From: Cytophagaceae bacterium ABcell3
Lineage (GTDB): Bacteria; Bacteroidota; Bacteroidia; Cytophagales; Cytophagaceae
Length of the DNA: 64,000 nt
Assembly: GCA_030913385.1 (NCBI GenBank)
Contig: CP133159.1
Location: 3,990,584 to 4,054,583, forward strand
Direction of reading: 5' to 3'
A model generated the notes under the pieces. It saw only the letters and a program-made list of their open reading frames with translations, had not been told where the DNA came from and ran no database searches. Both the position numbers and the translations under genes were made by a program. This document shows positions 1 to 64,000 of this stretch, one piece after another (the stretch's first letter is position 1; each line of letters opens with the position of its first letter).

Positions 1-47
1 CAAAATCAAATATGGAATAAAATTTACAAGGAGTTATTTATAGCTTT

Positions 48-2384
48 ATGAAAAACAAGAAGAAGAAGGTTCTATTAGTTGCCCTTATAGCATTGCTAGT
101 AACCTTTTTCCTCTTACCTAAGATTAGCTTTGACGCCCCCTTCTCTACCATAATGGAAGATCAGAAAGGGCATCTTCTAGGCGCAAGAATTGCCACAGAT
201 GGGCAATGGAGGTTTCCTAAAACAGATTCTATTCCAGAGCGGTTTGAGAAGGCGCTGCTAACCTTTGAAGACAGAAATTTCCATCGGCACATAGGCGTAG
301 ATTTTGGAGCTATTGCCAAAGCTATATATGTAAACATCAAATACAAAAGAATAGTCCGCGGAGGCAGCACCTTGAGCATGCAAGTAGCCAGGTTGAGCCG
401 CAAAAATCCAGCACGTACTTTTATAGGGAAGTTTTATGAAACCCTCTTGGCCATAAAGCTTGAATGTACAAGTTCAAAAAAAGAAATCCTAAAAATGTAT
501 GCCTCTCATGCACCTTTTGGCGGCAACGTAGTAGGGCTCGAAGCTGCTTCATGGAGATACTTTGGGCGAAGTCCTGACAAGCTATCATGGGCAGAAGCTG
601 CCACTTTAGCAGTTTTACCCAACAGCCCTTCTTTGATTTTTCCGGGAAGGAACCAAGAAAAACTAACCCGTAAAAGGAACCGTCTGCTCAAAAAACTATA
701 TGAAGAGGATATAATTGACGAGCTAACTTGGAAACTAGCCTCTGCTGAACCTGTACCGGGGCCACCCCATCCTTTGCCTGACATAGCCCCGCACTTACTG
801 GCCAGGGCTGAAAAAGAAGGTTCTAAAGGTATGCGAATACAATCCTCCTTAAATGCGCAAATACAGAACAGGACTTCAGAAATTCTCAGGTTTCACCACG
901 ACAACCTTGTAGCCAATGGAATTCATAACGCAGCAGTTTTGGTCATAGATGTTGCTACAGGAAAAACCATGGCCTACTGCGGGAATGTAACCGGAACCGA
1001 TAACCCCGTACGCGCTCCCCATGTAGACTTGATCACAGCACCGCGAAGCACAGGGAGCATTTTAAAACCCTTATTGTTTGCCATGTCCCTCAATGATGGA
1101 CACTTGCTTCCCAACGCATTGGTAAAGGATGTCCCAACCATCATTGGAGGATATGCTCCCAAGAACTACTATCTCTCCTACGATGGCGCAGTCCCTTTCA
1201 GAAAAGCCATTGCAAGATCTCTTAATATACCGGCTGTACGACAATTGCAAAGCTATGGCATTGAACAGTTTCACCATAATTTAAAAGCACTTGGCATGAC
1301 CACCCTACAGCGACCTGCCGCTCATTACGGACTTTCTATTATTCTAGGTGGTGCCGAAGGAAAACTTTGGGACTTAGCTTCCATATACAGAAACATGGCA
1401 TACTCCCTAAACTATTACCATAGCAGTTATGGAAAATACCCGGATCATCAACCAGTAACCTACACCTTATCCCCTTCTAAAAACAAGGAGAGAAAACAAG
1501 CGACCATACTTAATGCAAGCTCAATATGGCTTACGTTGGAAGCCATGAACGAAGTAAACCGTCCTGAGGAGGAAAGTGGATGGAAAGAATACGCCTCTGC
1601 CTATAAAATTGCCTGGAAAACAGGTACTAGCTTTGGGCATAGGGATGCATGGGCCATCGGGTGTACACCTCAGCATGTTGTTGCCGTTTGGGCCGGCAAT
1701 GCCGATGGTGAAGGAAGACCAAAGCTGACAGGCCTTGACGCAGCAGCTCCCATTATGTTTGATGTTTTTAAACTCTTAAAATCGCCACGTTGGTTTCAGC
1801 AACCATTTAATGATATGCAACAACTTCCGCTATGCAGAGAAAGTGGATTTAAAGCATCTGACATATGCACAACCATAGATACCATATGGGTACAGTTTAA
1901 GGGAAATCAAACCTCCCCATGCCCTTACCACCAATATGTCTTTCTAGACCAAACAGAAACATACAGAGTGACCAGCGACTGTGAATCTATCAGTAACATT
2001 AAAAGAAAAAGCTGGTTTGTACTGCCTCCTGTCATTGAATACTACTACAAACCAAAAAACTCATGGTACGACATATTACCATCTTATAGGCCAGACTGTA
2101 AAACTACAGCCTATACAAAATCTATGGATATCATATATCCTAACCCAGGCACTAAAATCCATATTCCGGTAGAGCTAGATGAGCAAAAAGGACAAACTGT
2201 GTTCGAAGTTGCCCACACCAACCCTGAAGCTAAAATTTTCTGGTACTTAGATGCCACCTATGTTGGAGAAACAAAAGAAGTTCACCAGATAGCCCTTCAA
2301 CCAACACAGGGGAAACACACCCTTACAGTAATGGATATGGATGGTGAACTAAAAGAAGTAGCTTTTGAAATATTGAACCACTAA
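48..2384 (+). CDS. pbpC: Penicillin-binding protein 1C (bifunctional PBP)
   Basis: Predicted bifunctional peptidoglycan synthase: a GT51 glycosyltransferase polymerises lipid II and a transpeptidase domain cross-links or binds penicillin, anchored in the inner membrane. Seen: a lysine-rich start and one membrane segment (about 7-24); the GT51 motif EDRNFHRHIGVD with catalytic Glu74; RGGSTLSMQ at 104-112; transpeptidase SxxK at Ser337-Lys340, SLN at 391-393 and KTGTS at 524-528; then an extra C-terminal region (about 600-778) that fits the PBP1C C-terminal domain. The length (778) is normal for the family. AGGAG lies about 15 nt upstream of the chosen ATG. In many bacteria pbpC follows an alpha-2-macroglobulin gene; here only 47 nt of upstream sequence is visible, so that cannot be tested. 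All catalytic residues looked for are present. Confidence 0.93.
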   Translation: MKNKKKKVLLVALIALLVTFFLLPKISFDAPFSTIMEDQKGHLLGARIATDGQWRFPKTDSIPERFEKALLTFEDRNFHRHIGVDFGAIAKAIYVNIKYKRIVRGGSTLSMQVARLSRKNPARTFIGKFYETLLAIKLECTSSKKEILKMYASHAPFGGNVVGLEAASWRYFGRSPDKLSWAEAATLAVLPNSPSLIFPGRNQEKLTRKRNRLLKKLYEEDIIDELTWKLASAEPVPGPPHPLPDIAPHLLARAEKEGSKGMRIQSSLNAQIQNRTSEILRFHHDNLVANGIHNAAVLVIDVATGKTMAYCGNVTGTDNPVRAPHVDLITAPRSTGSILKPLLFAMSLNDGHLLPNALVKDVPTIIGGYAPKNYYLSYDGAVPFRKAIARSLNIPAVRQLQSYGIEQFHHNLKALGMTTLQRPAAHYGLSIILGGAEGKLWDLASIYRNMAYSLNYYHSSYGKYPDHQPVTYTLSPSKNKERKQATILNASSIWLTLEAMNEVNRPEEESGWKEYASAYKIAWKTGTSFGHRDAWAIGCTPQHVVAVWAGNADGEGRPKLTGLDAAAPIMFDVFKLLKSPRWFQQPFNDMQQLPLCRESGFKASDICTTIDTIWVQFKGNQTSPCPYHQYVFLDQTETYRVTSDCESISNIKRKSWFVLPPVIEYYYKPKNSWYDILPSYRPDCKTTAYTKSMDIIYPNPGTKIHIPVELDEQKGQTVFEVAHTNPEAKIFWYLDATYVGETKEVHQIALQPTQGKHTLTVMDMDGELKEVAFEILNH

Positions 2385-2575
2385 CGCACTTACTTACTGA
2401 AAACGGTATCCGCTCTAGCATCAGGTTAAAAAAACTCTACGCTCACTGTAGCTTGCAGCTACAGAATGTGTGCTTGTGGGGGTAGCCCAAAAGAAACTAT
2501 TGAGGTTCAAAAATTTGTAAGTTTTTCAGCACAACTGAACTATACCTATAAACTGAGTATCAGCCCTGAAACCCT
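2385..2575. other. Convergent intergenic region with a small hairpin
   Basis: Non-coding gap between two convergent genes. It holds a short dyad GTAGCTTGCAGCTAC near 2447-2461 inside a GCTCACTGTAGC context that recurs in diverged form near 60,341. No clear terminator with a T-run was seen. Confidence 0.4.
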
Positions 2576-3019
2576 TTAATCTTCTTTATATACTTTCAAT
2601 AAAATCTTATCACCTTCATCAGTCATCAGCTCAACATAATATAAACCTGCCGCCCCTTTTATGTCCATATAAAAGCTCTGAACCTCGCAAAACTTACGGG
2701 CGTCTTTGACCAGTCCCGCATAATTTCTCATCACCACGTCAACATTATGGTAAGGTTTATTAAAAATCACCTGAAAGCCTCCCTTAGTAGGATTAGGAAA
2801 AAAAGAAACATTGTACGAAAAATCATCACCGTCTTCCTCTGAATCATGGTTTACCCTTATACCCTCGCCAGATCCTTGATCGGCAGTTATATCAGATATC
2901 TCAAACGCCATCACCCCTCCTTCTATCTCATGCACTTTCGCATCTCTTACAAAAACATTTTGTCCATGTACCATTGACTGAATAAAAAATAAGCCAAATA
3001 CTAGAAAAAGAAACTTCAT
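2576..3019 (-). CDS. Small secreted protein with type IX (Por) sorting domain
   Basis: A 147-residue exported protein. Seen: an N-terminal signal peptide (about residues 1-19, ending VHGQ) and a C-terminal region starting with FFPNPTKGGF followed by beta-strand-rich sequence ending LLKVYKED, which is the pattern of the Por secretion-system C-terminal sorting domain (type A). Known of the family: this domain takes proteins through the type IX secretion system to the cell surface, often with attachment to lipopolysaccharide. The part between signal and tail is only about 45 residues, so the protein is nearly all targeting signal; its own function is unknown. It could be a remnant of a larger cargo gene. 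Confidence 0.75.
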   Translation of the reverse strand: MKFLFLVFGLFFIQSMVHGQNVFVRDAKVHEIEGGVMAFEISDITADQGSGEGIRVNHDSEEDGDDFSYNVSFFPNPTKGGFQVIFNKPYHNVDVVMRNYAGLVKDARKFCEVQSFYMDIKGAAGLYYVELMTDEGDKILLKVYKED

Positions 3020-3305
3020 AATCCAATTTATTTTAAGATGAACAAATGTGCTTTTAGAAAAAATGCTATCTAAATTTAAGTATTTAACAGAAACGAAATC
3101 ATTATCATGTATCTAATTCAGCCCTTAACAAAGACACCATTGACTGGAATAAACATCAAGCCTTAATAACACTAACACTAAGAAGCTTATTCTATTGCCC
3201 TAAACAGCAAAATTTTTAATAAGAGGCTATGCACTATAGCAACGATACTCTTATGACTCAAACGTAACATAAATAGCAGAGGTATCTGTTCAAGAAAAAT
3301 GCCAA

Positions 3306-3341
3306 AAAAAAAGAGAGCCCCGAAAAACTCTCTTTTTTAAA
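3306..3341 (-). terminator. Bidirectional-looking intrinsic terminator
   Basis: The inverted repeat AAAGAGAG / CTCTCTTT is separated by a short loop and flanked by an A-run on the left and a T-run on the right. It lies 10 nt beyond the stop of the minus-strand PKD-repeat gene, where the A-run reads as a U-run. The rest of the 3020-3350 gap is AT-rich without further recognisable features. Confidence 0.75.
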
Positions 3342-3350
3342 GAAACCCTG

Positions 3351-6300
3351 TCAATGCACAAGGTTAATATATCCTTCTTCTTGAATCACTTCATCTTTCC
3401 ATGTCAAAGCACGGATTTTATATACATACACATCTGTATTTTGCACCCTACCTTTAAAAGTGCCATCCCAACCTTGACTAACATCTGTGGACTGAAAAAT
3501 TAGCTGTCCCCACCTGTTAAATATGGAAAATTCAAGCAATTCTTTAATGCCATGACCATTAGCATAAACAACATCATTTGCTCCATCACCATTAGGCGTA
3601 AAGGTAGTTGGCATTTTTACAAATGTTTCAGGTTTTACTTCTATGTCATAATCAAATTCAGAAGTAAAGCAGTCCATGGAGTCGGTAACCAATAGCGTAT
3701 AAGTAATGTCTTCCAAAGGTCTGACCAGAGGGTAATCACAGTCGAGACAACTCAAACCCTCGTCAGGTTTCCAGTCAAACATATAAAGATCAGGACGTTC
3801 TACCGGAAGGGCTATTTCATCGCCCATAACAATAGTTGTGTCCCAGTTGAAAAGCGGAAGCGGTTCAACCACCATTGCCATTACATCTGCAGTGCCGGTA
3901 CAACCATTACTATCTGTTTCCAATACGTTATATTCCATTGAGTGCATAGTTGAAGAAACAGGATCTGGCACATTTCTATTCTCAAGATAATTGCCCGGAG
4001 ACCATAAAAACTGGCTACTTTCTTTAGGATTAAGCACCTCAAGTTGTACTTCCTCTCCCTGACAGACAGTATCCCCCAAAGCTTCCACTTCAGGGTTAGC
4101 ATGAACAATCACATCCAGCTCCATAGAATCAACGCATGTTTGCGTAGATCCTAATGCGCCAGAAATATGCAATGTGGCTGTATAATGCCCCGGGTGTTCA
4201 TACTGATGCGCAGGATTCATCTCTGTAGAGGAGTTTCCATCTCCAAAATCCCAGGTCAAATCATCAAAACCAAAGGAAGTATTAGTAAACTGATAAGGCC
4301 CTTCATTAAAACACAAGGTGGAATCTCGGCCATCAAGCCTGTCAAATCCAGCTACAACCTGCCGTATATAAATATTCTGTTCCGGAATATTGGTACAACC
4401 TTCAAAACCCGTCCTCATAAAACCCCATAAAGTAAGCCTGGCAACGGTTTGGCCATGCTCTGGGTGAAAATCGAACCTATGGGTAATCTCAGGAACATTT
4501 TCCGCTACCGTTCCATCTCCGAAATACCATTCATACCTGTCAATATCAGAGGTATCAATAAGGGTAAAAGTAATCTCATCGCCCTTACATATAGTATTAG
4601 GATAAATAGTATTGGTCGACATTTCAAAATCCCCTTCAGGCCTGAAAATATTAAGCGAACGGGTAGCTGTATCAGCACACCCAAAAGAAGTTCGGACAAT
4701 CAACGAGAAATCATACTCCCCCTTAGGAAGGGTAGTTGTAAAAGCAGGGACATTGCTCCGCGTCACCCCTCTACCATTATCCCAGAAGTAATCATGTGGG
4801 GCACTGCTCTGTCCTTCATAAATAGCAGTAAAGTTCTGAGGATCGCAAAATACTGGCAAAGTATCTTCTATAAAAGAAAAGGCGGCCACAGGATACTCCT
4901 GCAATTGAACTGTACGGGTACGGGAACCGCTGCACCCAGAACTGACTTCAACGAAATTCAATGTAACATCATAAGGTCCCAAATCGTCATAAAGTACGGT
5001 GTGCGTCTGCCCTTCACCAGTTGTTCCATCTCCAAAATCCCACTCAAACTCAAGATGGCTACCTCTGCTGGTAAAATCAGAGGCGGTAATATCAATTTCA
5101 TCACCAAGACAAATCCTTCCGTTCGAAGACAACGAAATATTTGAAGTAGGACGATAATGTGCAATAGAAAAAACGGTATCCTTTGTACAACCTAATGCGT
5201 CAACAAGCTCCAGCTCAACTCTATAGTTTTGGATACCAACCGGCGGAAGTGTATATTCAAAAGAAGGATCCTGTTCTTCTGAAGTTTCGCCTCGATGGCC
5301 AAAGTCCCAATGCCAACCCACAATAGTGGTATCTCCTACAGAGTTACCCGTAAATTGCACAGTTGTAGGATTACATATTTCATAATCATCCGCAAGAGGC
5401 TCAAGGTCCATATCGAACACTTTAAACATTGCACTTGCCGTATCTTTACAGCCATTGATGTCTGTAGTAATAAGGTGGATAATATGCTCTCCACGCTCTG
5501 AAAAAGAGAACTCTGTCGAACTGTTGCCCGAAGTGTGCGGGCGCTTGTCTAGTGTAGGAAACTGCCACGTATAACCTGAATGGCATTCTACATGATGGTC
5601 AACAGAGGCTTCCCCTTCAAATTCATATACCCCCCTAGCACATAGTAAACTGTCTGCTTCTATGACCGATTTAACCTGCCTTACCAACACAGGCAACCGG
5701 GCGGTTGTAGGCGAACACCCACTTTCATTGCTTGCTGTCAATAAAACAGAATAGTCGCCAGAAGACTCATAACTATGCAAGGTCTCTGTATCAGAAGTTT
5801 CCTGAGTTGTACCATCTCCAAAGTTCCACGTAACAGACGTAGCATTACCGCTTTTATTAATAAATGTATAATCTAAAGGATCGCTACACAGGTATTCATA
5901 GTCGATCTTGGCCACAGCGCCAATAACATCAACTGCGCCTAATTTCTCAATTTCAAAATGACACCCATTATATTCTACTTCCAAGATAACATCTTGTGGG
6001 CCAGCCTCATGAAAATAAGCATAGGGAACAGAAAAATCATCAGCGCCATATACACCTCTATCACCTTCAGTATTGAACCTGTAAGCATCTACAACAGAAG
6101 TTTCCCCAGTCACAGTAAACTCCAATTCTTCACCAGGGCAAACCTCCGTTTTACTTATCTCAAAATCTATCTCAGCAGACAAATTCTCCCCAACTTCAAT
6201 TAAAATTGCATAAGACGTATCTTTACAACCATACTCTGTCTCGACAATAAGAAAAGCCTCATATTCCCCTGCTTCAGTATAGGTGTGAGTCAAGTTCTCT

Positions 6301-7802
6301 GCATTGTCACGTTCTACTACAGTACCATCACCCAAATGCCATTCCCAATGTATTACAGGATTCAGACTGGATATATCCTTGCTGTCAGAAGAATTAGTTA
6401 AATCCTTAAACTCAACATTAAGAGGGGCACACCCCCCTGTTTGGTCTGGCAAAATACGCGCTACGGGCTTAGCTACAAAAATCGCTTCAGAAACTTCAGA
6501 TGCACATCCAGATATATCAGAGACCGCATGTGCTATTGCAACATGAACAAAGGGTTCTTTAAGATGATAATTTGACTCAGACCTTTCAGGGGTAAATGTA
6601 TGTGTTAGCGTATTGCCTTCAACCTCTACAGGTGAAGTCCAGTGGATAGAGAGATCATCACGATCGCCCACCACTTCATAATTTACAGTTGCCGGAAGTT
6701 CACATACTAAGTCAGGGTCAATACTCATTTCAACATCAACTTTGTCAACAAAAACCTCTGCGCTATCCATTCCACTACAAACACCATCTTCTGAACTGAC
6801 GGTAAGGTACACCTTATGATACCCAGGTTCTGAGAACCCTACTTTTACCACACTAGAAGAACTATTCCCTTCTTCATAGATGCCATGGGGACCAAAATCC
6901 CACTGATAGTTGCCTGGTGAATTAGAACGAAACATACCAAAATCCTCCCAGCAAATCGTGTCTTTCTCAGCAATAATCTCAGGCTCAGGACTACCTACAC
7001 TAATTTCTGTAGAGCTAGAAGACTCACAATTATCCCTACCAATTTCTAAATAAGCCACAGAAAGTGTTGCGGTATGATGACCTACACCATAAGTCTGGCT
7101 CAAAGGCCATTGGTCTTCAGAAGTATTTCCATTTCCAAACTCCCAACTATATTCAAGAGGCTTTACACCTTCAGATTCATCAATAAACGACACCTCCATT
7201 TCATCAAGGCATGTTATAGGATCAGCAGGATTGGTAGAAAAGTCTGCTTTAGGCGGAGGAAGCACCTCTATTATATCTTCAAAAAACCTATGCGCATTAC
7301 AATTTGAGTTTGCAAATTCATATCGCAAACTGACACTATAACTACCCAGGCTGTCATACCGGTTTTCAACATATTCCAAGTCTTCCCCTTCCATCCTAGA
7401 CCCATCACCAAAAACCCACACATATTTACTAATCTCCCATTCGTCCCCCAAATCAGTCACATCAGTAAACTTGGCATTATACGGCCTGCACCCATATCTA
7501 TCAACATCTATTTCAATCACTGGGGCGGCATGCACTGTAATAGGTATTGTGCCTATAATAGGCCCTCCAGGTCGCTCCCTCAAGACAGCCGTATAATTTC
7601 CGGCCTGACTATAGGTAGTTGAGGGATTTTGATTATGAGAAGTCACCAAATCTCCAAACTCCCAATAATAAGATTCAAGATCGTCGGGGCCCGTAAAACT
7701 AACAGATAAAGGCACGCACCCTTCTGTAACATCGGCTGTTTGAGAAAAGCTGTTAAGAGATAATGTAAGAAAAATGGCAAAAAGTAGTATACTCTTTTTC
7801 AT
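3351..7802 (-). CDS. Giant PKD-repeat surface protein with gliding-motility C-terminal domain
   Basis: A 1483-residue exported protein. Seen: a signal peptide (about 1-20, ending NSFSQ), then a long series of about 80-90-residue PKD-like repeats, each with a variant of YxWEFGDG or WDFGDG (for example near residues 45-52, 218-224, 656-662, 1204-1210), and a C-terminal block with TFTPNGDGANDVV and FNRWGQLIF, which is the gliding-motility-associated type B sorting domain (CHU_C type). Known: such proteins cross the outer membrane by type IX secretion; type B tails often depend on a PorP/SprF partner, and one is encoded divergently at 8700-9713. Likely role: adhesin or motility adhesin. A possible promoter (CAAAATTA, reverse complement of TAnnTTTG) lies at 7845-7852 and a terminator follows the gene. 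It is smaller than SprB-type adhesins but has the same layout. Confidence 0.9.
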   Translation of the reverse strand: MKKSILLFAIFLTLSLNSFSQTADVTEGCVPLSVSFTGPDDLESYYWEFGDLVTSHNQNPSTTYSQAGNYTAVLRERPGGPIIGTIPITVHAAPVIEIDVDRYGCRPYNAKFTDVTDLGDEWEISKYVWVFGDGSRMEGEDLEYVENRYDSLGSYSVSLRYEFANSNCNAHRFFEDIIEVLPPPKADFSTNPADPITCLDEMEVSFIDESEGVKPLEYSWEFGNGNTSEDQWPLSQTYGVGHHTATLSVAYLEIGRDNCESSSSTEISVGSPEPEIIAEKDTICWEDFGMFRSNSPGNYQWDFGPHGIYEEGNSSSSVVKVGFSEPGYHKVYLTVSSEDGVCSGMDSAEVFVDKVDVEMSIDPDLVCELPATVNYEVVGDRDDLSIHWTSPVEVEGNTLTHTFTPERSESNYHLKEPFVHVAIAHAVSDISGCASEVSEAIFVAKPVARILPDQTGGCAPLNVEFKDLTNSSDSKDISSLNPVIHWEWHLGDGTVVERDNAENLTHTYTEAGEYEAFLIVETEYGCKDTSYAILIEVGENLSAEIDFEISKTEVCPGEELEFTVTGETSVVDAYRFNTEGDRGVYGADDFSVPYAYFHEAGPQDVILEVEYNGCHFEIEKLGAVDVIGAVAKIDYEYLCSDPLDYTFINKSGNATSVTWNFGDGTTQETSDTETLHSYESSGDYSVLLTASNESGCSPTTARLPVLVRQVKSVIEADSLLCARGVYEFEGEASVDHHVECHSGYTWQFPTLDKRPHTSGNSSTEFSFSERGEHIIHLITTDINGCKDTASAMFKVFDMDLEPLADDYEICNPTTVQFTGNSVGDTTIVGWHWDFGHRGETSEEQDPSFEYTLPPVGIQNYRVELELVDALGCTKDTVFSIAHYRPTSNISLSSNGRICLGDEIDITASDFTSRGSHLEFEWDFGDGTTGEGQTHTVLYDDLGPYDVTLNFVEVSSGCSGSRTRTVQLQEYPVAAFSFIEDTLPVFCDPQNFTAIYEGQSSAPHDYFWDNGRGVTRSNVPAFTTTLPKGEYDFSLIVRTSFGCADTATRSLNIFRPEGDFEMSTNTIYPNTICKGDEITFTLIDTSDIDRYEWYFGDGTVAENVPEITHRFDFHPEHGQTVARLTLWGFMRTGFEGCTNIPEQNIYIRQVVAGFDRLDGRDSTLCFNEGPYQFTNTSFGFDDLTWDFGDGNSSTEMNPAHQYEHPGHYTATLHISGALGSTQTCVDSMELDVIVHANPEVEALGDTVCQGEEVQLEVLNPKESSQFLWSPGNYLENRNVPDPVSSTMHSMEYNVLETDSNGCTGTADVMAMVVEPLPLFNWDTTIVMGDEIALPVERPDLYMFDWKPDEGLSCLDCDYPLVRPLEDITYTLLVTDSMDCFTSEFDYDIEVKPETFVKMPTTFTPNGDGANDVVYANGHGIKELLEFSIFNRWGQLIFQSTDVSQGWDGTFKGRVQNTDVYVYKIRALTWKDEVIQEEGYINLVH

Positions 7803-7844
7803 CAGGAAAGTTTCGATTATTTTTATTTTTCGTTGGTAAAACTA

Positions 7845-7852
7845 CAAAATTA
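7845..7852 (-). promoter_or_regulatory. Possible Bacteroidota -7 element for the PKD-repeat gene
   Basis: The plus-strand sequence CAAAATTA reads TAATTTTG on the minus strand and fits TAnnTTTG, the Bacteroidota sigma-A -7 consensus. It lies about 43 nt upstream of the minus-strand start codon. No convincing -33 TTTG was identified. Confidence 0.45.
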
Positions 7853-7893
7853 TTTTAATTTCGCTCAAAAGTTTTTTGTACAAATTTAATATA

Positions 7894-8706
7894 ATGAAAC
7901 TATCATTATTAAAAACCCTGATTTTAAGCGTTTTAATAACAACACTTTCAACAGAAACATTCAAATCTCATGGAAAAACACATGACGACCCGACAAAACC
8001 CCTAACGCAAATTAATAAAACATTCAAAATCATAGTTCATATTGTACTTAACCAAGACAGTAACCCTGGTATAACTGAAAACACTATACGACAAGCAGTA
8101 AACGGTGTAAATGATTTTTTTGCTCCTATAGCAGCAAATTTCGACATAGCAGAATTTCGGTACATCGAAAACCATAACTATAATGGCTCGCAAGAAAATC
8201 CTCTAACCTTAACCCTTCCACAAGAAGAGCTGGCACAGATATACAATATTGATAGACGAATCAACATGTACTTTATCAAAGCAAACCCAGACTCAAGCCT
8301 TTGTGGAAGAGCAACACGCGGGGGAATATCCAGCATAGATAACCCAAGTATTCTAATGCTAAAAGACTGCGTCGACAGTCGGGTACTGGCCCATTTGTTT
8401 GGACTCTATTTTGGTCTTCATAGAACATTTGAAGGCAACGAGCTAGTAGATGGCAGCAACTGTGAAACCGACGGTGACTTAGTCTGTGACACTCCGGCAG
8501 ACCCTTATACAGGAGAAGACATGGACGATTATATAGACCCAGACAACTGTCAGTTTATTTACAAAGGCAAAGACGAGAATGGCGATTATTACGACCCAGA
8601 TGTAAGCAACATTATGAGTTTTTATAACTGCCCTTGTCCACGGTTTTCCCACGGACAATATGAAAGAATGGCTAATTTCTATTTAAGTAACCCAATGGCA
8701 TGGTAA
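7894..8706 (+). CDS. M43-like (pappalysin-type) secreted protein with destroyed zinc site
   Basis: A 270-residue exported protein with the frame of M43 cytophagalysin/pappalysin-like metalloproteases. Seen: a signal peptide (about 1-20); a central region where M43 enzymes carry AHELGHYFGLYHTF but this protein has AHLFGLYFGLHRTF (residues 166-179): the catalytic Glu is Leu168, the second His is Leu171, the third His is Arg177; only His167 and Gly174 remain. Downstream family landmarks are kept: DGDLVCDTPADP and the Met-turn-like NIMSFYNCPC. So the fold is probably retained without zinc-dependent catalysis. I chose ATG 7894 over an in-frame TTG at 7876. It overlaps the next gene by 7 nt, implying co-translation with the PorP/SprF and OmpA-type genes. 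There is no type IX tail visible. It may act as a binding or structural subunit. Confidence 0.72.
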   Translation: MKLSLLKTLILSVLITTLSTETFKSHGKTHDDPTKPLTQINKTFKIIVHIVLNQDSNPGITENTIRQAVNGVNDFFAPIAANFDIAEFRYIENHNYNGSQENPLTLTLPQEELAQIYNIDRRINMYFIKANPDSSLCGRATRGGISSIDNPSILMLKDCVDSRVLAHLFGLYFGLHRTFEGNELVDGSNCETDGDLVCDTPADPYTGEDMDDYIDPDNCQFIYKGKDENGDYYDPDVSNIMSFYNCPCPRFSHGQYERMANFYLSNPMAW

Positions 8707-9713
8707 ACTATCTAAAACGTTTAGCCAGAGGAACAGTTCTTATGGCTATTTTTTCAATCTATACATGCTCTGTAAAGGCACAAGACCTTCATCTATCACA
8801 ATATTACACCAACAACCAATTCCTGAACCCTGCATGGACAGGAAATTATGATGGTGATTTAAGGTTCACGGCAAACAACCGCACCCAATGGTGGCAAATA
8901 GCATCTGCCCCTATACAGACTAACATGTTTGCCATAGAGAAAAAGATCCCTGACTTTTCCAATGAACTGAGTTTTGGAGTTATATTTATGGATGACCGGG
9001 CCAACATGGCATATTTACGTACTCATGCGGCACTATTTTCAATCAGCTACCAACTAAAAGTTGGCCAAAACCTGTTCCGGCTTGGCGCCCAAGGAGGCAT
9101 GACTGCGAGAAGGTATGATTTTGCAGGGCAGACATACCCTGACCAATGGAATTATGCCCAAGGCGACTATAGCGGGAGCCATGGGGAAACTTTTGAACGG
9201 TACAGAAATATGCTAGGCGACTTCAATGCGGGAGCAGGCTGGATAAGGACTTTTGGCAATACTAAAGTTAGCGCAGGATATGCTGTGTTCAATATCATTC
9301 GACCTGAAGATGCCATATTTTCCCTAAACCGCCGGTTGCCTTTAAAGCATAGTTTTAATGCAGAAGCCGCCATAAACACATCCTCCAAACTGTGTGTAAC
9401 ACCACATATTTTTTACATGCACACCGCAAGGGCTATGAGCTTTATAGCAGGAACAAGGGCGCTTTACCAGCTCAACGATGAAACTGGCATTATCCTTGGC
9501 GGTGGGTTCAGAGGAAGCGACACCAATGGAGATGCTGTAATAGGAACCGCAGGTTTTCTTTACGGCAGGCTGCAGTTTGCCTTTAGCTACGACATTAATG
9601 TTTCCCTACTAAGCAAACACAGCGGACATAGGTCGGCAGCAGAATTTTCTATTATTTACACAACACCTGGAATCTATCCAAGCAAAAAAACGATACCTTG
9701 CCATCGCTATTAA
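8700..9713 (+). CDS. PorP/SprF family type IX secretion membrane protein
   Basis: A 337-residue outer-membrane beta-barrel of the PorP/SprF family. Seen: a signal peptide ending about residue 27 (CSVKAQ), followed by the family's characteristic N-terminal stretch DLHLSQYYTN, FLNPAWTG and NNRTQWW, then alternating amphipathic strands to the end. Known: PorP/SprF proteins assist type IX export or attachment of partner proteins carrying type B C-terminal domains; SprF works with the gliding adhesin SprB. The start codon overlaps the stop of the upstream pseudo-protease gene (ATGGTAA), and the OmpA-type gene starts 14 nt downstream, so the three form an operon. The divergent PKD-repeat protein at 3351-7802 is the obvious candidate client. 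Confidence 0.88.
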   Translation: MVNYLKRLARGTVLMAIFSIYTCSVKAQDLHLSQYYTNNQFLNPAWTGNYDGDLRFTANNRTQWWQIASAPIQTNMFAIEKKIPDFSNELSFGVIFMDDRANMAYLRTHAALFSISYQLKVGQNLFRLGAQGGMTARRYDFAGQTYPDQWNYAQGDYSGSHGETFERYRNMLGDFNAGAGWIRTFGNTKVSAGYAVFNIIRPEDAIFSLNRRLPLKHSFNAEAAINTSSKLCVTPHIFYMHTARAMSFIAGTRALYQLNDETGIILGGGFRGSDTNGDAVIGTAGFLYGRLQFAFSYDINVSLLSKHSGHRSAAEFSIIYTTPGIYPSKKTIPCHRY

Positions 9714-9727
9714 CTCAGCATATAAAG

Positions 9728-11812
9728 ATGAAAATCTTGAACATAAAAACACGAATAAAACTCACCTTCATCACAGGGTTCCTATTAGTTTTCGTAATGG
9801 AGAGTTTCACCTGCAGAGCCCAAACTTTCAGTCATTTGATTGAAACAAATATAAGTTTGAAAAAAATGAAGGCCAGGGCTGCTCATGCAAACAGAACCGG
9901 TGATATATACACCGCCCTGTTTTATTATAAAGAAATAACACAGCACAATCCTAGCGACCTAGACGCATGGTACAAAATGGCTGAGCTACACAAAAAAGCC
10001 AGAAACTACGGAAAAGCAGAAGAGAGCTTTTTACATGTTTACGAAAAAGCACCAGGACAATACCCTTACACACTTTTTCATATAGCACAGATGCAGAAAA
10101 TGCAAGGAAAGTACGAAGAGGCTAAAAAAAACATTTTAACCTTTAGGAAAGAAGGCGGTTCGAGGCTAGGAGATAAAAACTTTAAAAGGTTAGTAACACA
10201 AGAGCTACAAGGTTGTGACAGTGGAATGGTATTTAAAGAATTTCCAGAGCATGTAGAAGTCCTGAATGCAGGTAAATCGGTAAACTACCCTCATACTGAG
10301 TTTTCCCCTATACTAATAGACAGCGCCACGCTGGCTTTTGGGTCGCTGCGGATGGACTCATTAACCTATTTTAGCACCAGAGACAAATCAAATATTCCTT
10401 TACGACAAATCTATAAAGCGGAGAAAAAAAATAATAAGTGGAAAGAAAAAGGGAAGTTTGATATAGTAAACGATCCTGACATGGAAATGGGGAACTTTAC
10501 CTACTCTCCTATCACAAACAAGATCTACTTTTCAAAGTGCGACAAAGATGATAAAGAGATAGTCACATGTAAAATCTATATGACTGAAAAGGTAAAAGGC
10601 AAATGGTCAGAACCGGAACTACTGCCGGAACCTATCAATCAGGACGGCTATACATCCACCCAACCTGCTATTGTCACAGACACTACAGGCAAAGAGTTTT
10701 TATATTTTGTGTCAGACATCCCTAAAGGAAAAGGCGGACTAGATATCTGGTACGCCACATATAACAGCAGAAGAAAAACGTGGAACAACCCTACCAATGC
10801 TGGCTTCAGAATAAATACCCCTGAGGACGAATGCACTCCGTTTTTTCATGTCCCGACGCAAACTTTATACTTCAGCTCCAATGGACACTCTACCGCAGGA
10901 GGTTTTGACATATACAAAACATGGAGGGCCGAGGATGGCAGGTTTGTCCCATCACAAAACCTTTCATTCCCTATAAATTCACCTCAGGACGATTTGGATT
11001 TTATGCTTAGCGACGATGGGAAAACAGGCTTTTTCGTATCGAACCGGCCAGGCGGAACCCCATATTTTCATGAAACCTGCTGCGACGACATCTTTATGTT
11101 TGAAATTCTTCCTCCCCCTCCTTTTGAGTGCGAGCTGGAATTAGCCATCGAAACACCCGAAGACTCTATGACCTGCGACAGCCTTGTAATGCATGTCTAC
11201 AGCATGGACAAAAAAACAAAAGCTGAAATAACAGATACAATATACTTAGACGACTGCAACTACAAATTACCTCTTGAGCGTAATAAAAAGTACACATTCA
11301 GCATCAATCCAGAAGGCTTTGAACCTGATACACTTTCGTTCGACACCAGAGAAATGGCTTCTGCCAAAACAATTTCCAAAAGGCTTGTCAAGAAACCATT
11401 TGAACCAGAAATAGAAGAGCCTATACTGGACGCTAAGCCTGTAGAGGACAAACCATTTACGCTGGACGACGTTCAATATGCCACAGATGACTTCAGGCTA
11501 AACGACGATGCCAAAGCAGCGTTAGACTCCATACTTTTACCATTCCTCAATCTTCACCCAAACAGCAAGGTTGAGATAACCTCTCATACGGACGATGTAG
11601 GAACTGAGAAATACAACATGAGACTGTCTCAGAAAAGAGCAGACTATGTAGTACGTCACCTGGTATCAAAAGGGATAGAAAAAGATAGGTTAATAGCCAA
11701 AGGTATGGGGCAAAGCCAGCCGTTGGTTCCTAACCTTAACCCAGACGGCACACCTAACGAACGTAACAGAAGTATAAACCGTAGAACGGAGTTTCTATTG
11801 ATAAAACCATAA
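9728..11812 (+). CDS. TPR/PD40/OmpA outer-membrane protein
   Basis: A 694-residue envelope protein. Seen: a signal peptide (about 1-32, ending CRAQT); a tetratricopeptide region (about 35-140, with ALFYYKEITQHNPSDLDAWY and similar helices); a WD40-like/PD40 beta-propeller region (about 190-470, with YPHTEFSP, DGKTGFFVSNRPGG); a Cys-containing Ig-like stretch; and a C-terminal OmpA peptidoglycan-binding domain (about 570-694) with TSHTDDVGTEKYN, LSQKRADYV and NRSINRRTEF. Known: this architecture (as in PorE and relatives) is common beside PorP/SprF genes and tethers complexes to peptidoglycan. An in-frame ATG at 9698 would overlap the previous gene by 16 nt; I prefer 9728 because it starts directly with the signal peptide and lies 14 nt after the previous stop. 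Confidence 0.88.
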   Translation: MKILNIKTRIKLTFITGFLLVFVMESFTCRAQTFSHLIETNISLKKMKARAAHANRTGDIYTALFYYKEITQHNPSDLDAWYKMAELHKKARNYGKAEESFLHVYEKAPGQYPYTLFHIAQMQKMQGKYEEAKKNILTFRKEGGSRLGDKNFKRLVTQELQGCDSGMVFKEFPEHVEVLNAGKSVNYPHTEFSPILIDSATLAFGSLRMDSLTYFSTRDKSNIPLRQIYKAEKKNNKWKEKGKFDIVNDPDMEMGNFTYSPITNKIYFSKCDKDDKEIVTCKIYMTEKVKGKWSEPELLPEPINQDGYTSTQPAIVTDTTGKEFLYFVSDIPKGKGGLDIWYATYNSRRKTWNNPTNAGFRINTPEDECTPFFHVPTQTLYFSSNGHSTAGGFDIYKTWRAEDGRFVPSQNLSFPINSPQDDLDFMLSDDGKTGFFVSNRPGGTPYFHETCCDDIFMFEILPPPPFECELELAIETPEDSMTCDSLVMHVYSMDKKTKAEITDTIYLDDCNYKLPLERNKKYTFSINPEGFEPDTLSFDTREMASAKTISKRLVKKPFEPEIEEPILDAKPVEDKPFTLDDVQYATDDFRLNDDAKAALDSILLPFLNLHPNSKVEITSHTDDVGTEKYNMRLSQKRADYVVRHLVSKGIEKDRLIAKGMGQSQPLVPNLNPDGTPNERNRSINRRTEFLLIKP

Positions 11813-11830
11813 GAGTAATCTAATCTTCAG

Positions 11831-11862
11831 AAAAAAGAGGTTCAACAAAGCCTCTTTTTCTG
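11831..11862 (+). terminator. Intrinsic terminator of the PorP/OmpA operon
   Basis: The inverted repeat AAAGAGG / CCTCTTT has a 10-nt loop followed by TTTC, 20-50 nt after the OmpA-type stop codon. Confidence 0.75.
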
Positions 11863-11899
11863 TATTCATCCCTCTGGAAAGATTTTACAGCTTCTTTAA

Positions 11900-12544
11900 A
11901 TGAGAAAAACACTTATCTGGCTCTGTTTACTGTTAACCTCTTGCTCATCTGAAGTAACAGAAAACAATACCGATATTAGATTCGATAATAACAGAATAAG
12001 TCTGTTCGGAGAAGCCAGCTCTATTTCAGACTCATCAGCAAATACTTTATTCCAAGAAAGTCTAGAGTTTTGTAAACTGAACTATTTCGGTGTAGCTAAT
12101 GAGCTTCTATTAGAGGCAGATTAAATAGAGCCCAACAATCTGGTTATCACCAATTGTCTGAGAATTACATTTGGAGAAATGGACCAAACAGACAATGCTA
12201 TACAGTACTTTAAAAAAGCCCTCAGACTGGACTCTTCTTTTACAGCCACATATCTAAACTATTCTTTTTTACTAAACAAGGAAGGCAGATACAATGAAGC
12301 CATTGCGTTATTAGAAAAAGGCTACAGATTTACCAGTACCCAAGCCGATAGAGCCTACTTTAACTACAATCTAGCTTTAGCCCACAGGTACTTAGAAAAT
12401 TGTCCTACCGCTTTAAATAAAATTAATGAAGCTATTCGGTTGATTGACGACCAAAACATAAAAGAGCGCTTTCTAAAAACAAAAAAAAGAATTGACTTTT
12501 GGTGTGGAGATGAACCAATCAGGGTGCTAGAACTGGATGACTAA
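11900..12544 (+). pseudogene. TPR lipoprotein gene interrupted by an in-frame stop
   Basis: Two open segments (11900-12124 and 12179-12544) are in the same frame, separated only by a TAA at 12122-12124 and 18 sense codons. The upstream part encodes a lipoprotein signal (LCLLLTSCSS, lipobox Cys about residue 15) and a first helix pair ending LLLEAD; directly after the stop the frame reads IEPNNLVITNCL, a normal TPR continuation, and the downstream part has further TPR motifs (NAIQYFKKALRLDSS, ALNKINEAIRL). A single base change of TAA to a sense codon would restore a roughly 214-residue TPR lipoprotein. This may be a true nonsense mutation, a read error, or programmed readthrough; the first is the simplest. 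It follows the OmpA operon after a terminator. Confidence 0.7.
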
Positions 12545-12723
12545 AAAAATGTTTTCTGACGGAGCGTTTTAACCGTCATCCTGGCATCCAAATTTAGCTC
12601 ATTTATTAGCAGTTCCATATGCTATTTAGTTACTTAAATTCTGACCTCAGGCTCCCAACCGGTAACAAATCTACAGGTGTCAGGTTAGTCTTCTAAAAAA
12701 GAAAGAGCTGATATTTTCAAATT
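12545..12723. other. Intergenic gap
   Basis: This gap holds a weak dyad GACGG/CCGTC near 12558-12577 without a T-run. I see no other feature. Confidence 0.3.
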
Positions 12724-13659
12724 ATGGCAAGAGAGTTAACTGTAACAGCCTCAAGAGAAGTTATTAATAAATTAATATCAGATATAGAAGATAAAGAAGG
12801 GCTACTTTCGATCTCACTTCATAAAGAAGCATCTATAAAACCTCCGGGAGACATCCTGATATTTCAGGTTACGAACAACACCCTGAACAGCTTTATGCGC
12901 ATTTTGGAGAACTATAATATTGGAGGCAAGGACGGTGTAAGCTTAAGCACCAGTGAGCCTGACAGTGTAATTACGAATAAGCCAGACTCCCGTATTGCAA
13001 AGGACGGTATGGATGCTACATGGGAAGAAGCCGAGATGGTAATAAGCAAAGACAGCAACATGAACATCAATACGCTGTTTATGATGGCTATGTCGGGCGT
13101 TATCACCATGATAGGAGTTTCCACAAGCACCATCCATGTAGTAATTGGTGGTATGCTGGTAGCACCGGGATTTATGCCCATCATGCGCATACCTCTGGGA
13201 CTGGTAACTAAAAACCCTTACTGGTACTATGGAATCAAAGATACATTTCAAGGATATTTTTGCCTAATGTTGGGAGCTACCCTAACAACTTTCATACTCT
13301 GGCTCTTGGATTCTAACCCGCTGCTTCCCGAAGAAGAGTATTACCAACTCCACAATCCATTCGTGGATTACTGGACGTCGATCACCCTGTCGTCCGTCTT
13401 CTCTTCAGCAGCAGCCGTAGTTGTGGCCGTACTGCTTTTGGCTACCAAAAGAACAATTTTTACATCGGGTGTAATGGTGGCACTGGCACTGATACCTAGT
13501 GCATGCCTGATACCTGTCTGTCTGATTTCCGGAGAATTTGAGCTTGCAGGGGGCGCGGCTTTACGGTTTGGAATTGATGTGGCTTTGATACTGGGACTTT
13601 CCTATGTGCTTTTTCAGGCAAAACAGCGTTGGGAGCATAGAAGGACGATAAAGCTGTAA
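12724..13659 (+). CDS. DUF389 family membrane protein
   Basis: A 311-residue inner-membrane protein. Seen: a soluble N-terminal domain (about 1-110) with ferredoxin-like alternation of strand and helix, followed by about six hydrophobic segments from residue 118 on, including TLFMMAMSGVITMIGVST and VVIGGMLVAPGFMPIMRI, which match the DUF389 core (usually INSPAVVIGAMLISPLMGPI). The function of DUF389 is not established. No partner gene is adjacent; the downstream DNA is the RAYT/REP locus. The start ATG is the first codon and is preceded by an AT-rich leader without a clear ribosome-binding site. Confidence 0.75.
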   Translation: MARELTVTASREVINKLISDIEDKEGLLSISLHKEASIKPPGDILIFQVTNNTLNSFMRILENYNIGGKDGVSLSTSEPDSVITNKPDSRIAKDGMDATWEEAEMVISKDSNMNINTLFMMAMSGVITMIGVSTSTIHVVIGGMLVAPGFMPIMRIPLGLVTKNPYWYYGIKDTFQGYFCLMLGATLTTFILWLLDSNPLLPEEEYYQLHNPFVDYWTSITLSSVFSSAAAVVVAVLLLATKRTIFTSGVMVALALIPSACLIPVCLISGEFELAGGAALRFGIDVALILGLSYVLFQAKQRWEHRRTIKL

Positions 13660-13781
13660 TGATTGGAAGGGATTTTGTGATAGCTTATCTGCTAAAATTC
13701 GGGGAAAGAACAATAATAAACTTTATTTCCTTTCCTTATCACTTGAAAAAACTCAATTATATGCCTTAGCAACTCCATAAC

Positions 13782-14018
13782 GCCCCTTCAGGGCTAGGCC
13801 TAATCTTAAACCAAAAGCTACAATCATGTCGTCCCGTCGGGACTTTTTGTCTTACTGCACCACTCCAAAAATATCTCTTCATCCATTCTCCATCTGAACT
13901 TTGGAACCTTTAATGGCTGCCAACTTTCAGATGCCAAGGACATATATCAAAGCCCCGAAAGGGGCGATATGATTATAGAACAAACATTTCATTACCGATG
14001 AGCCCTGAAGGGGCGACA
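13782..14018. repeat. Left REP/BIME cluster of the RAYT locus
   Basis: GC-rich short palindromes typical of REP elements: GCCCCTTCAGGGC at 13782-13794; GTCCCGTCGGGAC followed by TTTTTG at 13831-13848; then a composite unit with GCCCC-GAAA-GGGGC at 13952-13965 and GCCCTGAAGGGGC at 14002-14014, joined by GATTATAGAACAAAC. The composite unit recurs on the other side of the transposase gene (14633-14695) and, diverged, at 60,217-60,282. The unit ends 8 nt before the RAYT stop codon. Confidence 0.8.
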
Positions 14019-14021
14019 TAA

Positions 14022-14486
14022 TTACGTACCTACCCATTCAAAAAGATATTTTTCATCATGCTCAATTTCAAACTTCCTTAACATTTCAACATATTCCTCT
14101 TTGAATGTTTTTCTTTTATGATGCTCTTCCTGATTTTTAATATAATTATAAACTTGATTTATATGGGAATGGCTGTACGAAAAAGCCCCATAGCCTTCCT
14201 GCCATTCAAATTTCCCTCTTACAAACTTCTGTTCTTTTATAAATCCAGATGTAATGCTTTTAATATCTCTTACTAAATCAGACAAACGCATTGAAGGTTT
14301 TAACCCTACAAACAAATGAACATGGTCGGACACTCCATTTACTATAATAGATTTCTGTCCTTTCCCTTTAATAATCCCTGACATGTATTTAAAAACATCA
14401 TCACGCCAAGGTTTTAAGAGTAAGCTGTTTCTCCCACGAACAGCAAATACAACTTGAACATAAATCTGAGAAAAAGTTCCAGGCAT
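14022..14486 (-). CDS. REP-associated tyrosine transposase (Y1/HUH family, IS200-like)
   Basis: A 154-residue Y1 transposase-like protein. Seen: start MPGTFSQIYVQVVF, typical of this family; the HUH metal-binding motif in SDHVHLFVGL; the helix containing the candidate catalytic Tyr in NYIKNQEEHH; and KFEWQEGYGAFS, the conserved WQxGYGAFS signature. The usual length (about 150) is matched. An in-frame ATG upstream (14549) would add an unlikely hydrophobic, AT-rich 21 residues, so I chose 14486. Known: RAYT proteins nick and mobilise or maintain REP hairpins rather than moving as classical insertion sequences. Here the gene sits between direct copies of a REP/BIME module, the expected arrangement. 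All key residues appear intact, so it may be active. Confidence 0.88.
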   Translation of the reverse strand: MPGTFSQIYVQVVFAVRGRNSLLLKPWRDDVFKYMSGIIKGKGQKSIIVNGVSDHVHLFVGLKPSMRLSDLVRDIKSITSGFIKEQKFVRGKFEWQEGYGAFSYSHSHINQVYNYIKNQEEHHKRKTFKEEYVEMLRKFEIEHDEKYLFEWVGT

Positions 14487-14632
14487 TTTAAAAAAAATTA
14501 AACAAAAAAAACAATCCCTGTAAAAATAAAGAAGAAAGAAAACATACACAATACACTCACAGTTAACGTATTGCCAAATTACTCTTCAACACAAGAACTA
14601 TATAACTCTTGATGGCAAGGCACATATCCCAA

Positions 14633-14762
14633 GCCCAGAAAGGGCGACATGATTATAGAACAAACATTTTCATTACCGATGAGCCCTGAAGGGGCGACAT
14701 ATAAGATGACACTCTGAAAACAAAACCAACTAATAAAAATCTACATAACGCCCCTTCAGGGC
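14633..14762. repeat. Right REP/BIME cluster of the RAYT locus
   Basis: A direct copy of the left module: GCCC-AGAAA-GGGC at 14633-14645, GCCCTGAAGGGGC at 14683-14695, with the same GATTATAGAACAAAC connector, then GCCCCTTCAGGGC at 14750-14762. The 58-nt stretch 14642-14700 is almost identical to 13961-14018, differing by one T insertion and one or two bases. Confidence 0.8.
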
Positions 14763-14792
14763 TGTGTCCCCTGTTAAAAAAATATTTTTATG

Positions 14793-15365
14793 CTAAAAAC
14801 CCCATACCAGCACTAACCCTACGGCCATATTTGCGGGCATCTGATTTCCAAAACGGACAGGAACCGGTATAGCAATGGAATAGGAAGAATATTTGCCGGT
14901 ATATAAAGAGCGCGCAATTATAGGAGTAAACCCAAACTGACCATTACTTTCAAATGCGACTCTGCCAGAAAAGCTCGTTTTCTCTGATAAATTCCAGATC
15001 AACCCGGGATGCACCAATAAGCCTTCCGTCCTGAAATTTTCAGCCTGTATGGATAGTATAGGGACAAATTCAATAGAAAAAGCCAGCTTTTCATGAAGCC
15101 AGAAATTAACGCCGAAGGGAATACCTATAGAGCGTAGCGGAAGTATCCTGCTATCTGGCGCTTCAAAAGTAGTTTCAAACATAGAGGTAACCACACCTAA
15201 ATAACCACCCACCCTTGGAGATTCAACCTTCTGAACTTCAACAGCACCAGTTTGTGCAAATATCGGAGTCCCATACAGAGCTCCCATAAAAAACAAAAGT
15301 GGATATACTTTTACCTTTAATCTGCTCAGAACCTCTATCGCTTGTTGTTTTTCAATCATTTGCAT
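14793..15365 (-). CDS. Outer-membrane beta-barrel-like protein, function unknown
   Basis: A 190-residue exported protein I cannot assign to a named family. Seen: a signal peptide (hydrophobic stretch about residues 20-38, cleavage near PIFAQ), then alternating strands with glycine and aromatic residues (GGYLGVVTSMF, IPFGVNFWLHEKLAFSIEFVP, LLVHPGLIWNLSEKTSFSGRVAFE) and a last strand ending in Phe (VGLVLVWGF), as in small outer-membrane barrels of about eight strands. It lies beside the right REP cluster, whose last hairpin is 30 nt past its stop. No operon partner. Confidence 0.6.
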   Translation of the reverse strand: MQMIEKQQAIEVLSRLKVKVYPLLFFMGALYGTPIFAQTGAVEVQKVESPRVGGYLGVVTSMFETTFEAPDSRILPLRSIGIPFGVNFWLHEKLAFSIEFVPILSIQAENFRTEGLLVHPGLIWNLSEKTSFSGRVAFESNGQFGFTPIIARSLYTGKYSSYSIAIPVPVRFGNQMPANMAVGLVLVWGF

Positions 15366-15613
15366 TTACCCCTAATTTTTTAAGTTCTACAAAGAGCATA
15401 TCCACAGAATCCTCTAGCTCCCAGTTTACAACATGTTACGCTTTCAAACTTAATACACTGATTATCATTAAAAAAATACCCCCCCGAATCTATGCTATTT
15501 TTATTCATGGGAAAAGACTCAAATTTAATTCCATTTTAGCTTACTTCTGCAATAAAAAAGGTAAAAGATGTGAATTACCAGAAATTACTGCCGAAACCGA
15601 AAGCTGTACCTTA
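15366..15613. other. Intergenic region upstream of the first TIR element
   Basis: AT-rich, with no supported gene. Its right end carries a 23-nt direct repeat (15593-15615, GAAACCGAAAGCTGTACC...) that occurs again exactly at 16008-16030, so the segment 15616-16007 is bracketed by direct repeats. Confidence 0.45.
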
Positions 15614-15781
15614 AACCTGGATTATGCATTAGATTTCGTTATGAGGGGCAAAAGAACAAAAAATCAGCGTATTTGGTTTGCAAAGCATAGTGGTTCTATG
15701 GTTAAAAACCAAATGCGGGCGAAGCGTCTGATTTGAAGTTATTTGCCACGCAATAGAAAGTTCTAATGCATATTTCAGGTT
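15614..15781. repeat. TIR element copy A (MITE-like)
   Basis: A 168-bp dispersed element with terminal inverted repeats: head AACCTGGATTATGCATTAGA and tail TCTAATGCATATTTCAGGTT (18 of 20 positions complementary). It is one of four near-identical copies (also 22668-22833, 27557-27726, 35349-35515). It has an inner subterminal dyad TTTGGTTT / AAACCAAA around the middle. There is no coding capacity. Confidence 0.85.
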
Positions 15782-16240
15782 AAAACCGGGCAGCCCTCTC
15801 GCTGTAGCTCGCGTCCTCGCGAGTTACCACTATCCGGAAGGCCTCTGGCCGGTTTACAGGCGGTGTCCTGAAAAACTACCTGTTCAGAAAATTAAAAAGG
15901 CCAACCCAAAGGACTCAAAAAGCTCATGCACATACCAGGTAGCTACTAATTAACCGCCCGGAGGGCTACCGGATAAGCATCACTCGCCAAAGGCAAGCGA
16001 TGGCGTTGAAACCGAAAGCTGTACCTTAAAAACTAGGCAGCCCGTGTCTTGTGTGAGGAATTCGCAGCGGTTACCCCGCAGCCGACGTCAGGAGGCGAGG
16101 AGTAATAGCGGAGAGTCCGCCCCCGGCGGATTGTGCGGCGGTTTTGCGTGGCCGGGGGCACGCCCAAATAATTAAAAACACCCTCTAAGACACTTCGAAA
16201 GGCTGTTTTTTCGTCTTTATCATACACACTTCTGCTGAAT
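15782..16240. other. GC-rich repeat debris, no supported gene
   Basis: Non-coding and GC-rich. It includes an inverted pair GCCCCCGG / CCGGGGGC at 16119-16126 and 16152-16159, the second copy of the 23-nt direct repeat (16008-16030), and several short dyads (CTCGCG, CCGGAAGGCCTCTGGCCGG). A short minus-strand open frame at 16033-16227 is rich in Arg and Pro and looks like a translation of repeat DNA, not a gene. Confidence 0.5.
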
Positions 16241-16251
16241 GTTAAAAATTA

Positions 16252-16274
16252 TTTTGTTATTTAAACTAACAAAA
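16252..16274. promoter_or_regulatory. Operator 1 upstream of the DnaE/DinB cassette
   Basis: A perfect dyad TTTTGTTA-N7-TAACAAAA. It shares the core TTGTTA-N7-TAACAA with operator 2, exactly 44 bp downstream. It is probably a binding site for a dimeric repressor, by analogy with SOS-type control of error-prone polymerases. Confidence 0.65.
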
Positions 16275-16289
16275 CACACCTCCTTTTGG

Positions 16290-16297
16290 TATATTTG
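16290..16297 (+). promoter_or_regulatory. -7 promoter element of the DnaE/DinB cassette
   Basis: TATATTTG is an exact TAnnTTTG match, 20 nt before the dnaE-type ATG, and is directly followed by operator 2. Confidence 0.6.
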
Positions 16298-16316
16298 TTG
16301 TTATTAAAAATAACAA
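16298..16316. promoter_or_regulatory. Operator 2 overlapping the predicted transcription start
   Basis: Dyad TTGTTATT-AAA-AATAACAA, with the same TTGTTA-N7-TAACAA core as operator 1. It begins directly after the -7 element and ends one base before the ATG, so a bound protein would cover the transcription start. Confidence 0.65.
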
Positions 16317-16317
16317 A

Positions 16318-19287
16318 ATGTATCTCAACTGCCATACATATTTCTCGCTCCGCTACGGCACGCTCTCTCCCGAAGAGCTGGTGGCTGAGGCTATCGATAA
16401 GGGCGCAGAGGTACTGGCTATCACGGATATAAACAATACTTCGGCGACATTCGACTTCTTCCGCCTGTGTATAAAAAACGGTATTAAGCCCATTGCGGGC
16501 ATTGAGTTCAGGAATGGCGGTGAGCACTTATATACCGGACTGGCTGTTAACAACAAAGGTTTTGCGGAACTGAACGCGTTCCTCTCGCGGCATAATGCTG
16601 TGGGGCGGCCGCTCCCTCCTATTGCACCGGAATTTAACGATGTGTATATCATCTACCCTTTCGGAAGCCGCGAACCGGAAGTGCTGCGGGAAAATGAATT
16701 TCTTGGGATTAGAATCTCCGAGCTCAACAAGCTGGTGACCATGCAGCAGGGTTCTTTAAGGAGCAAACTGGTAATGTTGCACCCTGTGACTTTCCGCGAC
16801 AAGAAGGGCTTTAACACGCACCGCCTGCTAAGGGCGATTGACAAAAATACGCTGCTAAGCATGCTGCCGCCGTCGGAACAGGCTCCTCAGGACGAGGCAA
16901 TGCTACAGATGGACAAGCTGATGGCTGCTTACGGGCGGTTTCCGTGGATTATACAGAACACGATGAAGCTGGCGGAAAGCTGTTCCATCCTCTTTGACGG
17001 CGAAAGCAAGAACCGCAAAAACCTGACGGGCGACCTGAACGATGACCGCCTGCTGCTGGAAAAGCTGGCACTGGAGGGTTTTGAGCAGCGCTACGGGCGC
17101 TATAACAAGGTGGCAAAGGAAAGACTGGTAAAGGAGCTGGATATTATAAACCGTCTGGGATTTAATGCTTATTTCCTGATTACCTGGGACATTCTGCGCT
17201 ATGCCATAAACCGGAATTTTGCATGGGTGGGACGGGGAAGCGGCGCCAACAGCATTGTGGCTTATTGCCTGCGCATTACGGACGTGGACCCGATAGAACT
17301 GGATTTGTACTTTGAGCGTTTTCTAAACCCCTACCGGAGTTCGCCGCCGGACTTTGACATAGATTTCTCATGGAAGGAACGCGACCAGGTAACGGATTAT
17401 ATATTTAAGCGTTACGGCAATAAGCATACGGCCTTGCTTGCAACGTATAACACCTTTAAAGGTCGTTCGGTCATCCGTGAGCTGGGCAAGGTGTTCGGGC
17501 TGCCAAAACCGGAAATAGACCTGATTGTCTCGCACCGTAACCCTGCCCTGTCGGCTGAGAAGGATGATATAGTAAAGGCTATTTTTAAATACGGGCAAAA
17601 CCTGCAGGACTTCCCCAACCACCTTAGTATTCATGCGGGGGGCGTGCTTATCAGCGAGGAGCCGATTGCCTGCTATACGGCCACTGACCTGCCGCCGAAG
17701 GGTTTTCCGATAACGCACTTCGATATGTTTGTGGCCGAGGATATGGGCTTTTACAAATACGACATCCTCAGCCAGCGGGGACTGGGACATATCCGTGATG
17801 CCGTGGAGCTGGTTCGCAGAAACACGGGAAAGGCGGTAGACCTGAGCATTGAGAATGCCAAAAAGGACGATAAGGTACGGGAACATATTAAGGCGGCTAA
17901 CACCATTGGCTGCTTCTATATAGAGTCGCCGGGGATGCGTATGCTGCTGCGCAAGCTGCATTGTCAGGACTATCTGACAATGGTAGCTGCCAGTTCAATT
18001 ATCCGTCCGGGTGTGGCTCAGTCGGGAATGATGCAGCAATACATAAGCCGGTTCCACAAGCCTGAAACCATACAGTACCTGCACCCAAAACTGGAAGAAC
18101 TGCTTAAGGAGACTTACGGGGTAATGGTATATCAGGAGGATGTAATCAAGGTGGCGCATCACTTTGCAGGCTTTGACCTCGGAGAGGCGGATGTGCTGAG
18201 GCGTGCCATGTCGGGCAAGTACCGCGGACACTCAGGATTTAAGCTCATTCAGGAGAAGTTCTTTACCAAGTGCCGCGAAAAGGGTTATGACGAGGCGCTA
18301 ACCAAAGAGGTGTGGCGGCAGATTGAGAGTTTCGGGGGCTACTCTTTTTCCAAGGCGCATTCGGCAAGCTTTGCGGTGGAAAGCTATCAGAGCCTCTACC
18401 TGAAGGCGCACTATCCGCTTGAGTTCTGCGTATCGGTCATCAACAATTTTGGCGGTTTTTACGGAACGGAGTTTTACATACACGAAGCACGTATGGCCGG
18501 TGCCGATATTCAGGCTCCGTGTGTCAACCACAGCGATGTACTTACGACCCTGCACGGCCGGCAGATTTACATCGGCTTCGGGCTTATCAAGGACTTTGAG
18601 CGTAAGCTGGGGCTGCACATTTCGGCCGAAAGAGACGCAAACGGAGCTTTTAAGAGCATGACGGACTTTATCAAGCGTGTGCCGGTATCGCCGGAACAGT
18701 TGAACATTCTTATCCGTGCGGGCGGACTGCGGTTTACCGGCAAAAGCAAAAAGGTTTTATTGCTGGAATCAGCCCTGTACTTCAGCAAGCAGAAAACCCG
18801 CATGCCGGCGCAGGAGCTCTTTGCTGAGGAAGAACAAGCGCTGAACCTGCCTCCGCTAAGCAGTTTCAGCCATGAGGATGCGTATGACGAGATAGAGCTG
18901 CTGGGTTTTCCGCTGTGCCACCCTTTTGATATGCTTCCAGAGGAACACAAACAGGGAATTGCCGCATCGGAAATGCTGATGCACACCGGAAAAAAAGTTA
19001 CCATGACGGGCTATTTTGTCACAACAAAAGACGTATATACCGTTCATAAGGATATCATGGCTTTTATGCACTTTCTGGACATAAACGGCAAGACTTTTGA
19101 CACCACGCACTTTCCTCCATCACTAAAAAGGTTTCCGCTTCAGGGACGGGGCTTCTACCTGCTGCGGGGAAAAATCGTGGACGAGTTCGGCCACCCAAGC
19201 ATGGAGGTGGAGTATATGGAAAAATTGCCGATGGTGAGAAAAGAGGTTATACACCTCCAAGGTTTTGGAAACCTTGGAGGTGTATAA
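16318..19287 (+). CDS. Short DnaE-type DNA polymerase III alpha subunit (error-prone polymerase-like)
   Basis: A 989-residue C-family DNA polymerase. Seen: an N-terminal PHP domain (about 1-200) in which metal-binding motifs are eroded (LNCHTYFS instead of an HxH start; AITDINNT instead of TDH); the polymerase core with GRGSGANSIVAYCL, PDFDIDF (Asp347 and Asp349 the likely catalytic pair) and YKYDILSQRG (Asp482 the likely third); a helix-hairpin region; and a C-terminal OB fold (about 895-970). It is shorter than replicative Bacteroidota DnaE (usually well above 1100), close to the DnaE2/ImuC class, and lacks a tau-binding tail. With dinB 65 bp downstream it forms a translesion cassette. GC content and codon use are higher than in the neighbours. 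The last 13 residues are encoded by a perfect hairpin. DnaE2 identity is inferred from size and partner only. Confidence 0.85.
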   Translation: MYLNCHTYFSLRYGTLSPEELVAEAIDKGAEVLAITDINNTSATFDFFRLCIKNGIKPIAGIEFRNGGEHLYTGLAVNNKGFAELNAFLSRHNAVGRPLPPIAPEFNDVYIIYPFGSREPEVLRENEFLGIRISELNKLVTMQQGSLRSKLVMLHPVTFRDKKGFNTHRLLRAIDKNTLLSMLPPSEQAPQDEAMLQMDKLMAAYGRFPWIIQNTMKLAESCSILFDGESKNRKNLTGDLNDDRLLLEKLALEGFEQRYGRYNKVAKERLVKELDIINRLGFNAYFLITWDILRYAINRNFAWVGRGSGANSIVAYCLRITDVDPIELDLYFERFLNPYRSSPPDFDIDFSWKERDQVTDYIFKRYGNKHTALLATYNTFKGRSVIRELGKVFGLPKPEIDLIVSHRNPALSAEKDDIVKAIFKYGQNLQDFPNHLSIHAGGVLISEEPIACYTATDLPPKGFPITHFDMFVAEDMGFYKYDILSQRGLGHIRDAVELVRRNTGKAVDLSIENAKKDDKVREHIKAANTIGCFYIESPGMRMLLRKLHCQDYLTMVAASSIIRPGVAQSGMMQQYISRFHKPETIQYLHPKLEELLKETYGVMVYQEDVIKVAHHFAGFDLGEADVLRRAMSGKYRGHSGFKLIQEKFFTKCREKGYDEALTKEVWRQIESFGGYSFSKAHSASFAVESYQSLYLKAHYPLEFCVSVINNFGGFYGTEFYIHEARMAGADIQAPCVNHSDVLTTLHGRQIYIGFGLIKDFERKLGLHISAERDANGAFKSMTDFIKRVPVSPEQLNILIRAGGLRFTGKSKKVLLLESALYFSKQKTRMPAQELFAEEEQALNLPPLSSFSHEDAYDEIELLGFPLCHPFDMLPEEHKQGIAASEMLMHTGKKVTMTGYFVTTKDVYTVHKDIMAFMHFLDINGKTFDTTHFPPSLKRFPLQGRGFYLLRGKIVDEFGHPSMEVEYMEKLPMVRKEVIHLQGFGNLGGV

Positions 19288-19289
19288 CC
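19245..19289. repeat. Perfect 21-bp-stem palindrome overlapping the dnaE stop
   Basis: Arms at 19245-19265 and 19269-19289 are perfectly complementary with a 3-nt loop TGG; the arms contain ACACCTCCAAGG / CCTTGGAGGTGT. The TAA stop of the dnaE-type gene is inside the right arm. It is a dispersed CCTCCAAGG palindrome, related to those at 19302-19328 and 20961-20989. Confidence 0.9.
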
Positions 19290-19301
19290 CTTAATAACAA
19301 G

Positions 19302-19328
19302 CCTCCAAGGTTTTAGGAACCTTGGAGG
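19302..19328. repeat. Second CCTCCAAGG palindrome between dnaE and dinB
   Basis: CCTCCAAGGTT / AACCTTGGAGG with a 5-nt loop, followed by TTTT. It may attenuate or terminate read-through into dinB, 25 nt upstream of its start. Confidence 0.8.
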
Positions 19329-19352
19329 TTTTAACCTTTATTTTAACTATTC

Positions 19353-20495
19353 ATGCAGCCAAACGACCGGAATATTGTTCATATGGATTTGGATTCGTTT
19401 TTTGTTTCGGTGGAATGCCTGGAACATAGCGAACTAAAAGGAAAACCACTGATTATCGGGGGGCATAGCGACCGTGGCGTGGTGGCCAGCTGCAGCTATG
19501 AGGCGCGCAGGTTTGGTGTACACTCAGCCATGCCTTCTAAAATGGCGCGCAAACTTTGTCCGCAGGCTATATGGCTCCATGGCGACATGGAAAAGTACAG
19601 CAGGTACTCACGGCTTGTCACGGACATTATCGCAGACAAAGCACCGGTGTTTGAAAAAGCATCGATAGATGAATTTTATCTGGATGTATCAGGTATGGAC
19701 AAATTTTTCGGATGCTATAAATGGACTGGAGAACTGAAGCAGCTTATCGTCAAAGAAAGCGGACTGCCTATTTCCTTTGGTCTGTCGCTGAATAAGATGG
19801 TATCGAAAGTAGCTACCGGCGAATCAAAACCTGACGGTCAGCTGCAGATACCCTTCGGCACGGAAAAGGCCTTTCTCGCCCCTATGCCCATAAAGAAAAT
19901 ACCCATGCTCGGTCCCAAAACGGCGGAGCACCTCAACAGCCTTGGTGTGACGGATGTGGCCACGCTGGCAGCCATGCCTGTAAAGGTATTGCAATCGCTA
20001 TATGGCAAGAACGGCATTGTACTCTGGGAACGCGCCAATGCCATCGACGACACGCCTGTAACGCCTTATACGGAACGAAAGTCTATATCAAACGAAACGA
20101 CTTTTGAAACAGATACCATAGACGTAAAAATGATTCAGAATACCATCATCAAAATGGTGGAAGGGCTGGCCTGGAGCCTCCGTCGCGAAAACTGGCTTAC
20201 CGGATGCGTGACCATAAAAATCAAATACGCCAATTTCGATACCCACACCCGCCAGATGAGCATTCCTTACACATCTATGGACGACATACTTATCAACACG
20301 GCCAAAGCGCTGTTTGCGCAGCTTCACAGCCGCCGTATGCTTATCCGTCTGATAGGTGTGCGCTTCAGTCACCTGGTACATGGCAGTTACCAGATAAGCC
20401 TGTTTGACGACCCTGTCAAAAAAATAGGTTTTTACGAAGCACTGGACAAAATCAGAAACAAATACGGAGATGACAGCGTGGGACGGGCTGTTTAG
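19353..20495 (+). CDS. dinB: DNA polymerase IV (Y-family, DinB)
   Basis: A 380-residue translesion polymerase. Seen: HMDLDSFF near the N-terminus (Asp12), SIDEFYLDVSGM with Asp106-Glu107 as catalytic metal ligands, VASCSYEARRFGV and SAMPSKMARKLCP of the palm/finger region, a helix-hairpin-helix thumb (IPMLGPKTAEHLNSLG), a little-finger domain, and the C-terminal beta-clamp motif QISLF (347-351). The length is usual. It is 65 bp downstream of the DnaE-type gene on the same strand with two palindromes in between; the pair probably copies past damaged bases together. No LexA-like or ImuA-like gene is adjacent. GC is above the neighbours', as in dnaE. Confidence 0.93.
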   Translation: MQPNDRNIVHMDLDSFFVSVECLEHSELKGKPLIIGGHSDRGVVASCSYEARRFGVHSAMPSKMARKLCPQAIWLHGDMEKYSRYSRLVTDIIADKAPVFEKASIDEFYLDVSGMDKFFGCYKWTGELKQLIVKESGLPISFGLSLNKMVSKVATGESKPDGQLQIPFGTEKAFLAPMPIKKIPMLGPKTAEHLNSLGVTDVATLAAMPVKVLQSLYGKNGIVLWERANAIDDTPVTPYTERKSISNETTFETDTIDVKMIQNTIIKMVEGLAWSLRRENWLTGCVTIKIKYANFDTHTRQMSIPYTSMDDILINTAKALFAQLHSRRMLIRLIGVRFSHLVHGSYQISLFDDPVKKIGFYEALDKIRNKYGDDSVGRAV

Positions 20496-20578
20496 TTTTT
20501 TGATGATGTGATGGTCTGATGATTCGATGATAATTTAAAATTTTGGATGATGTTATAACGATACGATGGAGGGCTGAT

Positions 20579-20609
20579 ATGTCTGACAGCTATCCTTCCT
20601 GTCAGACAT
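20579..20609. repeat. Hairpin downstream of dinB
   Basis: 11-bp stem ATGTCTGACAG / CTGTCAGACAT with a 9-nt loop and no T-run. Just upstream (20505-20560) are short imperfect GATGATG-type direct repeats. It is likely a dispersed palindrome, but it could act as a 3' stabiliser of the dinB transcript. Confidence 0.65.
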
Positions 20610-20662
20610 TAGCAGCACATGGTTAATTATACGATGAAGGGATGTGTATAACTATTTAACTA

Positions 20663-20944
20663 CTAAAAACCTTTTCTCACAAGCCTACAAACCCTAACTG
20701 CTGTATGACTGCCACATATTATACTTATAACTAATAATAGTATTAAATGTAGCCCATTAAACGGATCTATATGACCAGTGCTGTCCAGATAAAAAAGGGA
20801 TACTAAAAAAGGGGGTTCATGCAAGTGATAATAACATATATCTTCCGGTAAAGGCAGAAGAGGGGTAATAACTTCAAAATCCATATACCCCAGGCCACCC
20901 AAAAACAATACTGAGAAAATAACAGACAGCAATACTCTAATCAT
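20663..20944 (-). CDS. Small membrane protein, unknown
   Basis: A 93-residue protein with two clear hydrophobic segments (about residues 3-20 and 68-85) and a basic C-terminus (CRLVRKGF). No family recognised. The open frame extends upstream to 20998, but those 18 residues are encoded by the CCTCCAA palindrome, so the ATG at 20944 is preferred. It lies downstream of the tail-fibre-like gene on the same strand, separated by the palindrome. Confidence 0.45.
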   Translation of the reverse strand: MIRVLLSVIFSVLFLGGLGYMDFEVITPLLPLPEDICYYHLHEPPFLVSLFYLDSTGHIDPFNGLHLILLLVISIICGSHTAVRVCRLVRKGF

Positions 20945-20960
20945 GAATATAATATTTTTT

Positions 20961-20989
20961 CCCTCCAAGGGGGTATAACCTTTGGAGGG
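20961..20989. repeat. CCTCCAA palindrome
   Basis: CCCTCCAA (20961-20968) pairs with TTGGAGGG (20982-20989). It is a diverged member of the family at 19245-19328, placed directly after the stop codon of the minus-strand gene that begins at 22587. Confidence 0.65.
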
Positions 20990-20997
20990 GAAAAGCA

Positions 20998-22587
20998 CTA
21001 ATCCTCTCCTATTGACTTTTTATCTTCTATAACTTCAACATTCTCATATCCAAGACGGATACCATTAATCATAAAATCAAACTCCACATCTCCGTCTGAA
21101 AAACGGTCATCCAATTTTATAATTAGGTTTGTCAAAGAAACCTCTTCAACATATAATGGTGCCCATCCTCCCCGTGGGGTCAAATTTACCGTTAACCCTT
21201 CTTCACTGGTAACCAAGCCAAAATGTTCAGGGAGGTCTATTTCCACACGACCGTTTTCCGTCCTGGCTGACCCACGCCAGTAGGTGCCAGCTTCACCAGC
21301 TTCCAGTGCGGTATATCTGATTTGCTTAGAAGGGTCACTGGGGTGGTCCTGTATAAAGTTTTTTGTTCCTGTAGCCAGAAAATCACCATCCACAGCTACC
21401 TCACCTGCTCCAGAAAATGCCAAACGATCATGGTCTTCCCTATAAAACATTCTTGGATTGTTAATAGGTGTGGTACCCCTGAAAATAACATATCCAATAT
21501 TTGAAGAAGCATCTGTATTTATGAACAAGTGTCCTGTTGTCGTAAAATCACCTTCACCACTTACACCACCTTCATCAACATCAAGCCCACCTTGTAGGCG
21601 TATTCCGCTTATATCTCTAAAATGTATCCTATCATCCATCGAGCTATGGAACATCCGGGGACTGTCCATACTTGTGTCACTACGGAAAACCACATGAGAA
21701 AATTGGCCATTCCCTTTAGGGTTAACATAAAAATGCTCTCCGGAGACACTTACTCCAGCTTTAACCTTTCTATGAGCTATAAGATTATTCCCTGAGTTGA
21801 CATTCCCTTCTGCCTCAAGTTCACCTTCTACCTTAAAACCTCTGGCATGTATATCACCTGTCGCTTGAACATCCCCCTCAATATCAAGATCGCTTGAAAC
21901 TTTCACTCCTTCCATATCCTCAAAATATAAACGTTGAGTACTTTCACTAAAAAACATCCTAGGAGCTTCTGTATGGTCTTCGCTTCCAAAAACAATAAAA
22001 GAGTTACCCTCGCTCCGATCAGGGTTTATAATTAAACGACCTGCCTTGACCTCATCACTAGCCGATATACTCCCATTAGATTTAACATTGCCGTCCACAT
22101 GCAATTGCTCTTCCGGCTCATTCATACCTATACCAACTTTTCTATTTGAATAGATAACATCTCCCTTTTCAACAAATAAGCTATCGCCGCTTTTCTTTGA
22201 ATAAAGGGCATAAGGCACGCTCAGCAGTTGGCTTGTTCCGGTAATGCTATAATTAGTTCCGCCATTAGGATCAGTTTCTGTCTGGATAAAATACACACCT
22301 TCAGCCCACTCAATATCTGCCAGCGTACCTTCCACAGCCTCACCATCCCCTATATGCAAAGAAACTAATCCATTGGCATTGGTTTGAACTGTATGGGTTT
22401 CAACAAAAACAGCACCCCCGAATTCTGAGTCTTTGAGAATTCTTATACGCACTCCAACCTCCTTTTCCGCAATCAAATCACCATCACCATCCCTTATAAC
22501 CGCTTGATAATTCATCTTTTCAGGAGCCTGGGCATATAAGCTTTTGGCAAGTATTAATAAGAACAAGAATGTAAAAATCCTTTTCAT
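20998..22587 (-). CDS. Secreted fibre-like protein with repeated beta-helix segments
   Basis: A 529-residue exported protein. Seen: a signal peptide (about 1-19, ending SLYAQ); APEKMNYQAVIRD and GTSQLLSVPYALYS, a lead-in found in many Bacteroidota fibre/adhesin-like proteins; then KVGIGMNEPEEQLHVDGNVKSNGS, a phage-tail-fibre-like motif; followed by three imperfect repeats of about 90 residues, each containing FVV/VIFRG-type strands plus PRMF (PRMFFSE, PRMFHSS, PRMFYRE). The C-terminal part (about 400-529) resembles the ending of such proteins. Known relatives are surface proteins of uncertain function. The MKRIF start is chosen over an in-frame ATG two codons upstream. A TIR element lies upstream at 22668-22833. 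Confidence 0.7.
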   Translation of the reverse strand: MKRIFTFLFLLILAKSLYAQAPEKMNYQAVIRDGDGDLIAEKEVGVRIRILKDSEFGGAVFVETHTVQTNANGLVSLHIGDGEAVEGTLADIEWAEGVYFIQTETDPNGGTNYSITGTSQLLSVPYALYSKKSGDSLFVEKGDVIYSNRKVGIGMNEPEEQLHVDGNVKSNGSISASDEVKAGRLIINPDRSEGNSFIVFGSEDHTEAPRMFFSESTQRLYFEDMEGVKVSSDLDIEGDVQATGDIHARGFKVEGELEAEGNVNSGNNLIAHRKVKAGVSVSGEHFYVNPKGNGQFSHVVFRSDTSMDSPRMFHSSMDDRIHFRDISGIRLQGGLDVDEGGVSGEGDFTTTGHLFINTDASSNIGYVIFRGTTPINNPRMFYREDHDRLAFSGAGEVAVDGDFLATGTKNFIQDHPSDPSKQIRYTALEAGEAGTYWRGSARTENGRVEIDLPEHFGLVTSEEGLTVNLTPRGGWAPLYVEEVSLTNLIIKLDDRFSDGDVEFDFMINGIRLGYENVEVIEDKKSIGED

Positions 22588-22667
22588 ACACATAAAATTT
22601 TGAGGTTATTAAGAGCGTTTTTATAAGATATGGAAAAACGAGAAGAAGGTAAAACAAGTAAATGTTT

Positions 22668-22833
22668 AACCTGGATTATGCTTTAGATTTCGTTATGAGG
22701 GGCAAAAAAACAAAAAATCAGCGTATTTGGTTTGCAAAGCATAGTGGTTTGGTTAAAAACCAAATGCGAGCGAAGCGTCTGATTTGAAGTTGTTTTGCCA
22801 CGCAATAGAAAGTTCTAATGCATATTTCAGGTT
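22668..22833. repeat. TIR element copy B (MITE-like)
   Basis: A 166-bp copy with ends AACCTGGATTATG and CATATTTCAGGTT; near-identical to copy A, with small indels in the central GTGGTT region. It lies in the upstream region of the fibre-like gene. Confidence 0.85.
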
Positions 22834-23004
22834 TAACCCTTACACATCGGACACACAACTACTTCGAAATTACTATTTTTAGTTTTTTACTCCAAAAAAA
22901 ATTAAAAATAAACAAAAGCTACCCCCCTACCCTCAGTTAAGGAACATAAAACATCAAAAACTTGACTTAAAAACACATGTATTCTTTACAAGTATAGGTA
23001 ACGA

Positions 23005-23442
23005 CTATTTCTTCCTTACACCAGAGTCACTTATAGCGTAACCTGGTGCCGGCTTTTCCACCTCCACAAGCACCTTTACCACCCCGTCTTCCAGCATGCC
23101 TAACCTTCTTGCAGCTCTTTGGGAGAGATCTATGACACGACCTTTGACAAAAGGGCCTCTATCCGTGATTTTCACAGTTACAGTACGATTATTCTTCAGG
23201 TTTGTAACTTTCACTACTGTTCCAAAAGGCAATGTTTTATGCGCTGCCGTGAACTTATCATTTCTAAAAACAGTACCACTAGCAGTTACCCTTCCTTCAA
23301 ACTTCTTTGCATAGTATGAAGCTTCTCCCTTTTGGGCATATGGAGCATTAGTATCTTTATCAACTGGTTGTCCAGAAAAAGCAGGCATTCGAGCCATTAA
23401 GACCAAACATATTATAAGGAGATATTGAACAGTGCTTTTCAT
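23005..23442 (-). CDS. rlpA: RlpA-family septal/lytic protein
   Basis: A 145-residue exported protein with a double-psi beta-barrel domain. Seen: a signal peptide (about 1-24), then GEASYYAKKFEGRVTASGTVF, AAHKTLPFGTVVKVTNLKNN, VKITDRGPFVKGRVIDLS and AARRLGM, the full RlpA signature, including the Asp of TDRGPF. Known: RlpA proteins bind or cleave peptidoglycan strands lacking stem peptides. There is no SPOR domain; it is a short form common in Bacteroidota. I chose ATG 23442 (MKSTVQ) over an ATG five codons upstream because it directly begins the signal peptide. Monocistronic. Confidence 0.88.
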   Translation of the reverse strand: MKSTVQYLLIICLVLMARMPAFSGQPVDKDTNAPYAQKGEASYYAKKFEGRVTASGTVFRNDKFTAAHKTLPFGTVVKVTNLKNNRTVTVKITDRGPFVKGRVIDLSQRAARRLGMLEDGVVKVLVEVEKPAPGYAISDSGVRKK

Positions 23443-23484
23443 GTAGAAAAAACGCACATAGCATAAGGCTTATTTTAACCGGGG

Positions 23485-23626
23485 TCTGGGTTATGCGTTA
23501 TTTGCTAAACCTCGAAAATAGTGCTCTTACATATAGGGTTGAAACCACCAAAGGTTTCATAATGAGGAGCAAACAATAACCACAAGACAAGAGACTGACT
23601 TTAAGCCATCTACTGCACATTTCAGC
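23485..23626. repeat. Decayed relative of the TIR element
   Basis: Scattered matches to the 167-bp element in the right order: CTGGGTTATGCGTTA, then TTTCATAATGAGGAGCAAA, then CTGCACATTTCAG. It is too diverged to define exact ends. Confidence 0.4.
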
Positions 23627-23661
23627 AAAAAAAACAGGTCTGAAACCATCCAGACCTGTCT
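23626..23661 (-). terminator. Intrinsic terminator
   Basis: Stem ACAGGTCTG / CAGACCTGT with an 8-nt loop; read on the minus strand it is followed by an eight-base T-run. It lies downstream of the 23692-24132 gene. Confidence 0.85.
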
Positions 23662-23691
23662 ATAATAAATTTAAGTTAAATTAGATTTCAA

Positions 23692-24132
23692 CTAACCTGA
23701 TATTTGCTGATTATTCTTCTCTGCCTCAGATATCTGACTTACAAAGAACTTAATTGACTGCTTCAATTTTCCAATGGAAGGCTTTGGTTTACCTGCTTCA
23801 GTTTTAAGGTTTTTTAAATGTTTATCAGCATTAGCATAGCTTTTCTCCATTCCAGCCAAAGCCCCCTCAAACTTCTTCTTTTCTGCAGGTCTAAATTTTT
23901 TACCAAGAGCTACTTGGCTTTTCTTTACTTTTTCAAAAAGACCTTCCACCTCTCCAATCCATGCTTTATAATCTGATACCGAGCCAGTGTTAGCTTCATT
24001 AACTTTTGCAAGAAGCGCTTCGTGTTCCCCAGAAATTATAGAAACTTGCTCTGATATTGTTTGAGCATTGGCTATAGAAGCCATAAAAACAAGCGACAAT
24101 ACTGTCGCCATGAAATTTTTAATTCTTTTCAT
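23692..24132 (-). CDS. Small helical secreted protein, unknown
   Basis: A 146-residue protein with a signal peptide (about 1-23, cleavage near ANAQ) and a mature part that is almost entirely helical and lysine-rich (GEHEALLAKVNEANT, FRPAEKKKFEGALAGMEKSYA, KLKQSIKFFVSQISEAEKNN), likely a helical bundle or coiled coil. No family recognised. It has its own terminator; no operon partner. Probably periplasmic. Confidence 0.65.
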   Translation of the reverse strand: MKRIKNFMATVLSLVFMASIANAQTISEQVSIISGEHEALLAKVNEANTGSVSDYKAWIGEVEGLFEKVKKSQVALGKKFRPAEKKKFEGALAGMEKSYANADKHLKNLKTEAGKPKPSIGKLKQSIKFFVSQISEAEKNNQQISG

Positions 24133-24350
24133 ATAAGAAATGGTTTATTTACTTTGAAAAATCCTTTTAAGATAATAAAAATTATAAAAAAAGAACAAGA
24201 AAAATTAGACCTTTTTTATTAAATCTTCTACTTGCAAACTTTACAAAAAGGTCACTAACGCACTTTTCCTCATATTGCTTTAAACGAAAAACATATTGCA
24301 GGCCATAAAAGCATTTGACAAAAGAGCATCAAACCATTGGTTCTTCTGCA

Positions 24351-25907
24351 TTAAGAACTACATGAAAGCATAGAGCAACCAGCTTTTTCATCAGCCCACG
24401 CAGGTCTTTTCACAAAAAACTCATCATATTCGGTAGAATACGGCTGTTTGATGGCCTTTTCTAACTTTCGAAAAAGGTCATTTTTCCCCTCTTCCAGCTC
24501 TTCAATTGCTTGGTGTAACAGGTAGTTCCTCAAGATAAATCGCGGATTCGCTGCTCTCATTCGTTTTACAGACTCCTCTCGTGATATTTGATTCGCCTTA
24601 ATTCTTTTGATATAAAGATGAAGCAATTCTGTCAACTTGCTAGATTGTTCAGAGGAAAGCGGTTTGTACAAGCAACTTTCAAAATGACTAACCACCGCCC
24701 CCTCATCGTTTGTTTCCAAACTCACATCCGCCAACAACTGGTAAAACATGGTCATATCTGGCTGAATATCTTGCAGTACCTTTTCTACAAGATGGATAAG
24801 CTCTTTGTCATCAGACTTCACCTGATCCAGCCCTAATTTATCCCCCATCATCTGGTAAAATTTCTCATAAAAGATATTTTCATATCCTTCAATAATCTTT
24901 ATCAGCTCACTTGTCTCTGTGCATATAGGAGTCAAAGCGCCACCAAGGCACCCCAAATTCCATTGACCAACAAAAGCCTGCTTGCCAAAAGCATATCTTC
25001 GGCCCGGCAAATCGGTAGTATTAGGCGTGAAGTCTAAATCATAATTATCAAGAAAAGAATATGGGCCATAATCTATTGTTAAACCTAAAATAGACATATT
25101 GTCTGTATTCATAACCCCATGCACAAAACCGACTCTCAGCCATTCAACCATAAGGCTTGCTGTACGCTCGACCACCTCACCGAACCACTGAGCAATCTTG
25201 TCTGTCCCTGTGATATGCGGATAATAGTTATCTATAGTAAAATTTATAAGCTTTTTCAGAAGACTTCTATCTTCTCTTGCCGCCAACATTTCAAAGTTTC
25301 CAAACCTTAAAAAAGACGGAGCGACCCTCATAACTACTGCACCTGGCTCATAAGCAGCACGGCCATCGTAAAACATATCCCGCAAGACCTGTTCACCTGT
25401 ACTTACTAAGCTCAATGCCCGTGTAGTTGGCACACCTAAATAATGCATGGCCTCACTAATCAGGTATTCTCTGACTGAAGACCTCAATACGGCACGTCCA
25501 TCAGCACGGCGTGAATATGGAGTTGGGCCAGCCCCTTTGAGCTGCAATTCATAAGTCTCGCCTTTACTTGTTTCCCACTCCCCCAAAGTAATGGCGCGCC
25601 CATCCCCTAACTGCCCTGCCCAGTGCCCAAACTGATGCCCTGCATAGCAAGCGGCATATGGAGACATTGACGGGGTAACTAAATTTCCTCCCAATATCTG
25701 GATATCTTCATGTGAAGGCTTTTCCATTTCCAGCACATTCGCCAAATCATCTGACCAAGCAATTAGCTCTGGCTTTTTTACTGGTGTTGGACGAACCTTA
25801 CTATAAAACACCCCAGGCGTCTGGCGCGGCCTTAAATCTCCACTTTCATCACCTGGAAACAGGTTGACAAATTCATTTTTGTATGTTTTTGAACTAAGTT
25901 TATTCAT
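24351..25907 (-). CDS. selO: Protein adenylyltransferase SelO (YdiU family)
   Basis: A 518-residue pseudokinase-fold enzyme that transfers AMP from ATP to Ser/Thr/Tyr of proteins. Seen: YAACYAGHQFGHWAGQLGDGRA, ELQLKGAGPTPYSRRADGRAVLRSS, GVPTTRALS, HGVMNTDNMSILGLTIDYGPY (with the active-site Asn and Asp-Tyr-Gly) and the C-terminal CSMLSCSS, whose Cys pair is typical of bacterial SelO. The length is normal. Known: SelO is a redox-sensitive AMPylator with mitochondrial and bacterial members. Single gene; the next minus-strand gene upstream ends 64 bp away. Confidence 0.95.
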   Translation of the reverse strand: MNKLSSKTYKNEFVNLFPGDESGDLRPRQTPGVFYSKVRPTPVKKPELIAWSDDLANVLEMEKPSHEDIQILGGNLVTPSMSPYAACYAGHQFGHWAGQLGDGRAITLGEWETSKGETYELQLKGAGPTPYSRRADGRAVLRSSVREYLISEAMHYLGVPTTRALSLVSTGEQVLRDMFYDGRAAYEPGAVVMRVAPSFLRFGNFEMLAAREDRSLLKKLINFTIDNYYPHITGTDKIAQWFGEVVERTASLMVEWLRVGFVHGVMNTDNMSILGLTIDYGPYSFLDNYDLDFTPNTTDLPGRRYAFGKQAFVGQWNLGCLGGALTPICTETSELIKIIEGYENIFYEKFYQMMGDKLGLDQVKSDDKELIHLVEKVLQDIQPDMTMFYQLLADVSLETNDEGAVVSHFESCLYKPLSSEQSSKLTELLHLYIKRIKANQISREESVKRMRAANPRFILRNYLLHQAIEELEEGKNDLFRKLEKAIKQPYSTEYDEFFVKRPAWADEKAGCSMLSCSS

Positions 25908-25971
25908 AAAAAAACCTTATAAAACGGTATCTAGCCACATATATTTATATAATAAAAATGCCATATTCATC

Positions 25972-26424
25972 TCACTGCTCATCCCACTTTTTCTTTAATT
26001 CGACAATATTAGGATAAGCGCCACTAACAAAAAAGTCCTGCAAAGACTCCGTTACATGGTTAAGGTAGGTATGATACACTTTTTTCCAATCTTTTTCAGA
26101 CAAAAAACCTTCTAATATCACATAACATAAACGATCAAGGGCATTGAGGTAATCCTCCTTTGTTGTATTCAGTTCCGCTTTCAACAGTTCTCTATCTTTA
26201 CTCATAACATGAGATTTTTTCAATTCAAACAACACTTTAGACATTCGAACCTTCCTGACCGAAACTTCATTTTCTAAAGAAATTATTACCATAAGGCTTT
26301 CATTATTGATACTTCTCCTCAAGCCCTTGAGCTGAAAGTATGCAACAAGCACTGCCCCTAAAGCAACAAATGCCCCCATAAGGCTGGACACGGCAGTAAT
26401 CCACTCAGGATTGATCACCACCAT
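25972..26424 (-). CDS. Membrane-anchored small protein, unknown
   Basis: A 150-residue protein with one N-terminal membrane segment (about 8-32, AVSSLMGAFVALGAVLVAYF) followed by a charged, helical cytoplasmic part (ESLMVIISLENEV, LKAELNTTKEDYLNALDRLCYVILEGFLSEKDW). The layout resembles DUF4760-like membrane proteins, but I cannot confirm this. Its start overlaps the end of the upstream gene by 20 nt, so the two are co-translated. Confidence 0.55.
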   Translation of the reverse strand: MVVINPEWITAVSSLMGAFVALGAVLVAYFQLKGLRRSINNESLMVIISLENEVSVRKVRMSKVLFELKKSHVMSKDRELLKAELNTTKEDYLNALDRLCYVILEGFLSEKDWKKVYHTYLNHVTESLQDFFVSGAYPNIVELKKKWDEQ

Positions 26425-26809
26425 TTAGGTTTATTGCTTTTACTATTTCTAATTGCTGTAAAATATATTGGTAGTAAATGCTGCTAGAAGTATTAGAAAC
26501 CTTTTCTGCATTCTTTAATTCTCCGTGAAGTTCTCCAAACCCTTGTCCAAATTTCACACTCCCAGGAGACCTATAATGGGAACCTATCCTTTCATGCAAT
26601 CTATCTAATAACTCATTTAGCTGTGCAGGAGGAATTTGCCGTTGCACTAATCCGTTAATACAGTTCCACAGTAAATAGCTCGCATAAAACACATTAGGTG
26701 CCATAATTATATCACCATAACACACATCCGCACAAGATATATGATAAGGTAGATACTCGTCTTCGGTATGTTTTAACTGCATATTAGAAAATAGTTTGTC
26801 CCATATCAT
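26405..26809 (-). CDS. Small soluble protein, unknown
   Basis: A 134-residue protein without signal or membrane segments; mainly helical, with two Cys in HISCADVCYGD. No family recognised. It overlaps the membrane-anchored gene (25972-26424) by 20 nt; the two-gene overlap suggests a soluble/membrane pair acting together. Confidence 0.5.
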   Translation of the reverse strand: MIWDKLFSNMQLKHTEDEYLPYHISCADVCYGDIIMAPNVFYASYLLWNCINGLVQRQIPPAQLNELLDRLHERIGSHYRSPGSVKFGQGFGELHGELKNAEKVSNTSSSIYYQYILQQLEIVKAINLNGGDQS

Positions 26810-26909
26810 TACAGAGTCACAAAGGAATTGTTCAAGTTAAAAAGTCCAGCCCCCGTCTATCGAATCAATCCTTTTTTCACTATGTTATGAAGTAAACAAA
26901 GGAGGGTTT

Positions 26910-27230
26910 ATGAACAAAGACAGCAATAAAAGACCAGAAGACGACAAACTTTGGAACAAAGGCCTTAGCACAGGAGAAGCAGAGGAAGCTGGAGACTTTG
27001 TCGGAGAAGGAAAGATCAAAAAAGAAAACAAAAAGGGTAAGCACAAAACTGAAAGAGAACCAATAAAAAAACCTGTTGGGAACCCTGAGTCTATTAATAA
27101 AAACGAACCAGAAGGTACTCCTGGAACCTTACCGTATCAGCCCGAATATGAAAATATACCTACTGGTACTACAGGATCCAATAAACAAAGGGTACCAGGT
27201 GTAGACAAATGGGGGCCTGGGGAAGAATAA
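26910..27230 (+). CDS. Small hydrophilic disordered protein
   Basis: A 106-residue protein, strongly hydrophilic and rich in Lys, Glu, Gly, Asn and Pro (DSNKRPEDDKLWNKGLS, KKENKKGKHKTEREPIKK), with no hydrophobic core and no signal peptide; probably intrinsically disordered, reminiscent of small stress-related proteins. It has an unusually strong ribosome-binding site for this phylum (AAAGGAGGG, 26898-26906) and its own terminator, which supports it as a real, well-translated gene. Confidence 0.65.
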   Translation: MNKDSNKRPEDDKLWNKGLSTGEAEEAGDFVGEGKIKKENKKGKHKTEREPIKKPVGNPESINKNEPEGTPGTLPYQPEYENIPTGTTGSNKQRVPGVDKWGPGEE

Positions 27231-27232
27231 AA

Positions 27233-27263
27233 AAAGGGAGACGTAAAGCTCCCTTTCGTTTTT
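27233..27263 (+). terminator. Intrinsic terminator
   Basis: Stem AAAGGGAG / CTCCCTTT with an 8-nt loop followed by CGTTTTT, directly after the stop of the hydrophilic protein gene. Confidence 0.85.
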
Positions 27264-27351
27264 ACCCTTAAACATTCTATCTGAACCGTTTTTTTATCAG
27301 CCCCCCACACACTCCTGTAATAGATAAATATAATAGCTCAAAGCTTTCGGT

Positions 27352-27359
27352 TATTTTTG
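27352..27359 (+). promoter_or_regulatory. Possible -7 promoter element
   Basis: TATTTTTG matches TAnnTTTG 15 nt before the ATG at 27375. Confidence 0.5.
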
Positions 27360-27374
27360 TGCAATTAGAACAGC

Positions 27375-27557
27375 ATGTACCATTACAGTTTCAATAAAAA
27401 GGTATTTGTTCAAACACTTCCACTGCCTTTAGGTTTTAAACCCAAAAAGCAGCTTATGAAAAGATCAACTATAGTCATTATTCTCATTATTCTAGCAATA
27501 CTAATCTTCCTTTTTCCTTTTGTATCATGGTTAAGTGGTGCTTTTTGGGAAAATTAA
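27375..27557 (+). CDS. Small single-pass membrane peptide
   Basis: A 60-residue frame; a second in-frame ATG at 27456 would give a 33-residue peptide (MKRSTIVIILIILAILIFLF...) that is one membrane segment with a short tail. The promoter-like TATTTTTG upstream supports expression. The TAA stop shares its last base with the first base of TIR element copy C. Family unknown; the shorter form is plausible. Confidence 0.4.
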   Translation: MYHYSFNKKVFVQTLPLPLGFKPKKQLMKRSTIVIILIILAILIFLFPFVSWLSGAFWEN

Positions 27558-27726
27558 ACCTAGATTATGCATTAGATTTCGTTATAAGGAGCAAAAGAAC
27601 AAATAATCAGCGTATTTGTTTTGCAAAACATAGTGGTCCTATGGTTAAAAACCAAATGCGAGCGAAGCGTCTGATTTGAAGTTTATTTTGCCACACAATA
27701 GAAAGTTCTAATGCATATTTCAGGTT
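27557..27726. repeat. TIR element copy C (MITE-like)
   Basis: A 170-bp copy, the most diverged of the four (AACCTAGATTATG head, TTATAAGGAGC instead of TTATGAGGGGC). Ends are CATATTTCAGGTT. It separates two small membrane-protein genes. Confidence 0.85.
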
Positions 27727-27740
27727 TAAACCAGATAGAC

Positions 27741-27953
27741 ATGCAAAAAAGAACTAAACACGCAAAGGTTAAAGGATACAACAATCCATTAACCGTCGCA
27801 ATACTTCTCATCATATCTTTTCCGGTAGGTATTTATGCGCTATGGGTCACTACCGCTATTCCAAGGCCTTGGAAAATCATTATTACGGTACTACTTGGCA
27901 TAATTTTGACTTACATCATGCTATTTCTACTATACCTTAAGTCGCCCCAATAG
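27741..27953 (+). CDS. Small two-pass membrane protein
   Basis: A 70-residue protein with a basic N-terminus (MQKRTKHAKVKGYNN) and two hydrophobic segments (LTVAILLIISFPVGIYALWV and IIITVLLGIILTYIMLFLLY). An in-frame ATG at 27711 lies inside the TIR element and is less likely. Family unknown. Confidence 0.5.
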   Translation: MQKRTKHAKVKGYNNPLTVAILLIISFPVGIYALWVTTAIPRPWKIIITVLLGIILTYIMLFLLYLKSPQ

Positions 27954-27967
27954 CTAATTGCCCCTTT

Positions 27968-29242
27968 TCAATCGACTTCAGCTACTTCAGCATGGGCTTC
28001 CTCGTGCTTCTCTTGCCCCTGGGCTGCTATTTTCCAGAAAAATGAGTAAAAAACAAAGCTAGCCATGAAGGTAAACAGTAAAGAAGGCAGTAAGAGCATA
28101 TAATCGTAATCATAGGCAATCACTTTAAACAGGTAATAAGCGAATGCCACCAAAATGATATTCCTAAACCCATCAAAAGAGGTCTGAGCTATTTTTAGGT
28201 TTACCAACTGAATAGCTATATAAAACACGGTAAGTATATACATAAAAAAGTCACCGGCATCCAACCCGGTTTCTATTGATTCTACCTGTTGCCAACCTAA
28301 GTACACCATTGTGGCACAACCAGCCAACACGCACAGCACCATTACAAAAAGGTTCACCTTCTTTTTCTTAGACGCTATTTGTTGCTCATCAACACTACTC
28401 TTCTTCACGGGCTTTTCCAGTGCCAGTATGGTCAAAGTTACAAAGTTAACAAAGGGGACGAAACTGAGTAAATACAGCCATCCTGGTTGCAACTCTAAGG
28501 AAAAATGCCTGTCTTGAACCAACTTAATAAGGAATACCGTAACCGGTATCAACAAAGCCAACATGCATACAAAAACCACCTCTGACAAAAACGTTCCTAA
28601 ACTAGAGTATTGATACGGGTAATTAATCAAAGCTGCAGAAAGCACTGCCAAGAACAAATAAAATAGACCAAATATGAAAAAAAAGCTATTCCCGGAAATA
28701 TACTGGGCAGCCCCTAGTCCCTTGTGGGGCACGCAAACCAGATTGTGTATTATAAAATAACCAGCCAAAGCTAATGTAAAGAATATGATGTTGTTTACTG
28801 ATAGTATTATACCTATAGGAATATCCTGAATCAGTAGAAACTCATAAAAATCTTGCGCTCCATGGTAAGCTCCATTTAATATACACCCTAAAATAACAGT
28901 AAAAAGGAAAACCCGCATATTGCGAGAAGCTACTGCAACCCCAATCAAAGCAAGGCCTAGAGGGTAACTGACAATATAAAGGAGGAACTCCCAAAAGTCA
29001 CCCCAAGCTGAAAATGTCTTGTGAGCAAAATAACCGCTTATATACAAAACTGTTGCCAATACAGCAGAGCGTGCATCTTTAAGAATGATAGGAAAAACAA
29101 GAAATACCGACAACCCAATGACAAACCTTGCCATTCCAAAGTAGAAAGGATCATTTAACACACAATCCAAAAGCAATCCAAAAACTGACAGTAAAAAAAC
29201 AATTTGAAGTCCTTTGGATTGTTTAGCAGAAAAGAAAGCCAT
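27968..29242 (-). CDS. Polytopic membrane protein, unknown
   Basis: A 424-residue protein with about 11-12 hydrophobic segments spread over its whole length, short loops and an acidic/polar tail (EKHEEAHAEVAEVD). No transporter signature was recognised. The segments begin at about residue 10 and the last is near 400. Convergent with the small two-pass gene, 15 nt apart. Probably inner membrane. Confidence 0.6.
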   Translation of the reverse strand: MAFFSAKQSKGLQIVFLLSVFGLLLDCVLNDPFYFGMARFVIGLSVFLVFPIILKDARSAVLATVLYISGYFAHKTFSAWGDFWEFLLYIVSYPLGLALIGVAVASRNMRVFLFTVILGCILNGAYHGAQDFYEFLLIQDIPIGIILSVNNIIFFTLALAGYFIIHNLVCVPHKGLGAAQYISGNSFFFIFGLFYLFLAVLSAALINYPYQYSSLGTFLSEVVFVCMLALLIPVTVFLIKLVQDRHFSLELQPGWLYLLSFVPFVNFVTLTILALEKPVKKSSVDEQQIASKKKKVNLFVMVLCVLAGCATMVYLGWQQVESIETGLDAGDFFMYILTVFYIAIQLVNLKIAQTSFDGFRNIILVAFAYYLFKVIAYDYDYMLLLPSLLFTFMASFVFYSFFWKIAAQGQEKHEEAHAEVAEVD

Positions 29243-29348
29243 ATACAGTATTTATAAAATCCGGTTTAAATATAACTAGAAAAAGCCAATTTGCACTTTT
29301 CTCTAACGCTCCCTACCATGTAAGATTTCTTCTTCCTGCTGATATTTT

Positions 29349-29387
29349 CAAAAAAAATCCGGCCTTCTGTTTCCAAAAGACCGGACT
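29349..29387 (-). terminator. Intrinsic terminator
   Basis: On the minus strand, TCCGGTCTT pairs with AAGGCCGGA (one G-T pair) followed by a T-run. It serves the 29414-29953 gene. Confidence 0.8.
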
Positions 29388-29413
29388 ACACTTATTTATT
29401 ACAAACAACCCTG

Positions 29414-29953
29414 TTACCAATCACTATTCTTTGTAGGATCATTTTGAGCTACTTTAATCTTTTTCTTCAAGTCTTCGATTAGCTCATCCATGCCATTTTT
29501 TGTTTTCTTTTTGATCAAGTTCCAATTACCATTACTTACAGATGGGCCACATTCAGGAGCTTCATTCTCTAGCTCGCCCCCACTCATTGTTTTATCAGAA
29601 CCTTCATGCACAAAGTCTGTTGCTATGAATCGGTACTTTCCTTCTTTAGCATAAAAATAAAACTTATAATTGACGTTGCTCACTTCTGTACGGCCTTTTG
29701 CCCGCTCATATGGAGCAGGAAGTATACCTGTAGTCACAAACTCTTTTTCATCAGCTTTATCTTCTGTAATTTTTAGGCCGTTTGACTTTGCCCAGGTTTT
29801 CATTGTCGTATAGATATCATTTGCACTAAGCCCAGTAGCATCCACCACTTCCATAAAGGTAACTTTCTCTGTAGCATCATTGATAGGCAGCTCTTGAGCC
29901 TTTACAACAAGAACAGATAGGAGTAAAACAAAAGTTGACAGAATCTTTTTCAT
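29414..29953 (-). CDS. DUF4468-like secreted protein
   Basis: A 179-residue exported protein. Seen: a signal peptide (MKKILSTFVLLLSVLVVKAQ), then ATEKVTFMEVVDATGLSANDIY, a region like the DUF4468 domain (usually KVxYxEVVxVxGxSKDELY), NYKFYFYAKEGKYRFIATDF and a lysine-rich C-terminal helix. Function unknown; such proteins are common in Bacteroidota. The frame is open 126 nt further upstream, but the ATG at 29953 begins the signal peptide. Confidence 0.7.
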   Translation of the reverse strand: MKKILSTFVLLLSVLVVKAQELPINDATEKVTFMEVVDATGLSANDIYTTMKTWAKSNGLKITEDKADEKEFVTTGILPAPYERAKGRTEVSNVNYKFYFYAKEGKYRFIATDFVHEGSDKTMSGGELENEAPECGPSVSNGNWNLIKKKTKNGMDELIEDLKKKIKVAQNDPTKNSDW

Positions 29954-30122
29954 GAATAAATTTGATTTAAACGTAAATACCCAAGTATACCTAAAGTTAT
30001 AAAAAATCCTGCTAAAATCCCCTAAATAAAAACAAAAATTCCAATCACGTTTTTTCAAGTTTGTTTTCCCCATCCACATTCATGCTGTACACCAAGGCAC
30101 TAAGCCTTAAGTAAAGCACAAA

Positions 30123-30158
30123 AAAAAGAACCATCCACTCTGATGGTTCTTTTTTCTT
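30123..30158 (-). terminator. Intrinsic terminator
   Basis: Stem AAGAACCATC / GATGGTTCTT with a 6-nt loop, A-run on the left and T-run on the right. It lies 15-50 nt beyond the stop of the 30174-30446 gene (minus strand). Confidence 0.85.
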
Positions 30159-30173
30159 GGTGCAAACTATATT

Positions 30174-30446
30174 TTAGCACAACTCTTCGTCTCCACAAAC
30201 TATTTTCACAACATCCCTTTCAGGAACGTTCCAGTGGAGTCCGGCTTCATCCTCAACCACAATTACAGGCAACTTATTTTGGTTTGGATACATTTCATCC
30301 AAAGTACCTTTGTCAGCGTCCACTACATCACGCCCCACCACTTTGCCTGAAACTTCTTTTCCGTACTCAATAGCTGAAGACGACTCAGGATCCAACTTTA
30401 ACGAACATGTTCTTCCTGCCTGAATATCAACATTCTTCATACTCAT
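30174..30446 (-). CDS. Small soluble acidic protein, unknown
   Basis: A 90-residue soluble protein with several acidic stretches (DVVDADKGTLDEMY, VVEDEAGLHWNVPERDVV) and no signal or membrane segment. The pattern of short strands around VVGRDVV and LPVIVVEDEAGLHW suggests a small beta-fold. A strong ribosome-binding site (AAAAGGAG) precedes the start, unusual for this phylum and like that of the 26910-27230 gene. Family not recognised. Confidence 0.6.
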   Translation of the reverse strand: MSMKNVDIQAGRTCSLKLDPESSSAIEYGKEVSGKVVGRDVVDADKGTLDEMYPNQNKLPVIVVEDEAGLHWNVPERDVVKIVCGDEELC

Positions 30447-30549
30447 AAATATCTCCTTTTTTTAAGCAACAACTATAAGTTACTTCAATGTAAAAACCCA
30501 CTTGTTTATATAACAAAATTAAAAGACAAAAAAATCATTTCTGATTTTC

Positions 30550-30557
30550 TACCTTTG
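30550..30557 (+). promoter_or_regulatory. Possible -7 promoter element
   Basis: TACCTTTG matches TAnnTTTG 17 nt before the methyltransferase ATG. Confidence 0.55.
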
Positions 30558-30574
30558 TAAATATTCATATTACC

Positions 30575-31270
30575 ATGGTTCCAAACAACATTTACGGTAA
30601 AGCCCTTTTAGATTATTTTTCTGGCGAAAAAGATGACGTAAACCTTTTGCTGCACACAAGCTATGGCACGGTAGAAGAAATGCCAGTAGAAGTCTTTTTC
30701 CGCAATCGCGAAGATTTTTCCAAATTGGAAAACATAGCTTTGTCTCTTTGCCGTGGAAAGGTACTAGACGTAGGAGCTGGCGCAGGTGCATTTACCATAG
30801 AGTTGGAAGATACCGGACTCCAAATTACAGCACTGGAAGTAAACCCTTCTTGCTGTGATATTATGCAAAGGATGGGCGTCCAAGACATCCGCCAAGAAGA
30901 CATTTGGACATTCTCGGGAGAAAAATTTGACACCATCCTATTAATAATGAATGGTATAGGCATTGCCGAAACGTTAAACAAACTCCCAGATCTTTTACTA
31001 AAGCTTAAGGGCTTGCTTAACCCTGAAGGGCAAATACTTTTCGACAGTAGCGACATTAACTACCTATATTTTGATCAGAAGAAACCTACCGCTCATTATT
31101 ACGGTGAAATTAGCTACCAATATGAATATGAAGGTAAAAAAGACCCACCTTTTAGTTGGCTGTTTGTAGACGAGGCAACACTTCTAGAAGTTTGTAAGAG
31201 CCTTAATATGAATTTAGAAATATTATATAAAAATACCGAAGATCAATATTTAGGCAGGATTACCCTTTAG
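30575..31270 (+). CDS. Class I SAM-dependent methyltransferase
   Basis: A 231-residue Rossmann-fold methyltransferase. Seen: motif I VLDVGAGAGAFTIELE (about residues 65-80), the acidic end of strand 2 (ITALEVNP), FDTILLIMNGIGIAE as motif IV, and LKGLLNPEGQILFDSSDI as motif V/VI. The substrate cannot be told from the sequence; this group is often annotated only as a methyltransferase. It is followed after 105 nt by the collagen-like lipoprotein gene. Confidence 0.85.
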   Translation: MVPNNIYGKALLDYFSGEKDDVNLLLHTSYGTVEEMPVEVFFRNREDFSKLENIALSLCRGKVLDVGAGAGAFTIELEDTGLQITALEVNPSCCDIMQRMGVQDIRQEDIWTFSGEKFDTILLIMNGIGIAETLNKLPDLLLKLKGLLNPEGQILFDSSDINYLYFDQKKPTAHYYGEISYQYEYEGKKDPPFSWLFVDEATLLEVCKSLNMNLEILYKNTEDQYLGRITL

Positions 31271-31375
31271 CATCCTTTGTGTCTCATATACTACCAATAT
31301 CAGCCAGAGGAATTTTTGTTCAAAAAAGTGAAAACAATTAGCAAAGCAATTAGTTGTCTCAAAGAAAGTAAAAAC

Positions 31376-31933
31376 ATGAGGAAACTATTTGTTACTTTCA
31401 TAGGCATAGGAAGCTTAATTTACATAGTATCCTGTGCCCCACAAGACGACGCACAAACCACTGGACAGACAGCTACCGGAGGAACAGCAGCAACAACTGC
31501 CGGTACTACTGCTGCTACAGCCACCACTACAGAAGGTACCGCTACAACTGGTGAACCAGGAACTACGGGACAGCCAGGAACTACGGGACAGCCAGGAACC
31601 ACTGGACAACCAGGTACGACTGGAACTGCTACCACAGGAGAACCTGGAACCACAGGTACGGCTACTACTGGGCAACCGGGAACCACGGGGACTGCGACTA
31701 CTGGTGAGCCGGGAGGTACTGCAACTACAGGACAACCGGGAACCACTGGAACAGCTACTACAGGTCAACCGGGCACTACAGGAACAGCTACAGGCGGAAC
31801 GGCTGCTGGTACCACTACGGCAGGAACGGCAACTGCCGGCGGTACAACAGCAGGAACGACCGCACCCCCACCAGGTGGCGGAGGTGCTACCGGTGGCGGT
31901 GGAACGACCGGTGGCGGAACTGGAGGATTTTAA
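31376..31933 (+). CDS. Low-complexity collagen-like lipoprotein
   Basis: A 185-residue protein. Seen: a lipoprotein signal (FIGIGSLIYIVSCAP, lipobox Cys about residue 20) followed by a mature part made almost only of Gly, Thr, Ala, Pro, Gln and Glu: GTTGQP and GTTGEP triplets repeated (Gly-X-Y, collagen-like) with GTA/GTATT interruptions, then Ala/Thr/Gly-rich and GGGG-rich tracts ending GTGGF. An upstream in-frame ATG (31277) is less likely. Such repeats are prone to length change by slippage. Likely surface-exposed or periplasmic; function unknown. The three other long frames over the same DNA are composition artefacts. Confidence 0.75.
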   Translation: MRKLFVTFIGIGSLIYIVSCAPQDDAQTTGQTATGGTAATTAGTTAATATTTEGTATTGEPGTTGQPGTTGQPGTTGQPGTTGTATTGEPGTTGTATTGQPGTTGTATTGEPGGTATTGQPGTTGTATTGQPGTTGTATGGTAAGTTTAGTATAGGTTAGTTAPPPGGGGATGGGGTTGGGTGGF

Positions 31934-31938
31934 CAACG

Positions 31939-31981
31939 AGACAAACAGTTGCTAGTACAACGGCAACTGTTTGTCTTTTTC
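31939..31981 (+). terminator. Strong intrinsic terminator
   Basis: 14-bp stem AGACAAACAGTTGC / GCAACTGTTTGTCT with a 10-nt loop followed by TTTTTC, directly after the lipoprotein stop. Confidence 0.9.
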
Positions 31982-32052
31982 TCCTGCCACCCAATATTTT
32001 CAAATTATTAGAATCACAGCCAACTTTATTTGCCTGTTTTTAAAAAGACATG

Positions 32053-32811
32053 CTACTCAATGTCCAACCTTTTTATCCTTTTTCTGTACTTTACAGGCAG
32101 TAGTAACACTTTCATATACCAGGCTATTTTAAATTCTGAAATAGGTCTATATAAAAAAACTATAGGTTTTAATACAGAGAACCTTCCCATATTCAGCAAT
32201 TCTAGCACTTTCGCAGGACACAGCATCCGCTGTGCATGCAAAACCAGCCAAAACCTAAACCCTCCCAAGTGTTTTCTATATTGTTTAAAAAGATCTTTTG
32301 TGTAGGCACTTCTTTCCAAGTCATGATCCAAGTGTTCTGCTCTCGCCTTCAACCATTCATTATAAGAAGAAGGCAGTCCAGGAACTCCCATTCTATCGCC
32401 TAAAGCATAAAACACTGCATAAACCTCCTCCTTTTCTTGTTTAGACAGCCTTCTCTTCAATAATTCCCATGAGCGGATCGAATAATCAATCAACATAAAT
32501 AGTACATCGCGATAAGCCCAATCGGGGACTTCCTTTCCCCTTTTCTCCTCCACGTTTTTATGAATAGAAGCTATCATATCTATAGTCTTTAGCGCCTCCT
32601 CTCTTTCTGAAAATACTATTTTACGAGCATATTCAACAGTAGAAAAAAGACGCCCCAATGGATCCTTAGGCAACCGCCCTGTAAAATATAGCCAGTCCAC
32701 AGCCTTATTGAGCGCAAACTCAGCCGCTGCGCCTGCAAATATAAAAAGCACAGTATCTGATTTGCCCCAGATTTTCCTTACTATAGATTGTTCTTTTACA
32801 AAAAACTCCAT
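32053..32811 (-). CDS. DUF2236/MpaB-like oxygenase-family protein
   Basis: A 252-residue helical protein. The spacing of RIWGKSDTVLFIFAGAAAEFA, a central MIASIHKNVEEKRG and DVLFMLIDYSIRSWELLKRRLSKQE followed by YALGDRMGVPGLP resembles the DUF2236 (MpaB/latex-clearing-protein-like) family, which uses histidine-coordinated haem or metal. The first His (in SIHKNV) is present, but the family's HATLVDS-type His is Phe here (FMLIDYS), so catalysis is uncertain. No signal peptide was seen. Single gene, transcribed away from queA. Confidence 0.6.
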   Translation of the reverse strand: MEFFVKEQSIVRKIWGKSDTVLFIFAGAAAEFALNKAVDWLYFTGRLPKDPLGRLFSTVEYARKIVFSEREEALKTIDMIASIHKNVEEKRGKEVPDWAYRDVLFMLIDYSIRSWELLKRRLSKQEKEEVYAVFYALGDRMGVPGLPSSYNEWLKARAEHLDHDLERSAYTKDLFKQYRKHLGGFRFWLVLHAQRMLCPAKVLELLNMGRFSVLKPIVFLYRPISEFKIAWYMKVLLLPVKYRKRIKRLDIE

Positions 32812-33024
32812 ACCCTTATAACAATATTATGCAATATTATATTAGTATTATTAAAGTCTGTAAACTCTAGGTGTATTATACGGTCTTTTTTATGTTTCGA
32901 CCAATATACTCTTAAGCGTATCTTCACAAAACTTACTAGGCAAGTAATAAACTTACTAAAAAGATTTGTGACTGATTCATAATTTTCTTTGCAGTTTGAA
33001 TACAGCTACCATATTTTTGTACAA
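32812..33024. other. Divergent intergenic region
   Basis: AT-rich region between the DUF2236 gene and queA. A TATTTTTG element at 33012-33019 lies only 5 nt before the queA ATG, so it would leave almost no leader. Confidence 0.35.
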
Positions 33025-34269
33025 ATGGCTTTACCGAAAACAAAACATCCTTCAGACATTCAAATTCAGGACTACACTTATAAGCTTCCTGATGAGAAAA
33101 TAGCATACTTCCCTTTACCTGAAAGGGACTGTGCAAAACTGCTCGTTTACGAAGAAGGAGAAATAAAAGATGATATATACCAGAACTTTGGCAACTATAT
33201 TCCCAAAAGAGCACTTTTAGCTTTCAATAACACCAAGGTGGTGCAAGCCAGGTTACTATTCCCAGGCAGCGGCAGTAAACCTGTAGAGTTCTTCTGCCTT
33301 GAACCTGCCAATCAAAACACTGAAATCAATCAGGCGCTACAGCAAACCAATAAAGTTATATGGAACTGCATGACCAAGCGTCTCAAAAAAAGTAAAGAAA
33401 CAGAATTTACCACGCTCCTCCCCAACGGACAAGATCCAATTCAACTAACTGCTAAAATAGTTGGTGAAGCAAATGGAATATATCAGGTACAATTTAGCTG
33501 GACACCCTCAGACAAAACATTTGCAGAAGTGCTTCACTTGGCGGGCCTAGTCCCCTTGCCTCCATACATCAAAAGAGACACCAACAGTAGTGACAAAGAA
33601 CGTTACCAGACGGTATATGCTATGCACAATGGCTCTGTAGCAGCTCCGACGGCTGGGCTTCACTTTACCCCTCGTATATTTGAGCAGCTACAAAAACAAC
33701 ATATCGATATTGATTATATTACCCTACATGTAGGTGCCGGAACTTTTAAGCCTGTTAAAGCAGAAATTCTGGCCCAACATGAAATGCACAGTGAGCAAAT
33801 AGTTGTAGAAAAGTCTTTCCTTAAAAAGCTCAAAGCATCTCTCGACAAGGATGTAATTGCAGTAGGCACCACCTCAGTAAGAACGATTGAAAGCTTGTAC
33901 TGGTTTGGGCTAAAAATCAAACTCGGACTGTATAAAGAAGACAGCCCCTTGGTAGTGGGGCAGTTTGATCCTTATGACCTGATAGACCTCATAACGCCAG
34001 CAGAAGCTTTGGAGATACTTATTAGCTTTTTGGACAACAAAGGTGCTGACACGCTCATTGCACGCACAGAAATAATGATTGCCCCAGGATATCGCTGGAA
34101 GTTTATTACCGGACTGGCCACTAATTTCCACCAACCTGAAAGCACGCTTATTTTATTAATTGCTGCTTTTGTTGGACAACAATGGGAAAAAATATATGAC
34201 CATGCCCTGAAGGAAAACTACCGCTTCCTGAGCTATGGAGACGGCTCCTTATTATTCAGAAAAACTTAA
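33025..34269 (+). CDS. queA: tRNA preQ1(34) S-adenosylmethionine ribosyltransferase-isomerase
   Basis: A 414-residue enzyme of queuosine synthesis that transfers and isomerises ribose from S-adenosylmethionine onto preQ1 in tRNA. Seen: YKLPDEKIAYFPLPERD at the start, ALLAFNNTKVVQARL, LPPYIKRD, YQTVYAMHNGSVAAPTAGLHFT (family signature), ITLHVGAGTFKPV, EQIVVEKS, VGTTSVRTIESL, and LATNFHQPESTLILLIAAF. The length is a little longer than the 340-350 typical of other phyla, as usual in Bacteroidota. I use the ATG at 33025; a TTG at 32989 would extend it by 12 residues. Confidence 0.93.
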   Translation: MALPKTKHPSDIQIQDYTYKLPDEKIAYFPLPERDCAKLLVYEEGEIKDDIYQNFGNYIPKRALLAFNNTKVVQARLLFPGSGSKPVEFFCLEPANQNTEINQALQQTNKVIWNCMTKRLKKSKETEFTTLLPNGQDPIQLTAKIVGEANGIYQVQFSWTPSDKTFAEVLHLAGLVPLPPYIKRDTNSSDKERYQTVYAMHNGSVAAPTAGLHFTPRIFEQLQKQHIDIDYITLHVGAGTFKPVKAEILAQHEMHSEQIVVEKSFLKKLKASLDKDVIAVGTTSVRTIESLYWFGLKIKLGLYKEDSPLVVGQFDPYDLIDLITPAEALEILISFLDNKGADTLIARTEIMIAPGYRWKFITGLATNFHQPESTLILLIAAFVGQQWEKIYDHALKENYRFLSYGDGSLLFRKT

Positions 34270-34327
34270 CAGCCTTCGTAAACTAGAATGACTTATGAGG
34301 ATAGCACTTTTATAGGGCTTATCTTTC

Positions 34328-34335
34328 TATATTTG
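34328..34335 (+). promoter_or_regulatory. Possible -7 promoter element
   Basis: TATATTTG, an exact TAnnTTTG match, 27 nt before the glycosyltransferase start. Confidence 0.55.
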
Positions 34336-34362
34336 CATTCTTAATGGCTATTCTATCTACCA

Positions 34363-35223
34363 ATGCAAAACATCCCAATTTATATTATTTCATATAACCG
34401 ACTAAATGTATTAAAAGAAACCATACAGTCTTTTTTACCTTTTGTTGACTATTCCGATTTAATTATCATAGACAATACCTCTGACTACCAGCCACTGCTG
34501 GACTATTACCAAACACTTAAAGACCGAGGCACAAAAATTTTTTACAACCAAAAACTTGAACATGCCAATGACTTAAACTCGGTAAGCAAGTTTATAGATC
34601 CAGAAAACAAAAGAAGACAGTGTAAATATTATGTCGTAACAGACCCTGACATAAGCTTGAAAGGGGTAAATAAAGACTTCTTCAAAATTTGCCGTTATTT
34701 CTTAGACAATTACCCGGAAGTCAACATTGTAGGGCCTATGTTAAAGATTATTGATATTCCTGAAGAGTATCCTGCAAGAGAATTCGTCTGGAAAAGGCAT
34801 GTAGACCAGTTTTGGCACAAAGAACCTTCCCAAGAAATAATTTTCGGGAAAACAGTTTATTTCCAACCTGCTAAAATAGACACAACCTTTGGAATGTTAA
34901 GAGCGGAAAAGACATATACCCGTTTATTAACAGGAGTAAGACTTTATGCTCCCTACGAAGCTCTGCACTTAGACTGGTACATTACCCCTAAGAGCATGAC
35001 CAAAGACCAACAAGATTATTCAAAAAAAATGGGTAATAACAAAATTTCTCATTGGAGTGGGCAGTATTTCACCAATGCTCCCAAAGACGCACTAAGCAAG
35101 GATGAGCGAACTATATATGTGGTCGAAAACGACAAAATACAAACCCACAGACTTTTCAACCCATATTCCCTTAGCAATAAAGTAAAGCAGGCACTCAGCA
35201 AATTAAAAGATACTTTAACCTAA
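34363..35223 (+). CDS. GT2-like glycosyltransferase
   Basis: A 286-residue protein with the start of a GT-A fold: IPIYIISYNRLNVLKETIQSF, a strand DLIIIDNTSD, YYVVTDPDIS as the likely DxD metal/nucleotide-sugar site, and ALHLDWYI in the acceptor half. No membrane segment. The donor and acceptor cannot be told. No polysaccharide cluster surrounds it. The stop codon lies inside AACCTAAGTTATAC, a decayed head of the 167-bp TIR element. Confidence 0.72.
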   Translation: MQNIPIYIISYNRLNVLKETIQSFLPFVDYSDLIIIDNTSDYQPLLDYYQTLKDRGTKIFYNQKLEHANDLNSVSKFIDPENKRRQCKYYVVTDPDISLKGVNKDFFKICRYFLDNYPEVNIVGPMLKIIDIPEEYPAREFVWKRHVDQFWHKEPSQEIIFGKTVYFQPAKIDTTFGMLRAEKTYTRLLTGVRLYAPYEALHLDWYITPKSMTKDQQDYSKKMGNNKISHWSGQYFTNAPKDALSKDERTIYVVENDKIQTHRLFNPYSLSNKVKQALSKLKDTLT

Positions 35224-35244
35224 GTTATACAATAGATTTCGTCT
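35218..35244. repeat. Decayed head of the TIR element
   Basis: AACCTAAGTTATACAATAGA followed by TTTCGT, resembling the element head. It overlaps the end of the glycosyltransferase gene. Confidence 0.5.
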
Positions 35245-35348
35245 GAGAGAAAGCCCCTTAACCCATTAAGTAAAATCCCCAGCCTGTGTTTGAAAAATTA
35301 ACACTACTTTAAACTTATAATGCTAAATTTATTGATTAATTTTGCTTT

Positions 35349-35515
35349 AACCTGGATTATGCATTAGATTTCGTTATGAGGGGCAAAAGAACAAAAAATC
35401 AACGTATTTGGTTTGCAAAGCATAGTGGCTCTATGAAAAAACCAAATGCGAGTGAAGCGTCTGATTTGAAGTTATTTTGCCACGCAATAGAAAGTTCTAA
35501 TGCATATTTCAGGTT
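35349..35515. repeat. TIR element copy D (MITE-like)
   Basis: A 167-bp copy with ends AACCTGGATTATG and CATATTTCAGGTT. It lies between the glycosyltransferase and S4-protein genes. Confidence 0.85.
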
Positions 35516-35578
35516 TAAAATAAGAAAAGTTTGCTGCAATCGCTCAAGCTTAGGGTAATTAAAAACACCAAAAAACAG

Positions 35579-35785
35579 ATGCAATTTGAACTGAATACCC
35601 ACGAGTATATAGAACTTAACAAACTCCTAAAAATTACAAATTTAGTAGGGACAGGCGGTGAAGCCAATGTCCTAATCACAGACGGCGAAGTTTTAGTCAA
35701 TGGGCAGGTAGAAACCCAAAAAAGAAAGAAGTTAAGAAGTGGCGATACAGTAGAGTTTGATGGACAGACTATCCAAGTCAGGTAA
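35579..35785 (+). CDS. S4-domain RNA-binding protein (YbcJ-like)
   Basis: A 68-residue protein made of one S4 domain: IELNKLLKITNLVGTGGEANVLITDGEVLVNGQVETQKRKK and the final strand DTVEFDGQTIQV. Length and order match the YbcJ family of small RNA-binding proteins, probably acting on rRNA or tRNA. The ATG at 35579 is preferred to a TTG 48 nt upstream that lies next to the TIR element. Convergent with the beta-propeller gene, 11 nt apart. Confidence 0.85.
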   Translation: MQFELNTHEYIELNKLLKITNLVGTGGEANVLITDGEVLVNGQVETQKRKKLRSGDTVEFDGQTIQVR

Positions 35786-35796
35786 CCATTAACAAA

Positions 35797-36807
35797 TTAC
35801 TTATTTAAAAAGCCTTCTTTGATCAATAACTCCAAAAATTTCGAGGTACCATCGTCATTGTCAACGACGGCAAGCACTTTCCCATCGCCTGTATCTAGGT
35901 AGTCATGAAAAGCCAATGACTCGACTTTATCATAGTATATCCGGCCATCTTTATCTGTTACAGGCGATAAACTTATAACCTCCTCAGGTTTTTGGGCATT
36001 CAACATGCCTACATAACTGCCTAAAACAGCTCCATCGGCAATCCAGTCATCAGCAGCTTCCAAAGAGGCTGAAAATAAAATATAATCGATTTCTGGAATA
36101 ACTGCCGCGCCCGAAAATCCAGCCTGTACGCCCCTGACCTCTGGCAATGTCACCTGAACGGTATGAATGTCAACAACAGTATCAGTTCCTTGAAGAAAAG
36201 CATAAAAACTTTCCATCTCGAAAATATAAATTTGGTTATTGGCACGGTTAAATAAATGCAAACTATCATTATGCACAACTGCCCCTTCAATATTGAGCAT
36301 GTCCCGTCCCTCACCAATATCATCTAAAAGATATTCATAAAACTTGGTTAACGAATATGTCTCAGGATTGTCAAGGTGGGACAAATGCACAACTGCCAAA
36401 GAATCCCTTGTTTCTGCTTTAGAGCCGGATCCAAATACCAATAACGAAGTCTGACCATCTCGACTCCATTCAGCAATACATTCAAAGTCGGGCTTAATTT
36501 TTTTAGGTATCCGCAACTTGTCAGGATAGCCTTGCAGAAGCAGGTGCTTTCCGATAGGTGTAAAATCGGGAGAAAGCAAAAATAAGAATGGAGAGTCGTC
36601 TCCTACCACATAAACAGTATCGTTTACATAAGCCATTCCAGAGGCTGAAGGTATGGTGTCTGTCACCAAGGAACTTTCAAGAAAAACCTCTGACTCTTGC
36701 CTACCAGGGCCACAAGCAACACCTAGCACACATATAATAGCATATAAAAGAATAACAGTAACCCTTTTCCGACTATATCTTCTCACAACATTACAATTAA
36801 CAAGCAC
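35797..36807 (-). CDS. Beta-propeller lipoprotein, DUF6929-like
   Basis: A 336-residue predicted lipoprotein. Seen: a hydrophobic signal (VILLYAIICVLGVACGPG, lipobox Cys about residue 32) and repeated strand blocks as in a propeller (SGMAYVNDTVYVVGDDSPFLFLLS, LNIEGAVVHNDSLHLFNRANNQIYIF, GFSGAAVIPEIDYILFSASLEA). This matches my memory of DUF6929-type proteins of Bacteroidota; function unknown. The start is a GTG at 36807 because no in-frame ATG precedes the signal peptide; this is uncertain. Confidence 0.6.
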   Translation of the reverse strand: MLVNCNVVRRYSRKRVTVILLYAIICVLGVACGPGRQESEVFLESSLVTDTIPSASGMAYVNDTVYVVGDDSPFLFLLSPDFTPIGKHLLLQGYPDKLRIPKKIKPDFECIAEWSRDGQTSLLVFGSGSKAETRDSLAVVHLSHLDNPETYSLTKFYEYLLDDIGEGRDMLNIEGAVVHNDSLHLFNRANNQIYIFEMESFYAFLQGTDTVVDIHTVQVTLPEVRGVQAGFSGAAVIPEIDYILFSASLEAADDWIADGAVLGSYVGMLNAQKPEEVISLSPVTDKDGRIYYDKVESLAFHDYLDTGDGKVLAVVDNDDGTSKFLELLIKEGFLNK

Positions 36808-37100
36808 CGATTGTCAAACAAAAGCACTCCACCCACAATAAACCTGAAAACTTTCGTGTAAAAATATAAACAATGTATCAAAGCTTGAAACATCATATTA
36901 ACATTAACCAGGTAGTATACTAACGATCGCTTCTAAAGGCAAGTTTAGATATCAACTTTATTAATACTTAAACTACTAGCTATTAAACATTAGCAAAATA
37001 AAGATGGTGTTTTTTATAATATTTAATGCAAAAAAATGAATTTATAGAAGTCAAATATTTTTATATATTTGTTACTAATTAAACTTTTGCCCCTACAGAC
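36808..37100. other. Divergent intergenic region
   Basis: AT-rich. It holds the likely promoter of the YgiB-like gene (TATATTTG at 37064-37071) and nothing else recognised. Confidence 0.4.
37064..37071 (+). promoter_or_regulatory. -7 element for the YgiB/YgiC-like operon
   Basis: TATATTTG, an exact TAnnTTTG match, 29 nt before the start codon. Confidence 0.55.
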
Positions 37101-37736
37101 ATGCCAATAAAGAGAAAAAACACATTTATAAAAAAAGTAAGAGACATTTCCATTGCCGGCAGTATATCCCTTAGCGTGATCGCCAGTGGAGGCTTCATGC
37201 AGTCTTGCGGCAGTTCTTCACAAGAGTACGAAACAGTTTATACCAAAGGAATTCGCTCCTACATACAAGAAATAGAGCCGGGCGAGTTCAAGATCATGGA
37301 CGAGGAGGTATCCGCAGATGGCAAATCTATGGCCCATGTAACATATCTGGACGGGCGCACAGAAACGCTAACGTTAGAAGAAATGAAAAAGCTGGCTGCG
37401 GAAGAAAATGCAAACTCCAATATCGACTCTTTGAGCCAAGAGCTTTCAAACGCTGGTCAAGAACCTGATACTAGCTCGCAAAGGCAACAAAGAAGCGGAT
37501 TTGGCTTTGGAGGTCTTGGAACCTTACTTTTGCTAAGCAACATGGGGTCCATGATGGGGCGTTCAGGTGCTGTAGCTCCTAACCCTGGAGTATATGCCAA
37601 TAAGGAAACTTTTCAAAAAGCCCAATCAAACAACACCTCATTTAAAAACTCTGCTGTAAGAAGACCTGTTTCTTCAAGCAAAGGTTTCTTTGGAAAAAGC
37701 GGCAACAGTAGTACTGGAAGGTCGTTTGGAGGTTAA
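37101..37736 (+). CDS. YgiB-like (DUF1190) envelope protein
   Basis: A 211-residue protein. Seen: an N-terminal basic region and hydrophobic segment ending at a Cys (SGGFMQSCGSS, about residue 36; the lipobox is poor), a charged middle, a Ser/Gln-rich linker, then GFGFGGLGTLLLLSNMGSMMGR and a Ser/Gly-rich tail ending GRSFGG. E. coli YgiB (UPF0441/DUF1190) has the same order: lipoprotein signal, Gln-rich linker, Gly/Met-rich MMGR stretch, and a SMGG-like end. The YgiC-like gene starts 4 nt downstream as in E. coli, which strengthens the assignment. Function unknown. Confidence 0.65.
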   Translation: MPIKRKNTFIKKVRDISIAGSISLSVIASGGFMQSCGSSSQEYETVYTKGIRSYIQEIEPGEFKIMDEEVSADGKSMAHVTYLDGRTETLTLEEMKKLAAEENANSNIDSLSQELSNAGQEPDTSSQRQQRSGFGFGGLGTLLLLSNMGSMMGRSGAVAPNPGVYANKETFQKAQSNNTSFKNSAVRRPVSSSKGFFGKSGNSSTGRSFGG

Positions 37737-37740
37737 AAAC

Positions 37741-38907
37741 ATGGTAAACCTTCAAAAACTACCTACCGCCCCCGACCAGCAACTTAAAAACTTGCAGTGG
37801 AACTGGATGCTGGGCGAAGACACCATGCCCTATATTACCGATGACATGGTCACTGTTTCCGAAAAAGAAGCTGAAGCATATTACAAAGCTGGGGAGGAAC
37901 TATATGATATGTTTGTGCAAGCCGCACAGTACGTCATTGACAAAAAGCTTTATGCACAGCTAGGAATACCTTCCAACCTGGAAAAGATGATTTACCACAG
38001 TTGGGAGGAAGACCACCTGCACCTGTATGGACGCTTTGATTTGGCAGGAGGCATAGATGGGCAACCTATAAAGCTTATCGAATTTAATGCCGACACTCCT
38101 ACTGCAATTCCAGAAACAGGCATTGTGCAATGGGCACATTTAAAAGCCAATGGCATGGACGACACAAAGCAGTTCAATAACCTTTATGAGTCCCTTACCA
38201 ACCACTTCAGAAGACTCTTGGGCAGACATCCACAAAGAGACCCTTCCATCCTATTTACAACTATAGAAGGCAGCCCTGAAGACGACACCAATGTCTCTGT
38301 CTTATTGGAAGCTGCACGTGAAGCAGGTTTTGACGCCGACTTCCATTATATCCACCAAGTGGAATTTTCACCCGAAGAAGGTATTTTCATTGAAAATAAC
38401 GCTGGTGAATACTACCGATACGACTTCTGTTTTAAACTTGTTCCTTGGGAATATATAGGTTTAGAAGAACCGGACTTGGCAAAAATACTCACAAGCATTA
38501 CTGAAAACGATCTGGCAGTAATAGTAAATCCGGCATACACCATTCTATTTCAGTCAAAAGGTATACTGAAAGTCCTTTGGGATCTCTTCCCGCATCATCC
38601 TTTATTATTGGAAACTAGAGATCGCAAACTAAACTTTAAGCAACAGGTAGAAAAGGTAATGTTTGGCCGCGAAGGTGCCAATGTAAAAATTTTAAATGAA
38701 AGAGGGCTTGTAACAGAAGAACTTGCTGGCGAATATGATTTTTATGACAAAATCTATCAAGAATATACCGAATTTCCTAAAGATAGTCATGGAAACTATT
38801 ATCAGGCAGGTTTGTTCTTTACTTATGAAGCCTGTAGCTTAGGCTACCGTCGTGGTGGAAGGATATTAGGCAACACAGCCCAATTCACCGGACACATTAT
38901 CAAATAA
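37741..38907 (+). CDS. Glutathionylspermidine synthase-like ATP-grasp protein (YgiC family)
   Basis: A 388-residue ATP-grasp ligase-like protein. Seen: EDHLHLYGRFDLAG, KLIEFNADTPTAIPETGIVQW, YDFCFKLVPWEYIG, NPAYTILFQSKGILKVLWDLFPHHPLLLET and the C-terminal YQAGLFFTYEACSLGYRRGG, which are hallmarks of the GSP_synth family (YgiC/YjfC). The length equals that of E. coli YgiC. Known: YgiC/YjfC resemble the synthetase half of glutathionylspermidine synthetase but their substrate is not settled. The ATG at 37741 is 4 nt after the upstream stop; an earlier ATG would lie inside the upstream gene. Confidence 0.85.
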   Translation: MVNLQKLPTAPDQQLKNLQWNWMLGEDTMPYITDDMVTVSEKEAEAYYKAGEELYDMFVQAAQYVIDKKLYAQLGIPSNLEKMIYHSWEEDHLHLYGRFDLAGGIDGQPIKLIEFNADTPTAIPETGIVQWAHLKANGMDDTKQFNNLYESLTNHFRRLLGRHPQRDPSILFTTIEGSPEDDTNVSVLLEAAREAGFDADFHYIHQVEFSPEEGIFIENNAGEYYRYDFCFKLVPWEYIGLEEPDLAKILTSITENDLAVIVNPAYTILFQSKGILKVLWDLFPHHPLLLETRDRKLNFKQQVEKVMFGREGANVKILNERGLVTEELAGEYDFYDKIYQEYTEFPKDSHGNYYQAGLFFTYEACSLGYRRGGRILGNTAQFTGHIIK

Positions 38908-38935
38908 CCACTTAAAACAATTAACATACGGATAG

Positions 38936-39370
38936 ATGAGAAGTATTTTTAGCACTGCATATAATCAAACAGTTTTTCACCTGTGGCTATTGTTTTTCAG
39001 GGTTACCGCTTCTGCTTTCATGCTTACCCATGGCGCACCAAAATTTATAAAGGTTTTGGAGGGTGATTTTACTTTTGCGGATCCATTGGGCGTTGGCCCT
39101 GCTGTTTCATTAATCCTGACAGTATTTGCAGAATTCTTTTGCTCTATATTTATCCTTCTAGGTCTAGGCACACGACTGGCCGTTATACCCCTGATCATTA
39201 CCATGCTGGTTGCCGCTTTTGTAGTTCACGCAGCAGATCCATTTGCCAAACAAGAGCTGCCGCTACTCTATGTATTGATTTACGCCACACTGCTCATTAC
39301 TGGCAGTGGCAAGCTATCCATCGACTATTTTATTGAGAAAAAGTCGTCAAAAAACAAATACAGGTTTTAA
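38936..39370 (+). CDS. DoxX family membrane protein
   Basis: A 144-residue four-helix membrane protein. Seen: WLLFFRVTASAFMLTHGAPKF, LILTVFAEFFCSIFILLGLGTRLAVIPLIITMLVAAFVVHA and LPLLYVLIYATLLITGSGKLSIDYF, the typical DoxX pattern (HGxxK, GLxTRxAAxPL, GxGxxSLD). Known relatives associate with redox or detoxification systems. It follows the YgiC-like gene by 28 nt and may be co-transcribed. Confidence 0.85.
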   Translation: MRSIFSTAYNQTVFHLWLLFFRVTASAFMLTHGAPKFIKVLEGDFTFADPLGVGPAVSLILTVFAEFFCSIFILLGLGTRLAVIPLIITMLVAAFVVHAADPFAKQELPLLYVLIYATLLITGSGKLSIDYFIEKKSSKNKYRF

Positions 39371-39394
39371 GCAGCACGAGGGATACCTCCTGGC

Positions 39395-40213
39395 TTATAT
39401 CATATCGTCCAAGCTTAATTTAGCATCATCTTTCCTGACTAAAGGGCTAAGATTTTTAAAATCATATAGCTCTTGATCAAGCAGGTGAGAAGGTGAAATA
39501 TTAGACAGTGCATTCATAATTATTTTTTTCCTGTCAGGATACTGTTGCTCCCAGTTTTCAAGCATCTGTTTAATGATCTTGCGCTGCATATTTTGCTGAG
39601 AACCGCACAGCGTACATGGGATAATAGGGAATTGCCTGATATCCGCATAGGCTTGGATATCTTTTTCTTTACAATAAGCCAAAGGTCTTATAACGACATG
39701 CTCACCGTTATCGGTCTCATACTTGGGAGGCATGGCCTCAAGCTTTCCACTGAAAAACAGGTTTAAAAAAAACGTCTCTATGATATCCTCCTGATGATGA
39801 CCGAGCGCTATTTTTGTTGCCCCCAATTCTTTTGCAGCCGCATACAGGTTACCCCTTCTCAACCTACTGCATAAACTGCACATGGTCTTTCCCTCTGGCA
39901 CCTTTTCTTTGACTATACTATAAGTATCTTTTTCTACGATTTTAAAGTCCACTCCCAAAGACTCTAGGTAATTGGGAAGCACATGTTCCGGAAACCCAGG
40001 TTGCTTTTGATCTAAATTTACAGCCACAATTCCAAAGTCATACCCCTGCTGAATATGCAACAGCATATCCAACATAGTGTAACTATCTTTGCCACCAGAC
40101 AGACAAACCATTACTTTATCTCCCGGCTCGAACATTGAAAAATCCTTAGCCGCACTCCAAACAGCTTTCCTGATTTTCTTGACAAGCTTATTATTATCTA
40201 ACTCAAGGCTCAT
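39395..40213 (-). CDS. ttcA: tRNA 2-thiocytidine biosynthesis protein TtcA
   Basis: A 272-residue PP-loop ATPase that thiolates C32 of tRNA. Seen: [17 protein letters not shown] (PP-loop SGGKDS), [12 protein letters not shown] (CxxC), [21 protein letters not shown], and [14 protein letters not shown], all TtcA hallmarks including the cysteines that hold the iron-sulfur cluster. The length is normal. Single gene, convergent with doxX. Confidence 0.93.
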
Positions 40214-40283
40214 TAGTGTTTAATATGTAATGGTTCAAATTAAATAAATTTACAAAAACATTTGAAAACACCTACTGGTCAAT

Positions 40284-40306
40284 AAAAAAAGGGCTTCCGC
40301 CCTTTC
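40284..40306 (-). terminator. Intrinsic terminator
   Basis: Stem AAAGGGC / GCCCTTT with a TTCC loop; on the minus strand it is followed by a T-run. It serves the TerB-like gene. Confidence 0.85.
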
Positions 40307-40331
40307 AAAAAATTATATACAGATCACATGA

Positions 40332-40760
40332 TCAATAAGTTAAGAAATTAGCACATTCTTCCTTTACGTCTGCTTTAGTTTTTTCAGGATCGTCTACTCC
40401 CCTGATTATTTTATTTACTAACACACCGGAAATTGCTTTTCTAAACCCAAGTTTTTCGGTAATATCGATTACTGCCTGAACCTCATCATCTTCATTGATC
40501 CCGTCAGCCAAAAGCATTTCTACAAGATCATACACTCTGTCAAATCTGGCAGAGTCATTGTCTGGAACTTTAAATTTTATAGGCTTATCACTTTTAATAA
40601 TTTTTTTCACCTTCTCTTTAGTAATACCATTGCGCTCTCCTATCTGAAAAACCAACTTCTTTTCCCCTACCGAAAACTTTCCATCAGATTTAGCAATAGC
40701 TACCAAATTGGCAATGTGGCTTTTTATGCCTTTTGTCTTTTTACTCTCAAACAGTTCCAT
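40332..40760 (-). CDS. TerB-like helical protein
   Basis: A 142-residue soluble all-helical protein. Seen: KSHIANLVAIAKSDGKFSVGEKKLVFQIGERNGITKE and DLVEMLLADGINEDDEVQAVIDITEKLGF, two repeats of the DGxxxxxE pattern typical of TerB-type (tellurite-resistance-like) domains with acidic metal-binding positions. The function is not established for such stand-alone proteins. A CAAACATA box (minus-strand TATGTTTG) at 40779-40786 is the likely promoter. Confidence 0.65.
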   Translation of the reverse strand: MELFESKKTKGIKSHIANLVAIAKSDGKFSVGEKKLVFQIGERNGITKEKVKKIIKSDKPIKFKVPDNDSARFDRVYDLVEMLLADGINEDDEVQAVIDITEKLGFRKAISGVLVNKIIRGVDDPEKTKADVKEECANFLTY

Positions 40761-41073
40761 ATATAATCTAATTTTTTACAAACATAAGCCTTTAACCTTT
40801 AATATCACAAATAATACAATTAATAAAGTAAAACAACCTAATAAATTACCTTAATAAATAAATAAAGTACAATTCAACCTTACCATATGTATTATTAAAT
40901 AAAATAGCAAAATCTTTCAAAAGTCTTAAACGCATCTAAACATATGAAAAGAAAAACAACAGCTATTTTTTTTTAAAAAAGCATACATTTTTATAACTTC
41001 CAAAGTTTCCGCACATGGATAAACCAGCAATGCACTTATCAAAATTCAGGCCAATTTCTTTATCTTTACAAGT
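40761..41073. other. AT-rich divergent intergenic region
   Basis: 313 nt, strongly AT-rich. It contains the minus-strand -7-like element at 40779-40786 (TATGTTTG on that strand). Before the plus-strand gene, TATCTTTA at about 41060-41067 is a weaker promoter candidate. I see no gene. Confidence 0.45.
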
Positions 41074-42204
41074 ATGCTGAAAATATTAGCCATACTGATC
41101 CTTGCATTGACGCCAGCCTATGCAGAAAGCCTTATCCAAAACGGCAGTTTTGAGAACGGCGCTCAGCATTGGAGCAACTGGAGGCCACCTGGCCTACCCA
41201 CGGGCTATGTTTTTGATATTTCTGCAGATTATGACAAATATGGTATTGAGCAAGCTCCAGAAGGCTCTTTTTTTGCTGAGGTAGACCACGAAAGCAACTT
41301 CAGCCAAACCGTAAGTACTCATCCTGGAGAAAGCTACAAATTAAGATTTGCCATTGGGCGTAGAGGAAACTTGAACCACGACCGCTGGTTTCGGGTACTT
41401 ATAAATGGAAGGGAAGTCTTTGAAAAACTGGTAAATAAAGAAACAATTGAACATGGGTTTGCTTACGAAGAACTAACCTATACAGCACAGCTCGAAGAAA
41501 CCACCATCAGTTTCTATGTTTACGGAAAGACAGGAAATCCAACACACGGGGTGCTTTTAGACGATATATCCTTTACCCATAATCTAAAATATAAGTTTGA
41601 CGAAAAACAAATCCACCTAATTACTGGCAAAATTATTGACCATGCTACCGAGCAACCTCTAAAAGCTTTGGTAAACTATACATTAAACACAAGCACCAAA
41701 GGCTATACATGGTCTGACCCTTTGAACGGAAATTTTCAACTTGCCACCTTAAACCCGTTCCAAATATCTTTGTCTATATATTTGCGAGGCTACCAGCCAT
41801 ACACCAACCAGTATACTTATCACGAAATGAAAGACCAAGTACTGGAAATAAGGCTAAGGCCAGTGGAAAAAACAGTTCTGAAAAATGTCCTTTTTGATCA
41901 ATCTTCAGCAAACCTTAAGCAGAGTTCCTATTACACACTGGACAGTTTAGCCAGTTTCCTCTTGGAGCATCCTGACATAAAAATAAAACTTACCGGGCAT
42001 ACAGAGAACACAGGCAGCCGTGATGCCAACCTCAAGCTCTCGGAAAAGCGCGCCCAAGAAGTTCAAAAATACCTAAGCAATCAAGGAGTATCAAACAAAA
42101 GAATTCTCATAGAAGGAAAAGGGTCTTCTGAACCTTTGGCTGAAAACAATACGCCGGAAAATCAAGCTTTAAACAGGAGGGTCGAATTAGAGATCATTGA
42201 ATAA
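41074..42204 (+). CDS. OmpA-family protein with galactose-binding-like and carboxypeptidase-regulatory-like domains
   Basis: A 376-residue exported protein. Seen: a signal peptide (about 1-17); a lectin-like jelly-roll domain (about 18-175) starting SLIQNGSFENGAQHW and closing GVLLDDISF; a carboxypeptidase-regulatory-like domain (about 185-265, LITGKIIDHATEQPL); and an OmpA domain (about 270-376) with VLFDQSSANL, LTGHTENTGSRDANLKLSEKRA and QALNRRVEL. Likely tethered to peptidoglycan while binding glycan at the outer membrane. It is followed by a small secreted protein and a PorG-like barrel, so the three may form an operon. Confidence 0.82.
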   Translation: MLKILAILILALTPAYAESLIQNGSFENGAQHWSNWRPPGLPTGYVFDISADYDKYGIEQAPEGSFFAEVDHESNFSQTVSTHPGESYKLRFAIGRRGNLNHDRWFRVLINGREVFEKLVNKETIEHGFAYEELTYTAQLEETTISFYVYGKTGNPTHGVLLDDISFTHNLKYKFDEKQIHLITGKIIDHATEQPLKALVNYTLNTSTKGYTWSDPLNGNFQLATLNPFQISLSIYLRGYQPYTNQYTYHEMKDQVLEIRLRPVEKTVLKNVLFDQSSANLKQSSYYTLDSLASFLLEHPDIKIKLTGHTENTGSRDANLKLSEKRAQEVQKYLSNQGVSNKRILIEGKGSSEPLAENNTPENQALNRRVELEIIE

Positions 42205-42300
42205 CAGAAACTAAACCTTAAAAAAACATAAACCGTAAAAACAAAGACCTAGTTTATATCAAGGCCAATCCCCTACACAACCATCAAACCGTTTTAATCC

Positions 42301-42507
42301 ATGATGAAACACTTAATCTTTCCAATTCTCTTTTTTATACATCTAACCGTTTCCGCCCAAAACTTTCCAGGGGGCTTCAACTTTCAACTTCCACCTTTTG
42401 ACAGCACCACCCAACAGTTTCTCCCTCAATTCCCCAAAGTGCCTATCAACCATAACACCTTTATAAAAGCAGATCAGGCTGGCAAATCAACAAATAATTT
42501 TTATTGA
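42301..42507 (+). CDS. Small secreted protein, unknown
   Basis: A 68-residue frame with a convincing signal peptide (MMKHLIFPILFFIHLTVSAQ) and a short mature part rich in Phe, Pro and Gln (FPGGFNFQLPPFDSTTQQFLPQF). It lies between the OmpA-family gene and the PorG-like gene in the same direction. No family recognised. Confidence 0.5.
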   Translation: MMKHLIFPILFFIHLTVSAQNFPGGFNFQLPPFDSTTQQFLPQFPKVPINHNTFIKADQAGKSTNNFY

Positions 42508-42587
42508 ACCTTTAAACAGAATGGGGGCATTTCAAGTTTACCTATACCCTACCGAACCTGTTCAACATCAACCGGTAGGAAAAAAAT

Positions 42588-43475
42588 ATGAATGGACTAA
42601 AGATTTGGCTGTTTATCGGTGTTATCGCCTGCTCAATAGTTTTGCCTAAAAACGCCTACACACAAAACGCGCAAAAGGCCATTTTAGAAATTGGAGGCAC
42701 TGTTGGGCTATCAAAATATTTTGGAGACTTGAACCAACGTCTGTTTTCACCAGGCATACATTCCGCCTGGGGTATCTTTTTGCGCTACAATGCCAACAAG
42801 CACCTTGCACTCAGGACTTCTTTGCTCTATACCCGCCTTCAAGGAAATGATGCCCACAGCAGAAACATCGAAGACAGAATCAGAAACTTGAGCTTCACAA
42901 CAGTTTTACCTGAACTGTCACTGACAGGAGAAGTATATTTAACAGACCGGTACAACCGTAAGCTGTCGCCCTACCTCCAAGCCGGCATAGGTGTTTTCTA
43001 CTTCAATCCAACCACCAAGTACAAAGGAGCAAATGTCCAGCTACAGCCTTTAGGAACAGAAGGACAAGGGATAGAAGGCTATCCATCCAGATATTCGAGA
43101 ACGGCAATTGCAGGCATTATAGGCGCAGGAGTCAGTTATAATATTTCACCGAAAATAAACCTTGCGTTTGAGATAGCCTACCGCTTCACCTCTACCAATT
43201 ATTTGGATGATGTTGGGGGAGTCTATCCCAATAGAGGAGACCTTCATGAACACAATGAACCACTGGCAGCTTTTTTGACCGACCGTTCGCAAGAAGCGGC
43301 GTTAAAAGACCAAGCGCTTATGCAATATATAGAAGAAAATTACGGAGGCATTTCTGTAGATGAAAATGGCTACCCATACATCCCTGGCCTCACAGACGAA
43401 GGAAATTTCAGAGGCAACAACAGAAGTGACCAGTTTTTGATCGTATCATTCGCAATAAGCTATACTATTAAATAA
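42588..43475 (+). CDS. DUF6089/PorG-like outer-membrane barrel
   Basis: A 295-residue exported beta-barrel. Seen: a signal peptide ending about residue 25 (AYTQ), ILEIGGTVGLSKYFGDLNQR, WGIFLRYNANKHLALRTSLLYTRLQGND, NLSFTTVLPELSLTGEVYL, LSPYLQAGIGVFYFNP and a last strand ending SFAISYTIK. This is the pattern of DUF6089 proteins such as PorG of the type IX secretion system. PorG itself is about 230 residues; this one has an extra loop near residues 220-275. The stop codon abuts that of the convergent gene with no base between. Confidence 0.72.
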   Translation: MNGLKIWLFIGVIACSIVLPKNAYTQNAQKAILEIGGTVGLSKYFGDLNQRLFSPGIHSAWGIFLRYNANKHLALRTSLLYTRLQGNDAHSRNIEDRIRNLSFTTVLPELSLTGEVYLTDRYNRKLSPYLQAGIGVFYFNPTTKYKGANVQLQPLGTEGQGIEGYPSRYSRTAIAGIIGAGVSYNISPKINLAFEIAYRFTSTNYLDDVGGVYPNRGDLHEHNEPLAAFLTDRSQEAALKDQALMQYIEENYGGISVDENGYPYIPGLTDEGNFRGNNRSDQFLIVSFAISYTIK

Positions 43476-45035
43476 CTAACACTTGCGCATGCGAAGCTTG
43501 GCTTTTTGGGCAATTATTTCTTCCACCGTTTTCTTTTCTATTTTACTTTCCAGCCATGATATAATATCGAAATAAATAAAAGCCCGCTTTTCATAGGGAT
43601 TATCCGCCAATGGCAATAATCTGCTTTTCAATAAACGAAACTTCTCAATAAGTTGATTATCTTCAATTTCATGAGTCAACTCTTTTAAGAAAGAAAGAAT
43701 GTAACGCTGAAACTGCTGCAAGTTCTTTTTCTTAAGTAGGTAGCGGTAAGTCGAAATAACATAATACCTAATTAGATCCCGGTTACCCAATTCATAATGA
43801 CAAACAAGGTGAATAATTCTGGAAAAAGAATGCAAGTCTTCTCTAACCTCGTCGTGAGGTGTATTGATAAGCCGGTTAATCCACTTAAGAGATTTATGGA
43901 AATCACCAGCACCAAAATACAAGCAAGCGATCTTATAGCTTAAAATCAGTCCAGAATGGTGGTCCAAGGAATCTAAAAGCTGAAGCAATTCATTGTTATC
44001 TTCTAAAATCGCCTCGATGCCTATAGAAAAGTTACCATCCATAAAAAACCTATTGATCTCATGCATGTAATAATACTTCAGCAAGCGAATTCTCGTACTT
44101 TCGTTGATGTTCAAGCTTTTATCATCCGCCACCGACTGCAAAATTTTATTAGTCTCTACAAATTCATCATATTTATTTAGCTTAAACTGAGCAATAAGCA
44201 AATTATTGATAGCTTTAATGTATCCCTCTGTATCTGACACACGCAATGACTGTTGTTTTTGATAAAGAGAAGCAAGTTTGCAGGCATATTGATACCCATT
44301 TTCAAAATCTTGGACAAAAAAGTAATATCCTGCATATAAGCGGTAAAGGTGAAGATATTCTGTCACCCCCATCGACACCTGGTTAGCTTGCGCCAAACTG
44401 TTCTCAAAAAAAGCCTTTACCTTCAAATAGTCTTCCTCGTCTTTGATATAACCCGTTCGGGTATATAGCGAGTTTAACTTTATAGAAAGGTTGGAGAACA
44501 TGGAGATATTGTTGATTTTTTTCATCAGCTCCCGCACCTCACTTATAAGCCCATCCACCTTGGCTTCTGTGTCATGGTCAATGGTATTCATCAAAACACT
44601 TTTCTCCAGTTTGATAATTTCCAGTTGCTGCTCAGGATTATCGTGTGTAGCGGCCAATTTTCGGGCTTTTCTCAAACAGTTAAGCCCTTGCGCATACAAC
44701 CTCCGCTCAAAAAGCAACTGAGCATAATCTATTTGTTCTCTGATTTGAATATCTAAAATGCGGCATGCGTTAAACTGGCGCATGGCCTGTAATATACGGT
44801 TGTACAAATAAGCCTTCATGTTAGAAACCTGCTCTGGCTTAAGACCTTTAACTTTTTCGACTACCGCTTTCTCATCATACTTACCACGACAGGCATTTAT
44901 TTCATCAAAAAGGCGCATCATAATCTTATTGTCATTACCCCCAGACACAGAGTTATGCAGCCTAAAGTAGCGTTTTTCGCTCCTTGACATAGATTGAATC
45001 AAATCATATAGATTATGAGAATTTTGCCTTGACAT
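43476..45035 (-). CDS. Helical-repeat cytoplasmic protein, unknown
   Basis: A 519-residue soluble protein composed of helix pairs (NLYDLIQSMSRSEKRYFRLH, YAQLLFERRLYAQGLNCLRKARKLA, YLHLYRLYAGYYFFVQDFENGYQYACKLASLY), consistent with a TPR-like solenoid. The N-terminal MSRSEKRYFRL resembles the start of a Bacteroidota family I recognise but cannot name. Possibly a scaffold or regulator. The last gene end meets the PorG-like stop exactly. Confidence 0.65.
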   Translation of the reverse strand: MSRQNSHNLYDLIQSMSRSEKRYFRLHNSVSGGNDNKIMMRLFDEINACRGKYDEKAVVEKVKGLKPEQVSNMKAYLYNRILQAMRQFNACRILDIQIREQIDYAQLLFERRLYAQGLNCLRKARKLAATHDNPEQQLEIIKLEKSVLMNTIDHDTEAKVDGLISEVRELMKKINNISMFSNLSIKLNSLYTRTGYIKDEEDYLKVKAFFENSLAQANQVSMGVTEYLHLYRLYAGYYFFVQDFENGYQYACKLASLYQKQQSLRVSDTEGYIKAINNLLIAQFKLNKYDEFVETNKILQSVADDKSLNINESTRIRLLKYYYMHEINRFFMDGNFSIGIEAILEDNNELLQLLDSLDHHSGLILSYKIACLYFGAGDFHKSLKWINRLINTPHDEVREDLHSFSRIIHLVCHYELGNRDLIRYYVISTYRYLLKKKNLQQFQRYILSFLKELTHEIEDNQLIEKFRLLKSRLLPLADNPYEKRAFIYFDIISWLESKIEKKTVEEIIAQKAKLRMRKC

Positions 45036-45293
45036 CGTAACAAAAATTTATTCCTAGCTTTAATCGGACACACAAATAAACGAATTTTAAACCATAAAAT
45101 CTCTTTAGAAACCGTAATTATAAAAATATTTAAAAATACCTTTAAAATCGTAAATAAAAAATTCACAATAAACTGTATTACAACACGTTAAAACCATCAC
45201 AATAAACACAGAATGCGTAATAACGAAACAATTAAAACAATCCTAATCCATAATAAAAAGTACCTTTAGGTCATTAATTCAGGAAAATAAAGC
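45036..45293. other. Leader region upstream of ilvB
   Basis: A 258-nt AT-rich region. TACCTTTA at 45261-45268 is a near match to TAnnTTTG and lies 25 nt before the start. I found no convincing leader peptide or attenuator hairpin. Confidence 0.4.
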
Positions 45294-47006
45294 ATGAACG
45301 GCAAGCAAAACGGAGCACAAATTTTAATCAGTTGCCTTGAAGACATGGGTGTTGAATACATCTTTGGTTACTCAGGCGGAGCTGCATTACCTATTTTCGA
45401 TGCCTTATATGATTCCAAGATCAAGCTGATTCTCACCAGGCATGAGCAAGGCGCCTCACATATGGCAGACGGCTATGCCCGGGTAACAGGAAAACCTGGC
45501 GTCGTATTGGTTACCAGCGGCCCTGGTGCAACAAATACCATTACAGGAATCATGACTGCACAAATGGACTCTGTGCCTATGATCGTGCTGACCGGCCAAA
45601 CCATCTCCCCTCTTTTGGGTATGGACGCCTTTCAAGAGGCAGATATTTTTGGTTCTACCATGCCACTGGTAAAATATAATTACCTAGTGAAAAAAACGAA
45701 CGACATTCCCGCTGTAGTAAAAGAAGCATTCTACTTAACCAACTCGGGAAGACCTGGCCCAGTCCTGATAGACTTGCCTAAAGATATAACTTCTGCCAAC
45801 TTTACCGGCAACACAGAAGAGTCCTATAAAAGCAACGCTTATAAAGTACCAGGAACGCCTAATCCTGACCATATACAACAAATGGCAAAACTGCTCAATG
45901 AAGCCAAAAGACCCTTGTTACTGGTTGGCCATGGCGCATTGATAGCAGAAGCTTCTGAAGAAGTAAAAGCTTTGGCTGAAACACTCCAAGCACCCGTTAC
46001 CAATACATTGCTTGGCAAAGGAGCTTTTCCGGAAACTCACCCGCTATCCTTGGGAATGGCCGGTATGTACGGAACCGCTTATGCAAACTTTGCCATTCAA
46101 GAATGTGACCTGATCATGTCCATCGGCAGCCGGTGGGACGACAGGATCAATGGCAACAACAAGGAATTTTGCCCGGACGCAAAAAAACTCCATATAGATA
46201 TTGACCCGGCTGAGATCGGAAAAATTGTCAAACCTGACGCCTATGTCATTGGAGATGCCAAAGTAGTGCTTCAGGAACTATTAAAGCACATCCAACCATT
46301 GAATACCAGCTCTTGGATATCTAGACTGGACTCATTGAAGGAAGAATATCCACTGTGCTACCCTAAAGACAAGGAACTGAGAGCGCAACATGTGCTAGAC
46401 GAAGCTTATAAATTAACCCAAGGGAAAGCCATTGTCACCACCGACGTTGGCCAGCACCAAATGTGGGCAGCGCAGTTCTACAAAACAGATACCCCTGAAA
46501 AATGGGTATCTTCAGGAGGGGCAGGCACGATGGGTTTTGGTTTCCCATCAGCTATAGGGGCGCAACTAGGCAAACCTGACGACATGGTCATTGCCGTGGT
46601 TGGTGATGGTGGCTTCCAAATGACCCTTTGCGAACTTTCTACCGCAGCCATCCATCAATTACCGGTAAAAATATTGGTTATTGACAACAAGAACCTAGGC
46701 ATGGTAAGGCAATGGCAAGAGCTATTTCTCGACAAACGGTATTCAGGAATAGACCTGGTAGGCAATCCCGATTTTATAAAACTAGCAGAATCGTATGGGA
46801 TAAAAGCATTCCACATCGACACGCCATCCAATGTAAGCAAAGTACTTACAGAAGCATTTAACTACAATGAAGGCCCTTGCCTCATTCATGCGGAAGTAGT
46901 AAAAGAAGATAATGTATACCCATTTGTCCCAGCAGGCAAATCGGCCAAACATATGATCATTACCCCGCCGGACTGTCAAATGGAAATGCCGGAAGGCAGT
47001 ACCTAG
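45294..47006 (+). CDS. ilvB: Acetolactate synthase, large subunit
   Basis: A 570-residue thiamine-diphosphate enzyme that condenses two pyruvates (or pyruvate and 2-oxobutyrate) in branched-chain amino acid synthesis. Seen: [54 protein letters not shown] (the conserved Glu of the cofactor site), GTPNPD linker, and [17 protein letters not shown]...[13 protein letters not shown], the GDG-N thiamine-diphosphate motif. The length is normal. The small subunit follows after 44 nt. No other ilv or leu gene is adjacent. Confidence 0.95.
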
Positions 47007-47050
47007 TATCTAAAAGAGATAAACGAGTTAAAAGAATATATTTATAAAAC

Positions 47051-47341
47051 ATGGATAACAGACATACTTTCAGACTACTTGTAGACCCAAGACCAGGCAT
47101 CATGATCCGTGTAGCATTGGTACTGGAACGTCGTGGCTTTACTATCACCTTTATGGAACTGGCCGAAGATGCGTTAGAGCAAGGCTTGCACGAAATGGTC
47201 ATTAAAGCTTACGGCGAAGAAGCCAAACTAGAGCAAATAGAAAAGCAACTGGCAAAAGTAGTAGATGTAGCAGAAGCTGAACTACGCTCTCCAGTGCATG
47301 TAAAAACACCTGCATTTATAGAGCAAAAAGCAGTAGCATAA
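47051..47341 (+). CDS. ilvH: Acetolactate synthase, small (regulatory) subunit
   Basis: A 96-residue ACT-domain protein. Seen: FRLLVDPRPGIMIRVALVLERRGFTITFMELAE and LEQIEKQLAKVVDVAEAEL, the ACT beta-alpha-beta pattern including the pro-gly turn. It is short compared with E. coli IlvH (about 160) and lacks the C-terminal domain, as for IlvM/IlvN-like forms. It is partner and valine-sensing regulator of IlvB. Confidence 0.85.
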   Translation: MDNRHTFRLLVDPRPGIMIRVALVLERRGFTITFMELAEDALEQGLHEMVIKAYGEEAKLEQIEKQLAKVVDVAEAELRSPVHVKTPAFIEQKAVA

Positions 47342-47471
47342 CCAACCAATTCAGTTTATTTCATTGATAATGAACCAATATTTTATCTGCCTTTTACTGT
47401 AAAAGAATAAATATTACGTTGCCGGACCCGTTCCGGCATCTGTTTGAAGTTTTGCAGAGAGGTATTATAAT

Positions 47472-47554
47472 AGGAGGAACGACGAAGCAATCTAATCGTC
47501 AGGTCTGGTATAAATGTAGTGCCGATTTTTTATCGGCATGGCTAAGTTATGAGT
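47472..47554. repeat. Solo fragment of the tandem-array element
   Basis: 83-nt match to the head of the array unit: AGGAGGAACGACGAAGCAAT, TCGTCAGGTCTGGTAT, TGCCGATTTTTTATCGGCAT, GGCTAAGTTATGAGT. It stops where the long unit's insert begins. It lies about 4.1 kb left of the array. Confidence 0.8.
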
Positions 47555-47661
47555 GAAATATTGTGTTAAAAAAATACCGTCAAAATCCCCCTCCAAGTGG
47601 TTAAAATCCCTTGAAGGGGTCACACACAAGCCCCCCTTCTCCCCCAACGGCAATTTTTTCT

Positions 47662-47669
47662 TATTTTTG
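47662..47669 (+). promoter_or_regulatory. -7 promoter element of rlmH
   Basis: TATTTTTG matches TAnnTTTG 22 nt before the rlmH start codon. Confidence 0.55.
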
Positions 47670-47691
47670 CCCAAACCCGAACAAACCGTAT

Positions 47692-48165
47692 ATGAAGATT
47701 AAAATCCTTACCATAGGCAAAACGGATGAAGCGTATTTAAAAGAAGGAGTTAAAAAATACCTAAACAGGCTTAAACACTACATTCAGGTAGAGCTTATAG
47801 AACTGCCAGATGTCAAACAAGGTAAAAAAACGACACCTGAGCAACTAAAGGAGGCGGAAGGGAAAATGCTTCTCCAAAAGATTGAGCATAACGACCAAGT
47901 TGTACTGCTAGATGAAAAGGGCAAGGAGTTTACCTCTGTAGGTTTTTCAAAGTATTTACAAAAGAAGATGAATATGAGTACAGCCAACCTGGTATTGATC
48001 ATTGGAGGGCCTTTTGGGTTTTCAGAGGAAATATATCAGCGGGCACAGGAAAAAATCTGCTTATCAAGAATGACTTTTTCACATCAGATGGTCCGCCTTT
48101 TCCTGACAGAGCAGCTTTATAGAGGTTTTACCATATTAAGAGGAGAAAAATACCATCATGAATAA
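47692..48165 (+). CDS. rlmH: 23S rRNA (pseudouridine1915-N3)-methyltransferase
   Basis: A 157-residue SPOUT-class methyltransferase. Seen: MKIKILTIGKTDEAYLKEGVKKYLNRLKHY, VVLLDEKGKEFTSVGFSKYL, LVLIIGGPFGFSEEI (knot motif) and the C-terminal FSHQMVRLFLTEQLYRGFTILRGEKYHH, all RlmH hallmarks. I reject an ATG 81 nt upstream because its extra residues are unlike the family and the promoter lies in between. Confidence 0.95.
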   Translation: MKIKILTIGKTDEAYLKEGVKKYLNRLKHYIQVELIELPDVKQGKKTTPEQLKEAEGKMLLQKIEHNDQVVLLDEKGKEFTSVGFSKYLQKKMNMSTANLVLIIGGPFGFSEEIYQRAQEKICLSRMTFSHQMVRLFLTEQLYRGFTILRGEKYHHE

Positions 48166-48200
48166 AAAAGGCGCAGACTAACCACGCCTTTTGCTTTTTT
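48166..48200 (+). terminator. Intrinsic terminator of rlmH
   Basis: Stem AAAAGGCG / CGCCTTTT with an 11-nt loop followed by GCTTTTTT. Confidence 0.85.
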
Positions 48201-48205
48201 TAAAT

Positions 48206-48760
48206 TTAGCTTTTCTCTTTTGAACCTTGCTTGCTGGAAAATATCTGTTGGTCATAAATTTCCATTACCTCATTTACATGGACTCCTGAATCAAAAAACA
48301 TTAACATTTCCTTCTTTTCATTAAAAAGAAAGACATTAGGATAACCCGTTGCCCCAAAGTCTTTGTAAAAAACATCTTTAGAATCATGAAGTACCGTTAT
48401 TTCTTCATATTTATCTAGCTTAAAACTGTTTACAAAAGCATTAACATCTTTTTTTTCATTAGGACTTACCATTATAACCTGTACATTGTCCAGTAAATGG
48501 CGGTTCTCTATAATTTCCTGAGTTTCATCAAGGCATATATCGCAAAACGGGTTAAAATAAACAATCATGTAACGCTTCCCTTCTTTAAGGTCTCTTTTCG
48601 AAAACTCTTCTCCTTCTAAAGTTGTGTATGTAAAGGAGGGCATTCTGTCTTTCTCAAAACCGGAATCATCTTCCGGATGTAGTACCTGCCAACCTGCCAT
48701 TATAAAAGCAAATGCTGATAAAATGGCGAACCTGAATAAAATAAAGCTCCTCGTTTTCAT
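48206..48760 (-). CDS. Thioredoxin-like exported protein
   Basis: A 184-residue protein. Seen: an N-terminal membrane or signal segment (MKTRSFILFRFAILSAFAFIM), a TlpA/AhpC-like fold with MIVYFNPFCDICLDETQEI (CxxC active site), VQVIMVSPNEKKDV, TVLHDSKDVFYKDFGATGYPNVFLFNEKKEML (cis-Pro loop GYP). Likely a periplasmic thiol-disulfide reductase. An ATG at 48880 would add 40 residues before the signal-like segment; I prefer 48760. Confidence 0.75.
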   Translation of the reverse strand: MKTRSFILFRFAILSAFAFIMAGWQVLHPEDDSGFEKDRMPSFTYTTLEGEEFSKRDLKEGKRYMIVYFNPFCDICLDETQEIIENRHLLDNVQVIMVSPNEKKDVNAFVNSFKLDKYEEITVLHDSKDVFYKDFGATGYPNVFLFNEKKEMLMFFDSGVHVNEVMEIYDQQIFSSKQGSKEKS

Positions 48761-48913
48761 CCTTCCACTACATTGATCTTTCACAATTAACCTAAATGGT
48801 TTATAGTATGTTATTGACTCTTTTATAATTTTTTGCCCCCCCTCAGCTGTCAACCTTTTCGGAACAATCATCTTTTTCACACAGTTATTTTATAGTACCG
48901 GATGGAAAGAGGA

Positions 48914-50503
48914 ATGAAGTTATCCCAAAAACGCACTTTAATACTTATTTTGCTCCTACTCCCTTTTTATACTTCACTAAAGGGATGTGAGCATTATGAA
49001 AGCTTGCCCAAGCAACTAGCAATATCAGACACCTCAGATGTATATACCCCAGACAGCATTACTGTAGCCGCAGGCCCTCATTACAAAAGAGGAGGCTTAC
49101 ATAACCTTTTCTTCGGAAAACACTATAGGCCTCTTTGGGCAGAACCTGTAAAAATGCCTGTTTTTGATATAGGAGAAATGGGCGATTCCTTATATGCTGT
49201 CAAAAGAGGTGGCGGGCAACAGACTATGAATATCCGGCTGAAGGACAAAAATAAACGGCAATATGTATTGAGAAGTGTGGACAAAGACCAAGTATATGTA
49301 GTTCCTGAGAACTATAGGTTGGGTCTGGTAAAGTTTTTCTTAAGAGACCAAGCTTCTGCTATGAATCCATACGCTGCTTTGGTAGTACCTCCCTTAGCGG
49401 ATGCAGCAGGTATCCTTCATGCCAATCCAAAACTTTTTTATGTACCCTACGATGAAAGATTTGGCGAGTTTGCGGATTTGGTAGCCAACCGGGTAATGAT
49501 GTTTGAAGAATTTCCCAACAAACATTGGGCAGGCACCTCATTTTTTGGGAATGCAGACAAGTTGGTCAAAACTACCAAATTCTTAAAAAGAAGATACAAA
49601 AAGCAAGATGTCGTAGTAGATGAAAAAGCCTTTGCCCGGGCCCGGCTTTTTGATGTGTGGATCGGTGATTGGGACAGGCACAGAAACCAATGGCGGTGGG
49701 CTGAATACCGTCAGGACGACAAAAGAATTTACAAACCTATTCCGCGTGACCGGGACATTGTCTTTTACAGGTTTAATGACGGATTGCTTACTTATATAGC
49801 TAGCAGGTGGTTCATCATGCCTAAACTGCATTCTTTCGAACACCACTATGGCAGTATCAAGAACATGATGATCAACTCAAAGTACACGGACAATCTTTTA
49901 CTGTCTTCCCTGGTAAAGGAGGATTGGATAGAAATAGCGAAAGATTTACAGGAAAACCTTACAGATGAAGCAATTGAACATGCCATTAAACAGTGGCCAC
50001 CGGAGGTATTTAAACATGAAGGGGAAGCGACTATTGAGAAACTAAAAAATAGAAGGGAGTTTTTGGTAGAGGCTGCTGAAGAATTTTATATACAGCTAAA
50101 CAAAGAGGTAACGCTTATAGGCACGGACAAAGAAGAAAGGTTCTATGTAAATAGAATCGACCACAAACATACCGAGGTAATTATTACCAATGCGGATTCA
50201 TCAGAAGTTTTCTTTCACCGCACCTTTGACAACAAAATAACCAAAACTATTTGTCTTCATGGTTTAGAGGGCGATGATTACTTTTTGGTTACAGGCGAAG
50301 CTTCAAGAAGCCCTTTCGTCAATATCTATGGAGGTAAAGGAGAAGACACCATCATTGACCGTTCAAATGTAAAGGGGCTGAGGCGACATACTACTGTATA
50401 TGACACAAGAGAAGGCAACCATGTTGAATTTGGAAGGGAGACCAAAGACAGACGCTCAAACGACCCTTCCATATTAGACATAGACAGAGAAGGCTGGAAT
50501 TAA
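48914..50503 (+). CDS. Exported protein with atypical-kinase-like motif, possibly C-terminally truncated
   Basis: A 529-residue exported protein. Seen: a signal or lipoprotein-like segment (ILILLLLPFYTSLKGC), then a domain in which DVWIGDWDRHRNQWRWA (Asp252-Trp-Asp254-Arg-His-Arg-Asn258) and PIPRDRDIVF (Asp279, Asp281) recall the catalytic loop and metal-binding motifs of HipA/Fam20-like kinase folds. I recall Bacteroidota proteins of about 1200 residues with this segment followed by an outer-membrane barrel; here the frame ends ILDIDREGWN, close to where the barrel would begin, and the stop overlaps the next convergent gene by 4 nt. So it may have lost its C-terminal half. The start at 48914 has AGAGGA just upstream. 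Confidence 0.5.
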   Translation: MKLSQKRTLILILLLLPFYTSLKGCEHYESLPKQLAISDTSDVYTPDSITVAAGPHYKRGGLHNLFFGKHYRPLWAEPVKMPVFDIGEMGDSLYAVKRGGGQQTMNIRLKDKNKRQYVLRSVDKDQVYVVPENYRLGLVKFFLRDQASAMNPYAALVVPPLADAAGILHANPKLFYVPYDERFGEFADLVANRVMMFEEFPNKHWAGTSFFGNADKLVKTTKFLKRRYKKQDVVVDEKAFARARLFDVWIGDWDRHRNQWRWAEYRQDDKRIYKPIPRDRDIVFYRFNDGLLTYIASRWFIMPKLHSFEHHYGSIKNMMINSKYTDNLLLSSLVKEDWIEIAKDLQENLTDEAIEHAIKQWPPEVFKHEGEATIEKLKNRREFLVEAAEEFYIQLNKEVTLIGTDKEERFYVNRIDHKHTEVIITNADSSEVFFHRTFDNKITKTICLHGLEGDDYFLVTGEASRSPFVNIYGGKGEDTIIDRSNVKGLRRHTTVYDTREGNHVEFGRETKDRRSNDPSILDIDREGWN

Positions 50504-51510
50504 TTTTGCCTTGCCTTCTCTAGGTATTTTATTACCAATGCAGCTTCTTGAGGCTTGACCAGCAGTTCAGACTTTGTAGCTATGGCACTGGCCAAATTTT
50601 CCCAAAACAGACGATAATCGCCTTTATCAAGTTCAATGTGAGAAATTTGCCCCGTTACCCTATTCTCAAAAATACCGTTTTGGTAAGGCGTTTCCTCTTC
50701 CCATTCATTATCAGTAGGCCTTAAGCCTTTCTTCAGGGCAGCCTCTTGGTTGTCGAGATCTTTCACTAAAAAACTACCTTTAGAACCTTCGTAATACAAG
50801 TGACTGGTCTTGTTGCCTACCAACATACCTGCGCTTACCTCTGCCACCAAGCCACTGCTATAGGTAAATTTAATATTGAAGTAATCATCAGCAAGTCCAC
50901 CGTCTCGTTGCACTTGTATATCAGAAGCGATACTTTCCGGCTCACCAAAAATATAAAGAACATGGTCTACCAAATGCGAACCTAGATCATATAACAACCC
51001 AGACCCTGGGTTTCCAGAATCCCGCCAAGTATTTCCGGGCTCAGGCCTGTAGCGGTCAAACCTACAGATAAACCTTTCTGGGGTCCCAAGCATATTTTGC
51101 AAGACCATTTTCTTAATGGTCCTTATACCACTATCCAAACGGCGGTTATGATAAACAGTAAGAACCTTTCCGGTTTGTTCGGAAAGCTTAATTAAAGTAT
51201 CAGCCTCCTGAGAAGTCAAAGTAAAAGGCTTGTCCACCACTACATGCTTACCAGCCCGCAACGCTTTTTCCGCCATTTCAAAGTGGTGTTCATTAGGAAC
51301 GGTAATCACGATTACATCAACCTTTTCATCATTGATCAAGTCATCATAAGCCCTAACGATTTCCGCACAAGGGTAAAGTTCTTTAGAGCGGTTTTTAGTC
51401 CTTTCCAAGATCTTGTACAAATTAAACCTGGGTACCGATGAAATAAAAGGAGCATGGTATATTTCTCCGCCTTTACCAAATCCTACCAAACCTACATTAT
51501 AAACAATCAT
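50500..51510 (-). CDS. Gfo/Idh/MocA family NAD(P)-dependent oxidoreductase
   Basis: A 336-residue sugar/inositol dehydrogenase-like enzyme. Seen: a Rossmann start YNVGLVGFGKGGEIYHAPF, VIVITVPNEHHFEMAEKALRAGKHVVVDKPFTLTSQEA (the DKP motif, normally EKP), VYHNRRLDSGIRTIK and DLGSHLVDHVLYIFGEP with the catalytic-type Asp/His. Closest by pattern to scyllo-inositol dehydrogenase/YdgJ-type members; substrate unknown. Its 3' end overlaps the convergent kinase-like gene by 4 nt. Confidence 0.9.
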   Translation of the reverse strand: MIVYNVGLVGFGKGGEIYHAPFISSVPRFNLYKILERTKNRSKELYPCAEIVRAYDDLINDEKVDVIVITVPNEHHFEMAEKALRAGKHVVVDKPFTLTSQEADTLIKLSEQTGKVLTVYHNRRLDSGIRTIKKMVLQNMLGTPERFICRFDRYRPEPGNTWRDSGNPGSGLLYDLGSHLVDHVLYIFGEPESIASDIQVQRDGGLADDYFNIKFTYSSGLVAEVSAGMLVGNKTSHLYYEGSKGSFLVKDLDNQEAALKKGLRPTDNEWEEETPYQNGIFENRVTGQISHIELDKGDYRLFWENLASAIATKSELLVKPQEAALVIKYLEKARQN

Positions 51511-51702
51511 AACATTATATAAAACGAGCGCAAATATACATCCCCATTAGTTAGAGAATTTAAAAACGCTCAAGTTATATTTTTATTTCTTTGTTTTTAA
51601 CCTGAATTATGCGGTAGATTTCGTCCCCGTGAATCAACCTATACCGCTTACCCCAAACAGACCCCGCAACAGGTGCGGGGACACAGCTATCCATTACCCA
51701 AC
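51511..51702. other. Intergenic region entering the tandem array
   Basis: It contains a decayed TIR-element head (AACCTGAATTATGCGGTAGA at 51599-51618) and a strong hairpin CCCCGCA-N5-TGCGGGG at 51662-51680, then CACGTCATTGCGAGG, where the first array unit begins. Confidence 0.55.
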
Positions 51703-54700
51703 CACGTCATTGCGAGGAGGAACGACGAAGCAATCTTATCGTCAGGTCTGGTATTAATACATTATGATTGTAGTGCCGATTTTTTATCGGCATGGCTAAG
51801 GTATAAAAGTAGAGAAAGAGCCATAGGCCACACTAGCTCAATAGGTGAATTAAAAAATAATTATTGATTTGTCATAACCTCTAAAAAGCAACCTACACCG
51901 CTTACCCCAACCAGATTGCCGCGGCTTTGTTTCATAAGAAACTTAAGCCTTAAAGTTTAAAACCAAGAACTTTAACAACCACTACCTCGTGCCTCGCAAT
52001 GACGGTTAAATATTGGTTTTCTGCTAACTATAATTCCCCTCCCGTAGTCAATCTTTTAACCCAACTAACCCATTACCCCGTCACGTCTTTGCGAGGAGGG
52101 ACGACGAAGCAATCTAATCGTCAGGTCTGGTATTGATACATTATGATTGTAGTGCCGATTTTTTATCGGCATGGCTAAGTTATGAGTAAAACACAGTCAT
52201 TAAAATCAACAGCCAAAATCAGCGATAACCTCCAAACTGGTAAGAGCCGAAAAGTAGACAAAAAGGATAAGTTAATAATCAGCAGCCCGGTAGCTACTAA
52301 GAGCGGGCGGGGACCCTATGGCTGGCGTGGGCATATTGCGGCTTGTGGGGTGCCGGATTTTTAAAAATGCCGCCATTAAGAACTGCCTTTGACAGTGAAT
52401 CGTCAGTTAAGGCATTTTTCTGGCAGGGAGGGATTGTGCGTTTAGTGCGAGGCAATATGCCTTCAGCCATAGTGTCTTTTTTTGGTTACCTTTTTTGGAC
52501 AAGCAAAAAAGGTAAGAAAAATCGGAGAATGAACCATAGGTTACGTTAGCCCAATGGGTGAATTAAAGGATAATTATTGATTTGTCAGAACCCCTAAAAA
52601 CCAACCTACACCGCTTACCCTAACCAGATTGCCTCGGCATTTTTTCATAGAAGATAAAGCCTTAAAACTTCACCTCAAGAACTTTAACAACCACTACCTC
52701 GCGCCTCGCAATGACGGTTAAGTTTTGGTTTTCTGCTATTTAGAAATCATTATTTAGTATAATCAATCTCCATAGTCAACATATAAACCCATTTCCCAAC
52801 CACGTCATTGCGAGGAGGTACGACGAAGCAATCTCATCGTCAGGTCTGGTATTGATACATTATGATTGTAGTGCCGATTTTTTATCGGCATGGCTAAGTT
52901 ATGAGTAAAACACAGTCATTAAAATCAACAGCCAAAATCAGCGATAACCTCCAAACTGGTAAGAGCCGAAAAGTAGACAAAAAGGATAAGTTAATAATCA
53001 GCAGCCCGGTAGCTACTAAGAGCGGGCGGGGACCCTATGGCTGGCGTGGGCATATTGCGGCTTGTGGGGTGCCGGATTTTTAAAAATGCCGCCATTAAGA
53101 ACTGCCTTTGACAGTGAATCGTCAGTTAAGGCATTTTTCTGGCAGGGAGGGATTGTGCGTTTAGTGCGAGGCAATATGCCTTCAGCCATAGTGTCTTTTT
53201 TTGGTTACCTTTTTTGGACAAGCAAAAAAGGTAAGAAAAATCGGAGAATGAACCATAGGTTACGTTAGCCCAATGGGTGAATTAAAGGATAATTATTGAT
53301 TTGTCAGAACCCCTAAAAAGCAACCTACACCGCTTACTCCAAACAGATTGCCGCGGCTTTGTTTCATAAGAAACTTAAGCCTTAAAGTTTAAAACCAAGA
53401 ACTTTAACAACCACTACCTCGTGCCTCGCAATGACGGTTAAATATTGGTTTTCTGCTAACTATAATTCCCCTCCCGTAGTCAATCTTTTAACCCAACTAA
53501 CCCATTACCCCGTCACGTCTTTGCGAGGAGGGACGACGAAGCAATCTAATCGTCAGGTCTGGTATTGATACATTATGATTGTAGTGCCGATTTTTTATCG
53601 GCATGGCTAAGTTATGAGTAAAACACAGTCATTAAAATCAACAGCCAAAATCAGCGATAACCTCCAAACTGGTAAGAGCCGAAAAGTAGACAAAAAGGAT
53701 AAGTTAATAATCAGCAGCCCGGTAGCTACTAAGAGCGGGCGGGGACCCTATGGCTGGCGTGGGCATATTGCGGCTTGTGGGGTGCCGGATTTTTAAAAAT
53801 GCCGCCATTAAGAACTGCCTTTGACAGTGAATCGTCAGTTAAGGCATTTTTCTGGCAGGGAGGGATTGTGCGTTTAGTGCGAGGCAATATGCCTTCAGCC
53901 ATAGTGTCTTTTTTTGGTTACCTTTTTTGGACAAGCAAAAAAGGTAAGAAAAATCGGAGAATGAACCATAGGTTACGTTAGCCCAATGGGTGAATTAAAG
54001 GATAATTATTGATTTGTCAGAACCCCTAAAAAGCAACCTACACCGCTTACTCCAAACAGATTGCCGCGGCTTTGTTTCATAAGAAACTTAAGCCTTAAAG
54101 TTTAAAACCAAGAACTTTAACAACCACTACCTCGTGCCTCGCAATGACGGTTAAATATTGGTTTTCTGCTAACTATAATTCCCCTCCCGTAGTCAATCTT
54201 TTAACCCAACTAACCCATTACCCCGTCACGTCTTTGCGAGGAGGGACGACGAAGCAATCTAATCGTCAGGTCTGGTATTGATACATTATGATTGTAGTGC
54301 CGATTTTTTATCGGCATGGCTAAGTTATGAGTAAAACACAGTCATTAAAATCAACAGCCAAAATCAGCGATAACCTCCAAACTGGTAAGAGCCGAAAAGT
54401 AGACAAAAAGGATAAGTTAATAATCAGCAGCCCGGTAGCTACTAAGAGCGGGCGGGGACCCTATGGCTGGCGTGGGCATATTGCGGCTTGTGGGGTGCCG
54501 GATTTTTAAAAATGCCGCCATTAAGAACTGCCTTTGACAGTGAATCGTCAGTTAAGGCATTTTTCTGGCAGGGAGGGATTGTGCGTTTAGTGCGAGGCAA
54601 TATGCCTTCAGCCATAGTGTCTTTTTTTGGTTACCTTTTTTGGACAAGCAAAAAAGGTAAGAAAAATCGGAGAATGAACCATAGGTTACGTTAGCCCAAT

Positions 54701-56440
54701 GGGTGAATTAAAGGATAATTATTGATTTGTCAGAACCCCTAAAAACCAACCTACACCACTCACCCCAAACAGATTGCCGCGGCATTTTTTCATAAGAAGA
54801 TAAAGCCTTAAAGTTTCACCTCAAGAACTTTAACAACCACTACCTCGCGCCTCGCAATGACGGTTAAGTTTTGGTTTTCTGCTATTTAGAAATCATTATT
54901 TAGTATAATCAATCTCCGTAGTCAACATATAAACCCAATAAACCCATTTCCCAACCACGTCTTTGCGAGGAGGAACGACGAAGCAATCTAATCGTCAGGT
55001 CTGGTATTGATACATTATGATTGTAGTGCCGATTTTTTATCGGCATGGCTAAGGTATAAAAGTAGAGAAAGAGCCATAGGCCACACTAGCTCAATAGGTG
55101 AATTAAAAAATAATTATTGATTTGTCATAACCTCTAAAAAGCAACCTACACCGCTTACCCCAACCAGATTGCCGCGGCTTTGTTTCATAAGAAACTTAAG
55201 CCTTAAAGTTTAAAACCAAGAACTTTAACAACCACTACCTCGTGCCTCGCAATGACGCTTTAATTCTGTTTTTTCTGCTAATTACATCCCTTTAGTCAGT
55301 ACAACAGAAATCTCCGTAGCCAATCTTTTAAACCAACTAACCCATTTCCCAACCACGTCATTGCGAGGAGGAACGACGAAGCAATCTTATCGTCAGGTCT
55401 GGTATTAATACATTATGATTGTAGTGCCGATTTTTTATCGGCATGGCTAAGGTATAAAAGTAGAGAAAGAGCCATAGGCCACACTAGCTCAATAGGTGAA
55501 TTAAAAAATAATTATTGATTTGTCATAACCTCTAAAAAGCAACCTACACCGCTTACCCCAACCAGATTGCCGCGGCTTTGTTTCATAAGAAACTTAAGCC
55601 TTAAAGTTTAAAACCAAGAACTTTAACAACCACTACCTCGTGCCTCGCAATGACGGTTAAATATTGGTTTTCTGCTAACTATAATTCCCCTCCCGTAGTC
55701 AATCTTTTAACCCAACTAACCCATTACCCCGTCACGTCTTTGCGAGGAGGGACGACGAAGCAATCTAATCGTCAGGTCTGGTATTGATACATTATGATTG
55801 TAGTGCCGATTTTTTATCGGCATGGCTAAGTTATGAGTAAAACACAGTCATTAAAATCAACAGCCAAAATCAGCGATAACCTCCAAACTGGTAAGAGCCG
55901 AAAAGTAGACAAAAAGGATAAGTTAATAATCAGCAGCCCGGTAGCTACTAAGAGCGGGCGGGGACCCTATGGCTGGCGTGGGCATATTGCGGCTTGTGGG
56001 GTGCCGGATTTTTAAAAATGCCGCCATTAAGAACTGCCTTTGACAGTGAATCGTCAGTTAAGGCATTTTTCTGGCAGGGAGGGATTGTGCGTTTAGTGCG
56101 AGGCAATATGCCTTCAGCCATAGTGTCTTTTTTTGGTTACCTTTTTTGGACAAGCAAAAAAGGTAAGAAAAATCGGAGAATGAACCATAGGTTACGTTAG
56201 CCCAATGGGTGAATTAAAGGATAATTATTGACTTGTCAGAACCCCTAAAAACCAACCTACACCACTCACCCCAAACAGATTGCCGCGGCATTATTTCATA
56301 AGAAACTTAGGCCTTAAAGTTTAAACCCAAGAACTTTAACAACCACTATCTCGTGCCTCGCAATGACGGCTATATCCTAGGTTCTGCCAACTACAATCCT
56401 TAATATAACAAAAACCCTCCGTAGGATCTCAATCCAAACT
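51703..56440. repeat. Eight-unit tandem array of a MITE-like element
   Basis: Units begin (CACGTCNTTGCGAGG) at 51703, 52082, 52801, 53514, 54227, 54956, 55354 and 55733; the last ends about 56,440. Each begins CGTCATTGCGAGG (or CGTCTTTGCGAGG) and near its end carries CCTCGCAATGACG, the inverted complement. All carry a hairpin GCCGAT-TTTTT-ATCGGC about 70 nt from the start. Long units (52082, 52801, 53514, 54227, 55733; 713-729 bp) contain a middle segment absent from short units (51703, 54956, 55354; 379-398 bp), i.e. order S-L-L-L-L-S-S-L. Long middles are essentially identical, including a 10-bp hairpin ACCTTTTTTG / CAAAAAAGGT. Each long unit also contains two short overlapping open frames (60 and 68 codons; for example 52182-52364 and 52343-52549) that I regard as non-coding. 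Confidence 0.9.
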
Positions 56441-56459
56441 CCGGCTGGTGCGGGCATGT

Positions 56460-57944
56460 CTACATTTCCAATACCTTAAACTCCACACGCCTATTTTTGG
56501 CTCGGTTTTCTTCACTGTCGTTTTTAACAGCGGGCTTATGCTTGCCGTAACCTTTTGGTACTAACCGTTCCTGACTGATACCACTGTCTTTCAGATAATC
56601 CACAACCGACTCGGCCCGCGACTGGGATAGTTTTTTATTGTATTCATCGCTCCCCCGGTCGTCTGTATGGGCAGATATTTCAAGTACCAGGTCAGGGTTC
56701 TTGTTCATTAACCGCACAACCCGCTTAAGCTCCGCAAATGACTCCTTGCTTAAAGAAGCTGCATCATGATCAAAAAGAATATTATTGAGCCTAAAAGATG
56801 CATCCTTTTTTAATGGCACAAGGGCAATCTCCTGCCTTTCAGCATACACACTTGTGTCTGTCAAATCCAGCCCTTGCGAATCAAAGGCATAGCCTTTCGC
56901 ATTGGCGGAAAACTCGTAAACCTCATTGTCTTTCAGAAAAGCTTTGAAAGTACCCGTTTCAGCATCACTTTCAATCGTATAAACCATATCAGGATCATTC
57001 TTCGCTACAATTTTTACTTGCGCCTGAAGCGGTTCGCCTGTGTCTGCGCATTTCACCAAACCTCTTATCCCTTTCACCTCGTCAGGACGGAAAGCTTCAG
57101 GAATGGGCAAGAAGAAAATACTTTCTTTGTTGTTCGTAGAAGTCGAGGAAAAGTAAATAACATCGCCAGAGGCAGGCACCGTTACCAGTTCGTCATCTTT
57201 TGGAGTATTCATAAAAGCCATAGGCTCTGGTGTTGACCATTTTCCATTGTCGTACCGGGTCATGTACAAGTTGAACCCAGCTTGGTTAACTTCACGGATT
57301 GAAGAAAAAACCAACGTACGTCCATCTGCCATAATTCTAGGATAGGCCTCGCAACCACTATTGACAGGCGACGGCAAAGGTCTTGGTTTTTCAAATTCCC
57401 CATCAAGTTTTTCGGACACGTAAATATCGCAACAATGCTGCCCCATAGGCCCCCGTTTTCCATTTGGCCTCATAAAATAGAGCCTTTTACCGTCAGGGGA
57501 CAAAGAGGGAAAACCTTCGTAGGACGTACTGTTTAAAGGCTTACCGGGGTTGATAGGCTCCGACCATTCTCCATCTTCCAAATGGCTGTACCAAATGTCT
57601 ATTCCCCCTACCCCGCCTTTGATACCAGCGGTAAAAAACAGGGTCGTACCATCATAGGTCAAAAAAGGGCCTCCCAGAAATTCTTTTTCGCCTATAGACT
57701 TGTTTATCGCATCCAAGGCCTCCGGCTCTGACCAGTCTCCCGACTCCGTTTTTCGGGAAGCATACAAGGCCCAACGGCCATCCCGGTCTGACTCAAATAT
57801 CAGCAAATTGCCATCAGCCGAAATGGTAGGTGCAAATTCCGCAAAATAAGGCGTATTAACAGGGGCGCCTAATGATTGCATTTCTTGTGCATTAAGAACT
57901 GTAGAGTAGACAAAAAGAATAGTAAAGGCGAAAATGTATCTCAT
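56460..57944 (-). CDS. PD40/OmpA outer-membrane protein
   Basis: A 494-residue exported protein. Seen: a signal peptide (about 1-19, ending NAQ); PD40 propeller repeats (about 30-300) with TISADGNLLIFESDRDGRWALYAS, LTYDGTTLFFTAGIKGG, SLSPDGKRLYFMRPNG and IMADGRTLVFSS; a carboxypeptidase-regulatory-like insert; and an OmpA domain (about 385-494) with ILFDHDAASLS, ISAHTDDRGSDEYNKKLSQSRAESVVDYL and NRAKNRRVEF. Similar to the 9728-11812 protein but without TPRs. No PorP-like gene is adjacent. Its 3' end adjoins the tandem array (20 nt). Confidence 0.88.
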   Translation of the reverse strand: MRYIFAFTILFVYSTVLNAQEMQSLGAPVNTPYFAEFAPTISADGNLLIFESDRDGRWALYASRKTESGDWSEPEALDAINKSIGEKEFLGGPFLTYDGTTLFFTAGIKGGVGGIDIWYSHLEDGEWSEPINPGKPLNSTSYEGFPSLSPDGKRLYFMRPNGKRGPMGQHCCDIYVSEKLDGEFEKPRPLPSPVNSGCEAYPRIMADGRTLVFSSIREVNQAGFNLYMTRYDNGKWSTPEPMAFMNTPKDDELVTVPASGDVIYFSSTSTNNKESIFFLPIPEAFRPDEVKGIRGLVKCADTGEPLQAQVKIVAKNDPDMVYTIESDAETGTFKAFLKDNEVYEFSANAKGYAFDSQGLDLTDTSVYAERQEIALVPLKKDASFRLNNILFDHDAASLSKESFAELKRVVRLMNKNPDLVLEISAHTDDRGSDEYNKKLSQSRAESVVDYLKDSGISQERLVPKGYGKHKPAVKNDSEENRAKNRRVEFKVLEM

Positions 57945-58082
57945 CTCAATCTTTTATTTCAGAAGGCCAAAGCTCCTGAACTTAAACATGTATTGCTTTA
58001 GGCACAATGGCCGCTACTGAAATACACAACGTTGTAATTTCTTAGGTATTTCAGCAAAGCACTGAACGGTACTGAAAAAGTA

Positions 58083-58373
58083 TTAAGACCCTTCTTCAGC
58101 AGAAATTTTCTTTCTCAGCATCTTTTGAACCAGCAAAAAGCCAAGATATCCAGCTCCCAATCCAAAAGCAAGCATCATTACAAGGTATCCCATCCCTTCA
58201 GAAACCGGATCTACCACCCCTGTACCCGACAGGAACAGGCTGTAGCCCATAAACTCAAAAGTAAACCAGCCCAATACCGCAAAAGCCTGCCATTTGAAAG
58301 GCTTTTCGCCTCCGCTGCTAGCCTCTTTGCCTATTTTTCTGGCAAGAAAGAAAAGTATTATTATTTCTATCAT
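58083..58373 (-). CDS. Small membrane protein, unknown
   Basis: A 96-residue protein with three hydrophobic segments (about 2-11, 31-50 and 63-84) and a charged tail (KMLRKKISAEEGS). No family recognised. It is 11 nt from the CvfB-like gene on the same strand, so probably co-transcribed. Confidence 0.55.
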   Translation of the reverse strand: MIEIIILFFLARKIGKEASSGGEKPFKWQAFAVLGWFTFEFMGYSLFLSGTGVVDPVSEGMGYLVMMLAFGLGAGYLGFLLVQKMLRKKISAEEGS

Positions 58374-58384
58374 TTCTCTAAATA

Positions 58385-59215
58385 TTATGTCAGCACAATC
58401 TTGGATGCTTCCAGTTTAATAAGCCCCCTCTTAAGTAAACCGCCAACCGCCATCTTAAAATTCCTTTTGCTCATGCCTAATTGTATGTAGATATCCTCAG
58501 GACTGCTTTTGTCTGTCAAATGCAGAACGCCATTGTTTTCTTTAAGTTTTTGTTCCAAAATAGCCGTGGCGTCGCTTATGACCTCTTTCTTGTCTGGTGC
58601 AGAAAGCGTCAAGTCTATTTTACCATCGCTACGAAGTTTTTTAACGTAGCCCTCCATGGTACTGCCTACCTCTATATCGCGAAAAACCTCATTTTTATAC
58701 AAAATCCCTCTATACTGCTGGTCTATAATAGCCATATAGCCCAAATCAGTCTTTTCATAAACCAACAAGTTGACCTTTTGTCCCTCGCTTAGTCCCTCAT
58801 GTCCTTTTTGTAAAAAAGCACCCAGCTTCGCAACGCCGATAACCCTACCCGTACGGCGGTCTGATGCGATTTTCACCACATGCCGCTCCCCTACTTGCAT
58901 GAGCCTGTGCTGCTCTGACTTGGGCACCAACAGGTCTTTTTCCAAACCCCAATCCATAAAAGCACCAAACTTACTGGTGTCTTTCACCTCCAGGCAAACC
59001 CAATCCCCAACTTGCCCTGCCGGCTTTAAAGTAGTAGCAACTGGACGGTCTTCGGAGTCCGTATATACAAAAACCTCTACCTCATCGCCCTCTTTCATAG
59101 AAGGCTCTGTGTACTTGTTTGGCAAAAGGACTTCTGTTGTTCCATCGGTCAGATATAATCCGTGCGGAGAACTTCTTTTAACTTTTAATTTATGGTATTT
59201 TCCAGACTCTGGCAT
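58385..59215 (-). CDS. S1-domain RNA-binding protein, CvfB/YitL-like
   Basis: A 276-residue protein. Seen: MPESGKYHKLKVKRSSPHGLYLTDG start, several S1/OB-like segments (VGDWVCLEVKDTSKFGAFMDWGLEKDLLVPKSEQH, GMEGYVKKLRSDGKIDLTL-like), and a C-terminal winged-helix part (DIYIQLGMSKRNFKMAVGGLLKRGLI). This is the layout of CvfB (three S1-type domains plus winged helix). The ATG at 59215 is chosen over one 72 nt upstream. Known CvfB proteins bind RNA and affect gene expression. Confidence 0.88.
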   Translation of the reverse strand: MPESGKYHKLKVKRSSPHGLYLTDGTTEVLLPNKYTEPSMKEGDEVEVFVYTDSEDRPVATTLKPAGQVGDWVCLEVKDTSKFGAFMDWGLEKDLLVPKSEQHRLMQVGERHVVKIASDRRTGRVIGVAKLGAFLQKGHEGLSEGQKVNLLVYEKTDLGYMAIIDQQYRGILYKNEVFRDIEVGSTMEGYVKKLRSDGKIDLTLSAPDKKEVISDATAILEQKLKENNGVLHLTDKSSPEDIYIQLGMSKRNFKMAVGGLLKRGLIKLEASKIVLT

Positions 59216-59332
59216 TTTCTCATGTTTGTTCAAAAATAACAGTTTATCATGAAAGTAAATGCCATTTCTTGCCATCTTTTTACACATGCTTTAAAATAAC
59301 CTCAACAAAGCGGATCCAAAGGCCAATAAAAA

Positions 59333-59974
59333 TTACTTGCCCTTGTTCTTCAACCGCAACCTGAGGTAGAACCTGTAAGTCAAGAAAATGAGTCCCATAA
59401 CAAGCATAACTACAAATGCCGTCACCAACATAGGCCAGGCTGCCGCAATACCTTTTCCGGTATAGTAAAACGGGAACAACAATACTGCATACATAAAAGC
59501 ACACGTAAACAGGTTCATTAAAAAATACTTAAGGAAGTCCATTTGCTCACGACCGGCATAAACCGGAAAAACGGTTTTTATAAAAGGCAGGAACTTTGTC
59601 AAAAAAATAGCCACTTTCTTACCATAGCGATCTAGCAGTTGCCGTATGCGATGTATATAGTGTTTTTTATAATAGTAGCTCTCCTCCTTGGGAAAAGCCT
59701 CCTGCTGTAAGTTAAAACCTCTTTTATAAGCCACCAGGTCACCTATAAAAGAAGCCATGAAGCAGCATATAAAAATCAAACTTATGCTGACATCCAATAT
59801 ACCAGCGCCAGCCAACACCCCCAGCAAAGGCACAAAATAAGATATGCCCGAAATCACCAATCCGTAAAAAGAAGATGTTTCAGAAAAAATTAACAGAGAC
59901 GCAATTCCAAGCACAACAGCTTGTCCCGAAAGGGACATTTGTTGTATAGCCATAAATTCTAAACAGTGCTCCAT
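59333..59974 (-). CDS. DedA family membrane protein
   Basis: A protein of about 213 residues with five or six membrane segments. Seen: ETSSFYGLVISGISYFVPLLGVLAGAGILD near the N-terminus, FIGDLVAYKRG (the DedA GDxxxYxxG-like site), IFLTKFLPFIKTVFPVYAGREQMDFLKYFLMN (the F/Y-x-x-R-x3-P motif region) and a basic C-terminus RFYLRLRLKNKGK. Known: DedA proteins flip phospholipids or undecaprenyl phosphate. The start is uncertain (ATGs at 59998, 59974 and 59953). Confidence 0.82.
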   Translation of the reverse strand: MEHCLEFMAIQQMSLSGQAVVLGIASLLIFSETSSFYGLVISGISYFVPLLGVLAGAGILDVSISLIFICCFMASFIGDLVAYKRGFNLQQEAFPKEESYYYKKHYIHRIRQLLDRYGKKVAIFLTKFLPFIKTVFPVYAGREQMDFLKYFLMNLFTCAFMYAVLLFPFYYTGKGIAAAWPMLVTAFVVMLVMGLIFLTYRFYLRLRLKNKGK

Positions 59975-60026
59975 ACAGCTATAACCATTCACCCACACCG
60001 GATGTTACCCCCTCCTCCTTCAAATG

Positions 60027-60120
60027 TCTGACCGGGATGTTTAAGATGTAAAGATGAAAAAGATAAACACCGGGAGCTTTAACTGTTTTCCCGCCTCAAC
60101 TACCTCTTCATCCTGACTAA
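60027..60120. repeat. Dispersed repeat 1 left of the CRISPR array
   Basis: A segment (CTGACCGGGATGT, GATGTAAAGATGAA, CTCTTCATCCTGAC) that recurs in order at 60491-60600; the inner halves are partly inverted (AAGATGAACAGGAT versus ATCCTGAC...CATC). Confidence 0.55.
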
Positions 60121-60212
60121 CCTAGTTCTGACTAAATAACTCAATCCACCCTAGCTACTCCCACGCAATCCCTCCAAAGTCATGTAAAAGAACCAAGGCT
60201 ATATAAACTTCA

Positions 60213-60290
60213 CCCAGCCCCGGAAGGGGCGAAATGATTATAGAAAAGAAAATCCATATTACCTACACAGCCCTGAAGGGGCGATATTTG
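60213..60290. repeat. Distant BIME of the RAYT-linked REP family
   Basis: GCCCC-GGAA-GGGGC at 60217-60230 and GCCCTGAAGGGGC at 60270-60282, connected by GATTATAGAA, the same composite as at 13952-14014 and 14633-14695. It lies about 330 nt left of the CRISPR array. Confidence 0.8.
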
Positions 60291-60490
60291 GATAATCTTT
60301 AGTTGCACCATCGCGATTAAAGGGGTTGCTTACCCTTTGCTCACTGTAGCCTTTGGCTGCAGAAACGAAATACCAAACAGAACGTATGGCCAAAGGTAGC
60401 CTCTGGCTACCCTAACGCAATATTCAAAGGCTACTTTGGATTTATACGCCATCAGACCCAAAAGACGCTGACGAGTACAGAAACGTAAAT
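60291..60490. other. Repeat-rich intergenic region
   Basis: No gene. It contains GCTCACTGTAGCCTTTGGCTGCAG near 60341 and GGTAGCCTCTGGCTACC near 60395, short dyads related to the one at 2447-2461. Confidence 0.4.
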
Positions 60491-60600
60491 GCCTGAACCG
60501 GGATATAAAAGATGTAAAGATGAACAGGATAAACTGGAAAAGTTTAACTATTTCACCATCTTAACAATCTTTTCATCCTGACAATCATGGTTCTGATTAT
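60491..60600. repeat. Dispersed repeat 2 abutting the CRISPR array
   Basis: A second, better preserved copy of the segment at 60027-60120 (CTGAACCGGGATAT, GATGTAAAGATGAACAGGAT, CTTTTCATCCTGAC). It ends only a few bases before the first repeat and so occupies the position just outside the presumed trailer end. Confidence 0.55.
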
Positions 60601-60605
60601 ATTAT

Positions 60606-60635
60606 TTCAATTCCAGTATGATACGATTAAAGGAT
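60606..60635 (-). CRISPR. Degenerate terminal repeat (R1)
   Basis: Two mismatches against the consensus (CAGTATGATACG instead of CACTATGGTACG). The next spacer is the shortest full one (32 nt). Typical of the leader-distal end. Confidence 0.85.
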
Positions 60636-61027
60636 TGACGAGGCTCTAGATTTTCTAAAGGGAGACAATTTCAATTCCACTATGGTACGATTAAAGGAAC
60701 AGCGTCTTCACATTCTATCTCCACCGGTACATTATTTCAATTCCACTATGGTACGATTAAAGGGTCCGCACCGTCTGTCGTTGCCTTGACCTTAATTACT
60801 ATTTCAATTCCACTATGGTACGATTAAAGGTCCCATGCTTCTTGGTCTATGATGATGAGATCAAAATTTCAATTCCACTATGGTACGATTAAAGGAGTTT
60901 TTCCAGATAGGCTTCTAGTGCTTTCCTGTCCATTTCAATTCCACTATGGTACGATTAAAGGTTTCTGCCGCTGCCCTTCTCTCTTCTTCGGAAAGACATT
61001 TCAATTCCACTATGGTACGATTAAAGG

Positions 61028-61068
61028 TTCCACAATTTTTGTAACTCCCACTATGGTACGATTAAAGG
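61028..61068 (-). CRISPR. Truncated spacer-repeat unit (R8)
   Basis: After R7 (60998-61027) only about 20 nt separate it from an intact 21-nt repeat core (CCACTATGGTACG...AAAGG, 61048-61068); the outer nine repeat bases are replaced by TTGTAACTC. It looks like a roughly 25-nt deletion that removed the end of the spacer and the handle half of the repeat. Confidence 0.85.
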
Positions 61069-64000
61069 TATGTCAAACTCTTTGTCAGGCATGTAAATTA
61101 AAGATAAATTTCAATTCCACTATGGTACGATTAAAGCCGCGTACTCATCTTCAAGCCAATCCCCTAATTGCAATTTCAATTCCACTATGGTACGATTAAA
61201 GACTACCCCAGCGCCAGTCTAACACATCAAACTCGGTATTTCAATTCCACTATGGTACGATTAAAGTTTGAAGGGGATAGAAGGAAGCGGGACGGTATTA
61301 AATTTCAATTCCACTATGGTACGATTAAAGGGTATAGAAAAACGAGGCCTAAGCCATATTACGGCTGATTTCAATTCCACTATGGTACGATTAAAGGCCC
61401 AGCCTGTTCGCCACCTCACCTGGCGCAGGTTGATTTCAATTCCACTATGGTACGATTAAAGGACACTACGATCACAATCAACGGCTTTGAACTTTCATTT
61501 CAATTCCACTATGGTACGATTAAAGGTACGCACTTTTAAAGCCCCTCAGAAGGTTTTTAAGATTTCAATTCCACTATGGTACGATTAAAGGGATGAGGTT
61601 GCAAGTTATGGAATAATGATTTCAAAATTTCAATTCCACTATGGTACGATTAAAGGACTCCTTCGGGGGAAATATACCAAGCGGTTGGAGAATTTCAATT
61701 CCACTATGGTACGATTAAAGGGGTATAGAGGATTTATACAGGCAGTTTGTAAAGCGATTTCAATTCCACTATGGTACGATTAAAGGGCGAGGGGGTGCAG
61801 ACAGAAGCGCAGTTTTTTATATTTCAATTCCACTATGGTACGATTAAAGGTAATGTCGTAAACCCTCCAAAGTGTTATCTGCTCCATTTCCATTCCACTA
61901 TGGTACGATTAAAGGAGGCATACAGGAAGATAATAGCCGACACGATATATGCATTTCCATTCCACTATGGTACGATTAAAGGCCGGCTCACTGAGCTCCA
62001 GTTCAGAAGTGGCAACACCATTTCCATTCCACTATGGTACGATTAAAGGCAGGGATTTCAAGCGTTGATTTCACAACTATCATATTTCCATTCCACTATG
62101 GTACGATTAAAGGGGTATAGCGTCAAAAACACCCTTTAGAATTCTTTTCAATTTCCATTCCACTATGGTACGATTAAAGGATAAAGGTTGAAACATAATC
62201 ACCATTTTCATCTGTATTTCCATTCCACTATGGTACGATTAAAGGTAGTTAATACAGGAGGTTACCCTTTCGAAGTCGAATTTCCATTCCACTATGGTAC
62301 GATTAAAGGTGTGTATCTCTATCTTGTCGGCAAAGCGTACGCCGATTTCCATTCCACTATGGTACGATTAAAGGCGTAAACCTTCAGAGCAGCAGTTTTC
62401 CGATACATTATTTCCATTCCACTATGGTACGATTAAAGGAACACTTGTTCCGCACAACTACCAAAAGTTAAATTATTTCCATTCCACTATGGTACGATTA
62501 AAGGAGGTATACCTCTCCATCTCCTAAATGCGTACGAATATTTCCATTCCACTATGGTACGATTAAAGGCGTTATCCCTGAATATATCAAGCGTTCCAAG
62601 TGTTATTTCCATTCCACTATGGTACGATTAAAGGTCAACTTGGAGGAGCAAGTATAGAGTTTAAAATTTTATTTCCATTCCACTATGGTACGATTAAAGG
62701 GAACAAGTTCATTAACCATTCCAATCATGTTGTTTTATTTCCATTCCACTATGGTACGATTAAAGGTCCAGAAACCGCCTTCTTAAACTCGCCATTCCAG
62801 TTAAATTTCAATTCCACTATGGTACGATTAAAGGTTGACTGAGGAACTCTTTTCTGTCCGGCTGGTTTATTTCAATTCCACTATGGTACGATTAAAGGGT
62901 TGTAATTAGAAATTAGAAGGCTTACATTTTTATAATTTCCATTCCACTATGGTACGATTAAAGGGGTTACCTTCATAAAGGTAATATCGTACAAGTCCAA
63001 TTTCCATTCCACTATGGTACGATTAAAGGAAGTTTTTCTGGTTAGTATCAGACGGATACTTTTATTTCCATTCCACTATGGTACGATTAAAGGCCAGTAC
63101 TGGCGAAAAGCTTAAAGGAATTCGCCTATTTCCATTCCACTATGGTACGATTAAAGGCTTCGTTTTGCGGAGGGGAAACTTTACGCTATTGACTATTTCC
63201 ATTCCACTATGGTACGATTAAAGGTTTTCAAAAATAGCTTTCTCTTTTGCCCCGTCAGCTTATTTCCATTCCACTATGGTACGATTAAAGGTGCAGCGCA
63301 TAGCCGCCATCGGTGGGGTCCAACATCATTTCCATTCCACTATGGTACGATTAAAGGTTTCATCTGTAAACTTGAATATTCAAAGAAAAACTTAATTTCC
63401 ATTCCACTATGGTACGATTAAAGGATTTTTTATATGCAAGAACTGATGAAAGCGCACAAAATTTCCATTCCACTATGGTACGATTAAAGGACCAATCAGG
63501 TAATCAACAGAAACACCTAAAGCACATTTCCATTCCACTATGGTACGATTAAAGGAAACAATGTTGTAAAAATTGCTTTCATATTCATATATTTCCATTC
63601 CACTATGGTACGATTAAAGGAAGCAGCCGGAAAAACCAGAAGAATCTGACAGCCCGATTTCCATTCCACTATGGTACGATTAAAGGCAAACGTCCGAAAG
63701 AAGATATACCCTTTGTCATGTATTTCCATTCCACTATGGTACGATTAAAGGAGTTGAGAACATTGCAACATATCCTTTACCTGTTGTATTTCCATTCCAC
63801 TATGGTACGATTAAAGGTTCCTGCAACAGGTAATAAAATGGAACCTTCAACATTATTTCCATTCCACTATGGTACGATTAAAGGGCCTGAAAGATTTTTA
63901 AAAATATGCGATTCAACTTTTATTTCCATTCCACTATGGTACGATTAAAGGTCCTAAAATGCAGGTTATTAATCCTATTGTCTCATATTTCCATTCCACT

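Follow-up and report, generated by a model that had tools for sequence, protein, structure and literature searches.

The stretch of DNA analyzed here (64,000 nucleotides; the window) corresponds to C1:3990584-4054583 of a genome that consists of one 5.115 Mb contig, and it contains a cassette of two DNA polymerase genes on the + strand. The first gene (16318 to 19287) encodes a 989-residue DnaE-like C-family polymerase with PHP, pol3_alpha, finger and HHH_6 domains. Its orthologues are 46-67% identical and align from the same methionine, which supports the dnaE start codon. The second gene (19353 to 20495) encodes a 380-residue DinB of the Pol IV type, which contains the HMDLDSFF and SIDEF motifs and is the only Y-family polymerase in the genome. 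The gap between the two genes is 65 bp and contains no box, and therefore dnaE and dinB probably form one operon.

The promoter region of dnaE has the features that the first-pass annotation ascribed to it: two identical TTGTTA-N7-TAACAA dyads, a TAnnTTTG element that abuts the second dyad, and a second dyad that stops one base short of the ATG. The distal site, predicted operator 1 (16254 to 16272; no strand assigned), is an exact dyad reading TTGTTA-TTTAAAC-TAACAA, and its core starts at -61 with respect to the dnaE ATG. The proximal site, predicted operator 2 (16298 to 16316; no strand assigned), is also exact, reads TTGTTA-TTAAAAA-TAACAA and has its core start at -17. The start-to-start distance is 44 bp, and a single base separates the end of operator 2 from the ATG at 16318. 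Immediately before operator 2, TATATTTG (16290 to 16297, + strand) matches the Bacteroidota -7 promoter element TAnnTTTG; this is a consensus match only, and no clear TTG -33 element was found at the usual distance before it. Operator 2 likely covers both the transcription start and the leader.

Exact copies of the dyad occur three times in the genome, compared to once for a reversed control pattern, and therefore we do not regard the sites as chance matches. Two of the copies form the 44-bp pair at the cassette. The third (C1:3967782-3967800) lies at a distance of 39 kb, immediately next to the ATG of the gene for P0001, the only protein in the genome with a Peptidase_S24 match. The repressor gene thus carries exactly the same 12-base dyad as the polymerase operon, with one box in its promoter and two in that of dnaE. 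Assuming 1-3 chance sites per genome, a site would fall within the 150 bp preceding the sole S24 gene with a probability of approximately 3e-5 to 9e-5; the way in which the pattern was discovered does not affect this test. The first-pass annotation had counted the lack of a second genomic site near a repair or lexA-like gene as an argument against SOS control; such a site exists, because the third dyad adjoins a lexA-like gene. Its expectation of sites at recA and other repair genes was not borne out. The recA gene (C1:2096809-2097597) has no box of either type, and sites with at most one mismatch number 42 genome-wide, compared to 36 for the reversed control. A wider regulon built from these single-mismatch sites was rejected, as they are mostly intragenic and none lies beside a recognized repair gene. 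With only three exact sites and a boxless recA, the predicted regulon is therefore minimal, consisting of the repressor and dnaE-dinB.

P0001 (250 residues; C1:3967032-3967781) has an N-terminal phage-repressor HTH domain (PF01381; HTH_3, 45.4 bits) and a C-terminal Peptidase_S24 domain (31.7 bits), both over the cut-off in profile searches. At the N terminus, the only matches were to HTH_3-type domains, with no winged-helix LexA DNA-binding domain, and P0001 therefore does not fit canonical LexA. The A103-G104 scissile bond and the catalytic residues S140 and K179 are invariant across 26 homologues. An AlphaFold2 model of P0001 gave a pLDDT of 77 and a pTM of 0.49, and its domain arrangement is therefore not reliable. 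The recognition helix (residues 29-37) lies within the confidently modelled N-terminal domain, and an extra C-terminal helix, as expected of Bacteroidetes non-canonical LexA, is predicted at 230-247. The best Foldseek matches of P0001 include the lambda-186 hybrid repressor, lambda CI and LexA, and some of the matched LexA/CI structures are bound to RecA filaments. In a tree of C-terminal regions, P0001 occupies a long branch beside members of the same family, with no resolved sister. In the features that were checked, P0001 agrees with the Bacteroidetes non-canonical LexA family (S24/COG2932 type). A phage origin of the close repressor was also considered and rejected: viral contigs yielded one weak partial match, and the neighbors of the P0001 locus look like ordinary chromosomal genes rather than a prophage.

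Across 98 relatives the dyad pattern alone occurs at chance-level frequency, and therefore only gene-linked sites were used in comparisons. Among 390 genomes of the order, the tandem dyad pair was found in this genome and in one apparent coincidence with a TTAA-type repeat. Orthologous dnaE promoters from the same family and from family f7 have CTAA-N5-TTAG, the published SOS box, or a one-off version of it at -57 to -60, and the same box or a one-off or decayed copy at -17 to -19. Relatives may have the box at either or both of these positions, and many have a single box. The cores in this genome, at -61 and -17, occupy the relatives' CTAA-N5-TTAG positions, indicating that the promoter layout has been kept and the box changed. 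The change from the relatives' box falls at +/-6 (C to T) and +/-3, and TTA-N7-TAA has the same pitch as CTA-N7-TAG. An alternative is that the dyads work at the RNA level, as leader hairpins or attenuators, instead of as operators. Site 2 abuts the start codon and is probably in the transcribed leader, as that explanation would have it. However, site 1 precedes the promoter-like element, and the arms, of only 6 bp each, are AT-rich. The third copy likewise stands directly before a repressor start codon, and in relatives the same positions are occupied by a dyad of another sequence, in agreement with the published repressor box. We consider an RNA function highly improbable.

The SOS box of Bacteroidota had been called poorly defined when the dyads were first noticed, a premise that is outdated because EMSA and RT-qPCR work in 2021 established two types of box plus one divergent box (Sanchez-Osuna; PMC8565304). 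The system described here is a variant of the known one (Sanchez-Osuna 2021, PMC8565304) and not the first view of a Bacteroidota SOS box. In the 2021 survey, Cytophagaceae regulators were not assignable to either box group (PMC8565304). P0001 resembles the CTAA-N5-TTAG regulators (PMC8565304) in being an HTH_3+S24 repressor with the conserved Ala-Gly bond and Ser/Lys residues, in having boxes before its own gene and error-prone polymerases, and in the 3-N7-3 core pitch and equal box positions in orthologous dnaE promoters. In contrast to those systems, +/-6 is T/A here rather than C/G, +/-3 is not A/T, and only three sites are present, none of them at recA. The sites of P0001 do not fit CTAA-N5-TTAG: the six half-sites of the three boxes all read TTGTTA(T/G), and therefore we did not place P0001 in that subgroup. 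No CTAA-N5-TTAG pair from this genome was found among the pairs listed. The recognition helices differ as well, with GRPLIGQLE in P0001 and KRSLxGAYE in the relatives, the changes falling at 28, 30, 34, 35 and 37. Among homologues with KRSLxGAYE-type helices, 49 of 56 carry CTA-N7-TAG in the 600 bp upstream of the repressor gene, compared to 6 of 54 among those with other helices. Because the P0001 helix is unlike those of both CTAA-type and TTAC-type regulators, its specificity is not readable from the helix.

A second point of comparison is the S24 regulator of Elizabethkingia anophelis, which binds TTAC-AAATT-GTAA by EMSA; its gene and the polymerase gene opposite are induced by mitomycin C (PMC8565304). 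The two systems share a TTA-N7-TAA core and control, here predicted, of the regulator's own gene and an error-prone polymerase. Repressor and polymerase genes are divergent neighbors in E. anophelis, whereas in this genome 39 kb separates them, dnaE precedes dinB in the operon and two boxes stand before the polymerase gene; at +/-3, the sites have T or G here and C/G there. Besides P0001, four homologues among approximately 57 with other helices have an exact TTGTTA-N7-TAACAA within 150 bp of their start. All four of these genomes (three genera; families f24, f25 and f26) have the dyad in the region that separates divergent S24 and dinB-dnaE genes. The dyad of one genome (G369), TTGTTACAAATTGTAACAA, contains the E. 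anophelis operator TTAC-AAATT-GTAA letter for letter inside TTGTTA-N7-TAACAA. Another genome (G419, L247:6576-6594) has TTGCTA-N7-TAGCAA in its divergent S24/dinB-dnaE region, a sequence that, by its letters, is an intermediate between the CTAA and TTGTTA boxes. HdiR of Streptococcaceae and UmuDAb of Acinetobacter, compared from the literature only, are also S24 regulators that control mainly error-prone polymerases in minimal SOS regulons, but they differ in origin and operators.

Operator shape alone cannot name the binder, and three weak HTH homologues of P0001 are encoded at C1:4735901, C1:4723093 and C1:815515. The dyads could accordingly be bound by another HTH_3/XRE regulator that lacks an S24 domain, in which case the cassette would not be under damage control. 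We find this unlikely, however, given that the S24 gene itself carries the third exact site, that three other families also have this dyad linking S24 with dinB-dnaE genes, and that homologous positions in relatives hold the published SOS box.

Together, these results suggest that the dyads are SOS operators bound by P0001 and opened by RecA-stimulated self-cleavage, within a regulon made up of the repressor and mutagenic polymerases. We put the probability of this reading at roughly 0.83. Because the only other exact copy fronts the sole LexA-like repressor gene, the dyads most likely represent the known Bacteroidota SOS switch in a rewired form. The original proposal, that the dyads control the polymerase cassette as operators in an SOS-type S24-repressor system, thus gains sequence evidence from the third copy at the S24 gene and from the boxes in orthologous promoters. 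Counterpoints to the SOS-operator reading are the lack of a recA box and of a -33 element, a P0001 helix unlike the published types, the long branch of P0001 in the C-terminal tree, and the difference at +/-3 from the E. anophelis dyad. By analogy with the regulator family (PMC8565304), from which binding, cleavage and induction are predicted, a P0001 dimer would occupy each dyad. The dimer at operator 2 would cover the transcription start and leader beside the -7 element, and the dimer at operator 1, approximately four turns upstream, would perhaps cooperate with it. P0001 would also repress its own gene through the third box at its ATG, thereby limiting its own synthesis. Upon DNA damage, RecA filaments would stimulate self-cleavage of P0001 at Ala103-Gly104 by Ser140/Lys179, and loss of the repressor would open both the dnaE-dinB mutagenesis operon and the repressor gene.

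The locus provides a matched repressor, its own promoter and a target promoter, probably from a family that the 2021 survey left outside both box groups. With the published box retained at these positions in relatives, a change in specificity becomes amenable to testing with a single protein and a single DNA fragment. Damage control appears to be limited to mutagenic polymerases, without recA. We tentatively propose, at slightly less than even odds, that specificity changed jointly in the repressor and in all of its operators, with C to T at +/-6 and a new helix, and that the regulon shrank to the repressor and mutagenic polymerases, leaving recA outside SOS control. Since S24-dinB-dnaE modules of other families use this dyad although their helices differ, convergence of several helices on a single operator is conceivable.

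The first-pass annotation further proposed that the 44-bp spacing puts both dyads on the same DNA face for cooperative repression. With 10.5 bp per turn, this distance amounts to 4.19 turns, or approximately 70 degrees from perfect phase. Tandem box spacings before S24 and dnaE genes of relatives lean to whole turns (Rayleigh p = 0.0008 at genus level and 0.011 at family level). Among the pairs listed in a genome-wide set, AT-rich CTAA-N5-TTAG tandem pairs gave p = 0.011 for all spacings and p = 0.001 for spacings of at least 20 bp, the AT-rich filter and 20-bp cut having been chosen post hoc and a few GC-richer pairs removed by hand; unfiltered pairs from the same set showed no significant helical phasing (p = 0.27). 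Helical phasing of tandem boxes is therefore only suggestive, also in view of the near-helical periodicity that AT-rich DNA may have of its own. Same-face cooperativity is plausible, with support that is likewise only suggestive. A stronger form of the SOS reading would make the two dyads a composite element in which same-face cooperativity between two dimers is essential, as for lambda CI. The distance of 4.2 turns, the near-whole-turn spacings of relatives, the AT-rich pairs and the CI-type N-terminal domain of P0001 are in its favor; against it stand the post hoc choices and the unfiltered result, the possible intrinsic periodicity, the many single-boxed relatives and the single box at the repressor's own gene here. 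This refinement seems to us possible but rather doubtful.

The window also contains several repeats. Upstream of the cassette, a GC-rich stretch includes a 23-nt exact direct repeat, GAAACCGAAAGCTGTACCTTAAA, at 15593-15615 and 16008-16030. A 175-residue open reading frame on the - strand (14022-14549) resembles, by eye, IS200/REP-associated tyrosine transposases. It is flanked by repeats at 13941-14020 and 14621-14701, with 34- and 49-nt direct repeats and inverted repeats containing AGCCCTGAAGGGGCG, and together these elements are possibly a REP-like unit adjoining the cassette. Further downstream, 51548-57637 contains long repeats in which TTGTCAGAACCCCTAAAAA recurs approximately 713 bp apart, including an array at 54670-55834 with three copies of a 398-bp unit.
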